Below, piece after piece: positions 1 through 64,000 of a stretch of DNA of 64,000 nt. Each line of letters starts with the position of its first letter. Position 1 is the stretch's first letter. Below the pieces are notes generated by a model that made no database searches, was not told the origin of the DNA, and saw only the letters and a program-made list of their open reading frames with translations. The translations under genes were made by a program, and so were the position numbers. Location of the stretch: positions 2,617,001-2,681,000 of the forward strand of contig NZ_CP064356.1 in assembly GCF_018141545.1 (NCBI RefSeq), written 5' to 3'. Source of the stretch: Miltoncostaea oceani. Its GTDB lineage: Bacteria > Actinomycetota > Thermoleophilia > Miltoncostaeales > Miltoncostaeaceae.

Positions 1-1140
1 CCAGACGAGGACGCGCAGACCCGGATCGGCGAGCGCGACGCGCAGCACCCCCTCGACGTCCTCCGGCTCGGCCCGGCCCTCACGGAGGCGCGCCGCGAAC
101 GCCTCGACCCGGGCGACGGCGGCGGCGCGGTCACGATCGAAGCGGCGGTCGACGAGGGACTGGAGGCGACGGCGCGACGGCTCGGCGACCGCGGCCGCGG
201 TGAGCGCCGCGACCGCGGTGGCGACCGCCGACCCACCGCCGAGCGGGACCGCGACGAGAAGGGCCACGCCCGCGAAGACCACCACGAGCAGCAGCGTGAG
301 CGTCGCCCACGCGAGCGTGCGGCTGATGGCGCGGTCGACGTCGAACAGGCCGTGCCGCAGCATCGCGACCGCGACCGCCGTCACGAGCGCGACGTACATG
401 ACGACGAACGGGATGGGCGCCACGTCCTCCACGTCGCCTCCGAGGAGGACGCCGGTCAGGCAGATCGCGAACGCCGCCGGGATCAACCCCGCGGCGACGG
501 CGAGCCACTTGAGCTGGACGCGCGGGACCCCCTCGGCGCGTCGGAACCGCACCACCATCGCGGCCGCGGCGAGGACGAGCGCCGCCCCCGTCACCGGCAA
601 CCCCACGACGGCGAGGACCGTCGCCGGGCCGTCCAGACCCGCCGGACCCGGTCGTGGCAGGTCGGCGTACGGCCCCTCGAGCGGGTCCTCGCGCAGGACG
701 CCCGAGACGGCGACGGCGACCGGCCCGGCGACCGCGAGGACCGCGACCGGGCGCCACCGCGGCGACGGGGGCCGCCCGTCGGGGAAGAGGAGCAGCAGGA
801 GGGCGGCGAGGGAGAAGACGGGCAGCCAGTCGAGGCTGAACGCGAGGGCGGCCACCGGGGCGCCCGGCAGGTCTCCGGCGGCGTCCGCCCAGGAGGCGAA
901 CGCCGCGTCCGCGGCCCCGGTCAGTCCCAGCAGGGCGACGAGGGGACCGATCGCACCGGAGCCCGGTGTGCGTGCGATCGCGACACCGGCCCCGACCGCA
1001 GGCAGCGCCACCAGGAGCGTCGTCGCCGGGCCCCACGCGCTCGCCGGGTCCGCGTCGGCGGCGCGCGCGACGAGCACGACCGCGACGGCTGCCACCGCGA
1101 GGACCGCTGACGACCATGCCACGACGAGGGGCGCGCGCAC
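1..1140 (-). CDS. Sensor histidine kinase-like membrane protein, C-terminus cut by window edge
   Basis: The frame is open from a GTG at 1140 to the window edge (380 codons), so the C-terminus is missing. The visible part has about eight hydrophobic segments. It carries hallmarks of actinobacterial sensor kinases: FPDGRPPSPRWRPV after a membrane helix, EGVPRVQLKWLA before the next helix pair, LRHGLFDVDRAISRTL, and a basic RRRLQSLVDRRFDRDR linker where the membrane part meets a cytoplasmic domain. Family knowledge predicts a HisKA_3/HATPase module beyond the edge, but none is visible. The GTG start is chosen because it precedes the first helix; its Shine-Dalgarno sequence is weak. It could instead be a non-kinase membrane protein of the same architecture. 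Confidence 0.72.
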   Translation of the reverse strand, partial: MRAPLVVAWSSAVLAVAAVAVVLVARAADADPASAWGPATTLLVALPAVGAGVAIARTPGSGAIGPLVALLGLTGAADAAFASWADAAGDLPGAPVAALAFSLDWLPVFSLAALLLLLFPDGRPPSPRWRPVAVLAVAGPVAVAVSGVLREDPLEGPYADLPRPGPAGLDGPATVLAVVGLPVTGAALVLAAAAMVVRFRRAEGVPRVQLKWLAVAAGLIPAAFAICLTGVLLGGDVEDVAPIPFVVMYVALVTAVAVAMLRHGLFDVDRAISRTLAWATLTLLLVVVFAGVALLVAVPLGGGSAVATAVAALTAAAVAEPSRRRLQSLVDRRFDRDRAAAVARVEAFAARLREGRAEPEDVEGVLRVALADPGLRVLVW

Positions 1141-1227
1141 GCGGCGATCATCCCACCACCGCGCCCCGACGCCATCCGTGCCACCACGCAGGCCCGGGGC
1201 GGTCACCCCCGCGCCACGCGCCGGGGG

Positions 1228-1536
1228 TCAGGCCTCGCGGAGGACGGCGTCGAGGAGGCCAGGGAAGCGGGCGTCGAGCTCCTCGCGGCGGAGCCACGTG
1301 TTGCGGCGGGTGCCCTCGTCCTGCTGGGCGATGACGCCGGCGAGGCGGAGGGTCTTGAAGTGGTGGCTCGCCGTCGACTTCGTCACCTCGAGGACGACGT
1401 GGCCGCACGGGACGGGCCCGGAGCACGAGAGCTGACGCACGATCTCGAGGCGCACCGGGTCCGAGAGCGCCTGGAGCACGGACACCATGTCCACGCCCGC
1501 CAGGTCGACCTGGTCGATCTCCTGCACGCCCTCCAT
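1228..1536 (-). CDS. ArsR-family transcriptional repressor
   Basis: A protein of about 102 residues with the ArsR winged-helix fold. It has LQALSDPVRLEIVRQL for helices 1-2, KSTASHHFKTLRLAGVI as the recognition helix and turn, and a short wing with GTRRNTWLR. It is probably a cytoplasmic DNA-binding dimer. The chosen ATG has GGGGA seven bases upstream; a GTG at 1551 in the same frame lacks a ribosome site. It is divergent from the MFS exporter at 1667 and very likely represses it through the AT-rich site between them. The cysteines in the CSGPVPCG stretch could take part in sensing, but the inducer cannot be read from the sequence. Confidence 0.88.
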   Translation of the reverse strand: MEGVQEIDQVDLAGVDMVSVLQALSDPVRLEIVRQLSCSGPVPCGHVVLEVTKSTASHHFKTLRLAGVIAQQDEGTRRNTWLRREELDARFPGLLDAVLREA

Positions 1537-1557
1537 CGCCACGTCCCCCACGTGTTG

Positions 1558-1587
1558 TTTGACCGTTATCGAAATAAGAGGTACGGT
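1558..1587 (+). promoter_or_regulatory. MFS promoter with overlapping ArsR-type operator
   Basis: TTGACC (1558-1563) and TACGGT (1582-1587) are 18 bases apart and fit a sigma-70 type promoter reading toward the MFS gene. TTATCGAAATAA (1566-1577) lies inside the spacer and has inverted TTAT/ATAA ends. It is one of the few AT-rich spots in the region. Its position between promoter elements and between the divergent repressor and exporter suggests it is the operator. Binding itself is inferred. Confidence 0.5.
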
Positions 1588-1666
1588 CCCGGTCGAACTT
1601 TACGGGGTCGCCGTGCCGCGCGCCAGCGGGGCGGCCCCCTCCCCGGTCCCCGTCGGAGGACGCATC

Positions 1667-3151
1667 GTGTCATCGACCACCCCGGCCACACCCGCGGCCA
1701 CCCCCTCCAGCCCACCGCCGACCGCGGCGGCACGCGGCCCGGTCCGCCTCGACCGTCGCGCCTGGGCCGCCCTCCTCACGCTCTGCGGCGCCCTCTTCCT
1801 CGACGCCCTCGACGTCTCCATGGTGGGCGTCGCCCTCCCGTCGATCCGCAGCGACCTGGGGATGTCGACCAGCTCGCTCCAGTGGGTCGTCAGCGCCTAC
1901 GTCCTCGGCTACGGCGGCTTCCTGCTGCTCGGCGGCCGCGCCGCCGACCTCCTCGGCCGGCGACGCATGTTCCTCATCTCGCTCGGCGTCTTCGTCGTCG
2001 CGTCCGCCCTCGGGGGCCTCGTCGACGACGGCTCCCTCCTCATCGCGACCCGCTTCGTGAAGGGCGTCAGCGCCGCGTTCACCGCCCCCGCCGGCCTCTC
2101 CATCATCACGACGAGCTTCCCCGAGGGCCCCGTCCGCAACAAGGCGCTGTCGATCTACACCGCCACCGGCGCCATCGGGTTCTCGCTCGGCCTCGTCGTC
2201 GGCGGCCTGCTGACCGAGGCGGGCTGGCGCTGGGTGTTCCTGCTCCCCGTCCCCGTCGCCCTCGTCATCCTCGCCGCCGCGTTCCGGTTCGTCCCCGACA
2301 GCGGCCGCCCCGAGGGACCGCGCCGCTCCTTCGACGTCGCCGGGGCGACCACCATCACCGCCGGGATGCTGCTGCTCGTCTACTCCGTGGTCGAGGCCCC
2401 CGACGTCGGGTGGGGATCGACCCGCACCCTCCTGTCCCTCGCCGGCGCGGCGGCGCTGATCGCCGCGTTCGTCGCCACCGAGCTCCGCTCCCGGGCCCCG
2501 CTCGTGCGGCTCGGGATCCTCCGCTCCGGCGCCCTCGTCCGCGCCAACCTCGGCGCGATGGCCCTCTTCGGGTCGTGGGTCGGCTTCCAGTTCATCGTGA
2601 CGCTGTACCTGCAGAACCTGCGGGGGTGGTCGCCGCTCGAGACGGGGCTCGCCCTCTTCCCCGCCGGCCTCGTCGTCGTCCTGATCGCTCCGCGCATGGG
2701 GACCGTCGTCGCCCGGTACGGGGTCGTGCGGCCGATCGTCGCGGGCCTGACGTCCGTCGCGGTCGGGTACGCGCTGTTCCTGCCGATCGGCCTCGACTCC
2801 GGCTACGCCGTCGCGGTGCTGCCGACCATGCTGCTCAGCGGCCTCGGCTTCGCCCTCGCCTTCGGGCCGCTGAACATGGCGGCGACGAACGGCATCGCCG
2901 CCCACGAGCAGGGGCTCGCCGGCGGCCTCGTGAACACGTCGTTCCAGTTCGGCGGGGCGCTCGTGCTCGCCGTCGTCACCGCCGTCGATGCCGCCGCCGC
3001 CGGACCGGGGGGATCACCCGCCGACGTCATGCAGGGGTACCGCGCGGCGATCGTGGTGTCGCTCGCCGCCGCCGTCCTCGGCGTCGTCGCCACCGTCGCG
3101 CGACGGCGCGACCGCGCCCCCCGCGTCGTGGGCGAGCCGGTCGAGGGGTGA
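1667..3151 (+). CDS. MFS drug-efflux transporter, DHA2 (EmrB/QacA) type
   Basis: A 494-residue inner-membrane proton-coupled exporter with about 14 hydrophobic segments. Motif A appears as GGRAADLLGRRRMFL in the loop after TM2. LDALDVSMVGVALPSI in TM1 matches the DHA2 drug-exporter signature. The GTG at 1667 follows GGAGGA six bases upstream. An in-frame GTG at 1487 would overlap the divergent repressor and encode a non-hydrophobic leader, so it is rejected. The substrate is unknown. A strong GC hairpin just after the stop ends transcription toward the converging atp operon. Divergence from an ArsR gene suggests inducible drug or metabolite export. Confidence 0.92.
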   Translation: MSSTTPATPAATPSSPPPTAAARGPVRLDRRAWAALLTLCGALFLDALDVSMVGVALPSIRSDLGMSTSSLQWVVSAYVLGYGGFLLLGGRAADLLGRRRMFLISLGVFVVASALGGLVDDGSLLIATRFVKGVSAAFTAPAGLSIITTSFPEGPVRNKALSIYTATGAIGFSLGLVVGGLLTEAGWRWVFLLPVPVALVILAAAFRFVPDSGRPEGPRRSFDVAGATTITAGMLLLVYSVVEAPDVGWGSTRTLLSLAGAAALIAAFVATELRSRAPLVRLGILRSGALVRANLGAMALFGSWVGFQFIVTLYLQNLRGWSPLETGLALFPAGLVVVLIAPRMGTVVARYGVVRPIVAGLTSVAVGYALFLPIGLDSGYAVAVLPTMLLSGLGFALAFGPLNMAATNGIAAHEQGLAGGLVNTSFQFGGALVLAVVTAVDAAAAGPGGSPADVMQGYRAAIVVSLAAAVLGVVATVARRRDRAPRVVGEPVEG

Positions 3152-3156
3152 CGCAC

Positions 3157-3186
3157 GCGGGGCGGGGCCGCACGGCCCCGCCCCGC
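3157..3186. terminator. Bidirectional hairpin terminator between MFS and atpC
   Basis: GCGGGGCGGGGCCG (3157-3170) pairs perfectly with 3173-3186 around a two-base CA centre, a 14-bp GC-only stem. It starts six bases after the MFS stop and ends six bases before the atpC stop, so it can end transcription from both sides. There is no T-tract, as is usual in such GC-rich genomes. Confidence 0.75.
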
Positions 3187-3191
3187 GACGA

Positions 3192-5970
<2,779 letters not shown>

Positions 5971-5977
5971 CCCCTGC

Positions 5978-7558
<1,581 letters not shown>

Positions 7559-7610
7559 CTGGAAGGCGTCACCTTTCTCTGCTCAGGTCGGGAAGTCGTG
7601 GGGTCGGGCG

Positions 7611-8174
7611 TCAGGCGGTGGCGGCGGAGGAGTCGACGGCGTCCACGTGGGCGCGCCGCATCGAGTGCCGCAGCTCGTCGAGGCGGTGCCGCACCGAGCC
7701 GTCCACCACCGAGTCGCCGACCCGCAGCACGAGGCCGCCGACGATGTCGGGGTCGACCGTCTCGGTCATGCGGACCTCGGCGCCGGTCTTCGCGCGGATC
7801 TGCTCGACGATCCGCTCGCGCAGGTCGGCCGGCAGCGGCACGGCCGTGACGGCCTCGACGTCGATCCGGTTCTCCGCCCGGGAGACCCGGTCGGAGAACG
7901 CGCCGGCGATCGCCGGGAGGTCGTGGAGGCGACCCCGGTCGGCGAGCACGCGGAGGAAGTTCAGGACGAGCGGGTGCGCGCCCTCGGCCACCCCCTCGAC
8001 CACGGCCTTGCGGTGGGCCGCGTTGACCTCGGGGTCGGTGAGCGCCGCGCGGAGCTCCGCCGATCCCTCGAGGGCGGCCGCGAAGGACGCGATGTCCTCG
8101 GCGACCGGGGTGACGGCCGACGAGTCGAGGGCCGCCTCGTAGAGCGCCTCGGCGTATGTGGCCTCGACGCTCAC
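7611..8174 (-). CDS. atpH: F1 ATP synthase delta subunit
   Basis: A 187-residue delta/OSCP subunit that joins the peripheral stalk to the top of F1. YAEALYEAALDS matches the N-terminal YAxALFExA signature, and the C-terminal TVDPDIVGGLVLRVGDSVVDGSVRHRLDEL is the conserved delta tail with its GG and S/R residues. Standard length, without the b-delta fusion seen in mycobacteria. The GTG start overlaps the atpF stop by four bases. Confidence 0.95.
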   Translation of the reverse strand: MSVEATYAEALYEAALDSSAVTPVAEDIASFAAALEGSAELRAALTDPEVNAAHRKAVVEGVAEGAHPLVLNFLRVLADRGRLHDLPAIAGAFSDRVSRAENRIDVEAVTAVPLPADLRERIVEQIRAKTGAEVRMTETVDPDIVGGLVLRVGDSVVDGSVRHRLDELRHSMRRAHVDAVDSSAATA

Positions 8175-8767
8175 GAGGTGCTCGAGCCCCCGTTGGCGGT
8201 CGCGACGCCGCTCAGGTCGGCCTCGGCGATCGCCTCCTCGATGAGGCGCCGGTGGTCGGCGTCGTCGAGGCTCTTGCGCGACACCTTCTCGGCGGCGAGC
8301 AGGGCGATGTCGACCACCTCGTCGCGCAGGCCGCTAGCGGCCTGACGCGCCTGGGCGTCGATCTGCGAGCCCGCGTCCGCGAGGACGCGCTCCCGCTGGA
8401 TCTGACCCTGGGCGACGAGCTCGGCACGCTGCGACTCACCCTCCTTGCGACCCTGGTCGCGCAGCGAGTCCGCCTCCTTGCGGGCCTCGATCAGCTTCGA
8501 CTTGTACTCCTCCAGGAGGGCGGTGGCCTCGTTCCGGCCGCGCTCCGCCTCCTCGATGCTCTCGGCGATGTCGCGGCGCCGCTTCTCGATCAGTTCGCCG
8601 ACCGGGCCGAAGACGTACTTCTTCATGATGAACAGCGTGATCCCGAACATCACGAGGGTCCACACCATCAGCCCCGGGCTGATCTGGAGGAGCGGGTTGT
8701 CGCTCTCCTCGCTGACCGGTTCGGCCTGGAGTGGCAACGCGTTCAGGTAGGTGAGGAGATTGCCCAT
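8171..8767 (-). CDS. atpF: Fo ATP synthase subunit b (peripheral stalk)
   Basis: A 198-residue b subunit with one membrane helix near residues 32-52 (PGLMVWTLVMFGITLFIMKK). A long charged coiled coil follows, with KRRRDIAESIEEAERGRNEA at its head. The dimer forms the stator that holds delta and the alpha3beta3 ring against the a subunit. It lies 12 bases after atpE and overlaps atpH. Only one b gene is present, so a homodimer is expected. The helix is preceded by about 30 mostly polar residues, longer than in Escherichia coli. Confidence 0.95.
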   Translation of the reverse strand: MGNLLTYLNALPLQAEPVSEESDNPLLQISPGLMVWTLVMFGITLFIMKKYVFGPVGELIEKRRRDIAESIEEAERGRNEATALLEEYKSKLIEARKEADSLRDQGRKEGESQRAELVAQGQIQRERVLADAGSQIDAQARQAASGLRDEVVDIALLAAEKVSRKSLDDADHRRLIEEAIAEADLSGVATANGGSSTS

Positions 8768-8779
8768 CGGTTCCCCGAT

Positions 8780-9019
8780 CTAGCCGATGAAGAAGGCGAC
8801 GAAGCCCATCAGCAGCGCGTAGAACACGATGGCCTCCGTGAGGGCGAGGCCGAGGAACATGAGCGAGGTCAGCTCGCCGCGCAGCTCCGGCTGGCGGCCG
8901 ACGGCCTCGACGGTCTTGCCCATGAGGTAGCCCACGCCGATGCCCGGGCCGATGGCGCCGAACGCGGTGGCCAGGCCGAGCGCCAGGACCTTTGCCGCAT
9001 CCTCGATGTTGCCTTCCAT
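8780..9019 (-). CDS. atpE: Fo ATP synthase subunit c (rotor ring)
   Basis: A 79-residue helical hairpin. The first helix has the GPGIGVGYLMGK glycine-rich face, the polar loop has RQP (residues 42-44), and the second helix carries the ion-binding Glu62 in GLALTEAIVFY. The residue after Glu is Ala and the first helix has no Gln/Ser sodium ligands, so the ring should carry protons rather than sodium; this is inference from known c-ring signatures. The start has AGGAGAG upstream, a strong ribosome site that suits the high copy number of c. Confidence 0.97.
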   Translation of the reverse strand: MEGNIEDAAKVLALGLATAFGAIGPGIGVGYLMGKTVEAVGRQPELRGELTSLMFLGLALTEAIVFYALLMGFVAFFIG

Positions 9020-9041
9020 CAGATGTCTCTCCTTTGGATTG

Positions 9042-9914
9042 TCAGTGCGATGACTCGACGGCGAAGCCGATGTAGATGCCGCTGAGCATCGCGAAGATGA
9101 AGGCCTGGAGGCCGGCGACCAGCAGCCACTCGAAGACCCAGAAGAACACCCCGACGGGGAGGGCGATGAGCCCGAAGAAGTTCCCCAGCAGGACCATGAA
9201 GCCGGCGGCCATGATGATGAGCAGGTGGCCGGCGAGCAGGTTGGCGAACAGTCGCACGGAGAGGCTCACGAGACGGAGGATCTGCGAGAGCACCTCGATG
9301 CCGAAGATGATCGGCTGGATCGCCTTGGGGGCGTCCGGGACGAGCGTCTTCAGGTACCCGAGCACCCCGTGCGCCCGGACCCCCTCGTAGTTGTAGACGA
9401 GGAAGGTCACCACGGTCAGCGCCAGCGTGACGTTGATGTTCGCGGTGGCCGCGTAGAGGGCGAAGTCGGGGATCGGCCCGATCCAGCTGGCGTGGCTGAC
9501 CGGTAGCGGGATGAAGCTCACCAGGTTGCTGACCAGGATGAACAGGAACAGCGTGGCGATGTACGGGAAGTAGCGGTTGTACACCGAGGTCGTGAGCGTC
9601 GGCCGGGCGATCTGCTTCTCGGCGAACTCGTAGGCCATCTCGACGATGTTCTGGGACTTGGTCGGCTTCATCTTGAGGCCGCCGCGGATCACCAGGCCCA
9701 TCGCGATGCAGATGACGCTCGCGAGGAACAGGTAGAAGACGGCCTTGTTGATCGACAGGTCGAGCGGGCCGAGCTCGATCGACACCCAGGGGTCGAGCTT
9801 GAACTCCTCGGACGGATCGAACTCCGCCCCGGCCGCCATGCCGGCGGCGGGGAGCGCGAGCAGCGTCGTGAGCGCGGCGACGGCCGCGATGCGGACCCTC
9901 GATGCGGCGGTCAC
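9042..9914 (-). CDS. atpB: Fo ATP synthase subunit a
   Basis: A 290-residue membrane subunit that, with c, forms the two proton half-channels. The essential Arg lies in LSVRLFANLLAGHLL at about residue 220, and GLQAFIFAMLSGIYIG in the last helix is typical. The first 30 residues look like a signal sequence (AAVAALTTLLALPAAGMAAG), which places the N-terminus outside, as in other actinobacteria. The GTG start overlaps the atpI stop by four bases. A longer frame extends upstream but overlaps atpI almost completely and is rejected. Confidence 0.95.
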   Translation of the reverse strand: MTAASRVRIAAVAALTTLLALPAAGMAAGAEFDPSEEFKLDPWVSIELGPLDLSINKAVFYLFLASVICIAMGLVIRGGLKMKPTKSQNIVEMAYEFAEKQIARPTLTTSVYNRYFPYIATLFLFILVSNLVSFIPLPVSHASWIGPIPDFALYAATANINVTLALTVVTFLVYNYEGVRAHGVLGYLKTLVPDAPKAIQPIIFGIEVLSQILRLVSLSVRLFANLLAGHLLIIMAAGFMVLLGNFFGLIALPVGVFFWVFEWLLVAGLQAFIFAMLSGIYIGFAVESSH

Positions 9915-10303
9915 TGCGGCGCGCCCTTGGGCACGCGGGAACGCTGCGCGTAGAGCGCGGTGCGGCCGAGGAGATCGAACGTGAAGCACGTGATGAACAC
10001 ACCCGCGGCGATCAGTCCGGCCTCCTCCGAGTAACGAAGCGCGATGACGAACAGCACGAGCGCCGTCAACCAGGCCCGTGCGATGAAGGACACGCCGGAC
10101 ATGCCGACGGCGGCCGTGGCCGAGAGGCCGAACGACCACTTGGCGGTCGTGATGGAGATGCCCCAGTTGACGCACCAGAGCAGGAACCCGATGAACCAGC
10201 CGGACCAGTCACCCCCGGCCACCAGGACGATCGGCAGCGTGAGCACCCCGACGATGATGCCGATCCCCGAGAGGAGGGCCTTCGCCATGGGGGGCGGGTA
10301 CAC
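9911..10303 (-). CDS. atpI: Small membrane protein at AtpI position
   Basis: A 130-residue protein with four hydrophobic segments (roughly residues 7-30, 33-50, 64-90 and 95-115) and a basic C-terminus (RSRVPKGAPQ). Position directly ahead of atpB and the four-helix design match the AtpI/UncI family, which helps c-ring assembly in some bacteria; sequence identity to AtpI is weak by eye. The GTG at 10303 has GAGGA a few bases upstream and is preferred to the ATG at 10288, which has none. It is first in the operon, about 125 bases after the likely transcription start. Confidence 0.75.
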   Translation of the reverse strand: MYPPPMAKALLSGIGIIVGVLTLPIVLVAGGDWSGWFIGFLLWCVNWGISITTAKWSFGLSATAAVGMSGVSFIARAWLTALVLFVIALRYSEEAGLIAAGVFITCFTFDLLGRTALYAQRSRVPKGAPQ

Positions 10304-10433
10304 GCTGTCCTCGTCGGAGGCGACCTGCGGTGCGTCGGGCAGAGAGGGGTGCTGCGGTGTGATTCAGGGTCCTCCGAGCGGATCCGGGACACAGCACGTC
10401 GACGGCGCACAGCGTCGGCCGACGAGCCGGACC

Positions 10434-10439
10434 ACTATA
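10434..10439 (-). promoter_or_regulatory. Probable -10 of the atp operon promoter
   Basis: On the minus strand this hexamer reads TATAGT, close to the TATAAT consensus and rare in this GC-rich window. It faces atpI and implies a leader of about 125 bases. No convincing -35 is seen 16-19 bases upstream. The rest of the 10304-10629 gap holds no open frame I can support; it is the divergent control region of the atp operon and the secreted protein on the plus strand. Confidence 0.5.
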
Positions 10440-10629
10440 CCCGGCGCGCACCCGCCGGGGAGGTGGTGGGGCGGCCCCGGGACGCTTGTCAGGCCGGGAA
10501 CGGCCCATTCCAAGGACAACCGGCGTGATCGACGAAATCAGCGGGACGATGCCCCGGAGCCCCCTCCCCCGCGCGCCCCACCCTTTCGTCCAGTTGCCCC
10601 GCCCCGGGATCGACGCAAGGATCGCCGCC

Positions 10630-11973
10630 ATGCGGCCTCTCCGTGCTCTCGGCCTGTGCGCGCTCGCGGGGGCCGTCGGCCTCGCGACCGCGTCGACCGC
10701 CACCGCGCGCGTCAGCATCCTCGACGACGACCCCGAGGCGATCGCCCGGGCCGTCCAGCCGCAGCCCGACGGGTCGCCGGGCCTCGGCGCCGCCGACGGG
10801 ATCCTCCAGGTCAACACGAAGCCGCCCGTCCTGGGCGCCCGCCAGCGCGTCGTGCGCCTGCCGGCGGACGACCTCGTCGGCCGCACGCCGTCGCGGATGG
10901 CGGCCTACATCCGCGCGGCGATCAAGGGCGCGGGGTCGCAGCGCACGATCATCGACGAGCTCGGCCCGGCCTTCCGCGGCCGCAACGGCGACAACCTGGC
11001 GGCCGCCCTCGCGATCCTCGCCGACGAGGCGACGTCCGACGCGATCGAGGAGTCCCGCGCGCGCCGCGTCCACGTGTACGTCCCCGCGGCCGGCGACCTG
11101 CTCACCGGCGCCGACTGGGCGGGCGCCCGCCTGGCGATGGCCCGCGCCGGCGGCGTCTGGCTGCGGACGTCCCCCTCCTCCGGCGCGTGGACGGGCGCCC
11201 AGTGGCAGACCTGGCCGGCCGAGATGGCCCGCCTGCTCGCCGCGACGGGCTCGTCGGGCTCGCGCGTCCACGTGGTGCTCGCCGGGGACCAGGCCGCCGC
11301 GTGGCGGGCGGCCCGCACCGGCGCGGCGTGCCCCGTCCTCGGCAACGGCCCCGGGGCCCAGCGCCTCGGCGCCGCGATGACGGCCTTCGTCGCCGAGTTC
11401 CGGCGGGCGATGCCCGCCCCCGGCGCGGACGGCCCCGCCGCCTGCCTGACCGGCCCCGTCGTCCCCGACGCCGGCGCGGCGGCGCTCGAGGCGGCCGCGA
11501 CGCGCCCCGGCCTCGAGATCGCGCCCCTCGGGATCCCCCCGCTCGTCGCGGGCGAGCCGGCGCAGCTGACGGTGCAGGTCGGCTCCGACCCGTTCGGCCT
11601 GGCCGCGGCCTCCGGGCTGGCCCCCGAGGACGTCTGGGGCTCGAAGGCCGCCTACGTCCGCCTGACCGCGCCCGGCACGGTGACGGCCGCCTCCGTCGAC
11701 GGCGACGGGGCCGCGCGGTTCTCGTTCGTGCCGTCGGCGCCCGGTCCCGTGACCGCCGTGCTCGTGCTGACGGCCCCGATCGCCGACCGCATGGCGCGGG
11801 CCCGCACGGGCGTCTCCGCCGACCTGCTCGGGCCGCTCCGGCGCGTGGGGGCGACGGTGCTGCCGCCCCGCGCGGTCGCGGCGCCCGGCGCGTGGTCGGT
11901 CACGGTCCCGATCGCGCCGGCCGGCGGTGCTCCCGGCGACCCCCTCGCCCAGGTGATCGCCCCGCCCTCCTGA
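10630..11973 (+). CDS. Secreted protein of unknown function
   Basis: I do not recognise the family. The ATG at 10630 has AAGGA nine bases upstream and opens a clear signal peptide (RPLRALGLCALAGAVGLATA, then ASTATA at the cleavage region); an in-frame ATG-like start at 10486 only adds a non-hydrophobic leader. The mature part of about 420 residues is Ala/Gly/Pro-rich. It has a helical first half and, near residues 340-400, a beta-rich segment (YVRLTAPGTVTAASV) that looks like an Ig-like or carbohydrate-binding sandwich. Two cysteines (around residues 235 and 275) could pair outside the cell. It sits alone on the plus strand between wecA and atpI. Confidence 0.72.
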   Translation: MRPLRALGLCALAGAVGLATASTATARVSILDDDPEAIARAVQPQPDGSPGLGAADGILQVNTKPPVLGARQRVVRLPADDLVGRTPSRMAAYIRAAIKGAGSQRTIIDELGPAFRGRNGDNLAAALAILADEATSDAIEESRARRVHVYVPAAGDLLTGADWAGARLAMARAGGVWLRTSPSSGAWTGAQWQTWPAEMARLLAATGSSGSRVHVVLAGDQAAAWRAARTGAACPVLGNGPGAQRLGAAMTAFVAEFRRAMPAPGADGPAACLTGPVVPDAGAAALEAAATRPGLEIAPLGIPPLVAGEPAQLTVQVGSDPFGLAAASGLAPEDVWGSKAAYVRLTAPGTVTAASVDGDGAARFSFVPSAPGPVTAVLVLTAPIADRMARARTGVSADLLGPLRRVGATVLPPRAVAAPGAWSVTVPIAPAGGAPGDPLAQVIAPPS

Positions 11974-12007
11974 GCACCCGCCGGGTCCGCGGACCCGGCG
12001 CGCGGCG

Positions 12008-13135
12008 TCAGCGGCCGACCATCTCCCGCCGCCCGGCGCGCGTGAAGCGGCTCTGGCGGACGAGCGTGACGACCGGAGTGCTGCGCCACTTGAGGATCTC
12101 GAGGACGTAGACGAGGTAGACCGAGGCGGCGATCGCGACGAGGGCGGTCGCGCCCAGCACGAGGGTGCCCCCCAGGTCGAGGCTGCCGTCGGGGTCGCGG
12201 TACGACACGAACCGCAGGGTGATCGCGGCGGCGCCCATCAGTGCGCACCACGCGTAGAGGGCGAGCACGGTCTTGCGCTGGCTCCACCCGATCGTGAAGA
12301 ACCGGTGGTGGAAGTGGCTGCGGTCGGCGTTGTAGACCGGCAGGCCGTACTTGAGCCGCTTCAGGATCACGAACGACGTGTCGAGGATCGGGATCGCCAG
12401 GATGATCAGCGGCGCGACCACGGCGATCGCGGCGGCGCTCTTCATGACCCCGCTGACGGCGACCCCGGCGATGACGAAGCCGAGGAGCATCGAGCCGGCG
12501 TCGCCCATGAACACCTTGGCGGGGTGGAAGTTGTAGACGAGGAAGGCCGCGCAGGCGCCGGCGAGGGCGGCGGCCATGATGGCCGGGTCGGCGCGGCCGA
12601 GCGACGCGGCGAGGATCGCGAACGTCGTCGCCCCGAGGCCGGTGATGCCGGACGCGAGGCCGTCCATGCCGTCGGTGAAGTTGATCATGTTCACGAGCGC
12701 CACGAACCAGAGGATCGTCAGCGGGTACTGGGCGACGCCGAGGTCGCCCACCCCGATGACCGGGAGGGTGATGTGGTCGATCGTCAGGCCCGCGGCGACG
12801 GGGATCGCGGCGCACGCCGCCTGCCCGGCGAACTTCACCGCCGGCGACAGCCCCCAGACGTCGTCGATCGCGCCGAGCATGGTGATGAGCACGGCGCCGA
12901 CGACGAGGGCGCGTGCGGCGGGGTCGTCCGGCAGGAAGAAGAGCACCGGGACCAGGAAGCCCGCGAGGATGGCGAGCCCGCCGAGGCGGGGGGTCGGTTC
13001 GCGGTGGATCCGGCGGTCCGAGGGGTGGTCGAGGGCCCCGACGGCGCGTGCCAGCCGCATCGCCAAGGGCGTGACGGCGAGGACGACGAGGGCCGCGACG
13101 ATGGCGCTGAGGATGGGGATGAGGGTCGTCGTCAC
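12008..13135 (-). CDS. wecA: Undecaprenyl-phosphate N-acetylglucosaminyl-1-phosphate transferase, WecA/TagO family
   Basis: A 375-residue polytopic membrane enzyme with about ten helices. It moves a sugar-1-phosphate from a UDP-sugar to undecaprenyl phosphate, the first step for wall glycopolymers. Visible motifs are the early REPTPRLGGLAI loop, the metal-site LVNMINFTDGMDGLASG (DDxxD/NxxD region), VYNFHPAKVFMGDAGSMLLG, and the HFHHR box after RSH near residue 280. Those motifs separate WecA/TagO from MraY. In actinobacteria wecA commonly precedes atpI-atpB, as here but for one inserted gene. A TAGAAT -10 on the minus strand (13167-13172) precedes the GTG start. Confidence 0.93.
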   Translation of the reverse strand: MTTTLIPILSAIVAALVVLAVTPLAMRLARAVGALDHPSDRRIHREPTPRLGGLAILAGFLVPVLFFLPDDPAARALVVGAVLITMLGAIDDVWGLSPAVKFAGQAACAAIPVAAGLTIDHITLPVIGVGDLGVAQYPLTILWFVALVNMINFTDGMDGLASGITGLGATTFAILAASLGRADPAIMAAALAGACAAFLVYNFHPAKVFMGDAGSMLLGFVIAGVAVSGVMKSAAAIAVVAPLIILAIPILDTSFVILKRLKYGLPVYNADRSHFHHRFFTIGWSQRKTVLALYAWCALMGAAAITLRFVSYRDPDGSLDLGGTLVLGATALVAIAASVYLVYVLEILKWRSTPVVTLVRQSRFTRAGRREMVGR

Positions 13136-13229
13136 GGGGGGGTCGGGCCGGTGAGGGCCCTGGGGGATTCTAGGTCGGGTGGCCCGAGCCCTTCAACGGG
13201 CCGGCCGGACCCGGCGGCCCGGGGGGGCG

Positions 13230-14015
13230 TCAGGCATGGTCGCGCTCGCGGTGCGTGAGGGCCGCGGCGCGCAGCACGAGCCCCCGCGGGAGCAGGCGGG
13301 AGGCGAGCATCGACCCGCGCGCCACGACCCCGGTCGGCGCCCGCCGGCGGCCGGCGGCGAGGGCGCGCCACGTGGCCCGCACGACGAGGTCGACGTCGTC
13401 GAACGGGATGCCGGGGTAGGTCGACGACCCGCCCCCCGACAGCGTGAACTCGGTGCGGGTCGGGCCGGGGCACACGGCGAGGGCCCGGACCCCGGTGCCG
13501 CGCAGCTCCTCCGCGACGGCCTCCGTCCAGTGCAGCTCGAACGCCTTGGTCGCGGCGTACGTCGCCATGAACGGCACCGGCTGCCATGCCGCGGCGGAGC
13601 TGACGACGACGAGCGCCCCACGCCGGGCGGCGACCATCGCGGGGAGGACGTGGACGCCGAGGTCGACGACCGCGACGCAGTTGAGGCGCACCATGCCGGA
13701 CTCGCGGTCGCGGTCGAGCTCCCACGTCCGTCCCCGGGAGCCGTACCCGGCGTTGAGGACGACGACCTCGGGGGCCGCCCCCCACGCGTCGATGGCGTCG
13801 CGTGTCGCGGCGAGGCCCTCGGGGGTGGCGAGGTCGGCGACCACCGTCGTGGTCGGGGTGCCGTGGAGCGCGGCGACCTCGTCGGCGAGCTCCCGCAGGC
13901 GGTCGGCGCGCCGCGCCACGACGAGGAGCGGGTGTCCGCGGGATGCGAGGCTCCGCGCGTAGGCGTGCCCGAGGCCCGAGGAGGCCCCGGTCACGACCGC
14001 GAGGCCGCGGCTCAC
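13230..14015 (-). CDS. Short-chain dehydrogenase/reductase
   Basis: A 261-residue classical SDR. The NADP-binding TGASSGLGHAYA (residues 9-20) is followed by an ARRADRL stretch typical of NADP preference. Then come LNAGYG, a catalytic Ser in VVVSSAAAW and the YAATK active-site pair, with PGPTRTEF after the last sheet. It probably reduces a carbonyl on an unidentified small molecule or lipid; the basic C-terminus (ASRLLPRGLVLRAAALTHRE) resembles membrane-associated SDRs of the DltE/YqjQ kind. It overlaps the upp stop by four bases and so is cotranscribed with it. Confidence 0.9.
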   Translation of the reverse strand: MSRGLAVVTGASSGLGHAYARSLASRGHPLLVVARRADRLRELADEVAALHGTPTTTVVADLATPEGLAATRDAIDAWGAAPEVVVLNAGYGSRGRTWELDRDRESGMVRLNCVAVVDLGVHVLPAMVAARRGALVVVSSAAAWQPVPFMATYAATKAFELHWTEAVAEELRGTGVRALAVCPGPTRTEFTLSGGGSSTYPGIPFDDVDLVVRATWRALAAGRRRAPTGVVARGSMLASRLLPRGLVLRAAALTHRERDHA

Positions 14016-14656
14016 CGACCCCCGGGTTCGGCGTAGAGGCGGTCGCCGGCGTCGCCGAGGCCGGGGACGATGAACGCGCGCTCGTCGAGGCGCTCGTCGA
14101 TGACGGCGACGGTGACGGCGACGTCGGGGTCGGCGGCGGCGACGACGGCGAGCCCCTCGGGGGCGGCGATCAGGCCGGCCATCCGCAGGTTCCGGGCACC
14201 GGCGGCGCGGAGGCTCGCGAGGGCGGCGGCGCTCGACCCTCCGGTCGCGATCATCACGTCGAGCATCACGACCTCGTCGTCCTCGAGGTCGTGCGGGAGG
14301 CTGTCGAGGTAGGCGCGCGCCTGGGCGGTCCGCTCGTCGCGGGCCATGCCGATGAAGCCGACCCTGGTGTCCTCCGGCAGCAGCTCGAGGGCGGGCTGCA
14401 GCATCACGAGGCCGGCGCGGAGGATGGGGACGACGGTGACGCGGCGGGCCGGCACGGTGGTGGCCGCGGGGGCGATCGGCGTGGTCACCGTCCCCTGCCG
14501 CGTCTCGAGGTCGGCGAGGGCCGTGGCGAGGACGAGGGTGGAGAGGGCGTGCGCGGCGCGGCGGAAGCCGTCGGGGGTGGTCGACACGTCGCGCAGGCGG
14601 GCGAGGTGGTGGCCGGCGAGGGCACCCTCGACGACGGCGACGGGACGGGCGGGCAC
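14012..14656 (-). CDS. upp: Uracil phosphoribosyltransferase
   Basis: A 214-residue salvage enzyme that makes UMP from uracil and PRPP. The N-terminus (VVEGALAGHHLARLRD) matches the Upp signature VxxHPLVxHKLTxLRD. VPILRAGLVMLQPALELLP follows, the PRPP loop is VVMLDVMIATGGSSAAAL, and the C-terminus has DERLDERAFIVPGLGDAGDR, which binds uracil. The GTG at 14656 is chosen by family length; the longer frame upstream lies antisense to the VIT gene. TACGCT lies six bases before the GTG, so the mRNA is probably leaderless. glyA and upp are neighbours in many Firmicutes; here an insert separates them. Confidence 0.95.
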   Translation of the reverse strand: MPARPVAVVEGALAGHHLARLRDVSTTPDGFRRAAHALSTLVLATALADLETRQGTVTTPIAPAATTVPARRVTVVPILRAGLVMLQPALELLPEDTRVGFIGMARDERTAQARAYLDSLPHDLEDDEVVMLDVMIATGGSSAAALASLRAAGARNLRMAGLIAAPEGLAVVAAADPDVAVTVAVIDERLDERAFIVPGLGDAGDRLYAEPGGR

Positions 14657-14707
14657 ACCGGCAGCGTATCCGAGCGCGCCGGGCGACCCCGGCGGTACGC
14701 TGGCGAC

Positions 14708-15397
14708 GTGCTCCTCGGCGAACGCCACCTCAGCCACCGCGGGGGATGGCTGCGCGCGGCGGTCCTCGGGGCGAACGACGGGATCCTGTCGACCGCCGGC
14801 CTGGTGCTGGGTGTCGCGGCGGCCGACGCGTCGGTGGGCGCGATCGCGACGGCGGGCGTCGCGGGCCTGGTGGCGGGGGCCCTGTCCATGGCGGCGGGCG
14901 AGTACGTCTCCGTCAGCTCCCAGCGCGACACGGAGGCGGCCGACCTCGCCCTGGAGCGGCGCGAGCTGGCGACGGATCCGGAGGGTGAGCTGGAGGAGCT
15001 CGCGGCGATCTACCGGGCCCGGGGCCTCGGGCCGGAGCTGGCGCGGAGGGTGGCGGTGGAGCTGACCGCGGGCGATGCGCTGAAGGTGCACGCCCGCGAC
15101 GAGCTCGGCATCGAGGAGGACCGCATGGCGCGGCCGTTCCAGGCCGCGTGGTCGTCGGCGGTGTCGTTCACTCTCGGCGCCGCGATCCCCCTCGTCGCGA
15201 TCCTCGTCCTGCCGGGCGCGGCGCGGATCCCGGGGACGGTGGTGGTGACGCTCGGCTCGCTGGCGGCCCTCGGCGCGGTCGGCGCCCGGCTGGGCGGCGC
15301 CCCTCTGGTCCGCGCGGCGGCGCGCGTGGCGATGTGGGGTGCGGTGGCGATGGGCCTCACGTCCCTGATCGGGGCGCTGGTCGGGACGGCGGTGTGA
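14708..15397 (+). CDS. VIT1/CCC1-family membrane transporter
   Basis: A 229-residue protein of the VIT1/CCC1 (nodulin-21-like) family, which moves Fe(II) or Mn(II) across membranes. LRAAVLGANDGILSTAGLVLG is the family's TM1 signature with its conserved Asp, and SMAAGEYVSVSSQRDTE is the TM2 end with the metal-entry Met/Glu/Ser residues. A helical loop rich in Glu follows (residues 70-110), then three helices with PFQAAWSSAVSFTLGAAIPL. Five helices are expected. TACGCT lies six bases before the GTG at 14708, mirroring the upp promoter. Metal identity cannot be told. Confidence 0.9.
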   Translation: MLLGERHLSHRGGWLRAAVLGANDGILSTAGLVLGVAAADASVGAIATAGVAGLVAGALSMAAGEYVSVSSQRDTEAADLALERRELATDPEGELEELAAIYRARGLGPELARRVAVELTAGDALKVHARDELGIEEDRMARPFQAAWSSAVSFTLGAAIPLVAILVLPGAARIPGTVVVTLGSLAALGAVGARLGGAPLVRAAARVAMWGAVAMGLTSLIGALVGTAV

Positions 15398-15401
15398 AGC
15401 C

Positions 15402-15968
15402 GTGCTGATCTACCCGATCGGCGTGTCGGTGGACGGCTTCATCGCCGACCGCGACGGCGGCTTCGCGTGGACGGACCCGATCGACGAGCTGTTCCGCTTC
15501 CACCTGGCGCAGGTGGGCGCCCTCGGCGCGTACCTCCTCGGCCGGCGGCTCCACGAGACGATGCGCGTGTGGGAGACCGACCCGTCCCTGCGCGGCACGG
15601 AGGCGGAGGCCGCGTTCGCCGACGTGTGGTGCGCGCTCCCGAAGGTCGTGTTCAGCCGCACCCTCGACGGGGTCGAGGGGAACGCGCGTCTCGCGGAGGG
15701 GTCGGTGGCGGAGGAGGTCGCCGCGGCGCTCGCCGCGACCGACCGCGACGTCGCGATCGGCGGCGCGGGACTGGCGGCACAGGCGGTCGAGCAGGGCCTC
15801 GTCGACGAGCTGCGGGTGTTCCGCCACCCCGTCGTCGTCGGAGGCGGCACGCCGCACCTCCCCCCGCTCCCCCGCGGCATCCCCCTCGACCTGGTCGAGA
15901 CGCGGACGTTCGACGGGCGGGTGGTCCTCGAGCGCTACCGCCGCATCCGCGACGACCCCCCGGGCTGA
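15402..15968 (+). CDS. Dihydrofolate reductase/RibD C-terminal domain protein
   Basis: A 188-residue NADPH-dependent reductase-like protein. SVDGFIADRDGGFAWTDP is the family N-terminus, LLGRRLHETMRVWE forms the helix after the substrate loop, and DVAIGGAGLAAQAVEQGLVDELRV is the cofactor-binding turn typical of RibD_C/YyaP proteins. These soluble proteins often accompany resistance or metabolic genes and their substrates are mostly unknown. The GTG at 15402 lies four bases after the VIT stop, so the two are cotranscribed. It ends just before the 23-bp repeat array. Confidence 0.85.
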   Translation: MLIYPIGVSVDGFIADRDGGFAWTDPIDELFRFHLAQVGALGAYLLGRRLHETMRVWETDPSLRGTEAEAAFADVWCALPKVVFSRTLDGVEGNARLAEGSVAEEVAAALAATDRDVAIGGAGLAAQAVEQGLVDELRVFRHPVVVGGGTPHLPPLPRGIPLDLVETRTFDGRVVLERYRRIRDDPPG

Positions 15969-16005
15969 GCGACCACGTACGGCGCAGGCGGGCCGTGGGG
16001 TTGCG

Positions 16006-16494
16006 CCAAGTGGACCCCGGGGTCGTGGCCGAATGGGCCTCGGGTGCGCGGCCAAGTGGACCTCGGGTAATGGCCAAGTGGACCTCGGGGTCACGGCCAA
16101 GTGGACCTCGGAGTGGCCGAGGGGGCTCGACCCATCGAACCCCTCAGGGAACCGCGCCGGCACCGCTCCCGTGCGGCCCGAGTGGCCGCCTGGGCGAAAT
16201 GGACCTCGGGGTCGCGGCCAAGTGGACCTCGAAGTCACGGCCAAGTGGACCACCGCCGCGGCCAAATGGACCTCGGCGTCGCGGCCAAGTGGACCACGGC
16301 GTCGCGGCCAAATGGACCACGGCGTCGCGGCAACACTGACCGCCTGGCCACGCTGTGGAGTTGGGCCTCGGCAAGACGGCCAAGTGGACCTCGGGGTCGC
16401 GTCCAAGTGGACCTCGGGGTCGAGTCCAAATGGACCTCGGCGTCGCGGCCAAATGGACCTCGACGGCACCGCCACGTGGACCCCGGGGCCGCCC
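16006..16494 (+). repeat. 23-bp tandem repeat array (cluster 1)
   Basis: Sixteen clear units plus decayed ones. Each is CCAARTGGACCTCGG (15 bases) followed by SGTCRCGG (8 bases). Units start at 16006, 16029, 16052, 16074, 16097; 16195, 16218, 16241, 16262, 16285, 16308 (a decayed unit at 16331); 16380, 16403, 16426, 16449, 16472. The step is 23 bases except one of 22 and one of 21, and all units point the same way. Because 23 is not a multiple of 3, every frame is open over long stretches, giving false repeat-protein frames on both strands. The array fills most of the 15969-16524 gap between the RibD-like gene and the convergent AraC pseudogene. It contains no gene I can support. Confidence 0.93.
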
Positions 16495-16520
16495 CCGACG
16501 CGAACGGCCCCCGGAGTGTG

Positions 16521-16557
16521 GGGGTCAGCCCCTCGGGAGGGCGGTGGGGCTGACCCC
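16521..16557. terminator. Hairpin at the 3' end of the AraC pseudogene
   Basis: GGGGTCAGCCCC (16521-16532) pairs perfectly with 16546-16557 around a 13-base loop. The stem contains the ancestral stop codon of the AraC gene (16525-16527), so it would end transcription from the right. It may also stop transcripts leaving the repeat array from the left. Confidence 0.6.
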
Positions 16558-17226
16558 GGTGAGGGAGCGGACGTCCTCCGCGAGGTGGGCCTGGTCGGCT
16601 TAGCCGGCGCGGTGGGCGACGTCGGCCCAGGCGGGGACGGGGCGTTCCGCCCGGAGGGCGAGGACGCGTTGCAGCCGCAGGACGCGGCCGAGGCGCTTCG
16701 GGCCGAAGCCGACCGCGGCCGTCACCCTCCTCCTCAGCTGCCGTTCCCCGATCGCCGTCCGCCGCGCGAGGACGGGGACCGCGAGACCCGGGTCGCCGCG
16801 CAGGGCGTCCGCGACGGCGACGGCGAGGGGATCCGGGGGGCCGACGGGACGCACCCGCCCCGCGAGCCAGTCCAGCATCGGCCGCACCCGCCCGTCACCC
16901 TCCCCCCTCCCCCCGCCGCCGCCCGGCGTCCACGCCGCGAGGGACTCCTCCAGCCGCCGGGCGTCGTCACCCCAGACGAGGGCCGCGGGGACGTGCGCGT
17001 CGACGAGGGCGGGGGCGGGGACGCCGAGGAGCGCGGGAGCCGCACCCGTCCGGAGGCGCACACCGCACACCACGTCCCCCGGCGTCACCCGCGCGGTGAA
17101 CGCCGCCGTGCTCGGCCCCGCGACCTGCAGCCCCTCCCGGTCACGCCACACCACGTCGATGCAGCCGTCCGGCAGCACCCGGTGGACCCGCTCGTCACCC
17201 GCGGTGAGCTCCCAGGCGCACGCCAC
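16525..17226 (-). pseudogene. AraC-family regulator broken by a nonsense codon
   Basis: The frame encodes an AraC regulator with an N-terminal ligand domain of the DUF6597 type (ERVHRVLPDGCIDVVW) and a C-terminal double HTH (RRTAIGERQLRRRVTAAVGF, then WADVAHRAG). A TAA at 16600-16602 ends it inside the second HTH. Reading on in the same frame gives ADQAHLAEDVRSLTG, exactly the missing recognition helix, with a natural stop at 16525. Relatives normally have Tyr at the TAA position (G-Y-ADQAHL), so one TAC/TAT-to-TAA change explains the break. The DNA-binding half is lost unless the stop is read through. The true start is unclear; the frame is open back into the glyA stop region. A sequencing error is possible. 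Confidence 0.8.
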
Positions 17227-17276
17227 CCACGGGGCGAGGGACGGCGGGGCCGGGAGCTCCCGGAAGGCGGCTCCGC

Positions 17277-18566
17277 TCAGACGGGCGTGCCCGCGTGCAG
17301 GCGGGGATACAGCGGGAACCGGTCGCCGATCGCGCGGGAACGGCCGCGGAGCACCTCGAGGTCGGCCTCCGACGCCGACGGCTGCAGGGCGGCAGAGATG
17401 ATCGACGCGATCTCCGTCATCTCCGGCTCCCGCAGACCCCGGGTCGTGAGGGCGGCGGTGCCGATCCGCAGCCCCGACGTCACCGTCGGCGGCCGCTCGT
17501 CGAACGGGACGCCGTTCTTGTTGACCGTGATCCCCGCGTGGTCGAGGCGGACCTCCGCGTCCTTGCCCGTCAGCTCCGTGTCGGACAGGTCGACGAGGAC
17601 CAGGTGGTTGTCGGTGCCGCCGCTGACCAGGTTCACGCCACCGGCGAGGAGGCCGTCCGCGAGGGTGCGGCAGTTGTCGACCACCGCCTGCTGGCGCGCC
17701 CGGAACTCCGGGGTGAGGGCGTGGCCGAGGGCGACGGCCTTACCCGCGATCACGTGCATCAGGGGACCGCCCTGCAGGCCCGGGAACACGGCCTTGTCGA
17801 TCTTCGACGCCAGCTCGGCGGTGCACATGACCATCCCGCCGCGCGGGCCGCCGAGCGTCTTGTGGATCGTCGTCGTCACGATGTCCGCGATGCCGACCGG
17901 CGTCGGGTGCACGCCGGCGGCGACCAGCCCGGCGATGTGCGCCATGTCCACCATCAGCAACGCGCCGACCTCGTCCGCAATCTCGCGGAACGCGGGGAAG
18001 TCGATGATCCGCGGGTACGCCGACGCACCCGCGACGATCAGGGCGGGCCGCAGGTCGCGCGCCATGTCGCGCACCTGGTCCATGTCGATCCGGCAGTCCG
18101 AGCGGCGGACCCCGTAGTGGTGGAACTCGTAGAGCCGGCCCGAGAAGTTGACCTTCAGGCCGTGCGACAGGTGACCGCCGTGCGACAGCGACATCCCCAG
18201 CACGCGGTCACCGGGCTTCAGCACCGCGAAGTAGGCCGCCTCGTTCGCCGTCGCCCCCGAGTGGGGCTGCACGTTCACGTGGTCGGCGCCGAACAGCTCC
18301 AGCGCCCGCTCGATGGCGAGGGTCTCGACCTCGTCCACCACCTCGCAGCCGCCGTAGTACCGGTGCCCGGGGAGGCCCTCCGCGTACTTGTTCGTGAGCA
18401 CCGACCCCACCGCCTGCAGCACGGCGTGGCTCGTGAAGTTCTCGCTCGCGATCATCTCCAGGGTCTCGCCCTGCCGGTCGGCCTCCGCACGCAGCAGGCG
18501 CGCGATCGCCGGGTCGACGTCGGCGACGTCCTGCGAGAGGTAGCTGTCCTCGTCGATGAAGCTCAC
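17277..18566 (-). CDS. glyA: Serine hydroxymethyltransferase
   Basis: A 429-residue PLP enzyme converting serine and tetrahydrofolate to glycine and 5,10-methylene-THF. Signature pieces are [13 protein letters not shown] near residue 35, [28 protein letters not shown], the [17 protein letters not shown] loop with the PLP-binding Asp/His, and [14 protein letters not shown] with the Schiff-base Lys. The GTG at 18566 gives the expected length. It follows tsaC with a 47-base gap. A TACCCT on the minus strand 36 bases upstream may be an internal promoter. No glycine riboswitch fits in this short leader. Confidence 0.97.
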
Positions 18567-18613
18567 TCGGCGGGCCCCCAGGCTCGTGTCGGATCGACCC
18601 CGAGGGTACACCG

Positions 18614-19234
18614 TCACCGCGGACGGACGACCCCCACGCCGACCGCCGCGAGCGCCCGGACGACGCCGTCCGGATCGGGCCCCGGCCGGATCAGGACGGC
18701 GTCCCCGCCGCCCGGCAGCGGACGCAGGTCGACCACCGCCGACGCGGTGCCCGGCAACGTCCCCGCGTCCACCTCCACCGCCGCGCCCGCACGGAGGTCG
18801 GCGGGCACGTCCTCCACCCGCGCGGGGTCCCGCCCGCCGGGGTGGTTCGCGCTCGTCGCGACCAGGGGGAGGTCGAGGGCGGCGAGGTCGGCGCCGACGA
18901 CGGGGGCCCGCAGCCCGACGGCGCCGGGGGCGTCGCCCGCGGCGGCCGCGAAGCGCCCCGCCGGGTCGGGCACGAGGCACGTCGCCGGCCCCGGGAGGAG
19001 CGCCCGCGCCGCTGCCTCCACCGGCCCGGCGAGCCCCGCGAGGGCGGCGTCGAGCAGGGCGGGCGCGTAGAGGAGCACCTGGCACGGCTGCGACCGCGGC
19101 CTGCCCTTCAGGGCGTAGAGCGCATCGATCCCCGCCGGCACGTCGAGCGCCGCCGCCAGCCCGTACACCGTGTCCGTCGGGACCACGGCCACACCGCCGG
19201 CGCGGAGGGCGTCGCGCAGCCGCCCGGCGCTCAC
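18614..19234 (-). CDS. tsaC: Threonylcarbamoyl-AMP synthase (YrdC/Sua5 domain)
   Basis: A 206-residue YrdC-domain protein that makes threonylcarbamoyl-AMP for the t6A37 modification of ANN-decoding tRNAs. [15 protein letters not shown] is the family N-terminal signature, [16 protein letters not shown] supplies the KxR nucleotide site, and [11 protein letters not shown] matches the SAN box. It lacks the C-terminal Sua5 domain, so it is the short TsaC type. The GTG start overlaps the prmC stop by four bases, as in many actinobacteria where prmC and tsaC adjoin. Confidence 0.92.
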
Positions 19235-20079
19235 GGCGCGCGCCCCCCGACGACCCGCGCCACGCCCGCCAGGTCCTCGCGGGAGCCGACGTCGCGCAGG
19301 CCCGCGGCGGTCAGCGCCGCGGCCGCCGCCTCCGCCTGCCCCGCGCCGATCTCCACCAGCAGCCAGCCGCCCGGCTCGAGGTGGGCGGGGGCCGCCGCCG
19401 CGATCGCCTCCACGGCCTCCAGGCCCGTCGGCCCCGACACGAGCGCGCCCGCCGGCTCCCACGCGAGCTCCGGCGGGGCGGCGGCGAGGTCGGCGTCGGA
19501 GAGGTACGGCGGGTTCGCGGCGATCACGTCGAAGCGCCGCGCCGCCACCGCCGAGAAGCCGTCGGAGAGGAGCCACTCCAGGCCGTCCGCCGCCGGCACC
19601 CGCCCGCCGTTGTCGCGGGCCCGCGCCAGCGCCTCGGGGGACCGGTCGAGCGCCGTCACCCGCAGGTTCTCGCCCTCGTCGGCGAGCGCCAGCGCCACCG
19701 CGCCGCTGCCGGTGCCCCAGTCGAGCACCGTGCCCCCGGCGGGCACGACGTCGAGCGCCCACTCGACGAGGATCTCGGTCTCGGGGCGCGGCACGAGCAC
19801 CTCGGGGCCGACGCCGAGGAGCAGACGCCGGAACGCCCGCTCCCCGGTCACGTAGGCCATCGGCTCACGGCGTCCGCGGCGGGCGAGCAGCTCGCGGGCG
19901 AGCGCCAGCTCGGGCGGCGTCAGCGGACGCTCCGAGTCGGTGTAGAGCCGCAGACGGTCGACGCCGAGGGCGTGCGCCAGCAGCAGGTCGGCGTCGAGGC
20001 GCGCGGACGGCGACCCGCGCTCGGTGAGGTAGGCGGTGCTGCGGCGCAGCACCTCGCCGATGGTGATCTGGTCGCTCAC
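19231..20079 (-). CDS. prmC: Release factor glutamine methyltransferase
   Basis: A 282-residue SAM-dependent enzyme that methylates the Gln of the GGQ motif in release factors. The N-terminal helical domain ([15 protein letters not shown]) matches PrmC, the SAM site is [16 protein letters not shown], and the substrate loop is the diagnostic AANPPYLSD. It stands close to prfA, its substrate gene, with one unknown gene between. It overlaps tsaC, and the gap from the upstream unknown gene is ten bases. Confidence 0.95.
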
Positions 20080-20089
20080 CCGCCCCCGG

Positions 20090-20746
20090 TCAGCGGCGGC
20101 TGCGGGCCATCATGAACGCCCGCAGCGGACCCACCAGGAAATCGTGGACCGCGTCGGCGGCCTCGCGCAGGGCGGTCGCGTCGGGCGTCACGTCGCCGAG
20201 GGTCTGGACGAGCCGGATGTAGACCTTCGACGGCTCGGCGTGCATCGGCTCGATCGCGCACTCCAGCGACGACTCGCCCGCGCGGCGCCAGATGCGCAGG
20301 CCGAGGGTGACCTCCTCGCCCTCCAGCAGCTCCAGGCGGTCCTCGTCGATCTGCAGGACGTCCTCGACGAGCAGACTGCGGGCCGCGTCGGGGTCCTCGA
20401 CGTCCCACACGGCGACGAGGGTGATGTCCTCCACCCACATCTCGCCGATCCCGTACCGCTCGACGGCCTCCCCCACCAGGCCGACGACGCGCTCCAGCCC
20501 CTCGCGGTACCCGAGGCCCGTCACGCCGCACGAGGCCATCTGGCTCGGGCGGAGGACGAACTCCGCGCCGTCGGAGCCCGAGAACGTCGCCCCCGGGTCC
20601 GAATGGTACTCGAGGCGCGACAGGCCGTACCGGTCGCTCACCGAGGCGAAGAAGATCGCGAGGTCCTCGCGGGGGAGCGCGACCTCGTCGTGGCGCACCG
20701 TCAGTCCGAGGAACTCGATGCGCAGGAGATCCGGGTTCGGGGTCAC
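20090..20746 (-). CDS. Conserved-looking protein of unknown function
   Basis: A 218-residue soluble protein I cannot name. It has alternating beta and helix segments (LRIEFLGLTVRHDEVAL at the start, WVEDITLVAVWDVED, SKVYIRLVQTLGDV), no signal peptide and no membrane helix, and ends basic (FMMARSRR). Its start overlaps the prfA stop by four bases and it sits ten bases before prmC, so it is translated with two genes of translation termination. This suggests a role near that process or a simple passenger; neither is shown. Confidence 0.8.
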   Translation of the reverse strand: MTPNPDLLRIEFLGLTVRHDEVALPREDLAIFFASVSDRYGLSRLEYHSDPGATFSGSDGAEFVLRPSQMASCGVTGLGYREGLERVVGLVGEAVERYGIGEMWVEDITLVAVWDVEDPDAARSLLVEDVLQIDEDRLELLEGEEVTLGLRIWRRAGESSLECAIEPMHAEPSKVYIRLVQTLGDVTPDATALREAADAVHDFLVGPLRAFMMARSRR

Positions 20747-21828
20747 GCCGCTCCTCCTCCGTCGGTCTGCTCCTCCAGGCGGCGGCGGCGCTCATCGGCC
20801 GACAGCGCCTCCGTGAGGCTCGTCAGGTTGCCCACCAGCACCTGCTCGCGCAGCGGCACCGTCACGCCGACGCGGTGGTCGGTCACGCGGTTCTGGGGGT
20901 AGTTGTACGTGCGGACCTTCTCGGAGCGGTCGCCCGACCCGATGCTCGACTTCCGCGCGACCGACATCTCCGCCTCGCGCTCCGCCCGGGCCCGCTCGTA
21001 GAGGCGTGCGCGGAGCACGCGCATCGCGCGCTCGAAGTTCTGGAGCTGGCTCTTCTCGTCCTGCATCGACACCACGATGCCCGTCGGCAGGTGGGTGAGG
21101 CGGACGGCCGAGTCGGTCGTGTTGACGCTCTGGCCGCCGGGGCCGCTCGAGCGGTAGACGTCGCGCTTCACGTCGTTGCGGTCGATCGTGACGTCGACGT
21201 CCTCGACCTCCGGGAGGACCGCCACCGTCGCCGTGGAGGTGTGGATGCGGCCCTGGCTCTCGGTGGCGGGGACCCGCTGCACGCGGTGCACGCCGGCCTC
21301 GTGCTTGAAGCGCGCGAACGCGCCGCGGCCCTTCACGGCGATCGTCGCCTCGCGGACGCCGCCGGCGTCGGCCTCGGCGGCGGACATGAGCTCGACGCGC
21401 AGGCCGTGCGACTCGGCGTACCGCGTGTAGACGTCGACGAGGTCGCGCGCGAAGAGCGCGGCCTCCTCCCCGCCGGCGGCGGCGCGGATCTCGACCAGCG
21501 TGTCCCGGTCGTCGTCGGGGTCGGGCTCGATCATCGCCTCGCGGATGCGCGGGCCGAGGGCCTCGGCCTCCGCCGCGGCCTCGTCGCGCATCGTGCGCAC
21601 GTCGGCGTCGTCGTCCTCGGCCAGCATCTCCTCGGCCTCGGCGGCGCGCGCCGTCGCGTCCCGCCAGGCGTCGGCCAGGTCGAAGGCCTCCGACAGGTCG
21701 GACCACTGCTTGTTGACGGCGGCGTACCGCCCGCGGTCCGAGGACAGGTCGGGGTCGCCCAGGGCCTCGGAGAGCTCCTGGCGCGTCCTCATGATCTGCT
21801 CGACGAGCGAGCGCGTGTCCGTGCTCAC
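20743..21828 (-). CDS. prfA: Peptide chain release factor 1
   Basis: A 361-residue class I release factor for UAA and UAG. The codon-reading PAT tripeptide lies in [14 protein letters not shown], which defines RF1 rather than RF2, and the peptidyl-hydrolysis motif is [20 protein letters not shown]. The C-terminal RVTDHRVG stretch is also typical. The N-terminal helical domain carries an acidic [15 protein letters not shown] segment. The GTG start has GAGGGGG upstream. It is the likely substrate of PrmC encoded two genes downstream. Confidence 0.97.
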
Positions 21829-21876
21829 CCCGACCCCCTCAGCCCCGCGGACGGACCCCCTGCCGGGGGGACGCTA

Positions 21877-22035
21877 GTGTCCTGATTCAGGAGTTCGTAT
21901 GCAGTTCCCGAGCGAATCGCAAGCGAGGCAAGGACGCAGGTCAGGCCCGGTATCGGGAATACCGGGCCTGCCGAGGACGCAGCATCGCGCCGCGATGCAG
22001 CCGGGAACGGCCACCGAACTCATGCATCAGGACGC
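21877..22035. repeat. 159-bp imperfect palindrome abutting rpmE
   Basis: The 77-base arms read away from a centre CGGGA (21954-21958). The inner 12 bases of each arm, CAGGCCCGGTAT and its complement, pair perfectly (21942-21953 with 21959-21970), and the outer ends GTCCTGAT/ATCAGGAC and GAGTTCG/CGAACTC also match. Symmetry holds across the whole length, and the right end touches the rpmE stop codon at 22036. As RNA from the rpmE side it would fold into a long cruciform-like hairpin. There is no T-tract and no transposase. It could be a terminator or attenuator between rpmE and prfA, or a MITE-like insertion. Confidence 0.82.
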
Positions 22036-22251
22036 TCAGGCGCCGGCGCGCTGGCTGCGAGCCAGCTTGCGCTGGAACCGCTCGACCCGGCCGCCGGAGT
22101 CCACCAGCTTCTGCTTGCCCGTGTAGAACGGGTGGCAGTTGCTGCAGATCTCGACCTTGATCTCGGACTTGGTGGAGCGGGTCTCGAACTCGTTGCCGCA
22201 GGTGCAGCGGACGTGCGCGACGACGTACTCGGGGTGGATGTCGGTCTTCAT
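22036..22251 (-). CDS. rpmE: Ribosomal protein L31, zinc-binding form
   Basis: A 71-residue large-subunit protein. The start [10 protein letters not shown] is canonical. VRCTCGNEF and [17 protein letters not shown] supply the four cysteines that bind zinc, so this is the C+ form; zinc-poor growth in many bacteria switches to a C- paralogue not seen here. The ATG at 22251 has GAGGA upstream; the longer frame to 22317 is leader. TATGCT on the minus strand at 22314-22319 is a likely -10. Confidence 0.97.
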
Positions 22252-22313
22252 GTGTGCGTCCTCGCGAATGAGGTGGTGTGCGTTCGGCCCGCCGTTGCGA
22301 ACCGGTCTTCCGA

Positions 22314-22319
22314 GCATAG
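22314..22319 (-). promoter_or_regulatory. Probable rpmE -10 element
   Basis: Read on the minus strand this is TATGCT, a TANNNT hexamer. It would start a leader of about 55 bases before the rpmE ATG. No clear -35 is seen. It is the only such hexamer in the short gap between rpmE and the etf terminator. Confidence 0.45.
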
Positions 22320-22347
22320 ACGACCGCGCAAGCGCCGCCCTCGGGCG

Positions 22348-22376
22348 GGGCGGGCGGGGCGTGGCGCCCCGCCCGC
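22348..22376 (-). terminator. Terminator after etfBA
   Basis: GGCGGGCGGGGCG (22348-22360) pairs perfectly with 22364-22376 around TGG, a 13-bp GC stem 23 bases past the etfA stop. It should end the etfBA transcript before the rpmE promoter. Confidence 0.75.
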
Positions 22377-22398
22377 CGTGGGACCTCTCGCCCCGGGT

Positions 22399-23358
22399 CT
22401 AGCCCCGGCGCTCCTTCACGAGCTCCGTCAGCTTCGGGACGATGTCGTTCAGGTCGCCGACGACGCCCAGGTCGCTGAACTCGAAGATCGGGGCGTTGCC
22501 GTCCTTGTTGATCGAGACGATCACCTGCGACGTCTGCATGCCGACCTTGTGCTGGATCGCGCCGGAGACGCCCGCGCCGATGTAGAGCTTCGGCGAGACG
22601 ACCTTGCCGGTCTGGCCGACCTGGGTGGCGTACGGGTACCAGCCGGAGTCCACGACCGCGCGGGTCGACGCCACGGCGCCGCCCATGGCGGAGGCGAGCT
22701 CCTCCAGGATCCCGAAGCCCTCCGGGGCGCCGAGGCCGCGGCCACCGGTGACGAGGATGTCGGCGTCCTCGATCGAGGGGCCCGACGACTCCGCGTGGGC
22801 CTGCTCGACCATCGCGGCCTTCGTGGAGAAGTCCTCGGTGTCGGCGGGGATCTGCTCCACGGTGCCGGCCGCGGCGTTCTCGACGGCGTCGAACGAGCCG
22901 GCGCGGACCAGGCCGAGGCGCGGCGTCGACGACCAGCCGACGTCGGCGCGGACGGTGTCACCGAGCGCGGAGCGCTTGCCGACGAGCGCGTCGCCGGAGC
23001 CCTCCAGGTCGCTGAGGTCCCAGTTGAGGCCGGCGTCGAGGCGGGCCGAGAGGCCGCCCGCGATGTCCGACGCGAGCACCGACGCCGCGAACAGCACGGT
23101 GTCGAAGCCCTTGTCGGCGACGAGCCTGGCGATGACGTCGACGCGCGGCTGCGGCAGCGGGGCGGCGAACGCCTCGTTGTCGGCGACGTAGACGGTCGCG
23201 GCGCCGTAGGCGCCGGCCTTGGCGGCGGCCTCGCCGACGCCCGAGCCGATCAGCACCGCGGACGTGTCCGCGTCGAGCTGGGCGGCCTTGGACAGCACGC
23301 CGAGCGACCCCTTCTGGATGCTGTCGCCGTGGTGCTCGAGGAAGACGAGCGTGCTCAA
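22399..23358 (-). CDS. etfA: Electron transfer flavoprotein alpha subunit
   Basis: A 319-residue FAD-binding subunit. The C-terminal FAD domain is clear: VTGGRGLGAPEGFGILEELA, ATQVGQTGKVVSPKLYIG and GVSGAIQHKVGM followed by INKDGNAPIF. With EtfB it carries electrons from acyl-CoA dehydrogenases to a membrane quinone reductase in the cytoplasm. The start is a TTG whose last bases form the etfB stop (TTGA overlap); no ATG or GTG fits. Standard length. Confidence 0.95.
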   Translation of the reverse strand: MSTLVFLEHHGDSIQKGSLGVLSKAAQLDADTSAVLIGSGVGEAAAKAGAYGAATVYVADNEAFAAPLPQPRVDVIARLVADKGFDTVLFAASVLASDIAGGLSARLDAGLNWDLSDLEGSGDALVGKRSALGDTVRADVGWSSTPRLGLVRAGSFDAVENAAAGTVEQIPADTEDFSTKAAMVEQAHAESSGPSIEDADILVTGGRGLGAPEGFGILEELASAMGGAVASTRAVVDSGWYPYATQVGQTGKVVSPKLYIGAGVSGAIQHKVGMQTSQVIVSINKDGNAPIFEFSDLGVVGDLNDIVPKLTELVKERRG

Positions 23359-24134
23359 ATGAGCTTCCTTTCCACGAGGAAGTCGAAGATCTTCTGGGCG
23401 CCGGAGCCGTCGTCCTCGACCTTGATGGTGTCGCCTCGCGACGGCGGGTCGCTCAACGCGACGACGGTGGTGCGGGACCCGGCCTCGCCGGCGGCGCCGG
23501 GGTCGACGCCGATGTCCGCGAGGGACTTGGTCTCCTGCGGCTTCTTCTTCGCGCCCATGATGCCCTTGAGCGACGGGTAGCGCGGCTCGTTCAGCGAGTC
23601 GGCGACCGCGAGCACGACCGGCAGCGGCGCCGCGATCGTGTCGTAGCCGAACTCGGTCTGGCGCTTCGCCGTCGCGGTGCCGCCCTCGACCGTGAGCTCG
23701 GAGATCTGGGAGATCACCGGCATGCGCAGGCGGTCGGCCACGGCGGCCCACAGCACGGCGCCGTCGCCGTCCGAGGCCTGCTGGCCGAACAGCACGACGT
23801 CGGGGGACTCGGCCTTCAGCGCCTCGGCCAGCACGTGGCTGGTCGCGACCAGGTCGGATCCGACGGCGGCCTCGTCCGACACCAGCACGGCCCGGTCGGC
23901 GCCCATCGCCAGGCCCTTGCGCAGCGACTCGAGCGCCCGGGAGGCGCCCAGCGACACGAGGACGACCTCGCCCTCGCCCGCGGCGTCGCGGAGGCGGATG
24001 CCCTCCTCGACGGCGTTCAGGTCGTAGACGTTCAGCGACCGGTCACCGGAGCGGTCCATCCGCAGGGTCGTCGGGTCGATCCGCCTCGAGGGGCCGGCAT
24101 CCGGCACCTCTTTCACGCAGACCGCGATCTTCAT
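23355..24134 (-). CDS. etfB: Electron transfer flavoprotein beta subunit
   Basis: A 259-residue AMP-binding partner of EtfA. KIAVCVKEVPDAGPSRRID opens the protein. SLNVYDLNAVEEGIRLRD, VLFGQQASDGDGAVLWAAVA (AMP site) and the recognition loop EPRYPSLKGIMGAKKKP, which docks onto dehydrogenases, are all present. ATG start with AAGGGGG upstream. It is the first gene of a two-gene operon, divergent from pepA. Confidence 0.96.
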   Translation of the reverse strand: MKIAVCVKEVPDAGPSRRIDPTTLRMDRSGDRSLNVYDLNAVEEGIRLRDAAGEGEVVLVSLGASRALESLRKGLAMGADRAVLVSDEAAVGSDLVATSHVLAEALKAESPDVVLFGQQASDGDGAVLWAAVADRLRMPVISQISELTVEGGTATAKRQTEFGYDTIAAPLPVVLAVADSLNEPRYPSLKGIMGAKKKPQETKSLADIGVDPGAAGEAGSRTTVVALSDPPSRGDTIKVEDDGSGAQKIFDFLVERKLI

Positions 24135-24212
24135 GGAGCCCCCTTGGCACTCGCCGACATGATTCCGTCTCCCACGAACCCTAACGGGTCGGACCGGCCG
24201 CGGATCCCCGGC

Positions 24213-24242
24213 CCCGCCCCCGCGCGCCCGCGCGGGGGCGGG
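24213..24242. other. Perfect GC/CG palindrome between etfB and pepA
   Basis: CCCGCCCCCGCGCG (24213-24226) and its exact complement (24229-24242) flank a CC centre. The inner arms are alternating CG. It lies between two divergent genes, 79 bases before etfB and 52 before pepA, so it is not a normal gene-end terminator. It could be a structural or supercoiling-sensitive element, or a roadblock that insulates two promoters. Confidence 0.6.
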
Positions 24243-24294
24243 CCGCGCCGCCCCACGTAGTCTTGGCCCGACCCCGACGGAAGGTGGAGGCGCG

Positions 24295-25761
24295 ATGCGC
24301 AGCTCGGTGAGGAAGTCCGCGGACGTGGCGTCCGTGAAGGCCGACCTGCTGGTCGTCTGCCTGCCGGGCCCGCCCGGCGACCTGACGGGAGCCGTCGCCG
24401 ACGTCGACGCCGCGCTCGGCGGCCGTGTGCGCGCCGCCGTCGCCGACGGCGAGATCGACGGGAAGGCCGGGGCGGCGACGCGCTTCCACTCGGGCTCCGC
24501 GCTCGCCGCGCCCCGCGTCGCGGTGGTCGGCGTGGGCGAGGGCTCGGCCGAGGACTGGCGCTCCGCGGGCGGCGGGGTCGCGTCCCTCACGAGCCGGGTC
24601 GCGACGAAGGTCGTCGCGATCGTCCCGCCCGCCGACGCGGGGACGGCCGAGGTCGGCGCCTTCGTCGAGGGCCTCGGCACCGGCGTGTACCGCTTCGACC
24701 GCTTCACCACCTCCTCCGACGCCCCGGCGCCGCCGGAGCGCCTGTACGTCCACTCGGCCGCCGTCCGCACCGCCGACCTGAAGCGCGCCGACCGCGTCGT
24801 CGACGCCGTCAACGGGGCGCGCGACCTGTCGAACACCCCGGCGAACCACCTCACGCCGACGGACCTCGCGGACCACGCGAAGGCCCTGGCGGACGGGATC
24901 GCCGGCCTCAGCGTCACCGTCCTCGGCCCGTCGAAGCTCGAGAAGCTCGGCGCGGGCGGCCTGCTCGGCGTCGCCCGCGGCTCGGACGAGCCCGCCCGCA
25001 TGATCGTCATGCGCTACCGGCCGTCCTCGCCCGCACGTCCGGGCGAGGTGCTCGGGCTGGTGGGCAAGGCCGTCACGTTCGACACGGGCGGCATCTCCAT
25101 CAAGCCCTCCAACGGGATGGAGGAGATGAAGATGGACATGGGCGGGGGCGCCGCCGTCATCGAGGCGACGGCGCTGATCGCCGCGCTCGGCCTGCCCGTG
25201 GAGATCATCTCCGTCGTCCCCGCCACCGAGAACATGCCGAGCGGCCGCGCCGTCAAGCCGGGCGACGTCCTCACGGCGCTCAACGGCAAGACCATCGAGG
25301 TCATCAACACCGACGCCGAGGGCCGCCTGATCCTCGCCGACGCGCTGACCCACGCCGCGCGCGAGGGCGCGACCCGGTTGATCGACTTCGCGACCCTGAC
25401 CGGCGCGATCGTCGTGGCGCTCGGCGAGGTCTACGCCGGGCTCTTCGGCTCCGACGACGAGTGGACCAGGCTCGTGCGCGAGGCCGCCGACTCCTCCGGC
25501 GACCTGGCGTGGCCGATGCCCCTCCACGCCCGCTACGCCCCGCTGATCGCGAGCCAGGTCGCCGACCTGTCGAACTCCTCGAACAAGCGGCAGGCGGGCG
25601 CCGTGTACGCCGCGCAGTTCCTGCGCGAGTTCACGGAGGGCGTCCCGTGGTGCCACGTCGACGTGGCGGGCACCGCGATGGTGTCCGGCAAGGGCACCGG
25701 GTTCGGCGTGCGGCTCATCCTGGCGGTCGCCGAGCGACTGGCGGAACCCGCGCCCCTGTGA
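24295..25761 (+). CDS. pepA: Leucyl aminopeptidase, M17 family
   Basis: A 488-residue cytoplasmic enzyme with two metal ions that removes N-terminal Leu and other residues from peptides. The C-terminal catalytic domain shows LVGKAVTFDTGGISIKPS (metal and Lys ligands), MKMDMGGGAAVIEA, and the M17 signature NTDAEGRLILADAL with its Asp/Glu ligands and Arg. The N-terminal macro-like domain is more divergent. ATG start with GGTGGAGG upstream. It overlaps the next small gene by four bases. Confidence 0.95.
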   Translation: MRSSVRKSADVASVKADLLVVCLPGPPGDLTGAVADVDAALGGRVRAAVADGEIDGKAGAATRFHSGSALAAPRVAVVGVGEGSAEDWRSAGGGVASLTSRVATKVVAIVPPADAGTAEVGAFVEGLGTGVYRFDRFTTSSDAPAPPERLYVHSAAVRTADLKRADRVVDAVNGARDLSNTPANHLTPTDLADHAKALADGIAGLSVTVLGPSKLEKLGAGGLLGVARGSDEPARMIVMRYRPSSPARPGEVLGLVGKAVTFDTGGISIKPSNGMEEMKMDMGGGAAVIEATALIAALGLPVEIISVVPATENMPSGRAVKPGDVLTALNGKTIEVINTDAEGRLILADALTHAAREGATRLIDFATLTGAIVVALGEVYAGLFGSDDEWTRLVREAADSSGDLAWPMPLHARYAPLIASQVADLSNSSNKRQAGAVYAAQFLREFTEGVPWCHVDVAGTAMVSGKGTGFGVRLILAVAERLAEPAPL

Positions 25762-25976
25762 CCGCCTGGGTCATCCTGATCGGCCTCGCCGTCGCGATCG
25801 TCGGGGTGCTGGCCAAGGTGGCCGTCGATGTGGCCCGCGACCTCCGCGAGGATCGCGAGGCCCACGGCGGCCGCCTGTCGAGGGCGGCCGCCCGCCGGGC
25901 CGCGTGGACCGTCGTGATCGCGGCGGCCCTGGTGCTGGCCCTGGTCGTCTGGCCCCTCGTGCTCGGCGACTCCTGA
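25758..25976 (+). CDS. Small two-helix membrane protein, unknown function
   Basis: A 72-residue protein starting at the GTG that overlaps the pepA stop (GTGA). Two hydrophobic segments, AWVILIGLAVAIVGVLAKVA (about 3-22) and TVVIAAALVLALVVWPLVL (about 50-68), flank a basic cytoplasmic stretch, DLREDREAHGGRLSRAAARR. I know no family. Coupling to pepA and the TauE gene suggests cotranscription rather than shared function. Confidence 0.7.
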   Translation: MTAWVILIGLAVAIVGVLAKVAVDVARDLREDREAHGGRLSRAAARRAAWTVVIAAALVLALVVWPLVLGDS

Positions 25977-26725
25977 TCGACCTCGACCTCGTCCTCCTGT
26001 TCGTGGTGGGGGTCGTGGCGGGGGCGGTGAACGCCGTCGCCGGCGGCGGCTCCCTGATCAGCTTCCCGGTGCTCGTCGCGACCGGCCTGCCGCCACTGAC
26101 GGCGAACGTGACGAACACGGTCGCCCAGATGCCGGGGTACCTCTCGATCGTGGAGGGCTACCGCCCCGACCTGTCGGGGCAGGCGCCGCGCATCCGCGCG
26201 CTGCTGCTGCCGGCGGTCGCCGGCGCGCTGGCGGGCGTCGGGCTCCTCGCGCTCGGCGGGGACGACACGTTCGAGGCCGTCGTCCCCTGGCTCATCATCG
26301 GGGCGTGCGCCCTCCTGGCGATCCAGCCGCGCCTGAAGGCCGCGCTGCAGGAACGCGACGAGGAGGCCAACGGCCTCTCGACGCCCCTCCTCCTCGGGGT
26401 CGCCGGCGGGGCCGCGTACGCCTCGTACTTCGGCGCGGCCGCCGGGGTGCTGCTGCTCGCGATCCTGGCGGTGGGGATCTCGGACCGCCTGCAGCGGCTG
26501 AACGCGCTGAACCGCTTCCTGGTGCTCATCGCGAACGCCGTCGCGGTGCCGGCGCTGCTGCTCGTCGCGCCGGTGGACTGGCCGTCCGTGGCCGTCCTCG
26601 CCCCCGCCACCCTCGTCGGGGGGGCGGTCGGCGCCCGGATGGCGCGCCGCCTCTCCGACCGGGTGCTGCGGGTCGCGGTGATCGTGCTGGGGCTCGGCGT
26701 CGCCGTCTGGCTGCTCGTGCGGTGA
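25973..26725 (+). CDS. TauE/SafE-family anion permease
   Basis: About 250 residues with seven to eight hydrophobic segments. VVAGAVNAVAGGGSLISFP is the TauE/SafE N-terminal signature and TANVTNTVAQMPG follows it; the second half repeats the pattern (YASYFGAAAGVLLLAIL, LNRFLVLIANAV). The family exports sulfite, sulfoacetate or related organic anions; the substrate here is unknown. The start is uncertain. A CTG at 25973 overlaps the upstream stop (CTGA) and gives the normal family start IDLDLVLLF; the only upstream standard codon, GTG 25904, would overlap the small gene by 73 bases. Confidence 0.85.
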   Translation: MIDLDLVLLFVVGVVAGAVNAVAGGGSLISFPVLVATGLPPLTANVTNTVAQMPGYLSIVEGYRPDLSGQAPRIRALLLPAVAGALAGVGLLALGGDDTFEAVVPWLIIGACALLAIQPRLKAALQERDEEANGLSTPLLLGVAGGAAYASYFGAAAGVLLLAILAVGISDRLQRLNALNRFLVLIANAVAVPALLLVAPVDWPSVAVLAPATLVGGAVGARMARRLSDRVLRVAVIVLGLGVAVWLLVR

Positions 26726-26743
26726 GCGGTCCGGGGCGCCGCG

Positions 26744-27490
26744 TCAGCCGCGGGAGCTGATCAGGCGCATCCTCACGGTCGTGGTGGTCGTGATCGTGCC
26801 GACGGGCCCGGGGTTGGAGGTCGCCTGGCTCCGCGCCGTGCCGCGCAGCACGAGGTCGACGGGGCGCGCCCCCTTCGCCTTGCGGAAGACCCCGCGGGGG
26901 ACCGCGAAGGAGGTCCGGTAGTCGTCGCCGAAGGAGCGGCCGAGGGGGTCGGACCCGAGGCTCGGCATGCGCGCGCAGCCCGCCGCGCGCAGGCGGCCGC
27001 TGCGCTGCTCCGCGTCGACGCGGAGGGCCGCGTCCTGGTCCATCACCTGCACGCGCACGGTCCTCGCGGTGCGCGACTCGCGGTAGAACTGGACGCGGAT
27101 GTCCCGCTCGTCGGCCGGGGCGGCCGGCGTGAACGCGCAGCGGACGCCGTTCTCGACGACGCCCCCGCTCTGGGTGATGGACGTCGCCTTCACCTGCAGG
27201 AGCCCGTACGCCGGGTTCGAGCCGCCCCGGAAGAACGGGTCGAAGTTCGACCGCGTCGGGAAGTCGAAGCGCACCAGGTTGCGGCCGGGCGCCGCGCGGT
27301 ACGTCAGCGTGGTCCCGTTGTCCCACGAGTAGGCGCCGAAGCCGGCCTGCACCTTCGAGGTCTGGGTGATCCCGGTCACGGTGTAGACCGACTGGGTGAC
27401 CGCGCCCTGGGCGGCGGTCGCGGACGCGGCGAGGACGGCGGCGGCCGCGATGACGGTGCACGACCGGAGGGGTGGGCGGCGGTGGCTCAC
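26744..27490 (-). CDS. Secreted protein of unknown function
   Basis: A 248-residue protein with a signal peptide (SCTVIAAAAVLAASATAAQG, cleavage near residue 29). The mature part is beta-rich with repeated Thr/Val strands (TQSVYTVTGITQTSK, then TITTTTTVRMRLISSRG at the end) and two cysteines in RCAF and AGCARM that may pair. It resembles no enzyme I know; an extracellular or surface beta-sandwich is likely. It converges on the TauE gene with an 18-base gap. Confidence 0.72.
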   Translation of the reverse strand: MSHRRPPLRSCTVIAAAAVLAASATAAQGAVTQSVYTVTGITQTSKVQAGFGAYSWDNGTTLTYRAAPGRNLVRFDFPTRSNFDPFFRGGSNPAYGLLQVKATSITQSGGVVENGVRCAFTPAAPADERDIRVQFYRESRTARTVRVQVMDQDAALRVDAEQRSGRLRAAGCARMPSLGSDPLGRSFGDDYRTSFAVPRGVFRKAKGARPVDLVLRGTARSQATSNPGPVGTITTTTTVRMRLISSRG

Positions 27491-27593
27491 GGGTTCTCCC
27501 GGGGGACGGCGCGCGCGGACCGGTCCGGGCGCGTGCGCGGGGGGTGTCCGCGGGAGTATCCCGACCGGTCCCCGCGGGCGGAACCCGGCGGGC

Positions 27594-27622
27594 GGGGGGC
27601 GGCCACGCGGCTCCCGCCCCCC
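27594..27622 (-). terminator. Terminator after the long ArsR gene
   Basis: GGGGGGCGG (27594-27602) pairs with CCGCCCCCC (27614-27622) across an 11-base loop, 17 bases past the regulator's stop. It separates that gene from the secreted-protein gene on the same strand. Confidence 0.55.
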
Positions 27623-27638
27623 GGCGGTCCAGTGCCGC

Positions 27639-28613
27639 TCAGCCCTCCATGGCGCGGGCCAGACGATCGGTGACCTGACCGAGGAGGTCCTCGACGGCGG
27701 CGGGACGCGCCGAGTAGACGCTGCGTGCGCCCCGCCGCTCCATGCCCACGAGCCCGGCCTCCTTCAGGCGGCGCAGGTGGACGGACGCCGTCGGCTGGGC
27801 GATGTGGAGGGTGCGGGCCAGCTCGCTCACCCCGGCGGGGCCGGCGGAGAGCTGGGACAGGATGGTGAGCCGGGTCGGGTCCGAGAGCACCCGCAGGCGC
27901 TCGGCGATCTCCCCCGCCCCCCGGCGCCGCGTGACGACGGGGTCCTCGACCGCGGCGTCGGCGGACACCGAGAGCACGCCGGGGAGCGCGACGATGTGCC
28001 CGCGGCCGGCGAGGCTCGGTGCGAGACGCAGCGTGCCGTCGTGCTGCGCGGCGCGGACGAGGGCCGCGAAGGCATCGTCGCGGCGGACGATGTGCCCCTC
28101 GGGCAGCAGGTCGAAGACGTCGACCCCGGCGGCGAGGCGCGCCGACCACGCCGCGGCGACGGCCCGCGCCCGGTCGGCGTCGCGGGTCTCCCAGCGACTC
28201 GCGTAGACGCCCCACAGGTCGGTGACGAGGCGTGCGTAGCGGGCGCGCAGGCGCCCGTCGGAGGCGAGGCGGCCGAGGCGCGCGCGGATGACGTGCTGCT
28301 CGTCCTCGGGCTCCGTCTCGAGCGGGAGGTGGTGGTCGATGACCACGGGCTCGCGGATCCGGGCGACGAAGCGGTCGATCTCCGGGTCGTCCAGCGTCCC
28401 GGTCGCGTGGGCGAGGACGACGACCTCGGCGAGACCCGGGTGGCCGTCCCCCCAGAAGTCGTTGCTGCGGGCCGCGAGCCCGGCGGGGACCGCGATCTTG
28501 GGCGGACGCGTGCTCGAGCAGCAGCACATCAGGGAGCTGAGCTCGACCACCGCGGAGGCGGTGACCGGGATCGACGGGGGCGGGGCGCTGGGGTAGTCCG
28601 CGTCTATTGGCAT
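27639..28613 (-). CDS. ArsR-family regulator with large N-terminal domain
   Basis: A 324-residue protein. Residues from about 235 on form an ArsR winged helix: LRVLSDPTRLTILSQL, then VSELARTLHIAQPTASVHLR as HTH, and MERRGARSVYSAR as wing. The first 230 residues match the DUF5937-like N-terminal layout of actinobacterial ArsR proteins, with no recognised ligand site. A run of three cysteines (residues 30-32, SSLMCCCSS) is unusual and might sense metal or oxidant; this is inference. ATG start. It is divergent from a small Arg-rich gene across a palindromic AT-rich site. Confidence 0.82.
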   Translation of the reverse strand: MPIDADYPSAPPPSIPVTASAVVELSSLMCCCSSTRPPKIAVPAGLAARSNDFWGDGHPGLAEVVVLAHATGTLDDPEIDRFVARIREPVVIDHHLPLETEPEDEQHVIRARLGRLASDGRLRARYARLVTDLWGVYASRWETRDADRARAVAAAWSARLAAGVDVFDLLPEGHIVRRDDAFAALVRAAQHDGTLRLAPSLAGRGHIVALPGVLSVSADAAVEDPVVTRRRGAGEIAERLRVLSDPTRLTILSQLSAGPAGVSELARTLHIAQPTASVHLRRLKEAGLVGMERRGARSVYSARPAAVEDLLGQVTDRLARAMEG

Positions 28614-28625
28614 AGTTTCATACCT

Positions 28626-28637
28626 ATATCACGATAT
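28626..28637. promoter_or_regulatory. Palindromic operator-like site
   Basis: ATATC-AC-GATAT is a perfect inverted repeat with 5-base arms in a rare AT-rich patch (28611-28655). It is 13 bases upstream of the ArsR-type gene's ATG and just before a TACCCT -10 (28651-28656) facing the small gene. It is probably the autoregulatory operator. Confidence 0.5.
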
Positions 28638-28694
28638 CGCTTCAACGGGATACCCTGATCTCATCGACGGGACGACGAGGGATCGGAGGCGGTG

Positions 28695-28907
28695 ATGGCA
28701 CCACCACGGGTGGGAGCGGAACTGGCGGCGGACCGGGCGGCGCGGATGCGCCGCGACGCCGCGCGCCACCACCGGGCACGGGTGGCGCGGGACGCCTCCC
28801 GCCGGCGTGCGCCGGCCGGGGGGCACGGGACACGGCGCGTGGCGCCCGCCGCGCTGCGGCGGGTGCGCGCGCTCGCGGCGACGATGCTGTCGGCGCTCCG
28901 GGTCTGA
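28695..28907 (+). CDS. Small Arg/Ala-rich protein, unknown function
   Basis: A 70-residue reading frame with GGAGG placed seven bases before the ATG and a TACCCT -10 about 40 bases upstream. About a quarter of its residues are Arg, mostly in a predicted helix (ADRAARMRRDAARHHRARVA), so it could bind nucleic acid or acidic surfaces. I know no family and coding status rests on the ribosome site and its place opposite the ArsR gene. It converges on hisC. Confidence 0.5.
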   Translation: MAPPRVGAELAADRAARMRRDAARHHRARVARDASRRRAPAGGHGTRRVAPAALRRVRALAATMLSALRV

Positions 28908-28920
28908 CCCGCCCGGGGCG

Positions 28921-30075
28921 TCAGGCGGTCTCGGCCAGCGCCTCCGCCATCGCACCGAGCATCCGGGCGTTCTCCTCGGGGCGGCCGATCGTGATGCGCA
29001 GCGAGGACGGGGCGCCGAACGCCCGGGTCGGGCGCACGATCACCCCGCGCCGCAGCAGCGCGGCGTTGAGCGCGAGGGCGCGCTCCGGCGACCCCAGGTC
29101 GACGAGGAGGAAGTTGGCGGTGCTCGGCAGGGGCGCGAGCCCGAGCGCGCGGAGGCCGGACGCGGTCATCTCCCGTTCGGCCGCGTTGAGCGCGATGCGG
29201 GGCGGCAGGTGCTCGTCGGCGTCGTGGAGGCTCGCGAGGGCGGCGGCCTGGGCGGGCGCGGCGACGTCGAAGACGTTGCGCACCACGCCGAGGGCCCGCA
29301 CCAGCTCGGCGGGGCCCATCATGTAGCCGACGCGCAGGCCCGCCAGGCCGTACGCCTTGCTGAAGGTCCGCATCGCGGCCATCGGCCGCCCCTCCGCCAC
29401 CAGGGCCGCGGCGTCGTGGCCGCCCGCCGGCAGGTACTCGAAGTAGGCCTCGTCCACGACGGGCAGCACGTGTGGCGGCAGGGCGTCGAGGAACCCCCGG
29501 AGCTCGCCGGCGCCGACCGCGGCCCCCGTCGGGTTGTTGGGGCTGACGACCACCACGATCTTCGTGCGGGGCGTGACCCGGGCCGCGAGCTCCCCGAGGT
29601 CGTAGGAGCCGTCGGCGCGCAGCGGGGCGGTCCGCACCTCCGCGCCCTGGATCTGGGCGCCCACCCGCCACGACAGGAACGACGGCCAGCCCATCGCGAT
29701 CTCGTCGCCGGGGTCGAGGAGCGCGAGGCACATGAGCTTGATGAGGCCGTCGACGCCGGCCCCCGGCAGCACCTGGTCGGGCCGCAGGCCCGTGCGGGCG
29801 GCGATCGCGTCGCGCAGCGCCCACGCCCCCGGGTCGGGGTAGACGCGCACCCCCGAGGCGGTCTCGGCGAGCGCGGCGAGGGCGCCCGGCATCGGCGGGA
29901 ACGGGCCCTCGTTGGAGGCGAGCTTCACGACGGACGCGACGCCGGTCTCGCGCCGGACCTCGTCCGCGGGGCGGCCCGGCTCGTAGGCGTCGACGCCGGC
30001 GAGCGCGGGTCGCAGGAGGCCCGCCGGGAGGGCGGGGACCGGGGCGGCGGGGGCGGTCTCGGGCTCGGGGGTCAC
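28921..30075 (-). CDS. hisC: Histidinol-phosphate aminotransferase
   Basis: A 384-residue class I/II PLP aminotransferase. KLASNEGPFPPMPG replaces the usual LxxNENP start, VLPGAGVDGLIKLMCLALL precedes the substrate loop, VVVSPNNPTGAAV is the PLP-ring motif, VDEAYFEYLP carries the Asp, FSKAYGLAGLRVGY holds the Schiff-base Lys, and the C-terminal Arg is in LRITIGRPEEN. It should convert imidazole-acetol phosphate to histidinol phosphate; a broader aromatic role is possible because no other his genes are nearby. TAGCAT eight bases before the GTG suggests an almost leaderless mRNA. Confidence 0.92.
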   Translation of the reverse strand: MTPEPETAPAAPVPALPAGLLRPALAGVDAYEPGRPADEVRRETGVASVVKLASNEGPFPPMPGALAALAETASGVRVYPDPGAWALRDAIAARTGLRPDQVLPGAGVDGLIKLMCLALLDPGDEIAMGWPSFLSWRVGAQIQGAEVRTAPLRADGSYDLGELAARVTPRTKIVVVVSPNNPTGAAVGAGELRGFLDALPPHVLPVVDEAYFEYLPAGGHDAAALVAEGRPMAAMRTFSKAYGLAGLRVGYMMGPAELVRALGVVRNVFDVAAPAQAAALASLHDADEHLPPRIALNAAEREMTASGLRALGLAPLPSTANFLLVDLGSPERALALNAALLRRGVIVRPTRAFGAPSSLRITIGRPEENARMLGAMAEALAETA

Positions 30076-30170
30076 GGCCGGCGATGCTAGTCGACGGGGC
30101 CGGGCGGGTACCTGGAGCCCGGGGCATAGGGTGTGCCCGCTCCGCCACCACTTCCCGGAGGTCCGTGCCG

Positions 30171-30629
30171 ATGATGATCACCGAGCGCAGCAAGAGCGTG
30201 ATCCCGTTCCGGCCGGCCGACGCCGCGCGCGTGGGTGACGGGTGCTTCTACCTGGACATGATCGTCTGGTTGAACGGCGACCGCGTGGAGATGGGTGACC
30301 GCGTCGGCTTCAACTACGGCTGCTACGTCAACGGCTTCGGCGGGCTCGACATCGGCGACCGGTCCATCTTCGGCCCCTACACGATGATCCACACGGCGAA
30401 CCACGAGATGGACCTCGGATCGCCGATCCCCGACCAGGGGTGGACGCTCGGCAGGGTGACGGTGGGCAGTGACTGCTGGATCGGGATGGGCGTCAGCATC
30501 CTCCCGGGCGTGACGATCGGCGACGGCTGCGTGATCGGCGCGGGCGCGGTCGTCGCGAAGGACGTGCCGGAGTACAGCATCGCCGTCGGCAACCCGGCGA
30601 GGGCGCTCCGCGACCGGCGGACCTCGTGA
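30171..30629 (+). CDS. Hexapeptide-repeat acyltransferase
   Basis: A 152-residue left-handed beta-helix protein. Repeats of the [LIV]-G-x-x type are seen in VEMGDRVGFNYGCYVNGFGG, LDIGDRSIFGPYTMIHTANH (with the catalytic His of the NodL/LacA group) and VTVGSDCWIGMGVSILPGVT followed by IGDGCVIGAGAVV. It ends with YSIAVGNPARALRD, as sugar O-acetyltransferases do. ATG at 30171 lies nine bases after GGAGG; upstream frame is leader. It overlaps the glycosyltransferase gene by four bases, so acetyl transfer to a surface glycan is likely. Confidence 0.92.
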   Translation: MMITERSKSVIPFRPADAARVGDGCFYLDMIVWLNGDRVEMGDRVGFNYGCYVNGFGGLDIGDRSIFGPYTMIHTANHEMDLGSPIPDQGWTLGRVTVGSDCWIGMGVSILPGVTIGDGCVIGAGAVVAKDVPEYSIAVGNPARALRDRRTS

Positions 30630-31717
30630 GGGTCCTGTTCCTCCAGCGCCAGCCGTGCATCCGGGCGATGAAGTACGCCCTGGCGCTCCGCGGCTCGCAC
30701 CCCGAGGTCGCCCTCGGCTTCGCCTACCAGGGACGCACCCTCACCGGGTGGTACGGCGCCGGCGACGAGCTGTTCGAGGGGTGGTGGCACCTGCCGGCCG
30801 ACGACGCCGCGGCCGCGCTCGCGTCCGCGATCGACGAGTTCCGGCCCGACCTGATCCACAGCCACAACCTCCCGGACGTCCTCACCGTCCTGGCGCTCGA
30901 GGTGGCCGACGGCCGGGTGCCGGTCGTGCACGACGCCCACGACCTGCAGAGCCTGCGCCGGACCCCGTACGAGGACGGCTTCGACGACCCCGACGACCCC
31001 GCCGCGGCCGAGTCCGCCGCGGTCGCGGGGTGCGCGGCCCTCGTCGCGGTCTCGCAGGAGATGCTCGACGCGATCGAGGCGCGCCACACCCCGCCGGCGC
31101 GGACGCTGCTGTTCGCCAACTACGCCCTCGCCCGCGACCTCGCGCCCCACGCGGGCGAGCCGCGGGCCCCGCGGACGCCGCCGCGCGTCGTCTACCAGGG
31201 CAGCCTCTCCGACAACGGCAGCCACTACGACCTGCGGGCGCAGTTCGCGGCTATCGCCGCCTCGGGCCTGCCGATCGACGTGTTCCCCAACCGCTACGCC
31301 CCGGCGTACCGCGAGCTGGCGGCGCGGACGCCCGGCCTCCGGATCATGGAGACGCTGCGACCCGCCGACCTGCTGCGCGAGCTGCCCGCCTACGACGTGG
31401 GCTGGGCCGCCTTCAACACCGGCCTGAACGCCGCCCACCTCGACACCGCCCTCCCGAACAAGGCGTTCGAGTACCTCGCGTCGGGCCTGCCGATCGCCGC
31501 GGGCCGCCACCGCGCGCTGGAGCGCTTGGTGGCCGACCACGGCGTCGGCGTCGTGGTGGACGACCCGGCGGAGCTCGCGGGCGCCCTGGAGCGCGCCGGC
31601 CTGCCGGCCCTGCGGGAGCGCGTCGCGGAGCGCCGGCACCGCTTCACCGTCGAGGGCCACATCGACGCCCTCGTCGATCTCTACCGGGCGACGGCCGGCG
31701 CGGTGGTGCCCGCCTGA
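30626..31717 (+). CDS. Glycosyltransferase, GT-B fold, group 4-like
   Basis: A 363-residue GT-B enzyme. The N-terminal half has a LIHSHNLPDVLTVLALEV motif and VVHDAHDLQSLRRTPY. The C-terminal half has VVYQGSLSDNGSHYDLRAQF, YDVGWAAFNTG and LPNKAFEYLASGLPIAAG, the nucleotide-sugar binding signature (normally ExxPxxxxEAMA, here KAFEYLA). Soluble or peripheral, with no signal peptide. The sugar and acceptor are unknown. Its GTG overlaps the acyltransferase stop; a GC hairpin follows the gene. Confidence 0.88.
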   Translation: MRVLFLQRQPCIRAMKYALALRGSHPEVALGFAYQGRTLTGWYGAGDELFEGWWHLPADDAAAALASAIDEFRPDLIHSHNLPDVLTVLALEVADGRVPVVHDAHDLQSLRRTPYEDGFDDPDDPAAAESAAVAGCAALVAVSQEMLDAIEARHTPPARTLLFANYALARDLAPHAGEPRAPRTPPRVVYQGSLSDNGSHYDLRAQFAAIAASGLPIDVFPNRYAPAYRELAARTPGLRIMETLRPADLLRELPAYDVGWAAFNTGLNAAHLDTALPNKAFEYLASGLPIAAGRHRALERLVADHGVGVVVDDPAELAGALERAGLPALRERVAERRHRFTVEGHIDALVDLYRATAGAVVPA

Positions 31718-31723
31718 CGCCCC

Positions 31724-31766
31724 GGCGCCTCCCGCTCCCCCGCTCCGGGGACGGACGGGAGGCGCC
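31724..31766 (+). terminator. Terminator after the glycosyltransferase
   Basis: GGCGCCTCCCG (31724-31734) and its exact complement (31756-31766) form an 11-bp stem whose loop contains a second small CCCC/GGGG pairing. It ends the acyltransferase/glycosyltransferase unit before the LON-domain promoter. Confidence 0.7.
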
Positions 31767-31784
31767 CCCGGCTAGAGTGGGTGC

Positions 31785-32405
31785 GTGACCGACGACGCGC
31801 GCGACCTCGGGCTCTTCCCCCTCGACCTGGTGCTGCTGCCGGGGGAGAAGGTCCCGCTGCACCTGTTCGAGCCGCGGTACCGGCAGCTCTACGCCGACTG
31901 CGTGCTCGAGGAGCAGCCGTTCGTGGTGGTCCGGGCGGGGGCGACGGGGACGGCCGACATCGGCTGCACCGCGCGCTTCGAGACCCTGGTGCGCCGCTTC
32001 GAGGACGGGCGCATCCACGTGATCGTGCAGGGCATCGCACCGGTCCGGCTGGTCGAGGAGACCGAGGGCCGCCTCTACTTCTCCGCGCTCGTGGAGCCCC
32101 TGGCGGACACGCCGGGCGACGTGCCGGCCGAGCTGCGCGCGGGCGTCCTGCGCCGGTACCGCGAGCTGGCGGGCCTCGGCGAGGGCGTGGAGCCGGAGGC
32201 CCCGGAGGGCACACCGCTGTCGTACGCGATCGCCGCGAGCCTGGACCTGGCGGCGGACCCCAAGCAGCAGCTCCTGGAGAGCCGCGACGAGGCGCACCGC
32301 CTGGCGCTGCTGAGCGAGCTGCTCGACGACGTCGGCCGCGAGGTCGGCCACGCCCGCATGGCCGCGGAGCGGGCGAGCACCAACGGGAAGGTCTCCACGC
32401 CGTGA
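31785..32405 (+). CDS. LON substrate-binding domain protein
   Basis: A 206-residue protein matching the N-terminal LON domain alone. LGLFPLDLVLLPGEKVPLHLFEPRY is the family signature (Pro, Leu and the FEPRYR end), followed by ARFETLVRRFEDGRIHVIVQ, and a helical C-terminal part. There is no AAA+ or protease domain, so it is not Lon protease; stand-alone LON proteins are thought to bind substrates or partners. TAGAGT six bases before the GTG predicts a leaderless message. It overlaps ygfZ by four bases. Confidence 0.92.
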   Translation: MTDDARDLGLFPLDLVLLPGEKVPLHLFEPRYRQLYADCVLEEQPFVVVRAGATGTADIGCTARFETLVRRFEDGRIHVIVQGIAPVRLVEETEGRLYFSALVEPLADTPGDVPAELRAGVLRRYRELAGLGEGVEPEAPEGTPLSYAIAASLDLAADPKQQLLESRDEAHRLALLSELLDDVGREVGHARMAAERASTNGKVSTP

Positions 32406-33292
32406 GCGCCCCGGCCGCCGCGCGGCCGGTGGCCGCCGAGGGCTACGCCCGCATCCGCGCGGGCGCCCCGGTCGCGGTGCGCGGCACGGCCGCGTTGATC
32501 TGGGTGGAGGGGCCGGACGCCGCGGGCTTCCTGCAGGGCCTCGTCAGCAACGACGTCGCGGCCCTCGCGCCGGGTGGCGCGTGCGCGGCGCTCTTCCTCG
32601 ACGCCAAGGGCCACGTGCAGGTCGAGATGCGCGTCCACCGCGACGCCGGCGACGCCTTCACGATCGTCGTGCCGGGCGACCGGGCGGACGTCCTGATGGG
32701 CCTCCTCGAGCGGTACCACTTCTCCGAGGACCTGGAGCTGCTGGGGCCCGAGCCGGTCGAGATCGTGACGCTGGCGGGCGGGGCCCGCACCCCGGGGGCC
32801 CTCACGGTGCCGGGGCCGCTGCCCGGGACGGTTGACGTGGTCGCCGACGACCCCGTCGCGGCGATCGCGGCCGCCGGCGCCGAGGAGGTGACCGCGGACG
32901 CCCTCGAGCTCGCCCGCGTCGCCGCGGGCGTCCCGAGGGTCGGGGTGGACACCGGCGAGACGACGCTCGTGCAGGAGGCGGCCCTGGAGGGCGCCGCCGT
33001 CTCCTTCGACAAGGGCTGCTACCTGGGGCAGGAGACGGTCGCCCGCCTCCAGTTCCGCGGCAGGGCGAACCGGCGGCTGCGGGGCCTGGCCCTGGAGGGC
33101 GCCCCGCCGGAGCCGGGCGCGCTCGTCACGCACGACGGACGCGAGGTCGGCCGCCTGACCAGCGTCGCCGTCACACCGGACCTCGGTCCGATCGGTCTGG
33201 CCATCGTCCGCCGCGAGGTCGAGGAGGGTGCGGTCGTGAACGTCGGCGACGCCTCCGCGCGGGTGGTGGCGCTCCCCTTCCCGCCGCGGTGA
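32402..33292 (+). CDS. ygfZ: Folate-binding YgfZ/GcvT-like protein for Fe-S repair
   Basis: A 296-residue GcvT-fold protein. The diagnostic K-G-C-Y-x-G-Q-E motif is present as FDKGCYLGQETVARLQFRG, with the conserved Cys. The N-terminus has ALIWVEGPDAAGFLQGLVSNDV, which binds folate. YgfZ/IBA57 proteins use tetrahydrofolate to maintain certain Fe-S enzymes such as MiaB. GTG start in a GTGA overlap with the LON gene, and the same overlap links it to the next small gene. Confidence 0.93.
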   Translation: MSAPAAARPVAAEGYARIRAGAPVAVRGTAALIWVEGPDAAGFLQGLVSNDVAALAPGGACAALFLDAKGHVQVEMRVHRDAGDAFTIVVPGDRADVLMGLLERYHFSEDLELLGPEPVEIVTLAGGARTPGALTVPGPLPGTVDVVADDPVAAIAAAGAEEVTADALELARVAAGVPRVGVDTGETTLVQEAALEGAAVSFDKGCYLGQETVARLQFRGRANRRLRGLALEGAPPEPGALVTHDGREVGRLTSVAVTPDLGPIGLAIVRREVEEGAVVNVGDASARVVALPFPPR

Positions 33293-33573
33293 GCACCGAG
33301 GGATCGCCGAACGCGCTCGGCGACCTGCTGGGGCCGGTGGGCGCCGCCGCGCTCGGGGAGGCGACGCGCGCCCTCGCCCGGACCACGGACGCCGGCTCGG
33401 CCGCCCTGCGGGTGGCGGGGTGGACCGCCGCCGACTGGGCGTTCCGGTTCGAACTCCCCGGAGTCGGCCACCACATCGTCGTGCACGTGCCGCACGACGG
33501 CGGGACCGTGACGGTCCGCGAGGCCGGGCCGGGCCCCGATCCCCTCGCCCCCGGGGACATGCGCCGCCCCTGA
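33289..33573 (+). CDS. Small protein of unknown function, cotranscribed with ygfZ
   Basis: A 94-residue soluble protein. Its GTG overlaps the ygfZ stop by four bases. Helical first third (GPVGAAALGEATRALARTT), then a beta-rich middle with FRFELPGVGHHIVVHVPHDG, whose paired His and Asp could bind metal. No family recognised. Conservation of the trio would point to a role beside YgfZ. Confidence 0.7.
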   Translation: MSTEGSPNALGDLLGPVGAAALGEATRALARTTDAGSAALRVAGWTAADWAFRFELPGVGHHIVVHVPHDGGTVTVREAGPGPDPLAPGDMRRP

Positions 33574-33598
33574 ACCGTCCCTGAACCGTCGCCGGGGT

Positions 33599-33639
33599 TT
33601 GCCGTCCGGCGCCGGTGGCACTATACGAACATGCGTTCG
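33599..33639 (+). promoter_or_regulatory. Promoter with overlapping LexA (SOS) box
   Basis: TTGCCG (33599-33604) and TATACG (33622-33627) are 17 bases apart. CGAACATGCGTTCG (33626-33639) matches the Bacillus/actinobacterial LexA consensus CGAAC-N4-GTTCG with perfect arms, and overlaps both the -10 and the start codon of the next gene. LexA bound here would block transcription until DNA damage. No other such box was seen in the window. Confidence 0.75.
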
Positions 33640-33927
33640 ACCACCTCATCCCAGGGGCAGTTGATCCTCTTCCCGGGGGCGCCCACCCCGGCCACGCCGA
33701 CCGCCCGGCCGCGTCGCGCGGGCCCCGCGGAGCGCAAGGCCGCCCAGCTCGACCGCATGGCCGCCGAGGCCGAGCGGGAGGTCTCGGAGGCCTGGCGCGC
33801 CGGCGACATGCCCGGCGCCCGCGCCGCCCATGACCGCGCCCGTGGCGCGCGCCGGGCGGCCCAGCTGCTGCGGGCGGGGCCCGCCGGGGTGGCCGAGGTC
33901 ATCGGCGGCCACCACGAGGCGGCGTGA
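33631..33927 (+). CDS. Small, probably SOS-induced protein with a possible clamp-binding motif
   Basis: A 98-residue protein of no family known to me. The N-terminus contains QLILF (residues 10-14), which resembles the beta sliding-clamp pentapeptide QL[SD]LF, followed by a Pro/Ala linker and two charged helices (AERKAAQLDRMAAEAEREVS; ARAAHDRARGARRAAQLL). Its promoter overlaps a LexA box. The start is not secure: the ATG at 33631 lies only three bases past the -10, so the true mRNA start may fall inside it; an in-frame TTG at 33661 would remove the clamp-like motif. A damage-induced regulator of replication or repair is one reading; function is unproven. Confidence 0.68.
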   Translation: MRSTTSSQGQLILFPGAPTPATPTARPRRAGPAERKAAQLDRMAAEAEREVSEAWRAGDMPGARAAHDRARGARRAAQLLRAGPAGVAEVIGGHHEAA

Positions 33928-33931
33928 ACCG

Positions 33932-34237
33932 CTAGGCGAAGAGGATCTCGTCCCCCGCCTCGCCCGCCTCGAGGCGGGGCAGGATCTTCGCGTACGCCAG
34001 CTCGTGCAGCACGGGGAGGAGGTTCTCGATCGGCCCCTCCAGCGCGCTGGCGTCCTTGAACTGGACGGATACCCGGCCGACGAAGCAGGTCTTGATACCC
34101 AGTTCGGCGCCGGTGTCGTCGAGCACCCGCACCTGGAACCCCCAGAGCATGCTCGGCCCGTCGGTCAGCGAGGTGCGGATCCCCTGCGGATCGAGGACGT
34201 AGGGCCTACCCTCAACCTCGACTCGACGCTGAGTCAT
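33932..34237 (-). CDS. Small protein of unknown function after ggt
   Basis: A 101-residue soluble protein. Its ATG overlaps the ggt stop by four bases (ATGA). Beta-rich first half (RRVEVEGRPYVLDPQGIRTS, then LWGFQVRVLDDTG), one Cys in IKTCFVG, and an acidic helical end (ILPRLEAGEAGDEILFA). No domain recognised. It is the last gene of the parA-ftsZ-ggt run and converges on the SOS-type small gene with a four-base gap. Confidence 0.75.
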   Translation of the reverse strand: MTQRRVEVEGRPYVLDPQGIRTSLTDGPSMLWGFQVRVLDDTGAELGIKTCFVGRVSVQFKDASALEGPIENLLPVLHELAYAKILPRLEAGEAGDEILFA

Positions 34238-35784
34238 ATGGCGAACACCTCTCCGGATCGGGTCACGGCGGCCGCGGCGCCGCCGCGGCGCGGGTCGCCC
34301 GCGCCCTCCAGGCCGGCCGTCCCGCGCGCCACGACGCTCACCCCGCCGAAGAACAGGTTCATCTCGCCCCACCGCCGCAGGTCGTGCCCGTCGGCGTGGA
34401 GCGCGGCGACGGCCGCGTCGGGCACGCCGCCCTCCACGTCCACGCCGTCGCCCTCGGGGTGCACCCGGGGACGGCGGACGGCGTCGGACGAGGTCATGCG
34501 GCCATCCACGATACCGACCAGCGTCTGCAGGATGGCGGAGCGCAGCCGGTTCGAGCCGGCGGAGCCGAGCGCCAGCACCGGCTCCCCGCCGCGCAGCAGC
34601 AGGCCCGGCGCCATCATCGACGTCATCCGCGTCCCCGGCGCGATGCGACCGAACCCGCCGGGGTTGAGGTCCTCCTCCCCCAGCATGTTGTTCAGCAGGA
34701 CCCCGGCGCCGGGGATCATCACCCCCGAGCCGGACCCGTTGCTGCTCGACAGGCTCGCCATCCCGCCGTCGGCGTCGATGGCGCTGACGCTGGTCGTGGA
34801 CCCCGCGGGCGCGCGGCTCTCCCCTCCCCCGCCGTCCCGCCCCGGCATGCGCGCCCACAGGCGCTCCATGCAGTCCTCCTCGTGCAGGTCGCCGGGGAAG
34901 GCGTCGTCGCGGAGGGCGTTCGCGCGCAGCCCCGCCCGCACGACCGCCCGGTAGTGGGCGACGTCGTCGCCGGCGGGCGCCGTCTCCTCCATCGCCCGCA
35001 GCGCGGCGGCGATCAGGGCGCCGCCCGAGGAGGGCGGCGGGTTCGTCAGCAGCGTCGTGTCGCGGTAGTCGATGCGCAGCGGCTCCCGCTCGATCACCCG
35101 GTACCGACGGAGGTCGTCGGCGGTGACGAGGCCGCCGGCGCGCTCCATGTGCGCGACGAGCGCCGCCGCGAGCGGGCCGTCGCGCATCGTCGCCGGCCCC
35201 GCCTCGCCGAGGTGCCGGAGGGTCTCCGCGAGCTGCGGGAAGCGGACCCGCTCCCCCGCGCCCAGCAGGCGGCCGCCCGGGGCGTAGACCGCGGCGCACT
35301 CGGGGTCCGCGGTCAGCATGTCCCCCAGGATCACGTGGAGGTAGGCGGTCTCGCGCGTGAGGGTGACGCCCTCGCGCGCAAGGTCCACCGCCGGGGCCAC
35401 GATGTCCGCGAGCGCGAGGCGGCCGAGGCGACGGACCGCCTCGCCGAGGCCGGCGACCATCCCGGGGACGGCGACCGACGCGGGCCCGATGTGGAACACC
35501 TGGTCGGCGCCGCCGAACGGCACCGTGAACGAGTCGAGGTCGGTCGGGTCGAGCCGTCGCCCCCGCGGGCCGAGGCCCGGGACCGCCACGAAGAAGTCGA
35601 GCATCGTGGTGGCGCCGTCGGGGGCGCGGGCCAGCAGGAAGCCGCCGGCCCCGGGCCCCGTCAGGGGGCTCTCGGCGACGGCCGCCGCGAGGGCGGCGGC
35701 GCAGACGGCGTCGACGGCCCCCCCGCCGCGGGCGAGCACGAGCGCCCCGGCGCGCGCGCTCAGCGGGTGGCCGGCGGCGACCAC
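34234..35784 (-). CDS. Gamma-glutamyltransferase family protein
   Basis: About 516 residues of the Ntn-hydrolase GGT family. The large-subunit signature ESPLTGPGAGGFLLARAPDG is near the N-terminus. The self-cleavage site and nucleophile Thr lie in PAGSTTSVSAIDADGGMASL, and SSSNGSGSGVMIPGAGVLLN and ALGSAGSNRLRSAILQ form the small subunit. It may act on glutathione or other gamma-glutamyl compounds. No signal peptide is seen, unlike Escherichia coli Ggt, so it may be cytoplasmic. The GTG at 35784 is the first standard codon; the frame is open farther up but that part is antisense-like overlap with ftsZ. Confidence 0.9.
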   Translation of the reverse strand: MVAAGHPLSARAGALVLARGGGAVDAVCAAALAAAVAESPLTGPGAGGFLLARAPDGATTMLDFFVAVPGLGPRGRRLDPTDLDSFTVPFGGADQVFHIGPASVAVPGMVAGLGEAVRRLGRLALADIVAPAVDLAREGVTLTRETAYLHVILGDMLTADPECAAVYAPGGRLLGAGERVRFPQLAETLRHLGEAGPATMRDGPLAAALVAHMERAGGLVTADDLRRYRVIEREPLRIDYRDTTLLTNPPPSSGGALIAAALRAMEETAPAGDDVAHYRAVVRAGLRANALRDDAFPGDLHEEDCMERLWARMPGRDGGGGESRAPAGSTTSVSAIDADGGMASLSSSNGSGSGVMIPGAGVLLNNMLGEEDLNPGGFGRIAPGTRMTSMMAPGLLLRGGEPVLALGSAGSNRLRSAILQTLVGIVDGRMTSSDAVRRPRVHPEGDGVDVEGGVPDAAVAALHADGHDLRRWGEMNLFFGGVSVVARGTAGLEGAGDPRRGGAAAAVTRSGEVFAI

Positions 35785-35813
35785 CCCGACGGGTGCGTCA
35801 CCGCGGGAGGTCG

Positions 35814-37160
35814 TTACGCCGCGTCCTCCGGGTCCCGGGCGCGGGCGATCTCGTCGCGGCTCATGGTGCGCGTCGCGTCGGGGTCGGGCGCCGCCTCGGA
35901 CGGGATGTCCTCGAGGTCGAACACGCGGGGCTCGCCGGCCGGCTCGGCCGGGGGCGCGGTGCGGCGGGCCGCCGGGTACGGCAGCTCGACGCGCCGCGGG
36001 GCGCGGACGAGCGACGGCCCGGGGACGCGCTCGGACCGTGGGGCCGCGGCGGGGGCGGGCGGGGGCTCCGGCTCGTAGGCCGGGCCGGCGCGGACGCCGC
36101 TGAAGTTCGCCGCCACGACGGTGACCCACACCTGGCCCGCGAGGTCGGGGTCGATGGTGGCGCCGAAGATGATGTTCGCGTCGGGGTCGGCGGCGTCGGC
36201 GACGACCCGGGCGGCCTCGCTCACCTCGACGAGGGAGAGGTCGGGGCCACCGGTCACGCCGAGCAGGATGCCCTTGGCGCCGTCGATCGGCGTCTCCAGC
36301 AGCGGCGACGCGATCGCCGCGAGGGCGGCGTCGGCGGCGCGGTTGCCGCCCCCGGCGTAGCCGATGCCGAGGAGGGCGGTGCCGGCGTCCTTGATGATCG
36401 TGCGGACGTCGGCGAAGTCGAGGTTGATCAGCCCCGGGAGGGTGATCATGTCGCAGATGCCCTGCACGCCCTGGCGCAGGAGGTCGTCGCAGACCTTGAA
36501 CGCCTCGACCATGCTCGTGCCGCGCTCCAGCACGGCCATCAGGCGGTCGTTGGGGATGACGATGACGGTGTCCGCGGCGTCCTGGAGGCGGTCGAGGCCC
36601 TCGTCGGCGGTCCGGGTGCGGCGTGCGCCCTCGAACCCGAACGGGCGTGTGACGACGGCGACGGTGAGGGCGCCCATCTCGCGGGCGATCTTCGCGACGA
36701 ACGGCGCCCCGCCGGTGCCGGTGCCGCCACCCTCGCCGGCGGCGATGAACACGAGGTCGCTGCCGCGCAGCGCGCGGCGGACGTGGTCCTCGCTCTCGCG
36801 CACGGCGGTCTCGCCGAGGTGCGGGTCGCCGCCGGTGCCGAGGCCGCGGGTGATCTCCATCCCGACGGGGATGCGGACGTCCGCCTCGCTCTCCTCGAGC
36901 GCCTGGCGGTCGGTGTTCACGGCGATGAACTCGACGCCGCGGAGGCCCGCCTCGATCATGCGGTTGATGGCGTTGCAGCCCGCGCCGCCGACGCCGACGA
37001 CGCGGATCATCGCGACGTAGTTGGCGCCCTCGCCCGCGCGCCCGGGCTCGTCCTCGGGCTCGTAGCCGCGGCCGGGGGGCTCGGTGCCCGGTTCGGTGCT
37101 GCGGAAGAGCTCGGAGAGCGGGCCCTCCCTCATGCTCGGCCGTGAGCCGCGGGTGCTCAT
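35814..37160 (-). CDS. ftsZ: Cell division protein FtsZ
   Basis: A 448-residue tubulin-like GTPase that forms the Z-ring. MIRVVGVGGAGCNAINRMIE opens the GTPase domain at about residue 50, the tubulin signature is GEGGGTGTGGAPFVAKI, and the T7 catalytic loop is NLDFADVRTII. A polar extension of about 45 residues precedes the domain. The C-terminal tail is a Pro/Ala linker with EDIPSEAAP, but the usual DIPxFLR/K terminal peptide that binds FtsA or SepF is not at the end, which is odd. The ATG overlaps the parA stop by four bases. No ftsQ, ftsW or mur genes are near. Confidence 0.95.
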   Translation of the reverse strand: MSTRGSRPSMREGPLSELFRSTEPGTEPPGRGYEPEDEPGRAGEGANYVAMIRVVGVGGAGCNAINRMIEAGLRGVEFIAVNTDRQALEESEADVRIPVGMEITRGLGTGGDPHLGETAVRESEDHVRRALRGSDLVFIAAGEGGGTGTGGAPFVAKIAREMGALTVAVVTRPFGFEGARRTRTADEGLDRLQDAADTVIVIPNDRLMAVLERGTSMVEAFKVCDDLLRQGVQGICDMITLPGLINLDFADVRTIIKDAGTALLGIGYAGGGNRAADAALAAIASPLLETPIDGAKGILLGVTGGPDLSLVEVSEAARVVADAADPDANIIFGATIDPDLAGQVWVTVVAANFSGVRAGPAYEPEPPPAPAAAPRSERVPGPSLVRAPRRVELPYPAARRTAPPAEPAGEPRVFDLEDIPSEAAPDPDATRTMSRDEIARARDPEDAA

Positions 37161-37960
37161 GCGGCGGCCACCCGAGACGCGCCCGGCAGCGCGACGCCGA
37201 TGGGGCTGGCGGCGACCTCGCGGGCGAGCTGGCGGTACCAGCGGGCGGCCTGGCCCGACGGGTCGTACCGGATCACGCTCTTACCCTCGACGGGTGCCTC
37301 CGCGAAGCGGATCGTCTTCCCGATCCGGGTGCGGTACACCCGGTCGCCGAAGTTCTCCACGAGCATGTCCACCGCCTCGCGGCCGTGGATGGTGCGGCCG
37401 TCGTACATGGTGGGGAGGATACCCACGATGTCCACGTCGGGATTGAGGTTCTCCCGCACCTGGGTGAGCGTGGTCCGCAGCTGGGCGAGCCCGCGGAGCG
37501 AGAGGTACTCGCACTGGACCGGCACGATGACCCCGTCGGCGGCGACCATCGCGTTGATGGTGAGCATCCCGAGGGACGGGGGCGTGTCGAGCAGGATGTA
37601 GTCGTAGAGCTCGCTGACGGGGCGGAGCGCGCGCTCCAGGGCGCGCTCGCGGCCGATCATCTGGGCGAGGGCGATCTCGGCGCCCGCCAGCTCGATGCCC
37701 GCCGGCGCGACGTCGATCTCACGCGCGTGGACGATGTCCGCGACGGTCGCCTGGCCCGTGAGCACGTGGTACATCCCGACCTCGAGGCCCTCCACGTCGA
37801 TCCCCTGGCTCATCGACAGGTTGCTCTGCGGGTCGAGGTCGACCGCGAGCACCCGGGCGCCCATGTCCTTCAGGGCGACGCCGAGGTTCAGCGTGGTGGT
37901 GGTCTTGGCGACGCCGCCCTTCTGGTTGGCGAGGGCGATGACGCGGGCGGATCGGGGCAT
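37157..37960 (-). CDS. parA: ParA/Soj-type ATPase
   Basis: A 267-residue ParA-family ATPase with the deviant Walker A ANQKGGVAKTTTTLNLG (signature Lys present), a Walker A' loop AVDLDPQSNLSMSQG and Walker B YILLDTPPSLGML. Such proteins make dynamic patterns on DNA to move chromosomes or other cargo. The ATG at 37960 has AAGGTG six bases upstream and is chosen over a GTG at 37969 that overlaps that site. No parB or parS is visible beside it; instead it is coupled to ftsZ by an ATGA overlap. Confidence 0.9.
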   Translation of the reverse strand: MPRSARVIALANQKGGVAKTTTTLNLGVALKDMGARVLAVDLDPQSNLSMSQGIDVEGLEVGMYHVLTGQATVADIVHAREIDVAPAGIELAGAEIALAQMIGRERALERALRPVSELYDYILLDTPPSLGMLTINAMVAADGVIVPVQCEYLSLRGLAQLRTTLTQVRENLNPDVDIVGILPTMYDGRTIHGREAVDMLVENFGDRVYRTRIGKTIRFAEAPVEGKSVIRYDPSGQAARWYRQLAREVAASPIGVALPGASRVAAA

Positions 37961-38128
37961 CGTGCGCACCTTCGTGGCGGCGGTTGACCCCCGCTCGTTT
38001 CTACGGCCGCCGCGGTTCTCCTTGCGCGGGCCGCCGCGCGTCGCGCAGATCGGCGCCGTCGTGGGGGCCGCGGACGCCCTCCCGGCGACCGGCCGGCCCG
38101 CGTGGCGGGGCCGGCCGGCGCGTGCCGG

Positions 38129-38800
38129 TCAGTCGGGCGGCAGCTCCAGGCGGCGCTGGCCGGCCCAGGCGGCGGCCTGGGAGCGGCGCTGGAACCCGAG
38201 CTTTCGCAGGAGCTGGCTGACGTGGTTGCGGACCGTCTTCTCCGACAGGTGCAGCACCTCTCCGATCGCGCGGTTCGTGTACCCCTCGGCGATGAGGGCG
38301 AGCATTCGGCGCTCGCGGTCGGTGAGGCCCGCCAGCTCCGCCTCCGCCTGCTTGGCGGACAGCTCGCGGAACTGGTGGAGCAGCGCGCCCGCGGCGCGGG
38401 GGTCGAGGGTCGACTCGCCGGCGGCGGCCTCGCGGATCGCCTGGGTGAGCCGCTCCGCGTCGGCCTGCTTGAGCAGGTAGCCGCTCGCGCCCGCCATGAC
38501 GGCGCCGACGATGGCCTCCTCGTCGGAGTAGGAGGTCAGCATCAGGACCCGGGCGTCGGGGTGGTCCGCCTTGATCTTGCGGCACGCCTCGACGCCGCTG
38601 CCGTCGGGCAGGCGGACGTCCATCAGCACGACGTCGGGATGGGTCTGCTCGTTGAGCTGGACGGCCTCGCTCGCCGTCTGCGCCTCCCCGACGACGCGGA
38701 AGCCCGCGGTGTGGGTCAGGAGCGTGCGCAACCCGATGCGGACGACGGTGTGGTCGTCCACGATCAGGACCCTGATGGGGTCGGCGGGAGCGGTCGTCAT
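38129..38800 (-). CDS. NarL/DevR-type response regulator
   Basis: A 223-residue regulator. The receiver domain has RVLIVDDHTVVRIG (acidic pocket), the phosphorylated Asp in PDVVLMDVRLPDG and the Lys in GYLLKQAD. The C-terminal LuxR HTH has LTDRERRMLALIAEGYTNRAIG and EKTVRNHVSQLLRKLG. A helical linker (ELSAKQAEAELAG) joins them. Its ATG overlaps the kinase stop by four bases, so it is the partner of that kinase. Targets are unknown. A 14-residue tail RRSQAAAWAGQRRL follows the HTH as in actinobacterial relatives. Confidence 0.95.
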   Translation of the reverse strand: MTTAPADPIRVLIVDDHTVVRIGLRTLLTHTAGFRVVGEAQTASEAVQLNEQTHPDVVLMDVRLPDGSGVEACRKIKADHPDARVLMLTSYSDEEAIVGAVMAGASGYLLKQADAERLTQAIREAAAGESTLDPRAAGALLHQFRELSAKQAEAELAGLTDRERRMLALIAEGYTNRAIGEVLHLSEKTVRNHVSQLLRKLGFQRRSQAAAWAGQRRLELPPD

Positions 38801-40266
38801 CGGTGGCTCACCTCGCGCTCGGGATCGGAGGGTATGGAGTCGTCCTCGGGGACGTCGCTGTCGAGCGGCACGGCGAGCGTGACGCGTGTGCCGCCGCCGG
38901 GCGCCTCCCGCACGTCGAGCCGGCCGCCGAGGCGGCGGGCGCGCTCGCGCATGTTGCGGAGGCCCTCGTGGCGACCGGTGTCGCCGCCCTCGGTGGGCGG
39001 ACCGGGGCCGCAGCCGTCGTCGTCGACCATCAGGTCGAGCTCGTCCGGCGCGAACACCAGCGACACGCGCACGCGGCAGGCGCCGGCGTGGCGCGCCGTG
39101 TTCGACAGGGCCTCGCGGAGGATCTGGGAGAGGTGCTGCCCGGCCTCGGCGGGCATCGGCCCGGCGGCGGCGGCGCCCTCGACGGTGAACCGCACGTCGC
39201 GTCCCGTCTCGTCCGAGAACCGGCGCGCCAGGTCGCCGAGGCCGGCGGCGATGCCCTCGGGCGTCGCGGGCGGCTCGGCGAGGGCGCGGATGTAGTCGCG
39301 GATGCCGTCCGTCGCGGCGTTCAGGTCCGCGACGACCTCGCGGACCTCCGCCCGGACGGACGAGTCGTCGGTGCGGATCGCGATCGACTCGAGGTGCAGC
39401 CCCGCCGCGTAGATCGACTGGATCGTGCCGTCGTGGAGGTCGCGGCGGAACCGCGCGCGCTCCTCGGCGATGGCGCGGGCGCGGTCGAGCGCCTCGAGCT
39501 GCTGCTTCGCCTCGACGTCGAAGATCTCGAGGAGCTTCACCGCGAGGACGCACAGGACGAGGCCGGCGGTGCCGCTGACGACCTCGAGCGGCAGGCCCGT
39601 CAGGTCGAACCACCCCTCGGAGTCCCCGATCCCGCCCGGCGTGATCGGCCCGGCGGGCACGATCAGGCCCGCCACGGCGTACGCCCCGAGCACCGCGGCG
39701 GCGGCCGCGGCGTACGGCTTGATGACCGTCATGCCGGCGTCGGCGAGCTCGGCGCGCTGGCGCCACAACCCGATCGCCGACAGCACCGCGCCCGGCACGA
39801 GCAGCGTGTACCGCGAGAGGGCGACGACCGCGGACTCCCACTCCGCCGCGCCCCAGCCCGTCGACCCCGACGCCAGCGCGGTGCCGCCGAGGATCCCGAG
39901 GCCGACGAGCACCGACACGGCCGTGAGGCAGCGGCGCACGAGGGGCGTGAGGCCGATGAGCCGCAGGCCGAACTGCACGAGGAAGACGAACGCCGCGACC
40001 TGGATCATCGCCCGGAGCACCAGGAGGCCCTCGATGGCGCGGGGCCCGAGGTAGTCCTCCTGGATCGGCACGAACACGTGCCCCCACACCGCGAGCGCCT
40101 CGACGAACGCGAAGGCCGCGAGCCAGATCAGCGACGACGACAGGGTCAGGCGCGTCGCGCGTCGCCGCTGCAACCACACGGCGAAGCCGAGCGAGAAGAA
40201 GACGAGACCCTGGGCGAACAGGATGATCGTCTCGTTCTGAACGAAGAACTCGCGCACGCGGCGCAC
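38797..40266 (-). CDS. Membrane sensor histidine kinase (HisKA_3 type)
   Basis: A 489-residue kinase. The first 250 residues hold about seven membrane segments. The dimerisation and phosphorylation box is ARFRRDLHDGTIQSI with His at about residue 292. The HATPase domain shows ILREALSNTARHAGACRV (N box), DDDGCGPGPP (G1) and GRHEGLRNMRERARRLGG (G2). It is coupled to the response regulator by an ATGA overlap. The signal is probably membrane-related, but no extracellular domain of note is present. Confidence 0.93.
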   Translation of the reverse strand: MRRVREFFVQNETIILFAQGLVFFSLGFAVWLQRRRATRLTLSSSLIWLAAFAFVEALAVWGHVFVPIQEDYLGPRAIEGLLVLRAMIQVAAFVFLVQFGLRLIGLTPLVRRCLTAVSVLVGLGILGGTALASGSTGWGAAEWESAVVALSRYTLLVPGAVLSAIGLWRQRAELADAGMTVIKPYAAAAAAVLGAYAVAGLIVPAGPITPGGIGDSEGWFDLTGLPLEVVSGTAGLVLCVLAVKLLEIFDVEAKQQLEALDRARAIAEERARFRRDLHDGTIQSIYAAGLHLESIAIRTDDSSVRAEVREVVADLNAATDGIRDYIRALAEPPATPEGIAAGLGDLARRFSDETGRDVRFTVEGAAAAGPMPAEAGQHLSQILREALSNTARHAGACRVRVSLVFAPDELDLMVDDDGCGPGPPTEGGDTGRHEGLRNMRERARRLGGRLDVREAPGGGTRVTLAVPLDSDVPEDDSIPSDPEREVSHR

Positions 40267-40406
40267 CCGCAGTCTGGGTCCGACACGCTCGCGGTGGACG
40301 CGGTGTTCCCGGTCCCCCGTCGGCGTCCGTCGGAACGGTCGTCCCTGGTCCCATCGAGTGTAGCGCCCCCTCCCGGGGGCGCCCTCTCAACCGCCCGGAG
40401 GCGTCA

Positions 40407-40437
40407 CCCGGCCCGGCGCGTGGTACGCCGGGCCGGG
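40407..40437 (-). terminator. Terminator after htpX
   Basis: CCCGGCCCGGCG (40407-40418) pairs exactly with 40426-40437 across a seven-base loop, 20 bases past the htpX stop. It separates htpX from the two-component operon on the same strand. A second 8-bp GC hairpin (40363-40370 with 40375-40382) lies further along, before the kinase. Confidence 0.7.
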
Positions 40438-40456
40438 GACGTCCCGGGTCGCGCCC

Positions 40457-41362
40457 CTAGAAGTTGTGGATCTGGAGGCTGCTCGCCCCGGCCATCCGGC
40501 GGAGCCGCGCGACGCGCTCCTCCATCGGGGGGTGGGTCGAGAAGAGCTTGCCGATGCCGCCGCCGCGACCGCCACGGGCGTTCGCCGCGAGCGGGTTGAC
40601 GATGAACAGCGGGGCCGCCGACGGGTTGACCCGCATCGGGATCGCCGCGGCGCCACGGTGCAGCGTCTCGAGGGCGTCGGCGAGCGGGTTGGGGTCGCCG
40701 ATCAGCTCGGCGCCGGTCGCGTCCGCGACGAACTCGCGCTGACGGGAGACCGCGAGCTGGATGATCACCGCGGCGATCGGCGCGAGGATGATCGTCGCGA
40801 GCGTGCCGATCAGGCCGAGCGGGTTGTCGTCATCGCCACCGAAGAACAGCGAGAACTGCAGGAAGTTCGCGATCGCGGAGATCGCGCCCGCCACCATCGC
40901 CGCGATGCTCGCGATGAGGATGTCCCGGTTCTTGATGTGGGCCATCTCGTGGGCGAGGACGCCCTCGAGCTCGCGCTGGCTCAGGGCCCGCTGGATGCCG
41001 GCCGTCACCGCGATCGACGCGTGCGACGGGTTGCGCCCGGTCGCGAACGCGTTGGGCTGCTCGGCGGGCGTCACGTAGACGCCGGGCTTCGGCACGCCGG
41101 CGCGCTCGGCGAGCTGGGCGATCATGCGGTGCAGCTCCGGCTCCTCGGCCTCGCTGACCTCGACGGCCCGGCTCATCTTCAGCGCCATCTTGCCGCTGAA
41201 CCAGTACATGACGAAGTTGAAGACGATGGCGATGGCCGCGAAGACCACGATGCCGCCGGCGCCGCCGATGACGAACCCGATCGCCAGCAGCAGACCCGTC
41301 AGGGCCGCGACCAGCAGGAACGTCTTGAAGTTGTTGCCCGCCTTGTATGAGGCGAGGTTCAT
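40457..41362 (-). CDS. htpX: Membrane zinc metalloprotease HtpX
   Basis: A 301-residue M48 protease. Two helices near residues 15-55 anchor it; the zinc site HEMAH is at residues 138-142 in LEGVLAHEMAHIKNRD, and a further Glu ligand follows in REFVADATGAELIG. Two more helices lie between. It degrades damaged membrane proteins from the cytoplasmic side. It ends with FSTHPPMEERVARLRRMAG, a typical HtpX tail. A TATACT -10 is seen upstream. It is a single-gene unit. Confidence 0.96.
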   Translation of the reverse strand: MNLASYKAGNNFKTFLLVAALTGLLLAIGFVIGGAGGIVVFAAIAIVFNFVMYWFSGKMALKMSRAVEVSEAEEPELHRMIAQLAERAGVPKPGVYVTPAEQPNAFATGRNPSHASIAVTAGIQRALSQRELEGVLAHEMAHIKNRDILIASIAAMVAGAISAIANFLQFSLFFGGDDDNPLGLIGTLATIILAPIAAVIIQLAVSRQREFVADATGAELIGDPNPLADALETLHRGAAAIPMRVNPSAAPLFIVNPLAANARGGRGGGIGKLFSTHPPMEERVARLRRMAGASSLQIHNF

Positions 41363-41420
41363 CGTCCCTCCTTGGGAATACCCGGCCGTGACCTCTCCGA
41401 CAGTCGGCTCGGTGAGATCG

Positions 41421-41426
41421 AGTATA
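41421..41426 (-). promoter_or_regulatory. Probable htpX -10 element
   Basis: Minus-strand TATACT is one base from TATAAT and is about 58 bases before the htpX ATG. A -35 is not obvious. Confidence 0.5.
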
Positions 41427-41482
41427 GGAGCGCCCGTCCGCCCGGCGCACGCCGCCCGATTGACGGTCGGTTAAGGTCGCTG

Positions 41483-42331
41483 TCAGGTCGCGGCGGCCCG
41501 CGGGGCGCCGGCGGCGCCCGCCGCGGGACCCGCGTGGTGGCGGCCGCGGGGCACGACCATGGGGGTGCCGCTGACCGGGTCCGGGACCACCTCGCACTCG
41601 AGGCCGTAGACCTCCCGGATGAGGGCGCGGCCCACGATCCGCCCCGGCGCGCCCTGCGCCACGATCCGGCCGTCGCGCATCGCGATCACGTGGTCGGCGT
41701 AGCGGCACGCGAGGTTCAGGTCGTGCATGACGACCACCACCGTCACGCCGCCGTCGCGGTTGAGGTCGGTGAGGAGGTCGAGCAGCTCCACCTGGTGGCT
41801 GACGTCGAGGAACGTCGTCGGCTCGTCGAGCAGCAGCAGGTCGGTGTCCTGGGCGAGGGCCATCGCCACCCACACGCGCTGGCGCTGACCGCCGGACAGC
41901 TCGCCCACCGGCCGGCCCACCAGGTCGGCGGTCCCGGTGGCCTCCAGCGCGCGGGCGACCGCCGCCTCGTCGTCCTCGCTCCAGCGGCGGAACCACCCCT
42001 GGTGGGGGTGGCGGCCACGGCCGACGAGGTCGCCGACGGTGATGCCGTCGGGCGCGACGGGGGTCTGCGGCAGCAGCCCGAGCACCCGTGCGACGTCGAC
42101 CGTGCGCATGTCCGCCATCGCCGTCCCGTCGAGGACCACCTCGCCCCCCCGGGGCCGCAGCAGTCGCGCGAGGCCGCGCAGCAGCGTCGACTTGCCGCAG
42201 GCGTTGGCCCCCACGACCATCGTCACGCGGCCGTCGGGGACCACCACGTCGAGGCCGCGCACGACGTCGCGGTCGCCGTACCCGAGGGTCAGGTCGCGGG
42301 CCCGCAGCTCGTGCGGCGGCCGCGTGCTCAC
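41483..42331 (-). CDS. Fe(III)-siderophore ABC importer, ATPase subunit
   Basis: A 282-residue FecE/FepC-type ATPase. Walker A is VGANACGKSTLLRGLARLL, the ABC signature is LSGGQRQRVWVAMALAQ, Walker B is DLLLLDEPTTFLDV, and the switch His is in VVVMHDLNLACRYAD. The C-terminus adds a basic His/Ala tail. The GTG start overlaps the permease stop by four bases. It powers the two permeases encoded upstream, taking up a ferric siderophore or heme-like ligand. Confidence 0.95.
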   Translation of the reverse strand: MSTRPPHELRARDLTLGYGDRDVVRGLDVVVPDGRVTMVVGANACGKSTLLRGLARLLRPRGGEVVLDGTAMADMRTVDVARVLGLLPQTPVAPDGITVGDLVGRGRHPHQGWFRRWSEDDEAAVARALEATGTADLVGRPVGELSGGQRQRVWVAMALAQDTDLLLLDEPTTFLDVSHQVELLDLLTDLNRDGGVTVVVVMHDLNLACRYADHVIAMRDGRIVAQGAPGRIVGRALIREVYGLECEVVPDPVSGTPMVVPRGRHHAGPAAGAAGAPRAAAT

Positions 42332-43392
42332 CCGCCCCTCCCCGCGCGGTTCGCCGTCGCCAGCAGCCAGACGAGGTAGGGCGCGCCGATCGCCCCCGTG
42401 ACCACCCCCGTGGGGAGCATGAACGGGAAGGCGTGCAGGGCGACGATGTCGGCCGCGAGCACGATGGCCGCGCCGACGAGGGCGGACGCGGCGAGCAGCC
42501 CGGCGGCGGGGCCGAGGAGGCGCACGGCGATCGGGCCGGCCATGAGGGCGACGAACATGACCGGGCCGACGGCGGCGGTCGCCATCGCGATCAGGACGAT
42601 CGAGACGGCGAGCAGGGCCAGGCGCGACCGCTCCACCGGCGCGCCGAGGGCGGCGGCCGCGTCGTCGCCGAGCTCCAGGGCGCGCATGCGTCGGCCCGCC
42701 AGCAGCGCCACCGGCAGCAGGACGGCGACCGTGACCCCGAGCGCGCGGATCTGCCCGTCGCCCGCCTGGCCCACGGATCCGACGAGCCACGTCATCGCGG
42801 CGCGGGCGTCGCTGAGGTCGGCCTTCACCACGAGGTAGCCGACGAGGGCGAGCATGAACTCGGAGATCCCGATGCCGATCAGGATGAAGCGGTACCCCGA
42901 CACGCCGTCGCGCCAGGCGAGCACGTAGACGAGGGCGGCGCTCACCACGGCGCCGGCGAGCGCGGCGAGCGAGATGCCCGTCGTCCCGACGTCGAACAGG
43001 ACGATCGCGGCGACCCCGAAGAGGTTCGCGCCGGCGGTGACGCCGACGAAGTCCGGTGACGCCAGCGGGTTCGCGAGCAGGCGCTGGAAGACGACTCCGG
43101 AGAGGCCGAGGGCGGCGCCCGCCAGGAGGCCGGTGAGCGCGGTCGGGAGGCGCAGGTCGCGCACGATGAAGTCCGCCGCCGGGTCGTCGCCCAGGTGGAG
43201 GAGGGACAGGACGACCTGCCCGGCGGAGAGCCCCGACGACCCGACCGTCATCGTCACCACCAGCAGCGCGGCGACGACGGCGGCGAGTGCGCCGGTCACG
43301 AGCAGCCCGCGCCGGCGGCGGGCGGCGCGGTGCCGGCGAAGGCCGGCGCGCGCGGGCGGCGCGGCGGGACCGGCGAGGACGCCGCCGCTCAC
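42328..43392 (-). CDS. Fe(III)-siderophore ABC importer, permease 2
   Basis: A 354-residue FecCD-family permease with about nine to ten helices. FIVRDLRLPTALTGLLAGAA, then GVVFQRLLANPLASPDFVG, is the family N-terminal signature. LGDDAAAALGAPVERSRL is the coupling-helix region that contacts the ATPase, and VGPVMFVALMAGPIAVRLLG follows. The N-terminus is Pro/Arg-rich. GTG starts in a GTGA overlap with permease 1. Confidence 0.94.
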   Translation of the reverse strand: MSGGVLAGPAAPPARAGLRRHRAARRRRGLLVTGALAAVVAALLVVTMTVGSSGLSAGQVVLSLLHLGDDPAADFIVRDLRLPTALTGLLAGAALGLSGVVFQRLLANPLASPDFVGVTAGANLFGVAAIVLFDVGTTGISLAALAGAVVSAALVYVLAWRDGVSGYRFILIGIGISEFMLALVGYLVVKADLSDARAAMTWLVGSVGQAGDGQIRALGVTVAVLLPVALLAGRRMRALELGDDAAAALGAPVERSRLALLAVSIVLIAMATAAVGPVMFVALMAGPIAVRLLGPAAGLLAASALVGAAIVLAADIVALHAFPFMLPTGVVTGAIGAPYLVWLLATANRAGRGG

Positions 43393-44441
43393 AGCTCGGA
43401 GATGCTGCGGTAGCGGACGAGGAACACGAAGAACGGGGCGCCGAGCACCCCCAGCACGACGCCGACCTGCAGCTCGCCGGGCGCCGTCGCGACGCGGGCG
43501 ACGATGTCGGCGAGCAGCAGCACGATCGGGGTCAGCACCGCCACGTACGGGAGGATCCAGCGGTGGTCGGGGCCGGTGATCATGCGGGCGACGTGCGGCA
43601 TCACGAGCCCGATGAACACGACGGGGCCGCAGGCCGCGGTGGCCGCGCCGCAGAGCAGGGCGACCGTCGCGAACGCGATCACCCGGGTGCGGCGGACGCG
43701 CTGGCCGAGGGCGACGGCCATCTCGTCGCCGAGGGCGAGGCCGTTCAGGACGCGCCCCATCCCGAGCGCCACGACCAGCCCCACGAGGATGAACGGCGTC
43801 GTCTGCCAGGCGACCGGCGCGTACCGCCCGGCGAGCGTGCCGACCTGCCAGAAGCGCAGCTCGTTGAGGGCCTCGAGGTTCGTCATGACGACGGCGGTGG
43901 TGACGGAGGTGAGCCCGGCCGTGACCGCCGCGCCCGCGAGGGCGAGCTTCACCGGGGTCGCGCCCTCCCGGCCGATGGAGGCGACTCCGTGGACGACGAC
44001 GATCGCGACGGCCGCGCCGAGGAACGCGAACCAGATGTACGACGTCAGCGAGCCGACGCCCAGGACGAGGATCGCGAGGACCATGAACGAGGCGGCGCCG
44101 GCGTTGACGCCCATGATCCCCGGGTCCGCGAGCGGGTTGCGGGTCACCCCCTGCAGGATCGCGCCGCCCAGGCCGAGGGCCGCCCCGACCGTCACGCCGA
44201 GGATCGTGCGGGGCACCCGCATCTCCCGGACCACGGTCTGGGACGCCGACGACGGGTCGACGTCCGTGAGCGCGTCCCAGATGACGGGGAGCGTGATGGC
44301 CCGGGAGCCCATCGTGATGCTGAAGAAGCACACGACCAGCAGCAGGCCGACGAGCGCGACGAGGCCGAGGGCGAGCCGCCCATGGCGCGCGCGGGGGGCG
44401 GCGGCCGCCGGGCGGCGCGCCGGGGGTGCGGCGGTGGTCAT
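43389..44441 (-). CDS. Fe(III)-siderophore ABC importer, permease 1
   Basis: A 350-residue FecCD-family permease. REMRVPRTILGVTVGAALGL, then GAILQGVTRNPLADPGIMG, is the signature; LGDEMAVALGQRVRRTRV is the coupling helix; CGPVVFIGLVMPHVARMITG is conserved. It pairs with permease 2 as a heterodimeric channel. It starts 28 bases after the binding-protein gene, with ATG. Confidence 0.95.
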   Translation of the reverse strand: MTTAAPPARRPAAAAPRARHGRLALGLVALVGLLLVVCFFSITMGSRAITLPVIWDALTDVDPSSASQTVVREMRVPRTILGVTVGAALGLGGAILQGVTRNPLADPGIMGVNAGAASFMVLAILVLGVGSLTSYIWFAFLGAAVAIVVVHGVASIGREGATPVKLALAGAAVTAGLTSVTTAVVMTNLEALNELRFWQVGTLAGRYAPVAWQTTPFILVGLVVALGMGRVLNGLALGDEMAVALGQRVRRTRVIAFATVALLCGAATAACGPVVFIGLVMPHVARMITGPDHRWILPYVAVLTPIVLLLADIVARVATAPGELQVGVVLGVLGAPFFVFLVRYRSISEL

Positions 44442-44469
44442 CGCCGGTGCGGTGCGGGCGGCCGGCCGG

Positions 44470-45480
44470 TCAGCTCCCGATGGTCGGGTCGGTCGACGTG
44501 ATCGCCTCGGTGAGGTCCTCGAGCTGCTCGGCGTAGTGGCCGTAGGTGTGGAGCCAGTACGCGGGCCACGTGGTGTACGAGCCGGCGGCGAAGGCGCGGA
44601 TGCTCCGCGCGATCGGCTGCTTCTCGAGGACCTCGCGGTTGGCGGGGTAGTTGCGGTCGTCGAAGAGCAGCAGGTCGGGCTGGTGGGTGTCGGCGTTCTC
44701 GAACGAGAAGGTCTGCCAGTAGGGGAACTCGGGGTCGGGCGCCGACGGGACGATCACGTCGAGCCCCCACCGGCGCAGGTCGAGGAGCTCGGGCGCGTGC
44801 TCCGGCACCGCGACGGCGTAGGAGTCGCCGTAGGGGCTGATCGCGAGGGCCGTGAGGCCCGGCTTCGCCTCGGCCGCCGCCCTGAATGCGTCGCGGGCCT
44901 CCTCGAAGGCGGCGCGCGCCTCGGCGGCGGGACCCGATCCGACGTCCGCGCCGAGGGATTCCGCCAGGTCCTCGTACCCCTCGATGAGCGTCACGATCGA
45001 CCCGCCCTGCGCGGGACCGACGACCGGCGCCAGCTCGGCGAGCTTCCTGCTCTTCGCCTCGACGCCGTCCTCCATGCCGCTGTAGCCCTCCTCGACGGGC
45101 CAGTAGTCGCCGACGATGAGGTCCGGGTCGAGGGTCGCGGCCTTCTCGACGTCGATCCTCCCCCACTCCTGGCCGAGGACCTCGATGCCGGAGAAGTCGA
45201 CGCCGCGCAGGCCGACGTCCTCGTCGAGCGGGGCGTCCGCGTAGATCGCGATCGGCCGGATCCCGAACTCCATCAGCGCGGCCGCCGAGTAGGCGTGGGC
45301 GATGATGCGGGTGGGGCGCGTCTCGAGCTCGACGGTCTTCCCGGAGCCGTCCGTCCAGCTCCAGCCGGCGGCCGGCGCGGTGGCCCCGGCCCCGTCCCCG
45401 TCGTCCCCGCCGCAACCGGAGGCGAGGGCGATCGCGACGAGGGCGGCGGCGATCACGCCGAGCGGACGGGGTGTGCGCAT
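44470..45480 (-). CDS. Siderophore-binding lipoprotein
   Basis: A 336-residue substrate-binding lipoprotein of the FhuD/FecB (PeripBP_2) type. The lipobox is ALASGCGG with the lipid-bearing Cys near residue 23, followed by a Gly/Asp linker. The first lobe has ELETRPTRIIAHAYSAAALM and DPDLIVGDYWPVEEGYSGME. The second lobe has LLLFDDRNYPANREVLEKQP. The ATG at 45480 has GGAG nine bases upstream; a longer frame to 45552 crosses the control region. It delivers a ferric ligand to the permeases. Confidence 0.93.
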   Translation of the reverse strand: MRTPRPLGVIAAALVAIALASGCGGDDGDGAGATAPAAGWSWTDGSGKTVELETRPTRIIAHAYSAAALMEFGIRPIAIYADAPLDEDVGLRGVDFSGIEVLGQEWGRIDVEKAATLDPDLIVGDYWPVEEGYSGMEDGVEAKSRKLAELAPVVGPAQGGSIVTLIEGYEDLAESLGADVGSGPAAEARAAFEEARDAFRAAAEAKPGLTALAISPYGDSYAVAVPEHAPELLDLRRWGLDVIVPSAPDPEFPYWQTFSFENADTHQPDLLLFDDRNYPANREVLEKQPIARSIRAFAAGSYTTWPAYWLHTYGHYAEQLEDLTEAITSTDPTIGS

Positions 45481-45504
45481 GGTTCGGGTCTCCCGGTCGT
45501 CGGC

Positions 45505-45521
45505 GATTAGTATTAGGTCCG
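45505..45521. promoter_or_regulatory. Possible iron-responsive site upstream of the siderophore importer
   Basis: GATTAGTATTAGGTCCG contains two TTAG cores, one as TTAGGT, which resemble half-sites of the IdeR/DtxR box TTAGGTTAG-CTAACCTAA. It is the AT-rich spot 25 bases before the binding-protein start, where a repressor of an iron operon would be expected. The right half of the box is not conserved, so this is tentative. Confidence 0.3.
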
Positions 45522-45610
45522 CCGAACTCTTTATCTCAGGTCGGCGCGACACTATACGAATGGCGCACCTGTGTACGCCGGTGACGGGGGGCCGCGGCTA
45601 CCCTGTGGCG

Positions 45611-46189
45611 GTGCGCGCCCCGGCCAGCCTCGTCGCCGTCGTCCTCGCCCTCGCCCTCGCGCTCGTCGCGGCCGGCTGCGGGCCGCTCGGCCCCACCGAG
45701 CAGGGGGGCGACGCGGGCGACCCCCTCGCGGTCGTCACCGCGCTGCCCAGCCCCGGCGAGCTGCGCGGCCCGGACCCGGCGACCGCCGACGCGGCCGACC
45801 TCGCGGAGGCGTTCACGGGCCGCCCCGACGCCGAGCTCGCCGCCGTCATCGACGACCGCGCGCCCGCGGACGCCGCGGTGCGCACCTGGACGTCGCCGGG
45901 CGGCGGCACGCTGACGGTCGCGGCGAGCGTCTGGCCCTCCCACCTGATCGCCACCGGGGTCGGCTCCGACCTGGCCGCGCGCCTGGTGGCGGACGACGGC
46001 GCCGCCTGGACGCCCCCCGACGTGCCGGGGGCCCGCGGCGCGCGCCGCGACGATCCCGCGGAGGCGCGCCTCGGGTTCTCCGTCGGGCCGAACGCCCTCT
46101 ACGTGCGGGCCACCGGCGACGTCGGCGACGACGTCGCGGAGCGCGCCATGCGGCGCCTGATCCTCGTGCTCGAGGGCCAGACCGGCTGA
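45611..46189 (+). CDS. Small lipoprotein of unknown function
   Basis: A 192-residue lipoprotein. A hydrophobic signal (LVAVVLALALALVAAGCGP) ends in a lipobox Cys at about residue 24. The mature part is soluble with alternating strands and helices (AAVRTWTSPGGGTLTVAASVW; then VGPNALYVRATGDVGDDVAE) and no recognised domain. TACCCT sits six bases before the GTG at 45611. An in-frame ATG at 45560, just past a TATACG, would add 17 residues to the signal. Confidence 0.72.
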   Translation: MRAPASLVAVVLALALALVAAGCGPLGPTEQGGDAGDPLAVVTALPSPGELRGPDPATADAADLAEAFTGRPDAELAAVIDDRAPADAAVRTWTSPGGGTLTVAASVWPSHLIATGVGSDLAARLVADDGAAWTPPDVPGARGARRDDPAEARLGFSVGPNALYVRATGDVGDDVAERAMRRLILVLEGQTG

Positions 46190-46207
46190 CCCCGCGGGCG
46201 CCCCGGT

Positions 46208-47002
46208 CTAGGGCGTCAGGTCGCGGCGCTCCACCCGGGTCAGGGCGACGGCGGCGGTGACGAGGGCGAGACCCGCGAGGGCCAGCGCGTCGACGGGGCG
46301 CAGGCCGGCGCCGCCGATGACGGCCGGCGGGTCGAGGTAGTGGAAGATCGACAGCGGCCCGAGCGGCTCGGCGATCGACCAGACCTGCGAGAGGTAGTCG
46401 AGGGCGTACGAGACGAGGAGGAACCCGGCGGCCCAGCCGACGGCCCGGCCCCCCGTCCGCACCAGGGAGGTCACGAGGAGCGTGACCCCGCCGACGGCGA
46501 GGAAGCAGAGGTAGCCCGCGAGCGCCGCCAGGGCGAGCGGCCCGGCGTCGACCGGCGACAGGTCGTCCACCGTCAGGGCGGCGACGAGGCCGCCCGCGTA
46601 GCCGCCGGCGACCACCACCGCGAGCCCGGTCGCCATGGCCAGGAAGTGCGCCCCCAGCCAGCGGGCGGGCGGCAGCGGGCGCGCCAGCACGAGCTCCGCC
46701 GTGCCGTCCTCCGCCTCCCGGGCCGGCGCCGCCGCCATCGAGATCGCCAGGGCGCCCTGGATCGCGAGGGCGACGGGATGGAGGTAGCCGGAGCCCGCGT
46801 ACCCCGTCGGGCTGGCGATGTCGGCGCTGCCGGCCAGGGCCCGCAGCGCGGGCGGCAGGGCGTCGACGAGCTGGCGGATCGCGTTCTGGTCGACGCTCGC
46901 GTACGACAGCCCGACGACCAGCTCGAAGAGCCCGAACCCGACGGCGAGCAGAACGATGCGGGCCCGGGCGCGTTCGAGGGCCAGCCCGTAGATCGTCCTC
47001 AC
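46208..47002 (-). CDS. ABC-2 type exporter, permease subunit
   Basis: A 264-residue membrane protein with six hydrophobic segments. SASVDQNAIRQLVDALPPAL is a typical ABC-2 extracytoplasmic loop, EAEDGTAELVLARPLPPARW is the conserved ABC-2 (NatB/CcmB-like) cytoplasmic motif after TM2, and GRAVGWAAGFLLVSYALDYL lies before the last helix. It pairs with the ATPase encoded upstream, whose stop it overlaps (GTGA). Substrate unknown; a drug or lipid is usual. Confidence 0.9.
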   Translation of the reverse strand: MRTIYGLALERARARIVLLAVGFGLFELVVGLSYASVDQNAIRQLVDALPPALRALAGSADIASPTGYAGSGYLHPVALAIQGALAISMAAAPAREAEDGTAELVLARPLPPARWLGAHFLAMATGLAVVVAGGYAGGLVAALTVDDLSPVDAGPLALAALAGYLCFLAVGGVTLLVTSLVRTGGRAVGWAAGFLLVSYALDYLSQVWSIAEPLGPLSIFHYLDPPAVIGGAGLRPVDALALAGLALVTAAVALTRVERRDLTP

Positions 47003-47904
47003 GCGGGCCGCCCGTCGGCGTCGCGGTAGAGGTCGCGGAACGCGTCCTCCAGGCTCGCCGGGGCGATGGTCACGTCGTCGACGGGCAGGCGCGACAGCGC
47101 GCCGAGCACGCCCGCCGGGTCCCCGGCGAGCGCGAACCGGTGGACGGCCCCCCGCACCTCGGCGTCGCCCACCCCCGGTCCCGCGTACCGCGCCGGGTCG
47201 ACGGGCTCCGAGAACTGGACCTCGACGCTGCGGGTGCGGGCGCGCCGCAGGTCGGACAACGGACCGGCGAACAGCAGGCGCCCCCCGCGGACCATCGCGA
47301 CCCGGTCGCAGAGCTCCTCGACCTCCGCCAGGACGTGGCTCGAGAAGAAGATCGTGCGGCCCGCGCGGGAGCGGGCGGCGAGCCAGTCGAGCAGGCGCGA
47401 CTGGATGACGGGGTCGAGGCCGCCGGTGGGCTCGTCGAGGATCGCGAGCGGGGGGTCGTGCTGCAGGGCGGCGACGAGGCCGAGCTTCTGCTTCATGCCC
47501 CGCGAGTACTCGCGCACCCGGCGCCGCAACGCCGACGGGTCGAGCTCGAGGGTCGCGCACAGCTCCTCGCGCAGCACCGGCGGGCGCGGGTGGAGACGCG
47601 CGAGGGCGTCGAGGGTGCGCGCCCCGGTCAACGACGCCCACAGGCCGAGCTCGCCCGGCAGGTAGCCCACGGCGGCGAGCGCGCCCATCCGGTCGGACGC
47701 GACGTCGTGCCCCATGACGGACACGCGGCCCCCCGTCGGGCGGACGAGGCCGAGGGCGAGGCGGATGAACGTCGTCTTGCCCGCGCCGTTCGGCCCGAGG
47801 AAGCCGAAGCACTCGCCGGCCCCGACGACGAGGTCGATGTGGTCGACGCCGGCCGACGGGCCGTACATCCTTGTCAGCTCCGCGGCCTCGATGGCGTGGT
47901 CCAC
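46999..47904 (-). CDS. ABC-2 type exporter, ATPase subunit
   Basis: A 301-residue ATPase of the CcmA/NodI/BcrA group. Walker A is FLGPNGAGKTTFIRLALGLV, the signature is REYSRGMKQKLGLVAALQHD, Walker B is LAILDEPTGGLDPVI, and FFSSHVLAEVEELCDRVAMV contains the switch His. The C-terminal extension of about 80 residues is typical. The GTG start is eight bases after a TACCCT hexamer, so the message is nearly leaderless, and only 24 bases separate it from the divergent gene. Confidence 0.94.
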   Translation of the reverse strand: MDHAIEAAELTRMYGPSAGVDHIDLVVGAGECFGFLGPNGAGKTTFIRLALGLVRPTGGRVSVMGHDVASDRMGALAAVGYLPGELGLWASLTGARTLDALARLHPRPPVLREELCATLELDPSALRRRVREYSRGMKQKLGLVAALQHDPPLAILDEPTGGLDPVIQSRLLDWLAARSRAGRTIFFSSHVLAEVEELCDRVAMVRGGRLLFAGPLSDLRRARTRSVEVQFSEPVDPARYAGPGVGDAEVRGAVHRFALAGDPAGVLGALSRLPVDDVTIAPASLEDAFRDLYRDADGRPA

Positions 47905-47928
47905 GCCGAGGAAGGGTAGCCCAGCGCC

Positions 47929-48555
47929 ATGAAGCTGAGCCTGACGTACGCGGACGACGACGGAGCCGGATGGCTCGCGGCCGAGCCGCCCTACATGCAG
48001 CGCGCCTCCCACGCGGTCGTCGCCGACGGGGGCGTGTGGCTCGTCGACCCGGTCGACGGGGAGGGCCTCGACGACATCCTCGCGCCCCTCGGGGAGGTCC
48101 GCGGGGTGCTGCAGCTGCTCGGCCGCCACCCCCGCGACTGCGCCGCCCTCGCCGCGCGCCTCGGCGTGCCGCACCACGTCACGCCGACGGACGGCGTGCC
48201 CGGGCTGTCGCTCCAGGCGATCACCGTCGTCGACCGCCCCTGGTGGCGCGAGGTCGCCCTGTGGGCGCCGCGCACCCGGTCGCTGATCGTGCCCGAGTCC
48301 CTCGGGACGGCCCCCTACTACCTCACCGGCGACGACCTCCTCGGCGTCCACCCCATGATGCGGATGACGCCTCCGCGGGGGCTCGCCGCGTTCGACGCCG
48401 CCCGCCTGCTGCCCGGCCACGGCGCGCCGGTCGCCGGGGCCCACGTGGCGGAGGCGATCCGCGACGTGCTCGACCGCAGCCGCCGGGACATCCCGCGCGT
48501 CGCGCTCCGGCTCGCCCGCCACCGGGGGCGCCCGCCGGCCACCGCCGCCGCCTGA
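47929..48555 (+). CDS. MBL-like protein without canonical metal ligands
   Basis: A 208-residue protein with the outline of a metallo-beta-lactamase fold. PPYMQRASHAVVADGGVWLVDP forms the early strands, GVLQLLGRHPRDCAALAARLG replaces the loop that normally holds HxHxDH, and ARLLPGHGAPV is the GHG-type strand near the end. The lack of the HxHxDH motif suggests a non-hydrolytic or altered role. ATG start 24 bases from the divergent ABC ATPase. It converges on malQ with a three-base gap. Confidence 0.75.
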   Translation: MKLSLTYADDDGAGWLAAEPPYMQRASHAVVADGGVWLVDPVDGEGLDDILAPLGEVRGVLQLLGRHPRDCAALAARLGVPHHVTPTDGVPGLSLQAITVVDRPWWREVALWAPRTRSLIVPESLGTAPYYLTGDDLLGVHPMMRMTPPRGLAAFDAARLLPGHGAPVAGAHVAEAIRDVLDRSRRDIPRVALRLARHRGRPPATAAA

Positions 48556-48558
48556 GCC

Positions 48559-49809
48559 TCAGGGCAGGCGGCCCGCCCGGGCGGTCTCGGTGCGCAGCCA
48601 CGCCGCCAGCTCCGGCGTCAGCTCGCCCGGGCGCAGCCGCCACGACCAGTTGCCGTCCGAGGTGCCGGGGGTGTTGAGGCGGGCGTGGGACCCGAGGCCG
48701 AGCAGGTCCTGCGCCGTCAGCACCGCGAGCCGGGCCCGGGACGACAGGGCGAGGCGCATCAGCATCCGCTCCGGCCGCTCCTCGTCGATCCCGGCGTGGA
48801 GGGCCGCGGCGGTCGCGTCCCGGCGGGCGTCGTCGCCGGCCGTGTCCCACCACCCCCGGGCGGTGTCGTTGTCGTGGGTGCCGACGTAGACGACGCAGCG
48901 CTCGGGGTGGTGCTCGGGGCGGTGGGTGTTGTCGTCGCCGCCGGGGAACGCGAACTGCAGCACCCGCATGCCGGGCAGGTCGAGCCGCTCCAGGAGGTCC
49001 CGGACGCCGTCGGTGATGATCCCGAGGTCCTCGGCCACGAGCGACAGCGGCCCGAGCTGCGCCCGGGCGGCCTCGATGACGTCGGCGCCGGGCCCGGGGC
49101 GCCACTCGCCCTCGCGCGCCGTCGGGGCGTCGCGCGGCACCGCCCACCACGAGTCGAACGCGCGGAAGTGGTCGATGCGGGACCCGTCGTGCAGCTCGGC
49201 GCTGCGCGCCAGCCGCTCGATCCACCAGCGGAACCCGTCGGCCCGCATCGCGTCCCAGTCGTACGTCGGGTTGCCCCAGAGCTGGCCGTCGTCGCTGAAG
49301 GCGTCCGGCGGGACGCCCGCGACGGGGTCGTCGCGGAACAGGGAGGGGTGGGCGATCGCGTCGGCGCTGCCGGGGGCCACGTAGAACGGCAGGTCGCCGA
49401 GGATGCGGACGCCGCGCGCGGCGGCATGGGCCCGCAGCGCCCCCCACTCCCGGTCGAACCGCACCTGGTCGGCGACCGCCCCGGGACCGGCGACGCGCTC
49501 CCAGTCGTCGATCCAGTAGGCGTTGCGGTCCCGGAACGCGGCGATCTCGTCGTCGCCGACGGGCGCGTCGGGGGCGGCGAGCAGGTCGGCGCGTCCCGCG
49601 AAGGCCGAGGGGCTCGCGTACGGCGACCCGAGCGCGTCGGGGGGCGTCAGGGGCAGCACCTGCCACCACGCCTGCCCCGCGTCGGCCAGCCAGTCGATGA
49701 CGGCGTGGGCCTCGGGGCCGAGACGGCCCCCGGGGAGGGAGGTGACGTGCAGGAGGACCCCCGAGCGGCGCTCGCCGGCCGGATCGTGTTGTGTCGCGCG
49801 GGCGGTGAT
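48559..49809 (-). CDS. malQ: 4-alpha-glucanotransferase
   Basis: About 416 residues of GH77. GVLLHVTSLPGGRLGPEAHA at the N-terminus, GQAWWQVLPLTPPD, and GSPYASPSAFAG are signatures. The nucleophile Asp is in SRIDHFRAFDSWW, the acid/base Glu in LVAEDLGIIT, and the third Asp in VGTHDNDTARGWW. It moves glucan chains between maltodextrins. It is about 80 residues shorter than Thermus MalQ, lacking the segment between the SAFAG motif and the RDRNAYWIDDW helix. The start is odd: an in-frame TAG at 49819-49821 is followed by no ATG, GTG or TTG before the conserved region; an ATC at 49809 six bases after TAGCCT is the best guess. Confidence 0.9.
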   Translation of the reverse strand: MTARATQHDPAGERRSGVLLHVTSLPGGRLGPEAHAVIDWLADAGQAWWQVLPLTPPDALGSPYASPSAFAGRADLLAAPDAPVGDDEIAAFRDRNAYWIDDWERVAGPGAVADQVRFDREWGALRAHAAARGVRILGDLPFYVAPGSADAIAHPSLFRDDPVAGVPPDAFSDDGQLWGNPTYDWDAMRADGFRWWIERLARSAELHDGSRIDHFRAFDSWWAVPRDAPTAREGEWRPGPGADVIEAARAQLGPLSLVAEDLGIITDGVRDLLERLDLPGMRVLQFAFPGGDDNTHRPEHHPERCVVYVGTHDNDTARGWWDTAGDDARRDATAAALHAGIDEERPERMLMRLALSSRARLAVLTAQDLLGLGSHARLNTPGTSDGNWSWRLRPGELTPELAAWLRTETARAGRLP

Positions 49810-49815
49810 CGGGAA

Positions 49816-49825
49816 AGGCTACGCT
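49816..49825. promoter_or_regulatory. Overlapping divergent -10 elements of malQ and glgE
   Basis: TACGCT (49820-49825, plus strand) faces glgE, and TAGCCT (minus strand, 49816-49821) faces malQ, sharing the bases 49820-49821. Only 27 bases separate the two coding regions. The polymerases would exclude each other, so glucan building and disproportionation may be traded off. Promoter activity is inferred. Confidence 0.5.
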
Positions 49826-49836
49826 CCGTGACGCCT

Positions 49837-51750
49837 GTGGAGTCCACACCGCCCCGCACGCCACCGCCGCGCATCCTGATCCTCGACCTGCGACCGTCGA
49901 TCGAGGGCGGGCGCTGGCCGGTCAAGCGCACCCTCGGCGACGCCGTCGTCGTGGAGTGCGACATCGTGCGCGACGGCCACGAGCAGCTCCGCGCCGTCGT
50001 GCGCCACCGGCCCCCGGGCTCGTCCGGGTTCGTCGAGGAGCCCCTCGGCCAGGTCGACGCCGACCTCTGGCGCGGCGGGTTCGTGACGTCCGGGCTGGGC
50101 CGCCACCGCTTCCAGGTGGAGGCGTGGGTCGACCCGTTCGCGTCGTGGCGGTCGGAGATCGAGCGCAAGCTCGCCGCCGGCCAGGAGGACCTCGAGAGCG
50201 AGATCACCGAGGGCGCCGCCCTGCTGGAGGCCGCCGCCGGCGGCCTGCGGGCCGCCGACCGGAAGGTCGTGGCCGCCGCGGTCGACGCGTTGCGCTCCCC
50301 CGGGGCGCCGACCGAGCGGACCGCCCCGGTCCTCGGGTCCGAGGTCGCCGCCGCGATGGGCCGGGTGCGCGAGCGCCCCGAGCGCGTGCGGTCCGCGACC
50401 CTCGAGGTGGACGTCGACCGCGAACGGGCCCGGGTGGGCGCCTGGTACGAGCTGTTCCCCCGGTCGTGGGGCGGCCTCGCGGGCGTGGAGGAGCGCATCC
50501 CAGAGATCGCCGACCTCGGGTTCGACGTGCTCTACCTGCCGCCGATCCACCCGATCGGCACGACCCACCGCAAAGGCCGCAACAACTCGCCGACCGCGGA
50601 GCCCGGCGAGCCCGGCAGCCCGTGGGCGATCGGCGCCGCCGAGGGCGGGCACACCGCCGTCAACCCCGAGATCGGGACGCTCGCCGACCTCGAGAGCCTC
50701 GTCCGCACGGCGGGCCGCCACGGCGTCGAGATCGCCCTCGACTTCGCGATCCAGTGCTCCCCCGACCACCCGTGGCTGCAGGAGCACCCCGACTGGTTCC
50801 ACCGCCGCCCCGACGGCACGCTCAAGTACGCCGAGAACCCGCCCAAGCGCTACCAGGACATCTACAACGTCAACTTCGGCAGCGACGACTGGCGGGCGCT
50901 GTGGGGCGCGCTGCACGACGCCGTCGTGTTCTGGGTCGACCGGGGCGTCCGCGTGTTCCGGGTGGACAACCCCCACACGAAGCCGATCCCGTTCTGGGAG
51001 TGGCTGATCCGGACCGTGCGCGAGGCGCACCCCGACGTCGTGTTCCTGGCCGAGGCGTTCACCAGCCCGGCGCGCATGTACGCGCTCGCGAAGGCGGGCT
51101 TCAGCCAGTCGTACACCTACTTCACGTGGAAGAACTCCGCCGAGGAGCTCGCCGGGTACGTCACCGAGCTCGCGGGCGCCCCCTCCGAGTTCTTCCGGCC
51201 CAACTTCTTCGCGAACACGCCGGACATCCTCCACGAGTACCTCCAGCAGGGGGGACGCCCGGCGTTCGAGGCGCGGCTCGTGCTCGCCGCGACCCTGTCG
51301 CCGGCCTACGGCATCTACTCCGGGTTCGAGAACCTGGAGGGGACGCCGGTCGCGCCCGGCAGCGAGGAGTACCTGGACTCCGAGAAGTACGAGGCGAAGG
51401 AGCGGACGCTGGACGGTCCGCTGCTGCCCCTCGTGCGGCGCCTGAACGAGATCCGGCGCGCGTCGCCGCCGCTGCGGCGCATCGACGTGCGCTTCGTCCC
51501 GACCGAGAACCCGGCGCTGCTCGCCTACGTCAAGGGCCACGGCGCGGGCGCGATCATCGTCGTCGTCAACGTCGACCCGCACGCCGCCCAGGAGGGGATC
51601 GCCGACCTGCCGGCCGACCTCGGCCTGCCGGGCGGGTTCGCCGTGCGGGACCTCGTCACGGGCGACGTCTACCGCTGGCACGTCGGCAGGAACTACGTCC
51701 GACTGGATCCGGCGGTGACGCCGGCACACGTACTGAGGGTGGAGGCTTGA
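49837..51750 (+). CDS. glgE: Alpha-1,4-glucan:maltose-1-phosphate maltosyltransferase
   Basis: A 637-residue GH13_3 enzyme that extends alpha-1,4-glucan with maltose from maltose-1-phosphate. The N-terminal domain has RWPVKRTLGDAVVVECDI. WYELFPRSWGG, VLYLPPIHPIGTTHRKGRNN, DFAIQCSPDHPWLQEHPDWF and ENPPKRYQDIYNVNF are diagnostic of GlgE. The nucleophile Asp is in RVFRVDNPHTKP and the acid/base Glu in VFLAEAFTSPARM. Two GTGs fit; the second (49837) is chosen because the first lies two bases from a TACGCT -10. First gene of the operon. Confidence 0.95.
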   Translation: MESTPPRTPPPRILILDLRPSIEGGRWPVKRTLGDAVVVECDIVRDGHEQLRAVVRHRPPGSSGFVEEPLGQVDADLWRGGFVTSGLGRHRFQVEAWVDPFASWRSEIERKLAAGQEDLESEITEGAALLEAAAGGLRAADRKVVAAAVDALRSPGAPTERTAPVLGSEVAAAMGRVRERPERVRSATLEVDVDRERARVGAWYELFPRSWGGLAGVEERIPEIADLGFDVLYLPPIHPIGTTHRKGRNNSPTAEPGEPGSPWAIGAAEGGHTAVNPEIGTLADLESLVRTAGRHGVEIALDFAIQCSPDHPWLQEHPDWFHRRPDGTLKYAENPPKRYQDIYNVNFGSDDWRALWGALHDAVVFWVDRGVRVFRVDNPHTKPIPFWEWLIRTVREAHPDVVFLAEAFTSPARMYALAKAGFSQSYTYFTWKNSAEELAGYVTELAGAPSEFFRPNFFANTPDILHEYLQQGGRPAFEARLVLAATLSPAYGIYSGFENLEGTPVAPGSEEYLDSEKYEAKERTLDGPLLPLVRRLNEIRRASPPLRRIDVRFVPTENPALLAYVKGHGAGAIIVVVNVDPHAAQEGIADLPADLGLPGGFAVRDLVTGDVYRWHVGRNYVRLDPAVTPAHVLRVEA

Positions 51751-51755
51751 CCACG

Positions 51756-53927
51756 ATGACCGGCATCGAGCAGGACATCGCACTTCTCGCGGCGCGGGAC
51801 CACCACGAGCCACACCGTGTGCTGGGGGTCCACGGGACCGGGGCCGCGCGCGTCGTGCGCGTCTGGCGCCCCGGGGCCGACGCCGTCCGGGTGATCCCCG
51901 ACGGCGGCGCGGCGATCGACCTGCCCCACCGGTCCTCGGGACTGTGGGAGGCGCCGCTGCCTGGCGACGGCCCCCTCGCCTACGAGGTCGAAACCTCCCA
52001 CGGCGGGCACGTCCACCGCGCCCGCGACCCCTACGCGTTCCTGCCGACGCTCGGGGAGCTCGACCTGCACCTCGTCGGAGAGGGCCGCCACCAGGCGCTC
52101 TGGGACGTCCTCGGCGCGCACCCGCGCGAGATCGACGGCACCACCGGTGTCGCGTTCGCGGTGTGGGCGCCGTCGGCGCGGTCGATCAGCGCCGTCGGAG
52201 ACTGGAACGGGTGGGACGGCCGCGTGCACCCGATGCGCTCGCTCGGCTCCTCCGGCGTCTGGGAGCTGTTCGTCCCCGGCATCGGCGTCGGCGAGCACTA
52301 CAAGTTCGAGGTCCGGGGCGCCGACGGCTCCCTGCGCCTGAAGGCCGACCCCCTCGCCGCCGAGGCCGAGGTGCCGCCGCGGACGGCCTCCGTCGTCAGC
52401 CGCAGCGCCCACGAGTGGCGCGACGGCGCCTGGATGGAGGCCCGCGCGGCGCGCCGGCCGCACGCCGAGCCGGTGTCGGTCTACGAGGTGCACCTGCCGT
52501 CGTGGCGCCTGAACCCGCTGGAGGGGAACCGCCCCCTCACCTACCGGGAGCTCGGCGTCGAGCTCGGCGACTACGCCCGCGACATGGGGTTCACCCACGT
52601 CGAGCTGCTGCCGGTGATGGCGCACCCCTTCTCGGGGTCCTGGGGGTACCAGGTCACCTCGTACTTCGCGCCGACCCCGACCCTCGGGTCCCCCGACGAC
52701 CTGCGGGAGATGATCGACCTGCTCCACGAGCGGGGCATCGGCGTGATCATGGACTGGGTCCCCGCCCACTTCCCCCGCGACGAGTTCGCCCTCTCGCGCT
52801 TCGACGGGACGGCACTGTACGAGCACGACGACCCGCGGCGCGGCGCCCACCCCGACTGGGGCACGCTGATCTTCAACTACGGCCGCAACGAGGTCCGCAA
52901 CTTCCTCGTGGCGAGCGCCCTCCACTGGATGCGCGAGTACCACGCCGACGGCCTGCGCGTGGACGCCGTCGCGTCGATGCTCTACCGCGACTACTCCCGT
53001 GCGGCGGGCGAGTGGCTGCCCAACGAGTACGGCGGGCGGGAGGACCTCGAGGCGATCGGGTTCCTGCGCGAGCTGAACGTCATCACCCACGGCGCCGAGC
53101 CCGGCGTGATGATGGCGGCCGAGGAGTCCACCGCCTGGCCGGCCGTCTCGCGCCCCACCGACCTCGGCGGCCTCGGGTTCGACCTCAAGTGGAACATGGG
53201 GTGGATGCACGACACGCTCGAGTACTTCGCGCTCGACCCGATCCACCGCCGCTACCACCACGACGAGCTCACCTTCAGCCTCGTCTACGCCTTCACCGAG
53301 CAGTTCGTGCTGCCGCTCTCCCACGACGAGGTGGTGCACGGCAAGGGCTCGCTGATCTCCCGGATGCCGGGCGACGAGTGGCAGAAGCACGCCAACCTGC
53401 GCGCCCTCTACGGCTACATGTGGGCGCACCCCGGCAAGAAGCTGATCTTCATGGGCGCCGAGATCGCCCAGGAGCAGGAGTGGAGCCACGAGCGCAGCCT
53501 CGACTGGCACCTCCTCGACGCGCCCCGCAACGCGGGGATGCAGCGGCTGGTGCGCGACCTCAACCACGTCTACCGCGACACCCCCGCCCTGTGGGAGCTC
53601 GACGCCGAGGGCGCCGGGTTCCGCTGGCTCGTGGTGGACGACCGCGACATGAACGTCGTCGCGTTCGCGCGGTTCTCGGCGACGGGCCACCCGGTGGTGG
53701 CCGTCGCGAACATGTCGCCCGTGCCGCGGCTCGCGTACCGGTTGCCGCTGCCGCGGGGCGGGTACTGGCGCGAGGTGCTGAACACGGATTCGGAGCTGTA
53801 CGGCGGGGCGAACCTCGGCAACCTCGGCGGCGTCCACGCCGAGGAGCGCGCATGGGGCGGGGAGTCCTGGTCGGCCGACGTCACGGTGCCCCCGCTGGGG
53901 GTGGTCTGGCTGACGCCGGATGCCTGA
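51756..53927 (+). CDS. glgB: 1,4-alpha-glucan branching enzyme
   Basis: A 723-residue GH13_9 enzyme making alpha-1,6 branches. It has an extra N-terminal N1 domain (DHHEPHRVLGVHG), then the CBM48 module (FAVWAPSARSISAVGDWNGW). HVELLPVMAHPFSGSWGYQV, the nucleophile Asp in [16 protein letters not shown], the Glu in MMAAEESTAWPAVSRP and LPLSHDEVVHGKGSL are all present. The ATG at 51756 lies ten bases after GGAGG and five after the glgE stop. It branches GlgE's linear product, so the pair can make glycogen-like or capsular glucan. Confidence 0.96.
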   Translation: MTGIEQDIALLAARDHHEPHRVLGVHGTGAARVVRVWRPGADAVRVIPDGGAAIDLPHRSSGLWEAPLPGDGPLAYEVETSHGGHVHRARDPYAFLPTLGELDLHLVGEGRHQALWDVLGAHPREIDGTTGVAFAVWAPSARSISAVGDWNGWDGRVHPMRSLGSSGVWELFVPGIGVGEHYKFEVRGADGSLRLKADPLAAEAEVPPRTASVVSRSAHEWRDGAWMEARAARRPHAEPVSVYEVHLPSWRLNPLEGNRPLTYRELGVELGDYARDMGFTHVELLPVMAHPFSGSWGYQVTSYFAPTPTLGSPDDLREMIDLLHERGIGVIMDWVPAHFPRDEFALSRFDGTALYEHDDPRRGAHPDWGTLIFNYGRNEVRNFLVASALHWMREYHADGLRVDAVASMLYRDYSRAAGEWLPNEYGGREDLEAIGFLRELNVITHGAEPGVMMAAEESTAWPAVSRPTDLGGLGFDLKWNMGWMHDTLEYFALDPIHRRYHHDELTFSLVYAFTEQFVLPLSHDEVVHGKGSLISRMPGDEWQKHANLRALYGYMWAHPGKKLIFMGAEIAQEQEWSHERSLDWHLLDAPRNAGMQRLVRDLNHVYRDTPALWELDAEGAGFRWLVVDDRDMNVVAFARFSATGHPVVAVANMSPVPRLAYRLPLPRGGYWREVLNTDSELYGGANLGNLGGVHAEERAWGGESWSADVTVPPLGVVWLTPDA

Positions 53928-55643
53928 GGCGCCCCTGCCCTGGGAGGAGCCCCTCGGGGCACGGCCGCTCGGCGACGGACGCACCGCGTTCCGGGTGTGG
54001 GCGCCACGGGCGTCGGCGGTCACGGTGGTGCGGGACGGCGGCGAGACCCCGCTGCGGGACGTCGGCGGCGGCGTCTTCGCGGGCGAGGCCACCGCGTCGC
54101 CCGGCGACGACTACCGCCTCCGCGTCGACGACGGCGACCCGTTGCCCGACCCCTGCTCGCGCTTCCAGCCGGAGGGGGTCCGCGGCCCGTCGCGGATCGT
54201 CGACCCGGCCGCCTGGGAGTGGACCGACGCCGGCTGGCCGGGGCTCGACCCCGCCGCGCTCGTCGTCTACGAGCTGCACGTCGGCACCTTCACGCCGGAG
54301 GGCACGTTCGCCGCGGTCGCCGCACGGCTGCCGGAGCTGCGCGAGCTGGGCGTCACCGCGATCGAGCTGCTGCCCGTCGCGACGTTCCCGGGTGAGCGGA
54401 ACTGGGGCTACGACGGCCTCCACACGTGGGCGCCGCACCCGGCGTACGGCGGCCCCGACGGGCTCGCGGCGCTGGTCGACGCGGCCCACCGCGAGGGGCT
54501 CGGCGTGATCATGGACGTCGTCTACAACCACCTCGGCCCCGGGTCGGAGACCCTCGAGGCGTTCGGGCCGTACCTGTCGGCCAAGCACGGCACGCCGTGG
54601 GGCGACGCCGTCAACTTCGACGACGCCGACTGCGGCGGCGTTCGGGAGTGGGCGATCCAGAACGCCTGCATGTGGGTGCGCGACCTGCACATGGACGGCC
54701 TGCGGGTCGACGCCGTCCACGCCATCCACGACGAGGGCGCCCGGCACGTCCTGGCGGAACTCTGCGACCGGGTCCGCGCCGCCGCCCACGTCCCGCCCGT
54801 GCTGATCGCCGAGAGCGACCTGAACGACCCCCGCACCGTGACCCCCGTGGCCCTCGGGGGCTGGGGCTTCGACGCCCAGTGGGCCGACGACCACCACCAC
54901 GCCGTCCACGCGCACCTCACCGGCGAGCGCGACGGCTACTACGGCGACTACGCCGGCGTCGCCGAGCTCGCGGCGACGGCGCGCACGCCCTTCGTCTACG
55001 ACGGGCGCTGGTCGCCGTTCCGCCGCCGCCGCCACGGCGGCCCCGCCGACGGCCTGCCGCCGGAGCGGTTCGTGGTCTGCGCCCAGAACCACGACCAGGT
55101 CGGCAACCGCGCGGTCGGCGACCGCCCCCCGCCGGAGACCCGCCGTCTCGCCGCCCTCTGGACCCTCCTCTCCCCGTTCACCCCGATGATCTTCATGGGC
55201 GAGGAATACGGCGAGACGCGCCCCTTCCAGTTCTTCACGGACCACATCGACCCGTTCATCGCCGACGCCACCCGCGACGGGCGGCGCCGCGAGTTCGCAT
55301 CGTTCGAGGGCTTCTCCGGCGAGGAGGTCCCCGACCCCCAGGATCCGGCGACCTTCGCGCGGTCGGTGCTCGACCCCGGCGCCGGCGACCCGGCGGTGCG
55401 CGAGCTGTACCGGCGGCTCCTCGCGGTCCGGGCGTGGCTGCCCCGCGAACGGCCCGTCGTGCGGTACGACGCGTCGGGCTGGGTGGCGTCGCGGCGGGGC
55501 GCGGTGACGGTGGCGGGGAACTTCGGCGACGAGCGGGCGGAGGTGCCGGTGGGAGCGAGCGAGCTGGTCCTGGCGACGGACGACGGCGTGACCCTCGCCG
55601 GCGGGGTGCTGCACCTGCCGCCCCGGACGGGCGCGGTGACCCG

Positions 55644-55647
<4 letters not shown>
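53920..55647 (+). CDS. treZ: Malto-oligosyltrehalose trehalohydrolase
   Basis: A 575-residue GH13_10 enzyme that releases trehalose from maltooligosyl-trehalose. [20 protein letters not shown] is the family signature, [20 protein letters not shown] follows, the nucleophile Asp is in [18 protein letters not shown], the Glu in [13 protein letters not shown], and [14 protein letters not shown] carries the third Asp. It overlaps the glgB end by eight bases and glgX by four. It acts after TreY, encoded two genes on. Confidence 0.95.
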
Positions 55648-57766
<2,119 letters not shown>

Positions 57767-57770
<4 letters not shown>

Positions 57771-59782
57771 GGGGGACCTACCGCCTCCAGCTGGGCCCGG
57801 GGCTGTCGTTCGACGACGCCCGCGCCCGGGTGCCGTACCTCGCGCGGCTCGGGGTCAGCCACCTCTACCTGTCGCCGTCCCTGCAGGCGCGCCCCGGGTC
57901 GACGCACGGGTACGACGTCATCGACCCGCGCCGCATCTCGGAGGACCTCGGCGGGGAGGCCGCGTTCCGGGCGCTCGCCGGCGCCGGCCTCCAGGTGCTG
58001 CTCGACATCGTCCCGAACCACATGGCGACCGACGACGCCAACCCGTTCTGGAGCGACGAGGCGCTGCGGGAGAAGTACTTCGACATCGACCCGCGCACGG
58101 GACGGCACCGCCGCTTCTTCTCCATCGACGAGCTCGCCGGCGTGCGGGTCGAGGACCCCGAGGTCTTCGAGACCACCCACGCGCTCGTGCTCGGCCTCGT
58201 CGCGGAGGGCCTGGTCGACGGCCTGCGCATCGACCACCCCGACGGGCTCGCCGACCCCGGCGGCTACCTGCGCCGCCTCGCCGAGCGCGGCGTCGCCCAC
58301 GTGTGGGTCGAGAAGATCGTCGAGCCCGGCGAGGAGCTGCCCGACTGGCCCGTGGAGGGCACCACCGGCTACGAGTTCATGGGCGACGCGACCGGGTTGT
58401 TCATCGACCCCGCCGGCGAGGCGCAGTTCACCGCCCTCTACGCCCACCTCACCGGCGAGCGCCGCGCGTTCTCCGATCTGGCCGACGAGGCGAAGCGGGA
58501 GGAGGCGCGCACCACGTTCCAGCCCGAGGTCGAGCGCCTGCGCGAGCTCGTGGACGACCCCGGGATGGCCGACGCCGTCGCCGCGCTGCCGGTGTACCGC
58601 ACCTACGTCGACCCCGAGGGCGAGGGCGCCGACGACCAGGACCGCCGCGTGGTGGAGGAGGCCGGGCTGCCGGAGCGCGTCCGCGACGCCCTCGTCGACC
58701 CGTCCGACCCCGACGAGGAGGCCTTCGCGGTCCGGTTCCAGCAGACGACCGGCGCGGTGATGGCGAAGGGCGTCGAGGACACCGCCCTCTACCGCTACAG
58801 CCGCCTCGCGGCGCTGAACGAGGTCGGCTCCGACCCGGGTGCGTGGGGACGCACGCCCGACGAGGTCCACGCGGCGAACGCCGCCCGCGCCCGGCGCTTC
58901 CCCCGCGGCCTGCTGGCCACCCAGACCCACGACACGAAGCGGTCCGGCGACGTCCGCGCCCGCATCGGGGCCCTCTCCGGGATGGCGGCGGAGTGGAGCG
59001 CGCGGGTGCTGGCCTGGTGGGACGAGAACGCCGGCCTGCGCACCGACGGCGCGCCGACGGCCGACGAGGAGTACCTGATCTACCAGACCCTCGTCGGCGC
59101 CTGGCCGCTGGAGCGCGAGCGCCTGCAGGAGTACATGGTCAAGGCGATGCGCGAGGCGAAGGTCGCGACGGGCTGGGTCGAGCCGGACGAGGCCCACGAG
59201 GCCGCGGTCGGCGCGTTCATCGACGGGCTCTACGCGTCACCGGGGTTCGTCGCCGGGCTCGAGGAGTTCCTGACGGTGGCGACGCCGGCGGGCGAGGCCG
59301 CCGCCCTCGGCCAGACGCTGCTGAAGCTGACGAGCCCCGGCGTGCCCGACATCTACCAGGGCGACGAGCTCTGGGACCTGGCCCTCGTGGACCCCGACAA
59401 CCGCCGCCCGGTCGACTGGGATCGGTGCGCGACGCTGCTCGACGAGGTCGGGAGCGGGGCGGCGCCCCGGCGCGAGACCGCGAAGATGCACCTGATCCAC
59501 CACGCCCTGGCGCTCCGGGCGCGTCGTCCCGCCGCCTTCGAGGGGGACTACACGCCCCTCGAGGCCGGTCCCGACGCGTTCGCGTACGCGCGCGGCGGCG
59601 AGGTCATCGCGGCGACCCCCCTCCGTGCGGCGGGCGGCGGGACGATCACGGTGCCCCCGGACCTGCGCGGCACGTGGACGAACGTGCTGACGGGTGACGA
59701 CCACGAGCTCGGCGCCGAGGCGGCGGTCGACGACCTGCGGGGCCCGCTGGCGGTGGCGCTGCTGGAGCGCACCCGGGGCTGA
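57767..59782 (+). CDS. treY: Malto-oligosyltrehalose synthase
   Basis: A 671-residue GH13_26 enzyme that turns the reducing end of maltodextrin into a trehalose unit by intramolecular transfer. [20 protein letters not shown] is the signature start, then [20 protein letters not shown] and [17 protein letters not shown]. The nucleophile Asp is in [17 protein letters not shown], the Glu in [16 protein letters not shown], and [16 protein letters not shown] is conserved. It is slightly shorter than the usual 720-770. GTG start in a GTGA overlap with glgX. It ends the operon. Confidence 0.95.
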
Positions 59783-59818
59783 CCGCGCCGTCGGGGGCGA
59801 CCGCTAGCCTCCGGCCCG

Positions 59819-60913
59819 ATGCCCCGCCCCCTCCGCGCCCTGGTGGCGGCGCTCGCCCTGGCCGTGCCCGTGCCCGTCGCGGTGGCGCAGGTCACGCCCG
59901 CCCCGGCGCCGCCCGCGCCGGTCCCGCCGGTCGCCCCCGCGCCGACGCCGCCGCCCGTGCCGCGGCACCCGGCGCTCGCGACCGGGTGGGCGACGGCGCT
60001 CGTCGCCGGGGAGACGGTGCGCGCGACACCCGCCGTGACCGCCGCCGCGACGGGCACCGTGGCGTCGGTGAGGATCGCCGGGCGCGTCGGCGGGGCCGCG
60101 TTCGACGACGCGGGCGCCGTCTGGCTGCGCGTGGCGTTCCCCGACGCCGTCGCCGGCTGGGTGCCGGGGGAGGCGCTGGTGGCCGCGGCGGCGCCCGCCG
60201 AGCTGTCCCCCGCCACGCGCCGGGTGCTGACGCGGCGGGTCGCGTCCATGGGACCGGCGGCGGCGCTGGTGGTGCGCGACCCGCTCGGCCGCACGCTCTT
60301 CGCGGCGGGAACGACGGCGCCTCTCAGCATCGCCTCCGTCACGAAGCTCGCGACGGTGGCGGCGGCCCTGGAGCGGCGCGCCGTGCCGCTCGGGCGGGTC
60401 GCGTCGATCCTCGGCCCCTCCGACAACGTCCGGGCGCAGGCGCTCTCGACGACGGTGGTGGGCGACGGGAGCCGCGCGCTCGGCGCCCGGCGCGCCGTCG
60501 ATGTGCTCGCCACGTTCGGCGCCGGGTGGCGGCTGGTGGACGGCTCCGGCCTGTCGCCGTCGAACCGCGCGAGCGCCGGCGAGGTGGCCGACATGCTGCT
60601 CGGCGTCCGCGAGGCGCCACGGTTCCGCACCCTGTTCCGGGGCATGCCGGTGGCCGCGCGCTCGGGCACCCTCCAGGACCGGATGGGCGGCACCGCCGCC
60701 GCCGGGCGGGTGCGCGCGAAGACGGGGTCCCTGTTCGACACCCCCGCCTCCGCGCTGGCGGGCTACGTCTGGCCGGCGGGGTCGGGCCTCAGCCCCGACC
60801 GGGCGTTCGTGATGGTGATGCTGGTCAACCGGGTGTCGCCGTACCGCGCGCGTCCGGTGCAGGACGCCGTCGCGGCCGCCCTGGCCGCACCCGGCGCGAT
60901 CACGCGTGGCTGA
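59819..60913 (+). CDS. D-alanyl-D-alanine carboxypeptidase, PBP4-like (S13), compact
   Basis: A 364-residue exported serine peptidase. Signal peptide LVAALALAVPVPVAVAQ, then a Pro-rich linker and an SH3-like segment (residues 50-115). The penicillin-binding motifs are SVTK (in LSIASVTKLATVAA), SDN (in GPSDNVRAQAL) and KTG (in VRAKTGSLFDTP). GSGLSPSNRASAGEVADMLL is typical of the S13 family, but the large insertion of DacB is missing. It trims or cleaves peptidoglycan peptides outside the membrane. TAGCCT eight bases before the ATG suggests a leaderless mRNA. Its end overlaps the SMR gene by 14 bases. Confidence 0.88.
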   Translation: MPRPLRALVAALALAVPVPVAVAQVTPAPAPPAPVPPVAPAPTPPPVPRHPALATGWATALVAGETVRATPAVTAAATGTVASVRIAGRVGGAAFDDAGAVWLRVAFPDAVAGWVPGEALVAAAAPAELSPATRRVLTRRVASMGPAAALVVRDPLGRTLFAAGTTAPLSIASVTKLATVAAALERRAVPLGRVASILGPSDNVRAQALSTTVVGDGSRALGARRAVDVLATFGAGWRLVDGSGLSPSNRASAGEVADMLLGVREAPRFRTLFRGMPVAARSGTLQDRMGGTAAAGRVRAKTGSLFDTPASALAGYVWPAGSGLSPDRAFVMVMLVNRVSPYRARPVQDAVAAALAAPGAITRG

Positions 60914-61223
60914 CGGCCGCCAGCCACACCACACCCGCAACGATCAGGCCGATCGCCATGAAGCGCGGCGCCGTGGCGGGGTCGCCGTAGAGCACGAGGC
61001 CGGCGATCGCGGCCCCCACCGCGCCGATGCCCGTCCAGACGGCGTAGGCCGTCCCCACGGGCAGGTCGCGGAGCGCCGCGGCGAGCAGCCAGAAGCTGAG
61101 CGCCGCGGCGCCGAGGAACAGGTACGTCGCCGGCGTGCGCAGGTCGAGGCCGCCACTCGCCTTGAGGGCGATCGCCCACACGACCTCCAGCGCCCCGGCC
61201 AGTCCGAGCAGCAGCCACGGCAT
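60900..61223 (-). CDS. SMR-family efflux protein (SugE/Gdx-like)
   Basis: A 107-residue four-helix protein. The essential Glu is in GALEVVWAIALKASGG, the EmrE/SugE helix-1 motif, and VGTAYAVWTGIGAVGAAIAG is the helix-3 signature. The LEVVWAIALK form matches SugE/Gdx guanidinium exporters rather than EmrE; exact substrate is inference. It is divergent from a TetR gene across a palindromic operator, so it is probably its target. It ends convergently inside the D,D-peptidase gene. Confidence 0.9.
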   Translation of the reverse strand: MPWLLLGLAGALEVVWAIALKASGGLDLRTPATYLFLGAAALSFWLLAAALRDLPVGTAYAVWTGIGAVGAAIAGLVLYGDPATAPRFMAIGLIVAGVVWLAAVSHA

Positions 61224-61288
61224 GTCGTGCCCTCCCCCGTCACGGGGCGCCGGCGGGCGCCCTCACCTGCGTCGTCGTTGCCCGTCTT

Positions 61289-61308
61289 TTTATATCACAC
61301 GCTATAAA
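61289..61308. promoter_or_regulatory. TetR-type operator between SMR and tetR genes
   Basis: TTTATA-TCACACGC-TATAAA is a perfect inverted repeat with 6-base arms and an 8-base centre. It is the only strongly AT-rich block between the divergent genes and probably overlaps both -10s. Size and symmetry fit a TetR dimer site. Confidence 0.65.
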
Positions 61309-61333
61309 TACAAACCTGGGAGGGGGTGAGGCG

Positions 61334-61921
61334 GTGCCGAAGGTGGTGGACCACGAGGGGCGGCGGGAGGACATCGCCGAGGCCCTGTTGCGCCTGGTGG
61401 AGCGGGACGGGGTGGAGCGGGTGAGCCTGCGGGCGGTGGCGGCGGAGGCGGGGTGGTCGACGGGGGTGCTCGCCCACTACTTCGGGGACAAGGACGAGCT
61501 GCTGACGTTCGCGTTCGAGCGGGTGCACCGGAACGGGGCGGAGCGGGCGGAGCGGCGCGTGGCGGCGGCGGCATCCCCGGCGGCGGCGGTGCGGGCGCTG
61601 CTGGCGGAGGCCCTCCCCCTGGACGTGGTGCGGCGGCGGGAGGCGCGGCTGTGGTTCGCGTACCTGGAGCGGGCCCGCACGGACGACGCGATGGCGGAGG
61701 TGGTGCGCCGCCACTACCGCCTCTGGTCGGAGCGCCTCGAGGCGGCGCTCGCCGCCGCCGGCCTCGACGCCGCCGCCGCCCACGACGGCGCCCTCGAGCT
61801 GCTGGCGCTGGTGGACGGCCTCACCGTCCAGGCCCTCGCCGCCCCCCGCCGCCTCCCCGCGAGGACCCAGGAACGCGCCCTCGACGCCTCCCTCCGGCGC
61901 CTCCTCCCCCCCGGAGCCTGA
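61334..61921 (+). CDS. TetR-family repressor
   Basis: A 195-residue regulator. The HTH is VSLRAVAAEAGWSTGVLAHY, followed by FGDKDELLTFAFERVHRNG, typical of the BetI/AcrR group. The C-terminal helical domain (about residues 70-190) binds the inducer. The GTG start has GGGAGGGGGTGAGG directly upstream. It likely represses the divergent SMR exporter and itself. It ends 66 bases before the second repeat cluster. Confidence 0.92.
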   Translation: MPKVVDHEGRREDIAEALLRLVERDGVERVSLRAVAAEAGWSTGVLAHYFGDKDELLTFAFERVHRNGAERAERRVAAAASPAAAVRALLAEALPLDVVRRREARLWFAYLERARTDDAMAEVVRRHYRLWSERLEAALAAAGLDAAAAHDGALELLALVDGLTVQALAAPRRLPARTQERALDASLRRLLPPGA

Positions 61922-61984
61922 GCCGCCGCCCCCGGCGCGGCGGAGGGGTCAGGGGACGAGGCGGCACCCCCGCCTGGGTTCGTT

Positions 61985-62361
61985 GGTCCAATTGGACCTC
62001 GGCGTCGCGGCCGAATGGCCACATGGATCGGAACGTGCGTGGCGACCGGGCTTCCGGGGACGAACCCGGCGGCGGCCGGGTGATCCGCGCTCACGGTCCA
62101 AATGGACCTCGGCGTCACGGCCGAATGGTCACGCCGATCAGAACGCCCCTGGCGAACCGCATCTGGGGAACGAACCAGCGACGGCCCGCCGCGGCTCTTG
62201 CGCTCATGGTCCAAATGGACCTCGGCGTCACGGCCAAGTGGCCACATCGATCGGACGCCCCTGGCGAACGGCATCCCGGGACGGAACGCGGCGGCGATGG
62301 ACCCGTCTCGGAGGTCCGATTGGACCTCGGGCGGCGGTCAATTGGCCGATCACCCGCGGCC
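61985..62361 (+). repeat. Paired 23-bp repeats in a longer tandem repeat (cluster 2)
   Basis: Four copies of a 105-113 bp imperfect tandem repeat. Each opens with two adjacent 23-bp units of the same family as the array at 16006. First units start at 61988, 62098, 62211 and 62316; second units start exactly 23 bases later (62011, 62121, 62234, 62339). First units carry palindromic cores such as GGTCCAATTGGACC (61985-61998, perfect) and GGTCCAAATGGACC; second units have GGCC-GAAT-GGCC or GGCC-AAGT-GGCC. The rest of each copy is a looser shared sequence with CCCCTGGCGAAC and GGGACGGAAC-like words. It fills the 61922-62395 gap between convergent tetR and maltokinase; no gene is supported there. 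Confidence 0.9.
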
Positions 62362-62395
62362 GGGGACGGACGTCCGGGGGGCCGGACCGCCGGAG

Positions 62396-64000
62396 TCAGG
62401 CGTCGGTGGGGGCGGCGGGGGGGTTGAGGAGGAGGTCGCGGAGGCCCGTGAGGGCGACGGGGACCCACGTCGGCCGGTTGTTGAGCTCGTAGGTGAGCTC
62501 GTAGACGGCCTTCTCGAGGAGGGAGGTGTCGAGCAGGAGGCTGAGGTCGGCGGGGTCGTCCGGGAGCCACGAGCCGCCGGCGGCCGCCTCGAGGTACGAC
62601 CCGAGGAACGCCGCGGAGACGCCGTCGTTCCAGGCGCGCCCCCACGCCTCCAGCTCGTGGGCGGCCTCCGAGTCCGGTTCCACGAGACCACGGGCCGACT
62701 GGTCGAGGAGGGCCGTCACCGTCGCGTAGTGGAACGACCGCAGCATCCCCGCCACGTCGCGCAGGGGGCTGCGCTTCACCCGGCGGTCACCGAGGGACCG
62801 GGCGGGCTCGCCCTCGAAGTCGATGATCATGAAGTCGCGCCCCGTGAACAGCACCTGGCCGAGGTGCAGGTCGCCGTGGCAGCGGATGCGCATCACCGAC
62901 AGCGGCCGCCCCGTCAGCGCCTGGAACCGGTCGAGGAGCGAGGCCTCCGACGACAGCAGCATCTCCGCGTCCCCCCGCGGGCCGTCGTCCAGGTCGGGCG
63001 CGGCGTGGCGCAGCATCTCCAGGGCACGGCCCGTCATGTTCCGCAGCGACTGGTACACGCCCCGCTGGAAGTGGGGGGTGAACGGCTCCGGGGTGAGCCC
63101 CGGGTCGATGCCCTCCTGGGCGAACGCCGTGTGCATCTCCGCCACCCGGCGCCCCATCAGCTGCGCCGACTGGATGTACGACCCGACCATCTCGTCGATC
63201 TCGGGCGGGACGACGGCGGCGGCGCGGTCGAGGAGCGGCGCCGACGTGTCCGGGGGACCACCGCCGCCTGCCTCGATGCGCTCCGTCACGATCCGCTCGT
63301 AGAACCGGCCGAGCGCGTCCAGCGTGTACTGCCACGAGTCGCCCTCATTCGGCACGAACTCGTGCATGATCCCGAGCGTCGCGGCCTCCGCGCCCTCCGC
63401 CTGGTAGTCGATGGAGCCCGCCACCCGCGGGGTGCTCCCGAAGCCGGACCGCTCGCTCAGGTACCGCCCCAGCTCCAGGTCGGGGTTGACGCCCGGCTCC
63501 ACCCGGCGGAACAGCTTCAGGATCAGGCTCTGGCCGAAGATCACCGACGTGTTGCTCTGCTCCGCGCGGAACGTCGACGGCTCCGGCGACTCGTCGCCCT
63601 CCAGGGCGGCGCGCAGCGCCGGGGTGGGACGGCCCGTCAGGCGCCCGCCGGCGCTGCCCTTCAATGCCCGGCGGGTGCGGACGACGTCGAGCAGCGCCCG
63701 GCAGACCTCGGGGTCGCTCAGGGCGTCCCCGAGCACCGCGAGGTCACCGCCGCGCCGGCGGATCCGCGCGACGACGCTCCGCGACCCCTCCCCGAGCATG
63801 TACTCCGCCCGCTCGCCCTCCACCAGGACCAGGGGCACCTGGTACGTCTCGGCCTCGCCCTCCGTGAACTCCACCCGCACGATGAGGATGCGGGCCCCCA
63901 TCTGGGACCGCGCGCCCGCGAGGGGCAGCGAGTCGAGGATCGCGACGTTCCGGATCGTGCGGGCCTTCCCCGCGAACCAGCGGCGCCCCGGCAGGAAGCG
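62396..64000 (-). CDS. mak: Maltokinase (Mak/Pep2), N-terminus beyond window edge
   Basis: At least 535 codons, open to the right edge. LPGRRWFAGKARTI is the maltokinase N-cap start, VFGQ-type SNTSVIFGQSLILKLFRRVE is the nucleotide-site region, and the kinase motif is RCHGDLHLGQVLF followed by FMIIDFEGEPARSLGDRR with the catalytic and metal-binding Asp. The tail YELTYELNNRPTWVPVALTG is also typical. It makes maltose-1-phosphate from maltose and ATP, the substrate of GlgE. In many actinobacteria it is fused to or preceded by trehalose synthase TreS; the frame stays open, so a fusion cannot be excluded. Confidence 0.93.
   Translation of the reverse strand, partial: RFLPGRRWFAGKARTIRNVAILDSLPLAGARSQMGARILIVRVEFTEGEAETYQVPLVLVEGERAEYMLGEGSRSVVARIRRRGGDLAVLGDALSDPEVCRALLDVVRTRRALKGSAGGRLTGRPTPALRAALEGDESPEPSTFRAEQSNTSVIFGQSLILKLFRRVEPGVNPDLELGRYLSERSGFGSTPRVAGSIDYQAEGAEAATLGIMHEFVPNEGDSWQYTLDALGRFYERIVTERIEAGGGGPPDTSAPLLDRAAAVVPPEIDEMVGSYIQSAQLMGRRVAEMHTAFAQEGIDPGLTPEPFTPHFQRGVYQSLRNMTGRALEMLRHAAPDLDDGPRGDAEMLLSSEASLLDRFQALTGRPLSVMRIRCHGDLHLGQVLFTGRDFMIIDFEGEPARSLGDRRVKRSPLRDVAGMLRSFHYATVTALLDQSARGLVEPDSEAAHELEAWGRAWNDGVSAAFLGSYLEAAAGGSWLPDDPADLSLLLDTSLLEKAVYELTYELNNRPTWVPVALTGLRDLLLNPPAAPTDA

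Follow-up and report, generated by a model that had tools for sequence, protein, structure and literature searches.

SOS-induced proteins that bind the sliding clamp are mostly polymerases or relatives of polymerases, while the SOS division inhibitors SulA, YneA, DivS and ChiZ are small, SOS-induced and lineage-specific proteins. We know of no described small, dedicated clamp-docking protein that controls access to the clamp after DNA damage, and our literature search turned up no known SOS-induced small protein that binds the clamp. The gene analyzed here encodes a 98-residue protein and lies in a 64-kb window, i.e., the whole stretch of DNA that was studied (C1:2617001-2681000 of a 4.54 Mb genome).

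The 98-residue protein shares single features with several described systems. As in ImuB, LexA control and a non-catalytic nature are combined with clamp docking via a QLxLx motif (QLPLWG in ImuB), although LexA control and docking are predictions for the protein described here. However, ImuB is a relative of Y-family polymerases, whereas the 98-residue protein is a helical hairpin that lacks any polymerase, RecA-NT or ImuB-C region, and the same genome has an ImuB-like gene besides. The promoter resembles those of mycobacterial genes that are doubly controlled by LexA and PafBC, such as recA, in that a LexA box is paired with a putative promoter of the PafBC (RecA-NDp) type. It differs in that the element reads CGTCCG-N10-YANNNT instead of TGTCGG/TGTCAG-N10-TANNNT, and in that the start codon falls within the LexA box. 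Small size, restriction to one lineage and predicted SOS induction recall SulA, YneA, DivS and ChiZ, but a clamp-type motif is found in place of a membrane or LysM segment. Lastly, the role we propose, in which an SOS product sits on the clamp and controls which polymerases reach it, is similar to the checkpoint function of E. coli UmuD2C (PMC4045847), while sequence and fold are unrelated.

A conserved gene that starts within a LexA box

The gene occupies positions 33631-33927 of the forward strand, and its ATG lies within a LexA box. The first-pass annotation had described a 98-residue protein, and the 98-codon reading frame stands. Homologues were searched in 61 relatives and then in 399 genomes of the class Thermoleophilia. 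Of 41 genomes sampled from a Miltoncostaeaceae-like family, 36 encode the protein, while outside this family the 399-genome search gave just two weak matches, both within long open reading frames and neither convincing. A scan of 84,980 species genomes with the single protein returned no relatives, and phage and plasmid collections gave no match. The same kind of scan with a five-sequence alignment matched four named MAGs of Thermoleophilia/Miltoncostaeales, and by these named matches the host family is Miltoncostaeaceae-like, within the order Miltoncostaeales.

Long spurious reading frames are abundant in GC-rich DNA, and the locus might be read as one of these next to a chance LexA-like palindrome. 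This reading is already refuted by conservation: homologues occur in the 36 family genomes, the LexA box is found at every homologue inspected, and pairwise dN/dS values of 0.05-0.36, far below 1, indicate that the gene is real and that the protein is under purifying selection. The gene is absent from the two genomes of genus g8 (at least 90% complete), which retain the ImuB-like protein, and is therefore dispensable. A neighboring ygfZ, upstream of the gene, is common only to genera g1, g3 and g6, and the surroundings otherwise differ. Since the neighborhood is kept in few genera only, the gene and its promoter travel together. Between ygfZ and the gene, positions 33289-33573 of the window hold a 94-residue reading frame of no known family with 78-83% identity within the genus. 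A relative consisting of the hairpin only, without the Q-L-x-L tail or a nearby LexA box, was found in another genome (L200, G013:C90, about 1686-1964).

The LexA box, CGAACATGCGTTCG, spans positions 33626-33639 and overlaps the start of both transcription and translation. It had been noted from the sequence as an exact LexA site, and is the only exact CGAAC-N4-GTTCG in the window. In the whole genome there are 12 exact matches, compared with none for the reversed-pattern control. Exact or near-exact boxes adjoin dinB, the imuB-like gene, dnaE2, lexA, recA, a helicase and a radical SAM enzyme. As dinB, imuB-like, dnaE2, lexA and recA are among these genes, CGAAC-N4-GTTCG can be taken as the working LexA signature of the host. 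The lexA gene itself (L045), whose product has LexA_DNA_bind and Peptidase_S24 domains, is preceded by GGAACACCTGTTCG. A search of the homologues for a conserved box, suggested in the first-pass annotation, located one at the gene start in 30 of 30 homologues inspected base by base, with at most one mismatch and despite differing neighbor genes. Both the position of the box and its conservation thus strongly support the earlier suggestion of SOS control, and make it very likely that the gene is switched on by DNA damage.

The start codon, previously regarded as uncertain, is better supported than was supposed. Two registers of the box occur among the homologues, CGAACATGCGTTCG with the ATG at offset 5 and CGAACACATGTTCG with the ATG at offset 7, and the start codon lies inside the operator in both. 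In a tally of 32 homologues the ATG is at offset 5 in 25 and at offset 7 in four (29 of 32 within the box), and the start lies further downstream in three. The ATG of homologue L017 follows a Shine-Dalgarno sequence and is placed just ahead of the motif discussed below, and the starts of L040 and L085 were located further downstream. Since most homologues retain an ATG embedded in the box, a start at 33631 is supported, and the alternative TTG at 33661 was dropped.

Further small-protein loci with LexA boxes were observed in the window's genome. A protein of about 103-114 residues with hydrophobic segments is encoded divergently from mraZ (G000:C1:1388819-1388855; L044, L159; also L164, L216, L217), and its gene has a pair of LexA boxes overlapped by a PafBC-like element. 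Both protein and element are conserved in G003 and in genus g2, and this protein is a candidate SOS division inhibitor. In addition, two related small helical proteins (WIAxRxGRxxAxAGxxxxIERLEH) adjoin LexA boxes, L051 on the minus and L053 on the plus strand.

A PafBC-like promoter element

A second conserved element, missed in the first-pass annotation, lies directly upstream of the box at 33604-33624 and has the form GTCCG-N10-YANNNT. Its upstream half is CGTCCG (33603-33608), and its downstream half is the -10-like hexamer CACTAT (33619-33624), which starts exactly 10 bases after GTCCG and ends 6 nt ahead of the ATG. Among the 32 tallied homologues, 30 have GTCCG and the other two ATCCG, and the distance to YANNNT is exactly 10 bases in all 32, one of which has G in place of the Y. 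In the common register the hexamer ends 6-7 nt before the ATG. This is the layout of leaderless actinobacterial genes, and the arrangement in the window fits a leaderless transcript. A promoter with 17-base spacing (TTGCCG-17-TATACG) had been proposed earlier, but the parts that are conserved are (C)GTCCG, the 10 bases and YANNNT; the -35 sequence TTGCCG was dropped as it is not conserved across homologues.

The PafBC motif of Mycobacterium tuberculosis is TGTCGG-N10-TA-N3-T (PMC8151990), and the same promoter type is known as RecA-NDp (PMC8223512). Compared with TGTCRG-N10-TA-N3-T, the spacing of the element described here is identical, while all members of the family have C (CGTCCG) where the core has R. 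The host genome encodes a natural PafBC fusion with two WYL, WCX and HTH_PafC domains, a fusion also known in Arthrobacter (PMC6789036). When the ATG is not required, the element is enriched about 2-fold genome-wide over the reversed control (38 vs 22; 29 vs 11). For the stricter leaderless form, CGTCCG-N10-TANNNT-N6-ATG, 26 occurrences were counted in 42 family genomes vs one for the reversed control. The genes downstream of leaderless sites include ruvA, uracil-DNA glycosylase and thymidine kinase, sites of a looser form precede two UvrD-type helicases, and a DEAD-type helicase is also found behind PafBC-like sites. Some of the sites stand ahead of other genes, among them an acyl carrier protein and several unknowns. 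We propose the CGTCCG form as the PafBC element of this family, an assignment that is not yet established. As the LexA box, the conserved PafBC-like element and the PafBC fusion occur together, the gene is probably under double damage control by LexA and a PafBC-type activator.

In genus g10 (L226, L228, L230 and others), a perfect leaderless CGTCCG-N10-TANNNT-N6-ATG site opens a 9-codon reading frame, MDAHGASGR, and a 65-residue helix-turn-helix-like protein (MANHLTPDEMANAIGM...) follows behind the same site.

A clamp-type motif on a disordered tail

Searches of Pfam, NCBIfam and PDB sequences gave no family match for the 98-residue protein, in line with the earlier statement that it belongs to no known family. 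Weak PHROG, Pfam and NCBIfam matches to single members were judged to be chance matches of a short helical protein. No RecA-like (ImuA') or Y-family (ImuB) domain was found by the Pfam, NCBIfam and PDB searches, nor was a membrane segment or LysM domain indicated by a hydrophobic segment in the sequence or by a family match. The protein is thus a new lineage-specific family with, judged from its sequence features, an unusually clear double-damage promoter. AlphaFold2 predicts a disordered N-terminal tail (pLDDT 52-65) followed by a confident helical hairpin. Helix 1 comprises residues 32-57 (33724-33801; block pLDDT above 90), and helix 2 comprises residues 60-97 (33808-33921), with a conserved LRAGPxGV segment that reaches past the hairpin. 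Invariant residues of the hairpin in the alignment are A37, A70, A73, A77, L80, G83 and P84. Foldseek found nothing below E 0.001 among solved structures; the matches, at E 0.78 or more, were generic helical hairpins and were set aside. Since the fold search was null, the hairpin offers no functional clue.

The tail carries QLILF at residues 10-14 (33658-33672), as the first-pass annotation had noted, and its conserved positions match the QL[SD]LF clamp consensus. In an alignment of 20 divergent sequences Q10 and L13 are invariant and position 11 is L or M, while the tail is otherwise variable in sequence and length, with the Q of the motif at residue 4 to 28. Q-[LM]-x-L is found in every homologue read, but the full QxxLF in 7 of 11 genera only: QLILF/QLLLF (g1), QMALF/QMTLF (g2), QLILF (g3), QLTLF/QLCLF (g4), QLLLF (g5), QMRLF (g6) and QLTLF (g7). 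The fifth residue is V, I, A or D in four genera, which have QLHLD (g9), QLTLV/QLRLI/QLALI (g10), QLRLV (g11) and QLRLA (g12). DnaE1 keeps QxxLF (QESLF or QGNLF) in the genomes read of g9, g10 and g11 (g12 was left out), so a changed clamp does not obviously explain the loss of Phe, and the motif might be weakened or serve another purpose in those genera. Some g10 ImuB-like proteins read QMTLV or QLALV where their clamp motif lies, which makes a weaker variant of the motif plausible. The same type of motif occurs in DnaE1 (QESLF), DinB (QLELPL) and DnaE2 (QLALPI) of the lineage, all of which would be expected on the clamp. The earlier suggestion of clamp docking therefore gains from the invariant Q and L within an otherwise variable tail and from the motifs of these polymerases and of the two repair proteins named below, but is weakened by the loss of the terminal Phe in four genera. 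We consider it probable that the window protein binds the beta clamp via QLILF.

Apparent clamp-binding tails were also seen in other repair proteins (L048, L160, L234), with QMSLF (window genome) or QLSLF (G003) in a damage-regulated helicase and QLGLF at the end of a uracil-DNA glycosylase of the family.

Possible roles after DNA damage

We somewhat favor the explanation that this is a lineage-specific damage-response gene whose LexA- and PafBC-controlled product docks on the clamp. In the undamaged cell, LexA would bind the box, which overlies both the transcription start and the start codon, and so block the leaderless transcript. After damage LexA would be cleaved, and a PafBC-type activator at CGTCCG-N10-YANNNT would add positive control. 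The product would be a soluble protein of about 10 kDa, in which the Q-L-x-L-F of the flexible N-terminal tail would fit into the beta clamp's hydrophobic cleft while the Ala/Arg-rich hairpin with its conserved LRAGPxGV end would bind a second partner or itself. Its most likely role would be to occupy the clamp once damage has occurred and thereby alter access to it, either by competing with the replicative polymerase or as an adaptor for the error-prone DnaE2/ImuB-like machinery. The anatomy, a docking tail and a hairpin with an LRAGPxGV end past helix 1, would suit a competitor as well as an adaptor.

As an adaptor, the protein would be the third component of a mutasome of DnaE2 and the inactive Y-family ImuB-like protein, which it would bring to the clamp, with the hairpin bound to either of the two. 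The ImuB-like protein occurs in 41 of 42 family genomes and its gene has a LexA box, in the window's genus its known clamp-motif site has a degenerate sequence (QLTAI/QLTAV), no imuA' adjoins the imuB locus, and docking of ImuB on the clamp is essential for mycobacterial mutagenesis (PMC10421592). However, the gene shows no synteny to imuB or dnaE2, DnaE2 already has QLALPI, and the ImuB-like protein of genus g8 occurs without the 98-residue protein. Read against PMC11791113, the host ImuB-like protein has a short sequence with a RecA-NT-like tail and lacks an ImuB-C region, and together with DnaE2 it resembles the DnaE2-iPolY-RecA type. As DnaE2B-iPolY-RecA systems exist without ImuA (PMC12926913), the mutasome has no gap to fill. 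The idea that the protein substitutes for a clamp motif missing in ImuB was weakened by QLTLV/QMTLV at the ImuB site in other genera, and no strict co-variation was seen when the fifth motif residue of the 98-residue protein was compared with that of ImuB. We regard the adaptor role as possible but rather doubtful. A third DnaE-type polymerase was observed on the 816-kb contig (G000:C2:6578-11077), in a 1670-residue frame where the matches are split by unmatched stretches.

The other sharper form of the favored explanation, to which we give the same low credence, is that the hairpin dimerizes and each of the two QLxLF tails fills one cleft of the same clamp ring, so that the replicative polymerase is pushed off and replication pauses once damage has occurred. 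In agreement with this, 7 of 11 genera have the canonical QxxLF, the protein is small and without a recognizable enzymatic domain, and the modeled two-helix hairpin has a shape that would permit dimerization, but the drift of the fifth residue speaks against a high-affinity blocker in four genera. Many SOS genes are division inhibitors, and QLxL might instead bind a partner other than the clamp (RecA, LexA or a protease adaptor), or the protein might be a basic DNA-binding or division-control factor. Pointing in this direction are the Arg-rich sequence and the finding that four genera have lost Phe although QxxLF is retained in the DnaE1 proteins read. Against it, Q, position 2 and L4 correspond exactly to the positions of the clamp consensus, Phe is kept in seven genera, and the hydrophobic membrane segment or LysM domain of actinobacterial SOS division inhibitors is lacking. 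Such a non-clamp function appears unlikely.

Returning to the clamp-docking explanation, we see in the 98-residue protein a good candidate for a new factor that assists or slows damaged replication forks, and we hypothesize a role as a checkpoint or repair factor. More speculative, and in our view quite improbable, is a clamp ligand of a new class, non-enzymatic and induced by damage under joint LexA and PafBC control, in which a dimeric hairpin with two QLxLF tails in both clefts of one clamp would gate replication and translesion polymerases. At the level of regulation, CGTCCG-N10-TANNNT suggests that the PafBC damage response extends to Thermoleophilia with a shifted motif. This may help where the mycobacterial motif went unfound, e.g., in Streptomyces (PMC9380542). 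If true, a small dedicated clamp-docking protein kept across a family would imply a previously undescribed control of clamp access after DNA damage.
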